Of a DNA stretch of 8,856 bases, positions 1 through 8,856 are shown piece after piece. A model generated the notes under the pieces. That model was given only the letters and a program-made list of their open reading frames with translations, was not told where the DNA came from and searched no databases. Position 1 is the stretch's first letter. Each line of letters starts with the position of its first letter. The translations under genes were made by a program, and so were the position numbers. This stretch comes from an uncultured Selenomonadales bacterium. Its GTDB lineage: Bacteria > Bacillota_C > Negativicutes > Selenomonadales > Selenomonadaceae. The stretch covers positions 1 through 8,856 of the forward strand of contig CALCTX010000377.1 of assembly GCA_937907035.1 (NCBI GenBank). The letters run 5' to 3'.

Positions 1-1
1 A

Positions 2-1051
2 TGTGGCCTCTGTGTAAAGGCCTGTCCTTTTAGTGCTATTATAGAAGTTGTCCGTCCCTGCATAAAAGCCTGTCCTGCCAATGCAATTTCCGTTGCCCCC
101 AACAAACTCGCAGTCATTGATCACGATAAATGTGTCTCTTGCGGCAATTGCCGCAATGCTTGCCCGTTTGGTGCTTTAGAGGCGCGCAGTTTTATCGTGC
201 CGGTTCTTTTAGCACTAAAAAACAAACAACCTGTCACAGCATTGTTAGCCCCATCCGTCATCGGTCAGTTTGGTATCAATGTTACCAACGGTCAACTTGC
301 AGCAGGATTAAAAAAACTTGGTTTTCAAGATATCGTCGATGTCAGCGACAGCGCAGACATGGTAACTCTGCACGAAGCTGAAGAGTTCACTGCCAAAGTT
401 CCTGACCGACAGCCGTTTATGACCAGTTCTTGTTGCCCGGCATTTGTCGATTTCATTAAAAAACACCGCCCAAACACTGCTGACAAAATCTCAGAAACAG
501 TGTCTCCTATGGTTGCTGCCGGCCGCTGGATAAAACAGCAATCCCCATCAACACTCACCTGTTTTATTGGTCCATGTATTGCCAAGAAAAATGAAGCCCT
601 TGACAATTCTGACAGCATTGACTACGTTCTGACCTTTGAAGAACTATTATGTATTTTTGATGGCATCGGCATAGACCTGTCTCAACTAAACGAAGAACCG
701 TACAACACTACCGCTTCCGCCAAAGGTCTATCTTTTCCATTAAAATGCGGCGTCCAAAAAGCAATTGCCGCAACAACAGATACCACCGGCCACAAACTCG
801 AATACGCCTGTGGTCTGACAGAATGTGCCAACAAACTTGATCAGCTTGAAGCCGGTACATTAAAAGCGGACTACCTTGAAGGCATGGCCTGCCAAGATGG
901 TTGTATTAACGGACCAGGCACCTTAGTTCACTCAGGTATAACTCACGTCTTACTGGAAAAGCGCGCAAAGACTCTCACCGCTAAAACCAGTGTTGACAAT
1001 CAAGCTGCCGCAGAGGCTGCTAAAATTTTAAATTTAAACGTTAAAAAATAA
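2..1051 (+). CDS. [FeFe] hydrogenase, group B-like, with N-terminal ferredoxin clusters (5' partial)
   Basis: The protein should reversibly reduce protons to H2, taking electrons from ferredoxin in the cytoplasm. The reading frame is open from the left edge, so the start lies outside the window; 349 residues are visible. Cysteine-rich ferredoxin motifs come first: CGLCVKAC at 2-25, PCIKAC at 56-73 and CVSCGNCRNAC at 131-163, enough for at least two [4Fe-4S] clusters. The three H-cluster signatures follow in order. L1 is TSSCCPAF (422-445). L2 is GPCIAKKNE (569-595), matching PC-x2-K-x2-E but with Gly where classical enzymes have Met. L3 is EGMACQDGCINGPG (878-919), matching E-x-MAC-x2-GC. The TSSCCPAF form and the GPC form of L2 are what I associate with group B monomeric hydrogenases rather than group A. 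No HydE/F/G maturase is visible. An ATG at 197 lies inside the frame, after the ferredoxin motifs, and is not the true start. The gene ends 38 bases before a terminator hairpin. Confidence 0.93.
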   Translation, partial: CGLCVKACPFSAIIEVVRPCIKACPANAISVAPNKLAVIDHDKCVSCGNCRNACPFGALEARSFIVPVLLALKNKQPVTALLAPSVIGQFGINVTNGQLAAGLKKLGFQDIVDVSDSADMVTLHEAEEFTAKVPDRQPFMTSSCCPAFVDFIKKHRPNTADKISETVSPMVAAGRWIKQQSPSTLTCFIGPCIAKKNEALDNSDSIDYVLTFEELLCIFDGIGIDLSQLNEEPYNTTASAKGLSFPLKCGVQKAIAATTDTTGHKLEYACGLTECANKLDQLEAGTLKADYLEGMACQDGCINGPGTLVHSGITHVLLEKRAKTLTAKTSVDNQAAAEAAKILNLNVKK

Positions 1052-1089
1052 TACTCATTCTTTTAATGCTTTGTTTAAATCGATCAAAC

Positions 1090-1120
1090 AAAAAGAGGAG
1101 CAACAACTGCTCCTCTTTTT
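1090..1120. terminator. Bidirectional rho-independent terminator
   Basis: A perfect 13-bp inverted repeat (arms 1090-1102 and 1108-1120, loop 1103-1107). The GC-rich core GAGGAGCA pairs with TGCTCCTC and is flanked by five A and five T, so either strand yields a hairpin followed by a U-run. It lies between the convergent hydrogenase (ends 1051) and nitroreductase (ends 1149) genes and should stop transcription from both sides. Confidence 0.92.
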
Positions 1121-1148
1121 ATTTCCCAATAACACCAAAACGAACCGA

Positions 1149-1676
1149 CTATTTAACATAATAAACGTAATCTTTTTTACGTGGCGCCGGTACAGGCAAT
1201 GGTGCTGCAGCATACCCAAGTGCACAATGCCCGATGCCTTCATAGTCCCCTTTAATCCCTAAATCAGCAAGCAAAATTTTACCAAACTCTGATTCAAACT
1301 CTTGTTTAGCCCGATGTATCCAGATACTGTCAACCCCCAAGCTGGCTGCCGCATTTTGCAGATTACCTAATACCAGACTGCCATCATAAAGATAAGTTGG
1401 CACTGCTTTATCAGCTAAAACGATAAGTATCACAGGCGCTCCATAAAACGGATCAAACCCTTCAGGCCAACCGCCGATCTTACGATTTTCTTCTGCAATT
1501 CTATCACGTACTTCTTTTTTTGTAACTGCAATTATTATCGGTGACTGGCTGCCTTTACCGGTGGGTGCATACGTACCGGCTTTGATTATCGCCGACAATT
1601 CTTCATCCGTTATCATGTCCGGCTTAAAATTCCGGCAACTTCTTCTTGTTTCCAAAACCTTCAATGTCTCGTTCAT
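1149..1676 (-). CDS. Small nitroreductase-family FMN oxidoreductase
   Basis: A 175-residue flavoprotein of the nitroreductase fold. Such enzymes use NAD(P)H to reduce nitro compounds, quinones or flavins in the cytoplasm, usually as homodimers; the natural substrate is not predictable here. Family marks visible are the N-terminal R11-R12-S13-x-R15 element that binds the FMN phosphate, APTGKGSQSP at 37-46 in the place of the usual flavin-contacting AP(S/T)G loop, YGAPVILIV at 78-86, the DGSLVLGNLQNAAASLG helix at 98-114 and the GHCALGY segment at 149-155. The length is at the short end for the family. The ATG at 1676 has AAAGGAGAGG upstream. It is the last gene of a three-gene operon, 15 bases after the NimA-like gene, and runs into the shared terminator at 1090-1120. 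Confidence 0.9.
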   Translation of the reverse strand: MNETLKVLETRRSCRNFKPDMITDEELSAIIKAGTYAPTGKGSQSPIIIAVTKKEVRDRIAEENRKIGGWPEGFDPFYGAPVILIVLADKAVPTYLYDGSLVLGNLQNAAASLGVDSIWIHRAKQEFESEFGKILLADLGIKGDYEGIGHCALGYAAAPLPVPAPRKKDYVYYVK

Positions 1677-1691
1677 TTAAAACCTCTCCTT

Positions 1692-2168
1692 TTATTTATT
1701 TTCCGGCAAGTTGCGCTTACCGGTAATCGATTCCAATACGATCTTAAATACATTAGCTGCCGCCAGTCCCCGGCATCTGCCGACAGGATAATCACCATAA
1801 CCATAACGTTTTGTCATCAACTCAAACGCCCGGATTTTTTCTTCTTCTGTTTCCACTGCCTGATAATATCCAAATCCTATAATACTTTCATAACGAGTGG
1901 TTATTCCCATGTCCGTTTTTTCAATACAATAAAAAACATCCGCTTCAACACAAACAGCATTATTGTCAGCCAAAAGATCTGTCTTCAATCCTTGCTTGGC
2001 ACTGTGTCCCCAAATCACTACTTTGCCGTCAACGATTTCATGGCAAAATGACAACGGGACAACATACGGAAACTCCTTCCCTTGTATACCAAGCCTGATT
2101 GTCGGGCATTTAGATAAAATATCTGCAATTTCCTTAAACTCTGTGACTTCACGTTCTTTCCGATGCAT
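1692..2168 (-). CDS. NimA-like pyridoxamine 5'-phosphate oxidase-fold flavin protein
   Basis: A 158-residue protein of the PNPOx-like split-barrel FMN-binding superfamily, closest in pattern to the group labelled 5-nitroimidazole resistance protein (NimA-like). Visible marks are PYVVPLSF at 34-41, the IWGHSAKQGLKTDLL segment at 52-66 with His55 followed by G-x-K, YESIIGFGYYQAVETEEEK at 93-111 and a C-terminal SITGKR at 147-152. NimA-type proteins are reported to convert nitroimidazoles to non-toxic amines, but most chromosomal homologues have no tested role, so drug resistance should not be assumed. The ATG at 2168 is set by a strong AGGAGGAA that overlaps the stop codon of the preceding aldolase gene. 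The nitroreductase follows after 15 bases. Together the two suggest a small flavin or nitro-reduction pair. Confidence 0.87.
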   Translation of the reverse strand: MHRKEREVTEFKEIADILSKCPTIRLGIQGKEFPYVVPLSFCHEIVDGKVVIWGHSAKQGLKTDLLADNNAVCVEADVFYCIEKTDMGITTRYESIIGFGYYQAVETEEEKIRAFELMTKRYGYGDYPVGRCRGLAAANVFKIVLESITGKRNLPENK

Positions 2169-2173
2169 ATTGC

Positions 2174-2181
2174 TTCCTCCT
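2174..2181 (-). promoter_or_regulatory. Ribosome binding site overlapping an upstream stop codon
   Basis: AGGAGGAA lies 7 bases (counted from GGAGG) before the ATG of the NimA-like gene. Its first bases are part of the TAG stop (2182-2180) of the threonine aldolase gene. The overlap fixes the start at 2168 and suggests that ribosomes ending the first gene can reinitiate on the second. Confidence 0.8.
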
Positions 2182-3196
2182 ACAATCGCTCAATCGCTGC
2201 TATCAGAGTCTGAACATCTTCCTCTTTAGTTCCCCAGCTGGTACAAAATCGAGTAAGCTCTCCCATTTCTTCAAATATAAATTCCTTGGCCAACTGTGCT
2301 TTTTGTTCTGCTGTCAAAACTACAAACTGCTGATTCGTCGGGCTCACAACCGCTTCCTTGATCCCCTTTGCCCTAAACGCTGCCTGCAACCGCATTGCCA
2401 ATTCATCAGCCCGACGGGTAATCGTAAAATACAATCCATCTTTAAGCAATGCATAGAACTGTATCCCCAGTAACCAGCCTTTAGCCAGTACCGCCCCATT
2501 TTGTTTCATATAAGTTTTAAATTTCCGTTGCAAATTTTTATCAGTTATTACCAAAGCCTCGCCAAACATACAGCCACACTTGGTCCCACCGATATAAAAC
2601 GCATCCGCCAATGCCGCCAGGTCAGTCAATGTAACATCATTCCCATCAGCTCCTAACCCATACCCCATTCGTGCCCCATCAACAAACAAAATGAGTTTAT
2701 ATTTACGGCAGACCGCCGCAATAGCCTGAAGTTCGGTCAATGAATACAAGGTTCCGAATTCAGTAGGAAACGAAATATAAACAAGACGTGGCTCTGTCAA
2801 ATATTCCGCTTCGCTGTCCTGATAATATTTAGCGGCTTCTCCTTCAATCTGGGCCGCTGTTATTTTTCCGTCAGTATTAGGCAAAGCAATTATTTTATGC
2901 CCGGTATTTTCAATTGAAGCTGCTTCATGAGCATTGATATGACCTGTATCGGCACAAATGACACTTTGGATTGGTGACAATGCAGCGGCAATAACGATCA
3001 GATTTGTCTGTGTTGCCCCGGGTATAAAATGCACTGCGGCTGTTGGTGCTTTTACCAAATCCCTTATCAACTCAGCTGCCTTTTCGCAGCACTCATCCGC
3101 ACCATAACCGGCAAAATTTCCCGCTGCAGATTCTGTCATGATCTTTAAAACAGCTTCATGCGCAGTCTGATTATAATCATTATTAAAGCGTAACAT
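2180..3196 (-). CDS. Threonine aldolase-family PLP enzyme
   Basis: A fold-type I PLP enzyme of the threonine aldolase/beta-eliminating lyase family, expected to split L-threonine or allo-threonine into glycine and acetaldehyde in the cytoplasm. With the start at 3196 it has 338 residues and begins MLRFNNDYNQTAH, the usual N-terminus of the family (FxNDYxxGAH). A longer form from ATG 3217 would add seven residues with a poorer ribosome binding site; the 3196 start has GGGGG at 9 bases and AAAGG at 3 bases upstream. Other marks are FIPGATQTN (58-66) at the cofactor phosphate, CADTGHINAHEA (81-92) with the His that stacks on PLP, FVDGARMG (171-178) with the Asp that holds the pyridine nitrogen, and YIGGTKCG (201-208) with the Schiff-base Lys206. 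It heads an operon with the NimA-like and nitroreductase genes. No clear promoter could be picked out. Some family members act on other beta-hydroxy amino acids, so the exact substrate is open. Confidence 0.9.
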   Translation of the reverse strand: MLRFNNDYNQTAHEAVLKIMTESAAGNFAGYGADECCEKAAELIRDLVKAPTAAVHFIPGATQTNLIVIAAALSPIQSVICADTGHINAHEAASIENTGHKIIALPNTDGKITAAQIEGEAAKYYQDSEAEYLTEPRLVYISFPTEFGTLYSLTELQAIAAVCRKYKLILFVDGARMGYGLGADGNDVTLTDLAALADAFYIGGTKCGCMFGEALVITDKNLQRKFKTYMKQNGAVLAKGWLLGIQFYALLKDGLYFTITRRADELAMRLQAAFRAKGIKEAVVSPTNQQFVVLTAEQKAQLAKEFIFEEMGELTRFCTSWGTKEEDVQTLIAAIERL

Positions 3197-3325
3197 TTTC
3201 CTTTGCCCCCATTGCAAAATTCAATCTTTCCCCAAATTATTTCTCCGTATTTTCCCAAAATCCTCTATTTGCCCATCAATTCTCTTTTTACCGGCAACAA
3301 AGCAAATGTGTGTTTATTTTCGAGC

Positions 3326-3348
3326 AAAAAATAAGAGACCGGCAAATG
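3326..3348 (-). terminator. 3' arm and U-tract ending the small RNA, possibly also the upstream gene
   Basis: The 3' half of the long closing helix (3348-3335) is followed by UUAUUUUUU. No other hairpin with a U-run is seen after the DUF3298-type gene ending at 3509, so this structure may also stop transcripts coming from that gene. The long distance between the two arms (3448-3461 and 3335-3348) makes it an unusual terminator unless the whole RNA folds as a rod. Confidence 0.45.
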
Positions 3349-3473
3349 CCAAAGCCCAACCGACCTTTGAAACATAGTAACCCTCGCCACGTATATCCTC
3401 ATACAAGCAGCACAGTTATAGGTCTCAAAACAGTCGTGACACTTCAACATTCGCCAGTCTCAAAAAACAAAAG
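3326..3473 (-). ncRNA. Candidate structured small RNA, rod-like, 6S-RNA-like layout
   Basis: Read on the - strand, GAGACUGGCGAAUG (3461-3448) pairs with CAUUUGCCGGUCUC (3348-3335), 14 bp without mismatch. The helix continues as UUGAAGU (3447-3441) with GCUUUGG (3355-3349), giving 21 contiguous pairs. A bubble follows, 10 nt (3440-3431) opposite 9 nt (3364-3356), in which CGAC and GUCG could also pair. Next is a 9-bp helix, UUUUGAGAC (3430-3422) with GUUUCAAAG (3373-3365). The apical part can fold GCUGC-UU-GUAU over AUAC-GUGGC. The closing helix is followed at once by UUAUUUUUU (3334-3326), as in a factor-independent terminator. Eight of the 30 main pairs are G-U, which would be A-C mismatches in a + strand transcript, so the - strand is the functional one. 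The 5' end at about 3473 is inferred from a TATAAT box. The closing stem, bubble and apical arm recall 6S RNA, but at about 130-148 nt it is short for that family. I see no SRP, tmRNA, RNase P or riboswitch signature. No convincing protein gene occupies 3197-3508. Confidence 0.6.
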
Positions 3474-3479
3474 CAAATA

Positions 3480-3485
3480 ATTATA
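3480..3485 (-). promoter_or_regulatory. Candidate -10 box for the small RNA
   Basis: A perfect TATAAT (within TATATAAT) reads on the - strand, placing a start near 3473, about 12 bases before the closing helix of the RNA. The -35 region at suitable spacing (about 3503-3508) is ACTTTT and does not resemble TTGACA, so the promoter rests on the -10 box alone. The region is AT-rich, which raises the chance of a random match. Confidence 0.4.
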
Positions 3486-3508
3486 TATCTTTGCTGAGCC
3501 ATAAAAGT

Positions 3509-4294
3509 TTAGATTTGATTTAACAATTGCGGATAGTCAGCATACTTCAATTCGATTATCGAATATCCGGAAGCATACGGCGCGATCACATAAGGCGAGA
3601 AATAGAAATATACACTTTCACCATTTCGGACAAATACAAGCCCAGCCCCGTCTTTATCCGCAAAATCGGCAAAACTCTTTTCTACGTTAAAGCAATATCT
3701 GTCATAGCCAATACGGATTATCTCATTCTTGATTGCCTGACAAAGTTGCGGCACATCATTACAAATATCTTTGACTGTCAACGGATTGCCATTCTTATCC
3801 AAGTTTTCTGCCGAATAAGAATAACTCGGGTGAGCTCCGCCGGCATTCATATAATGATTAAATAATACGCTCAAACCTTGCTGATTCCCCATAACGATAC
3901 TGGCATCGCAGAAATACTGATACGGCATCTGTTCCCGCAATGCATTATTACTAAGATCTTCTTTTGCAGTTTGCGTCAGACTTTTCACAACCTCAATAGC
4001 CTTTTTTTTGCTCTGTTTATTGATTTCTGCCAGCCCGTTAAAAATCCCCTCGCCGACCTGTGTCGTTGTCAATTTCAGTTCCGGAAATTTTCCCTGAACC
4101 AATACTTTCCCGCTTGCTTCGTCAACAGTTTGAAACGAACGAACAGCAAAATACTCCGGTATCATTGCCTCGGTTATCCCCGGTGCATCCAAAAATTGCG
4201 GTACATCTGCAAAAGCACTGCCGCCCGGAGCGATTAAAAATCCTCCCGATACAAGCACTGCCATAAGATTACGTTTCCAATTTCTCATCAGCAT
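3509..4294 (-). CDS. Exported DUF3298/RsiV-like domain protein
   Basis: A 261-residue secreted or periplasmic protein. The N-terminus has basic residues (R4, K7, R8), a hydrophobic core at about 10-23 and an AFA-D junction at 27-30, typical of signal peptidase I cleavage. The mature part matches the pattern of DUF4163/DUF3298 proteins, a fold also found in the extracellular part of the anti-sigma factor RsiV. The marks are GGAHPSYSYSAENLDKNGNPL at 152-172, a switch from the topology-typical 'GGAH...Y...N.D' motif into LTVKDIC at 172-178, and a C-terminal block FYFSPYVIAPYASGYSIIEL at 229-248. RsiV binds lysozyme, but this protein has no transmembrane anchor or sigma-binding part, so no such role can be claimed. 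The ATG at 4294 has GAGGAGGT at 4303-4310, GGAGG lying 9 bases away; the Met at codon 3 is too far. It is the last of a run of - strand genes, 112 bases after comM, and probably has its own promoter. Confidence 0.8.
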   Translation of the reverse strand: MLMRNWKRNLMAVLVSGGFLIAPGGSAFADVPQFLDAPGITEAMIPEYFAVRSFQTVDEASGKVLVQGKFPELKLTTTQVGEGIFNGLAEINKQSKKKAIEVVKSLTQTAKEDLSNNALREQMPYQYFCDASIVMGNQQGLSVLFNHYMNAGGAHPSYSYSAENLDKNGNPLTVKDICNDVPQLCQAIKNEIIRIGYDRYCFNVEKSFADFADKDGAGLVFVRNGESVYFYFSPYVIAPYASGYSIIELKYADYPQLLNQI

Positions 4295-4330
4295 GTCTGG
4301 TTACCTCCTCAAGTAAATCTCACTGACAAA

Positions 4331-4359
4331 ATTATCACAAAGCTACACCTAAAATACAA
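4331..4359 (-). promoter_or_regulatory. Candidate promoter for the DUF3298-like gene
   Basis: On the - strand TTGTAT (4359-4354), a 17-base spacer and GATAAT (4336-4331) are found, with TG one base before the -10 box (extended -10). A start near 4324 would leave a leader of about 30 bases containing the GAGGAGGT ribosome binding site. The -35 box is weak (3 of 6) and the -10 good (5 of 6). Confidence 0.45.
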
Positions 4360-4406
4360 TAAATATCCGATTAAAAGAAAATAAGAATTTGATTAGAATA
4401 CTGTTG

Positions 4407-5933
4407 TCAGTCGACCTCCAAGCCCAAATCATTGCGGAGCTGGATCGCTTCAGCAATATGCGGTGCATCGATAACCTCTGTTGCTGCCAGATCGGCGATT
4501 GTTTTTGCTACCTTGATTATCCGGTCATAAGAACGTGCGGAAAGATTCATCTTTTTAAACACCTGTTCCAGCAAACTTTGTGCCCCCTCAGTCAGCGGGC
4601 AAAGCTTTTTTATCAAGGCATGGCTCATCTGTGTATTACAGAAAAGGCCATAATCCTTAAACCTTTCTAATTGTCGTTGCCGCGCAGCACTGACACGCTT
4701 ACGTATATCGGCTGACGATTCGGCTTTGGCGGTTGCTGTCAGTTCTTTATACTCAACTCTCGGTATACGAATATGTATATCAATACGATCCAAAAGAGGC
4801 CCTGACAACTTTCGCGTATAACGTTTGATCTCATTAGGTGTGCAATCACAAGGGTGATCCTTATCGCCATAATAACCGCATGGGCAAGGATTCATCGCCG
4901 CGATCAAAATCATTCGGGAAGGAAATGTCAGTGAAGCATTGACACGGGAAATCGTAACTTGCCCATCTTCCAACGGCTGGCGTAAAACCTCTAATGTGGA
5001 TTTGCTAAACTCAGGCAACTCATCTAAAAATAAAACCCCGTTATGGCTCAAAGTCACTTCACCCGGCCGCGGTATTGTCCCGCCGCCGATTATAGCTACA
5101 GATGAAGTAGTATGATGCGGACTGCGAAACGGCCGATTCTTGATAAGGCCATTATTATTTTTCAAAAGCCCGGCAATACTGTATATTTTTGTCACTGCCA
5201 AAGCTTCCTGCCGGGTCATTTCCGGCAATATCGAGCTCATCCTCCGTGCGAGCATAGTTTTGCCGGCTCCGGGAACACCGACCATCAGAACATTATGCCC
5301 GCCAGCTGCCGCAATTTCCAACGCCCGTTTGGCAACGAATTGCCCCTGCACATCGGCAAAATCCTCAACCAGTTCATCAGTTGCTGTCTCCTGTGGTTCC
5401 GGTTTTGACGGCTCTAATACATTTTTTCCGGTAAGATGTTCTATCAGCTCCGTTAAAGTTTTAACTCCATAAACTTCTATCCCTTCAACCAGTAAAGCTT
5501 CATTGACATTGCCCGCAGCAACATACATTTTTTCAACACCATTTTCTTTAGCATTCACCGCCATAGGCAATATGCCATGAATCTCCCGCAATGCACCCTC
5601 AAGTGACAATTCAGCGGCAAACACTGCCCCACTGACAGCATCTGCCGGTATCACTCCATATGCTGTCAACAATGCTGTCGCAATTGGCAGATCCAACCCT
5701 GAACTGTCTTTTCTGATATCAGCCGGAGCCAGATTGATCGTAACTTTTTCCTGTCGAATCTTTACACCGGAATTTTTTATCGCAGTCCTGACTCGTTCTT
5801 TTGATTCCTTTACCGCTGTATCTAACAGCCCAACAATATCAAAAGACGGAAAGCCGTGCGAAACATCCACTTCCACATTTATCAGCATTCCGTCTACTCC
5901 CAATGTCGTTGATCCCAATGTTTTTGCGAACAA
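4407..5933 (-). CDS. comM: ComM/YifB-family Mg-chelatase-like AAA+ ATPase
   Basis: A full-length 508-residue member of the YifB/ComM family. ComM of transforming bacteria is a ring-shaped helicase that extends heteroduplex during natural transformation; in many Firmicutes the role is untested. The order is an N-terminal Lon-protease-like ChlI domain (about 1-170, with HGFPSFDIVGL at 26-36 and NLAPADIRKDSSGLDLPIA at 67-85), a linker, then the AAA+ core. The core has Walker A GVPGAGKT (219-226), SPHHTTS (271-277), Walker B GVLFLDELPEF (299-309), sensor 1 within AAMNPCPCG (345-353), the CPCG/CDC cysteine pairs at 350-364 and LLDRIDI (380-386). A helical C-terminal domain with SARSYDRIIKVAKTIADL (465-482) closes it. 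The start is TTG at 5933: an AGGGAGGA site lies 7 bases away (GGAGG), the frame is closed by a TAG 12 bases upstream, and the next ATG would remove family-conserved residues. It follows the GT-C-like gene with 12 bases between stop and start, so it is probably co-transcribed with unrelated envelope genes. Confidence 0.95.
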   Translation of the reverse strand: MFAKTLGSTTLGVDGMLINVEVDVSHGFPSFDIVGLLDTAVKESKERVRTAIKNSGVKIRQEKVTINLAPADIRKDSSGLDLPIATALLTAYGVIPADAVSGAVFAAELSLEGALREIHGILPMAVNAKENGVEKMYVAAGNVNEALLVEGIEVYGVKTLTELIEHLTGKNVLEPSKPEPQETATDELVEDFADVQGQFVAKRALEIAAAGGHNVLMVGVPGAGKTMLARRMSSILPEMTRQEALAVTKIYSIAGLLKNNNGLIKNRPFRSPHHTTSSVAIIGGGTIPRPGEVTLSHNGVLFLDELPEFSKSTLEVLRQPLEDGQVTISRVNASLTFPSRMILIAAMNPCPCGYYGDKDHPCDCTPNEIKRYTRKLSGPLLDRIDIHIRIPRVEYKELTATAKAESSADIRKRVSAARQRQLERFKDYGLFCNTQMSHALIKKLCPLTEGAQSLLEQVFKKMNLSARSYDRIIKVAKTIADLAATEVIDAPHIAEAIQLRNDLGLEVD

Positions 5934-5939
5934 AAATAT

Positions 5940-5947
5940 TCCTCCCT
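5940..5947 (-). promoter_or_regulatory. Ribosome binding site that supports the TTG start of comM
   Basis: AGGGAGGA directly overlaps the TAG stop (5948-5946) of the preceding membrane-protein gene; the GGAGG core sits 7 bases before the TTG at 5933. The stop and start are in the same frame, 12 bases apart, consistent with reinitiation. Confidence 0.75.
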
Positions 5948-7949
5948 ATTTTGTAAGATATACCTTATAATGCGGTCCTGACACCAAGCGCGGATATTTA
6001 GTCCTTAACGCCCCTTCATTAGTATACAGTCCGTCCCGCGGTGTTACCAAAATCGCTTTTACCTTTTGCACATCAGCAATATAAGCTACTTCTTCAGCAG
6101 AAGGCCCTCCTGCAAAAAACTTTGCTATTGCATCATGTAACTTTATTACCCGATCTACTCCCATACGAACGCCTGATGTTTTCGCATACGAATAATCTCC
6201 CATCGGCGAATAACGACGGGCAAAATAAGAAAAATGATAATTCCCGACAACATCACCTAAAGGCGGATTAAAATCTCCATAAGTATCAGGATTTGATAAC
6301 ACAAAATCCTGTTCGTTTGTATTTTCCCGAATAACCCGCCAACCGTCTATAACTTCGGCATATTCTTTATGCTCTTCATGAGTATTTGCATCCGGCCCGA
6401 AAAATATCAAATCAATTGTCCCGGTAATAAAATAAGCGTCAACCGCAATAAGCAAGGCTGCAAATAAATATGCCGCCGGCTTAGCTTTTATCTTCAGCCG
6501 CTCATATATCTGCAATAACAAAACTGCACCGAAACACATCAGCAAGAAAAATGCCGGATTTGACACCCGCCAGCCAAAATCATTGGAATAAATACTGCTG
6601 TGTACAACAAATATCAATGCCATTATAAACAGAATATAATATTTGCACAGTTTAACAAACCTTATATTCGGCAAAACCCGTGACATCAAGCAGGCTATCA
6701 CGCCAAAACTGTACCCCATGCCAAACCGTATCGGAAACAATACCAAATATACCAAGAATATCAACGGTATCACTTCCGGCAAACCACCATCAAATTTAAT
6801 TTGGGGCATTATCCCCCATCCCAAACTTGCCGATGCTCCTGAATATTTGAGCAGATATCTGAGAAAAACAGCTGATAACCCGACAGCAATAATTATCGCT
6901 CCACCTATATACAAGAGATGCTGATAAACCTCACTGCGAAAATCTTTATCACACACACACATTATCAAAGCCACTACTGCCAACAAAGCTGCCGCAAATC
7001 CCCCGGAATATACCGAACAATGAACCGAAGCTGCTACCGATGTCCCGATGATAAAGGCAAACTTCCATTTATCAATTTTTTCTTTGCTGTCCAGCATTTT
7101 GTCAAACGAAAATATGGCCAATATCACCATCACTGCTGCAACTATATGATGCGGACCCCAGATAGCATTATTCACAAACGACCAGAACCCGAAACTCAGC
7201 GAATTTTTAACAAACAATTCGACAAACGGATGAACTATCCCCTTTTCAAATTTATCAGAAGCACAAATCAACAATAAAAACATCAAACTCTTACTGTTTC
7301 CGCTAAGCCAGACGGTAATCGCTCCTAATGTCATCATCGTTATCCCACAGGTCAAACCGACCACTGTAGTACAAGTAAACAAACAGTCCGTATTAAATGC
7401 CGATACCAATTGTGCCATCAAAACATGAATCCCGAAATGATAAGCCGTAGGGACTAAATTGCCATTATCAGTTACCCACGGTGAATAAAGCGGGAATCCA
7501 TTCTTGACCAGTGAATCGACCATCGCTATTCGCGAATGATCATGAGCCGAAATCGGGAAATACAAGCCACCATCCAACAGATACGGATAAACATCATAAA
7601 TAAGCACTACCGAAAAAAACATTGTCGAAGCCATGAAACTCAAACAATATTTATCGTTAACTATATACAATTTCTTTCGTTGCCAAATAACAAATCCACC
7701 CAGCCCTGCCAAAACAGCGACTGACATTGCCCGATTAAATTGCAATGACATACTCAGAAAATTAATTGACAACATCCAAACTGTGAAACCGACCAGCGGG
7801 GAAATAAGAAAATATACCAGTTTGTCCTTGCCACCGTTTTGTTTTACCAGCGAATCCGGCAATACTGCCAATCCGATTGCCAGACAAAACAGCAATTCAA
7901 CTGCGCCGCAAAAATATGTAAAAACCACTTGTGCCTCAATTTCCGTCAT
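5946..7949 (-). CDS. GT-C-like polytopic membrane protein, putative lipid-linked sugar transferase
   Basis: A 667-residue membrane protein I cannot name. Hydrophobic stretches suggest about 12-14 helices, including roughly 8-30, 44-62, 74-90, 103-120, 190-214, 262-284, 298-334, 345-364, 393-409, 436-452, 466-482 and 491-512. The first large outside loop holds FPISAHDHSRIAMVDSL (131-147), followed by NGFPLYSPW and AYHFGIH (169-175). An acidic residue and His in that loop, then a hydrophobic helical bundle, is the layout of GT-C glycosyltransferases, which move sugars from polyprenyl phosphate onto acceptors outside the membrane. Residues 520-667 form a soluble tail with WRVIRENTNEQDFVLSNP (537-554) and KVKAILVTP (629-637), like the outside domains at the C-termini of such enzymes. 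The neighbouring ArnC-like gene, 46 bases upstream, fits a donor-synthesis partner. The ATG at 7949 follows AAGGTG with 5 bases of spacing. A polymerase or flippase role is possible; the GT-C call is inference from layout. Confidence 0.8.
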   Translation of the reverse strand: MTEIEAQVVFTYFCGAVELLFCLAIGLAVLPDSLVKQNGGKDKLVYFLISPLVGFTVWMLSINFLSMSLQFNRAMSVAVLAGLGGFVIWQRKKLYIVNDKYCLSFMASTMFFSVVLIYDVYPYLLDGGLYFPISAHDHSRIAMVDSLVKNGFPLYSPWVTDNGNLVPTAYHFGIHVLMAQLVSAFNTDCLFTCTTVVGLTCGITMMTLGAITVWLSGNSKSLMFLLLICASDKFEKGIVHPFVELFVKNSLSFGFWSFVNNAIWGPHHIVAAVMVILAIFSFDKMLDSKEKIDKWKFAFIIGTSVAASVHCSVYSGGFAAALLAVVALIMCVCDKDFRSEVYQHLLYIGGAIIIAVGLSAVFLRYLLKYSGASASLGWGIMPQIKFDGGLPEVIPLIFLVYLVLFPIRFGMGYSFGVIACLMSRVLPNIRFVKLCKYYILFIMALIFVVHSSIYSNDFGWRVSNPAFFLLMCFGAVLLLQIYERLKIKAKPAAYLFAALLIAVDAYFITGTIDLIFFGPDANTHEEHKEYAEVIDGWRVIRENTNEQDFVLSNPDTYGDFNPPLGDVVGNYHFSYFARRYSPMGDYSYAKTSGVRMGVDRVIKLHDAIAKFFAGGPSAEEVAYIADVQKVKAILVTPRDGLYTNEGALRTKYPRLVSGPHYKVYLTK

Positions 7950-7995
7950 CTCTTCACCTTCTTCTGAAAATCAATAAATCTGCTGTAAAAAGCAT

Positions 7996-8730
7996 CTATT
8001 TTGCCACAAAAATATTTATCTTTTCTTTAATATCATACTCTTCCCGTATCGAAGGTACCGTTTTGAACGAAGCAATAATCCCCTTACCGAATAACCGCAT
8101 CAATTTTACAAAACTGTAACTTGATTCGCCCTGACACCGTGGAAAATGCTTTACATTTGCATTTTTCACCTTTTTACTTTTAATAAATGCCTGGGAACTC
8201 AACGCCTCATACAACGCATTATAATTCCCGATCTCATCGGCAACTTTACGCTGACAGGCAAAATAACTGTTCAGCTCAAAATACTTGCCAATATTATGCG
8301 TAAGCAAATACACAATATTATTGATACGTGAACCCAGCACTCTGATAAACGATTCCTGTTTTTTGATATATTTCGCAAAAACAATATCCGTATCATCCGT
8401 AAGCTCATTGATCAAATTATAACATTGCTTCGGGTCCGTCTGACCGTCCGAATCAAGATTGATCACTATATCCCCGCTCACATGTCTTATACCGCAAACT
8501 ATTGCCCGATGTTGCCCGATGTTTTCCGCCAGACTAATAACCTTGATCTTGTCATTTCGCTGTGCCAGCTCCGACAGAACAGCCAACAAATTATCCGGCG
8601 AACCGTCATCAACGCAAATAATCTCATAATCATCTTTACCGGATACCGTCGCAATAATATCATTTATTACCTGTCCGACTGTTTTTTCTACATTGTAACA
8701 AGGCAGGACAAAAGATAACTTTCGTTTCAT
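7996..8730 (-). CDS. Family 2 glycosyltransferase, ArnC/GtrB-like catalytic domain without membrane helices
   Basis: A 244-residue GT-A fold glycosyltransferase, likely to move a sugar from a nucleotide donor to polyprenyl phosphate at the cytoplasmic face. The marks are SFVLPCYNVEKTV (6-18), VDDGSPDN (40-47), NIGQHRAI (70-77), the metal-binding DSD in INLDSDGQTDP (90-100) and RCQGESSYSFVKLMRLF (198-214). NIGQHRAI and GESSYSF correspond to NxGQHxAI and GESKYSF in ArnC-type enzymes, and DGQTDP to their DLQNPP. ArnC and GtrB are over 300 residues and end in two membrane helices; this protein stops soon after the catalytic domain (FKTVPSI at 222-228 then a charged tail), and the 46 bases to the next gene leave no room for a frameshifted extension. 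It must reach the membrane peripherally or through a partner, perhaps the GT-C-like protein encoded next. The ATG at 8730 has GAGAGGG 11 bases upstream, overlapping the previous gene's stop. Confidence 0.88.
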   Translation of the reverse strand: MKRKLSFVLPCYNVEKTVGQVINDIIATVSGKDDYEIICVDDGSPDNLLAVLSELAQRNDKIKVISLAENIGQHRAIVCGIRHVSGDIVINLDSDGQTDPKQCYNLINELTDDTDIVFAKYIKKQESFIRVLGSRINNIVYLLTHNIGKYFELNSYFACQRKVADEIGNYNALYEALSSQAFIKSKKVKNANVKHFPRCQGESSYSFVKLMRLFGKGIIASFKTVPSIREEYDIKEKINIFVAK

Positions 8731-8746
8731 CTTTAAACTATCCCTC

Positions 8747-8856
8747 TCAAATTCTTTCCGAAACTTCGCTTTCCCGATACTTTATTATCTTCCGGCAGCG
8801 ATCAGTATCATCGACCACCATATTCCTGCCGTTTTCATCAAGCACCCTGATATCCA
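8747..8856 (-). CDS. C-terminal end of an unidentified protein (5' partial)
   Basis: The last 35 codons of a gene that continues past the right edge, ending at a TGA (8749-8747). The visible residues run from DIRVLDENGRNMVVDDTDRC to a charged tail ending SEVSERI. The charged, amphipathic composition and the position of the stop inside the next gene's ribosome binding site (TGAGAGGG) make it a credible gene end. The other frames are less convincing: one gives a tryptophan-rich stretch closed by an earlier stop. No family can be named from this fragment; its position suggests it belongs to the same envelope or glycosylation operon. Confidence 0.6.
   Translation of the reverse strand, partial: DIRVLDENGRNMVVDDTDRCRKIIKYRESEVSERI

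Follow-up and report, generated by a model that had tools for sequence, protein, structure and literature searches.

A 127-nt strand-specific predicted RNA hairpin between pdaC and an aldolase-like gene of a Selenomonadaceae bacterium: a candidate giant intrinsic terminator rather than a 6S RNA

What kind of element is the long hairpin encoded in the gap between pdaC and the aldolase operon of an uncultured Selenomonadaceae bacterium? The whole stretch of DNA analysed in this study, which we call the window, has 8856 bases. Its minus strand carries, in this order, pdaC (3509-4294, encoding a PdaC/DUF3298-type protein), the gap with the hairpin, a gene for a beta-eliminating lyase or threonine-aldolase-like protein (2180-3196, with the start taken at 3196), a PNPOx-like gene and a nitroreductase-like gene. 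A preliminary description had proposed that the gap encodes a small RNA with a 6S-like architecture, in which a bubble between a long closing stem and an apical arm mimics an open promoter. In this study, we believe that the hairpin is real as a predicted structure and that it is not a 6S RNA, and we give a slight preference to the reading that it closes the pdaC transcript as an unusually large intrinsic terminator.

The 127-nt segment was found again at 3461-3335 of the minus strand, with 14 mismatch-free pairs at its two ends, two of them G-U, and with a helix extending from there to 21 uninterrupted pairs. The minimum-energy fold predicts one nearly continuous rod of 53 pairs (23 A-U, 17 G-C and 13 G-U) with an energy of -60 kcal/mol. 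The outer helix joins the 5' arm at 3441-3461 (nt 1-21) to the 3' arm at 3335-3355 (nt 107-127) and holds 6 of the G-U pairs, and the rod is capped by an apical tetraloop GAGG at 3397-3400 (nt 62-65). The U tract UUAUUUUUU (3334-3326) adjoins the base of the rod directly and is present on one strand only, and a TATAAT lies upstream at 3485-3480, both in accordance with the preliminary description. Recounting the pair list for the 30 pairs named there (21 + 9) gave the same eight G-U pairs. The 10/9-nt bubble, on which the 6S-like architecture depended, did not hold up. Nucleotides 26-30 (3432-3436) and 97-101 (3361-3365) pair mutually in the minimum-energy fold, and this 5-bp helix closes most of the supposed bubble. 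These nucleotides are paired, with any partner, at a probability of 0.81-1.00, a value from prediction and not from probing, and forcing the bubble open costs 6.5 kcal/mol (-54.7 vs -61.2). The widest interruption in the predicted fold is 2/3 nt, and a somewhat looser stretch is predicted at nt 22-25/102-106.

The rod was compared with shuffled sequences. Shuffles of the 160-nt stretch had a mean energy of -34.9 kcal/mol, and none of the 200 was as good as the actual sequence at -61.2 kcal/mol (z -7.7). For the 127-nt rod itself the z-score was -8.1, its fold energy was beyond all 1000 dinucleotide shuffles, and its longest helix had 21 pairs against at most 17 in the same number of such shuffles. 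These results indicate that the predicted rod is genuine and that chance falls far short of explaining it. Among 1542 T-tailed sites from 83 sources (320,966 nt), the rod had the most pairs. A census of U-tailed hairpins of at least 80 nt, in which neighbouring registers and branched hairpins were counted, covered 825,879 nt: the window, one Acidaminococcus massiliensis contig, and 40 stretches of 20 kb (800 kb) from six relatives (G127, G135, G142, G150, G152 and G190). The outer helix of the rod was the longest of the 1107 hairpins obtained, and the runner-up, an 81-nt hairpin in G190, had 15 pairs. By energy per nucleotide, the rod was third of the 100 unbranched census hairpins, after one site in a relative (L402) and one Acidaminococcus palindrome. 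The G190 hairpin (L385, 9938, minus strand) belongs to a near relative, has a U tail and lies directly after a stop codon. It is a smaller version of the design of the rod and shows that hairpins longer than the usual terminators occur in relatives.

The minus strand of the rod has 2.33 times the folding energy of the plus strand, where the same 127 nt reached -25.8 kcal/mol (z -3.3, 300 shuffles), and the numbers of G-U pairs on the two strands were 13 against 1. The preliminary description had taken the G-U asymmetry as a sign of selection on an RNA. The asymmetry itself stands, with 13 G-U to 0 A-C (p 2.4e-4 without bias), but it is weaker as evidence after adjustment for the G+T-rich composition (p 0.027). 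The rod strand contains 64% G+T, and 9% of the 127-nt minus-strand stretches of the window are equally rich, so composition accounts for part of the G-U and strand bias; strand-biased mutation of a transcribed palindrome may be another source. For comparison, the 6S RNAs of 21 relatives folded better in the sense than in the antisense direction in 20 of the 21, with a mean difference of 0.033 and a maximum of 0.079 kcal/mol per nt, against 0.269 for the rod. In G190, a rod that lies within a long coding frame (L385:991) had a bias of 0.263, near that of the window rod, and strand bias alone therefore proves nothing. Because of the G+T richness and this biased rod in a coding frame, we consider the composition-controlled z-scores the better evidence.

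Strand-specific folding also disfavours a plain DNA palindrome, and this bears on the possibility that the rod is a repeated intergenic palindrome of the source species, similar to ERIC or MITE elements, with a U tract by accident. The terminal inverted repeats and the size of about 127 bp would suit such an element, and repeats of this kind exist in the same bacterial class. For example, the genome of Acidaminococcus massiliensis gave 53 matches to a dispersed imperfect palindrome of about 140 bp (69-100% identity, counted as 36 places), and A. fermentans gave 4 matches. Five copies, one of them partial, lie on the contig used in the census (L007) at 6206-6344, 7791-7927, 9242-9384, 13463-13601 and 14850-14953. 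Two copies that were inspected carry AAGACGTCAGA at their 5' end, with a run of T past the 3' end, and the Rfam matches on this contig were tRNAs only. The five copies, however, fold nearly equally well on both strands, with energy ratios of 1.04-1.24 and 2-4 G-U pairs, whereas the strands of the rod are 2.33-fold apart; near-equal folding is what these five copies display and not a formal criterion for repeats. No copy of the rod was found in relatives (189 family and 380 class genomes) or elsewhere in the window. The region lies between two direct copies of the 9-bp sequence AAAGCAAAT (3299-3307 and 3470-3478), which lie off the ends of the rod. These copies are 162 bp apart and may be a target duplication or a chance occurrence in A-rich DNA. 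On the evidence for and against, we regard a dispersed palindromic repeat as an improbable explanation of the rod.

The 6S reading was examined by several routes. A search of the window with 4227 Rfam families gave no match at the gathering score, in agreement with the earlier proposal of an undescribed, RNA-like structure on the minus strand. The 6S family RF00013 was absent from 3200-3560 even at E<=10, where three weak non-6S Rfam matches were seen. In 24 relatives, by contrast, RF00013 matched at E<=1 in 21, with 19 over the cut-off, elsewhere in the genome; the matches spanned 173-182 nt in 20 of the 21, against 127 nt for the rod. A lineage covariance model built from the 6S sequences of 19 relatives recognised two held-out relatives at 118 and 148 bits, but on this stretch it gave at most 2.1 bits, on the plus strand, and nothing on the minus strand up to E 10. 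The best score of this model in the whole window was 8.4 bits, outside this stretch and at background level. Together with the mostly paired central bubble, the Rfam search, the survey of ordinary 6S RNAs in 24 relatives and the lineage model led us to reject the rod as a 6S RNA. What could be said for a divergent or second 6S RNA, binding RNA polymerase as a mimic of an open promoter, is the rod shape with a long closing stem, an apical arm and the looser stretch noted above. Shortness by itself would not exclude it, because truncated forms of B. subtilis 6S-1 RNA that have two short arms are active in vitro with about 10-fold lower affinity, according to the available text of PMC8876501. We nevertheless consider this identity extremely improbable, and an unrelated second RNA with a 6S-like mode of action found no support. 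Literature searches on 6S RNA in Negativicutes and on small RNA in Selenomonas brought up no such RNA by title among the matches listed; PMC8632094 and PMC6429828 are surveys of bacterial ncRNAs that mention Negativicutes in the text available.

A segment under selection as an RNA might have conserved relatives, as the preliminary description had it, and none were found in the genomes searched. Blastn gave no homologue in 189 family genomes, where the matches at E<=0.1, seen in 19 genomes, were only 17-35 nt long, and none in 380 genomes of the class, where 2 had a match at E<=0.001; 299 Lachnospiraceae genomes gave 0 matches. The best blastn match (L034) falls within a long open frame and was rejected. 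Another (L336) lies just past an open frame, in an apparent short terminator that has about 25 nt in common with the rod. A single-sequence covariance model produced only weak matches, in 1 of 189 genomes (31 nt) and in 2 of 21 (91 and 36 nt). One site from this search (L441) falls within a long open frame; the sequence at the end of its contig (G011:C30) resembles what we take to be a Nextera/Tn5 adapter, and this assembly may carry adapter remains. The negative results with blastn and the covariance model are weak because the initial pass was loose and there was no known positive. The rod had no match in phages and plasmids. Two 14-base patterns occurred in at least 120 stretches each of viral contigs, and they are too short and were taken as chance.

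These searches weigh on the idea that the rod is a stand-alone small regulatory RNA of about 140 nt, transcribed from the TATAAT at 3485-3480 to the U tract and acting by base pairing or protein binding. Such a gene would be consistent with a structure that is compact, specific to one strand and equipped with its own putative terminator, and with the suitable distance of the TATAAT. The TATAAT, however, has no recognisable -35 partner, and a promoter scan, which covers sigma-70-type sites only, found 0 promoter-like sites in 3150-3700, a region that takes in the gap between pdaC and the aldolase-like gene, against 1.5 expected in shuffles. Neither blastn in the 189 and 380 genomes, which are overlapping sets, nor the single-sequence covariance model revealed a homologue. 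Moreover, nearly all bases of the rod are predicted to be paired, so that few would be available to pair with a target. We therefore hold this gene to be a possible but doubtful reading, the strongest of those we set below the terminator.

Another test named in the preliminary description was whether the segment is part of a decayed coding gene. One frame of the 3' arm, with 33 stop-free residues, resembles part of a protein of about 235 aa in G190, G138 and G142, a membrane protein which we take to be PssA, so that the arm could be a remnant of a PssA-like gene. The best alignment has 15 of 31 residues identical, with E 0.026-0.045 for one genome. The three hits, however, represent one orthologous gene, the matches in G050 and G128 (of 28 genomes) fall elsewhere at E 0.18-0.87, and across the 28 genomes E is near 0.7, about the level of chance. 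The next-best PssA piece in the window, at another place, has E 0.10, and neither the 33-residue frame nor a 61-aa ORF over the rod has a Pfam match. A coding remnant would also leave the 21-bp outer helix at the U tract unexplained. One short PssA-like match thus exists, but it does not rise above chance across the genomes, and we consider a decayed gene very unlikely.

The neighbouring genes were also compared with those of relatives. The best ComM match of the window is 75% identical among 189 Selenomonadaceae genomes, 187 of which have a ComM match, and among the groups compared the source bacterium is nearest to this family. PdaC has matches of 24-36% identity in 18 of the 189 family genomes, and in a database of 5.8 billion proteins only one cluster, of 12 sequences with 99% identity, matches it at E<=1e-10. 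The 61-aa ORF matches only one database cluster, which is 100% identical and comes from 6 contigs. These two clusters show that near-identical strains are represented in public data. The aldolase-like protein has a homologue in 53 of the 189 family genomes, with 43-53% identity among the matches listed, and is 60-66% identical to homologues of Lachnospiraceae, Megasphaera and Acidaminococcus in the eight best rows. Since the aldolase is nearer to these than to its own family, the surroundings look mosaic, and sequence comparison suggests that the gene was transferred horizontally. We folded 41 aldolase upstream regions (30 of the 53 family homologues and L001-L011 of 17 loci), and none had a comparable rod. 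The best unbranched U-tailed hairpin in them had -45.1 kcal/mol, branched ones reached -73.7 (L425), and the longest outer helix had 16 pairs, in a 41-nt hairpin (L432). At 5946-7949 the window also encodes a 667-aa protein, of membrane type by sequence and with no Pfam match, beside a family-2 glycosyltransferase.

We believe, with somewhat more confidence than doubt, that the rod is a giant intrinsic-terminator hairpin which closes the pdaC transcript and is possibly released as a 3'-UTR RNA. A same-strand stop codon, that of pdaC, lies 47 nt before the rod, and the stable predicted hairpin, with its closing pair 3461/3335, is followed by the U tract 3334-3326 as an intrinsic-terminator tail. 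In a simple scan of 3150-3700, the only terminator-like site found was a short local hairpin of 5 bp at 3352-3339, within the 3' arm of the rod and between the co-directional genes. The following course is what we infer from the predicted fold and its strand specificity, together with the U tract and the location of the rod. RNA polymerase coming from pdaC on the minus strand would copy the 5' arm, the apical loop and then the 3' arm. Starting at the loop, the rod would zip up towards its base, where the last pairs would close with the polymerase on UUAUUUUUU; this would release the transcript and separate it from the aldolase operon. The stable rod would then stay as the 3' end of the pdaC mRNA and act as a barrier to exonucleases. 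It would also be a likely substrate of RNase III, whose cleavage could yield an RNA of about 130 nt.

The U tract itself lies about 180 nt past the pdaC stop codon, against medians of 37-91 nt in the available part of PMC12207403. Several observations stand against the terminator. The TransTermHP-based criterion of that paper has an upper limit of 59 nt for the stem-loop, and the 127-nt rod is over twice as long; in most of the species compared there, Streptomyces and E. faecalis excepted, the median hairpin has 20-28 stem nt. PMC8355165, as far as its text is available, also treats terminators. The rod is third and not first by energy per nucleotide among the 100 unbranched hairpins, no homologue was found among the genomes searched, and composition explains part of the strand bias. 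It is also conceivable, though improbable, that the rod is a new lineage-restricted structured RNA, an almost entirely double-stranded, one-strand rod of about 130 nt from the pdaC 3' UTR with a job of its own. Beyond ending transcription, the released rod could, for example, serve as a substrate for RNase III, act as a sponge for proteins or regulate the aldolase operon.

Should the rod indeed end transcripts, it would show that intrinsic terminators can exceed twice the size limit of a common criterion, and sites of this kind would therefore be missed when genomes are annotated. Should it also be set free as a stable RNA, Selenomonadaceae would have a new 3'-UTR RNA. As a repeat or a one-off, the rod would be nothing unusual. 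The clear negative result for 6S prevents a false member of that family from entering the records.

Studies have described three kinds of elements that resemble the rod in part. 6S RNA (RF00013), about 200 nt long with a relatively unstructured central bubble according to the available text of PMC8876501, is likewise rod-shaped with a long closing stem and an apical arm. The rod differs from it in having no open central bubble and no sequence match, and in its length of 127 nt against mostly 173-182 nt. The repeats of the ERIC, MITE and REPIN type are treated in PMC3116915, whose available part gives about 100-400 bp for MITEs. The rod is similarly an imperfect intergenic palindrome within the MITE size range, whereas it folds well on one strand only, with no repetition seen. 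Compared with the canonical intrinsic (Rho-independent) terminator, the rod is far larger, with 127 nt, 53 pairs and a predicted -60 kcal/mol against at most 59 nt and median energies of -16.8 to -13.3 kcal/mol outside Streptomyces in the available part of PMC12207403. It shares with this terminator the hairpin followed by a U tract, the place downstream of a same-strand gene, and the restriction to one direction.
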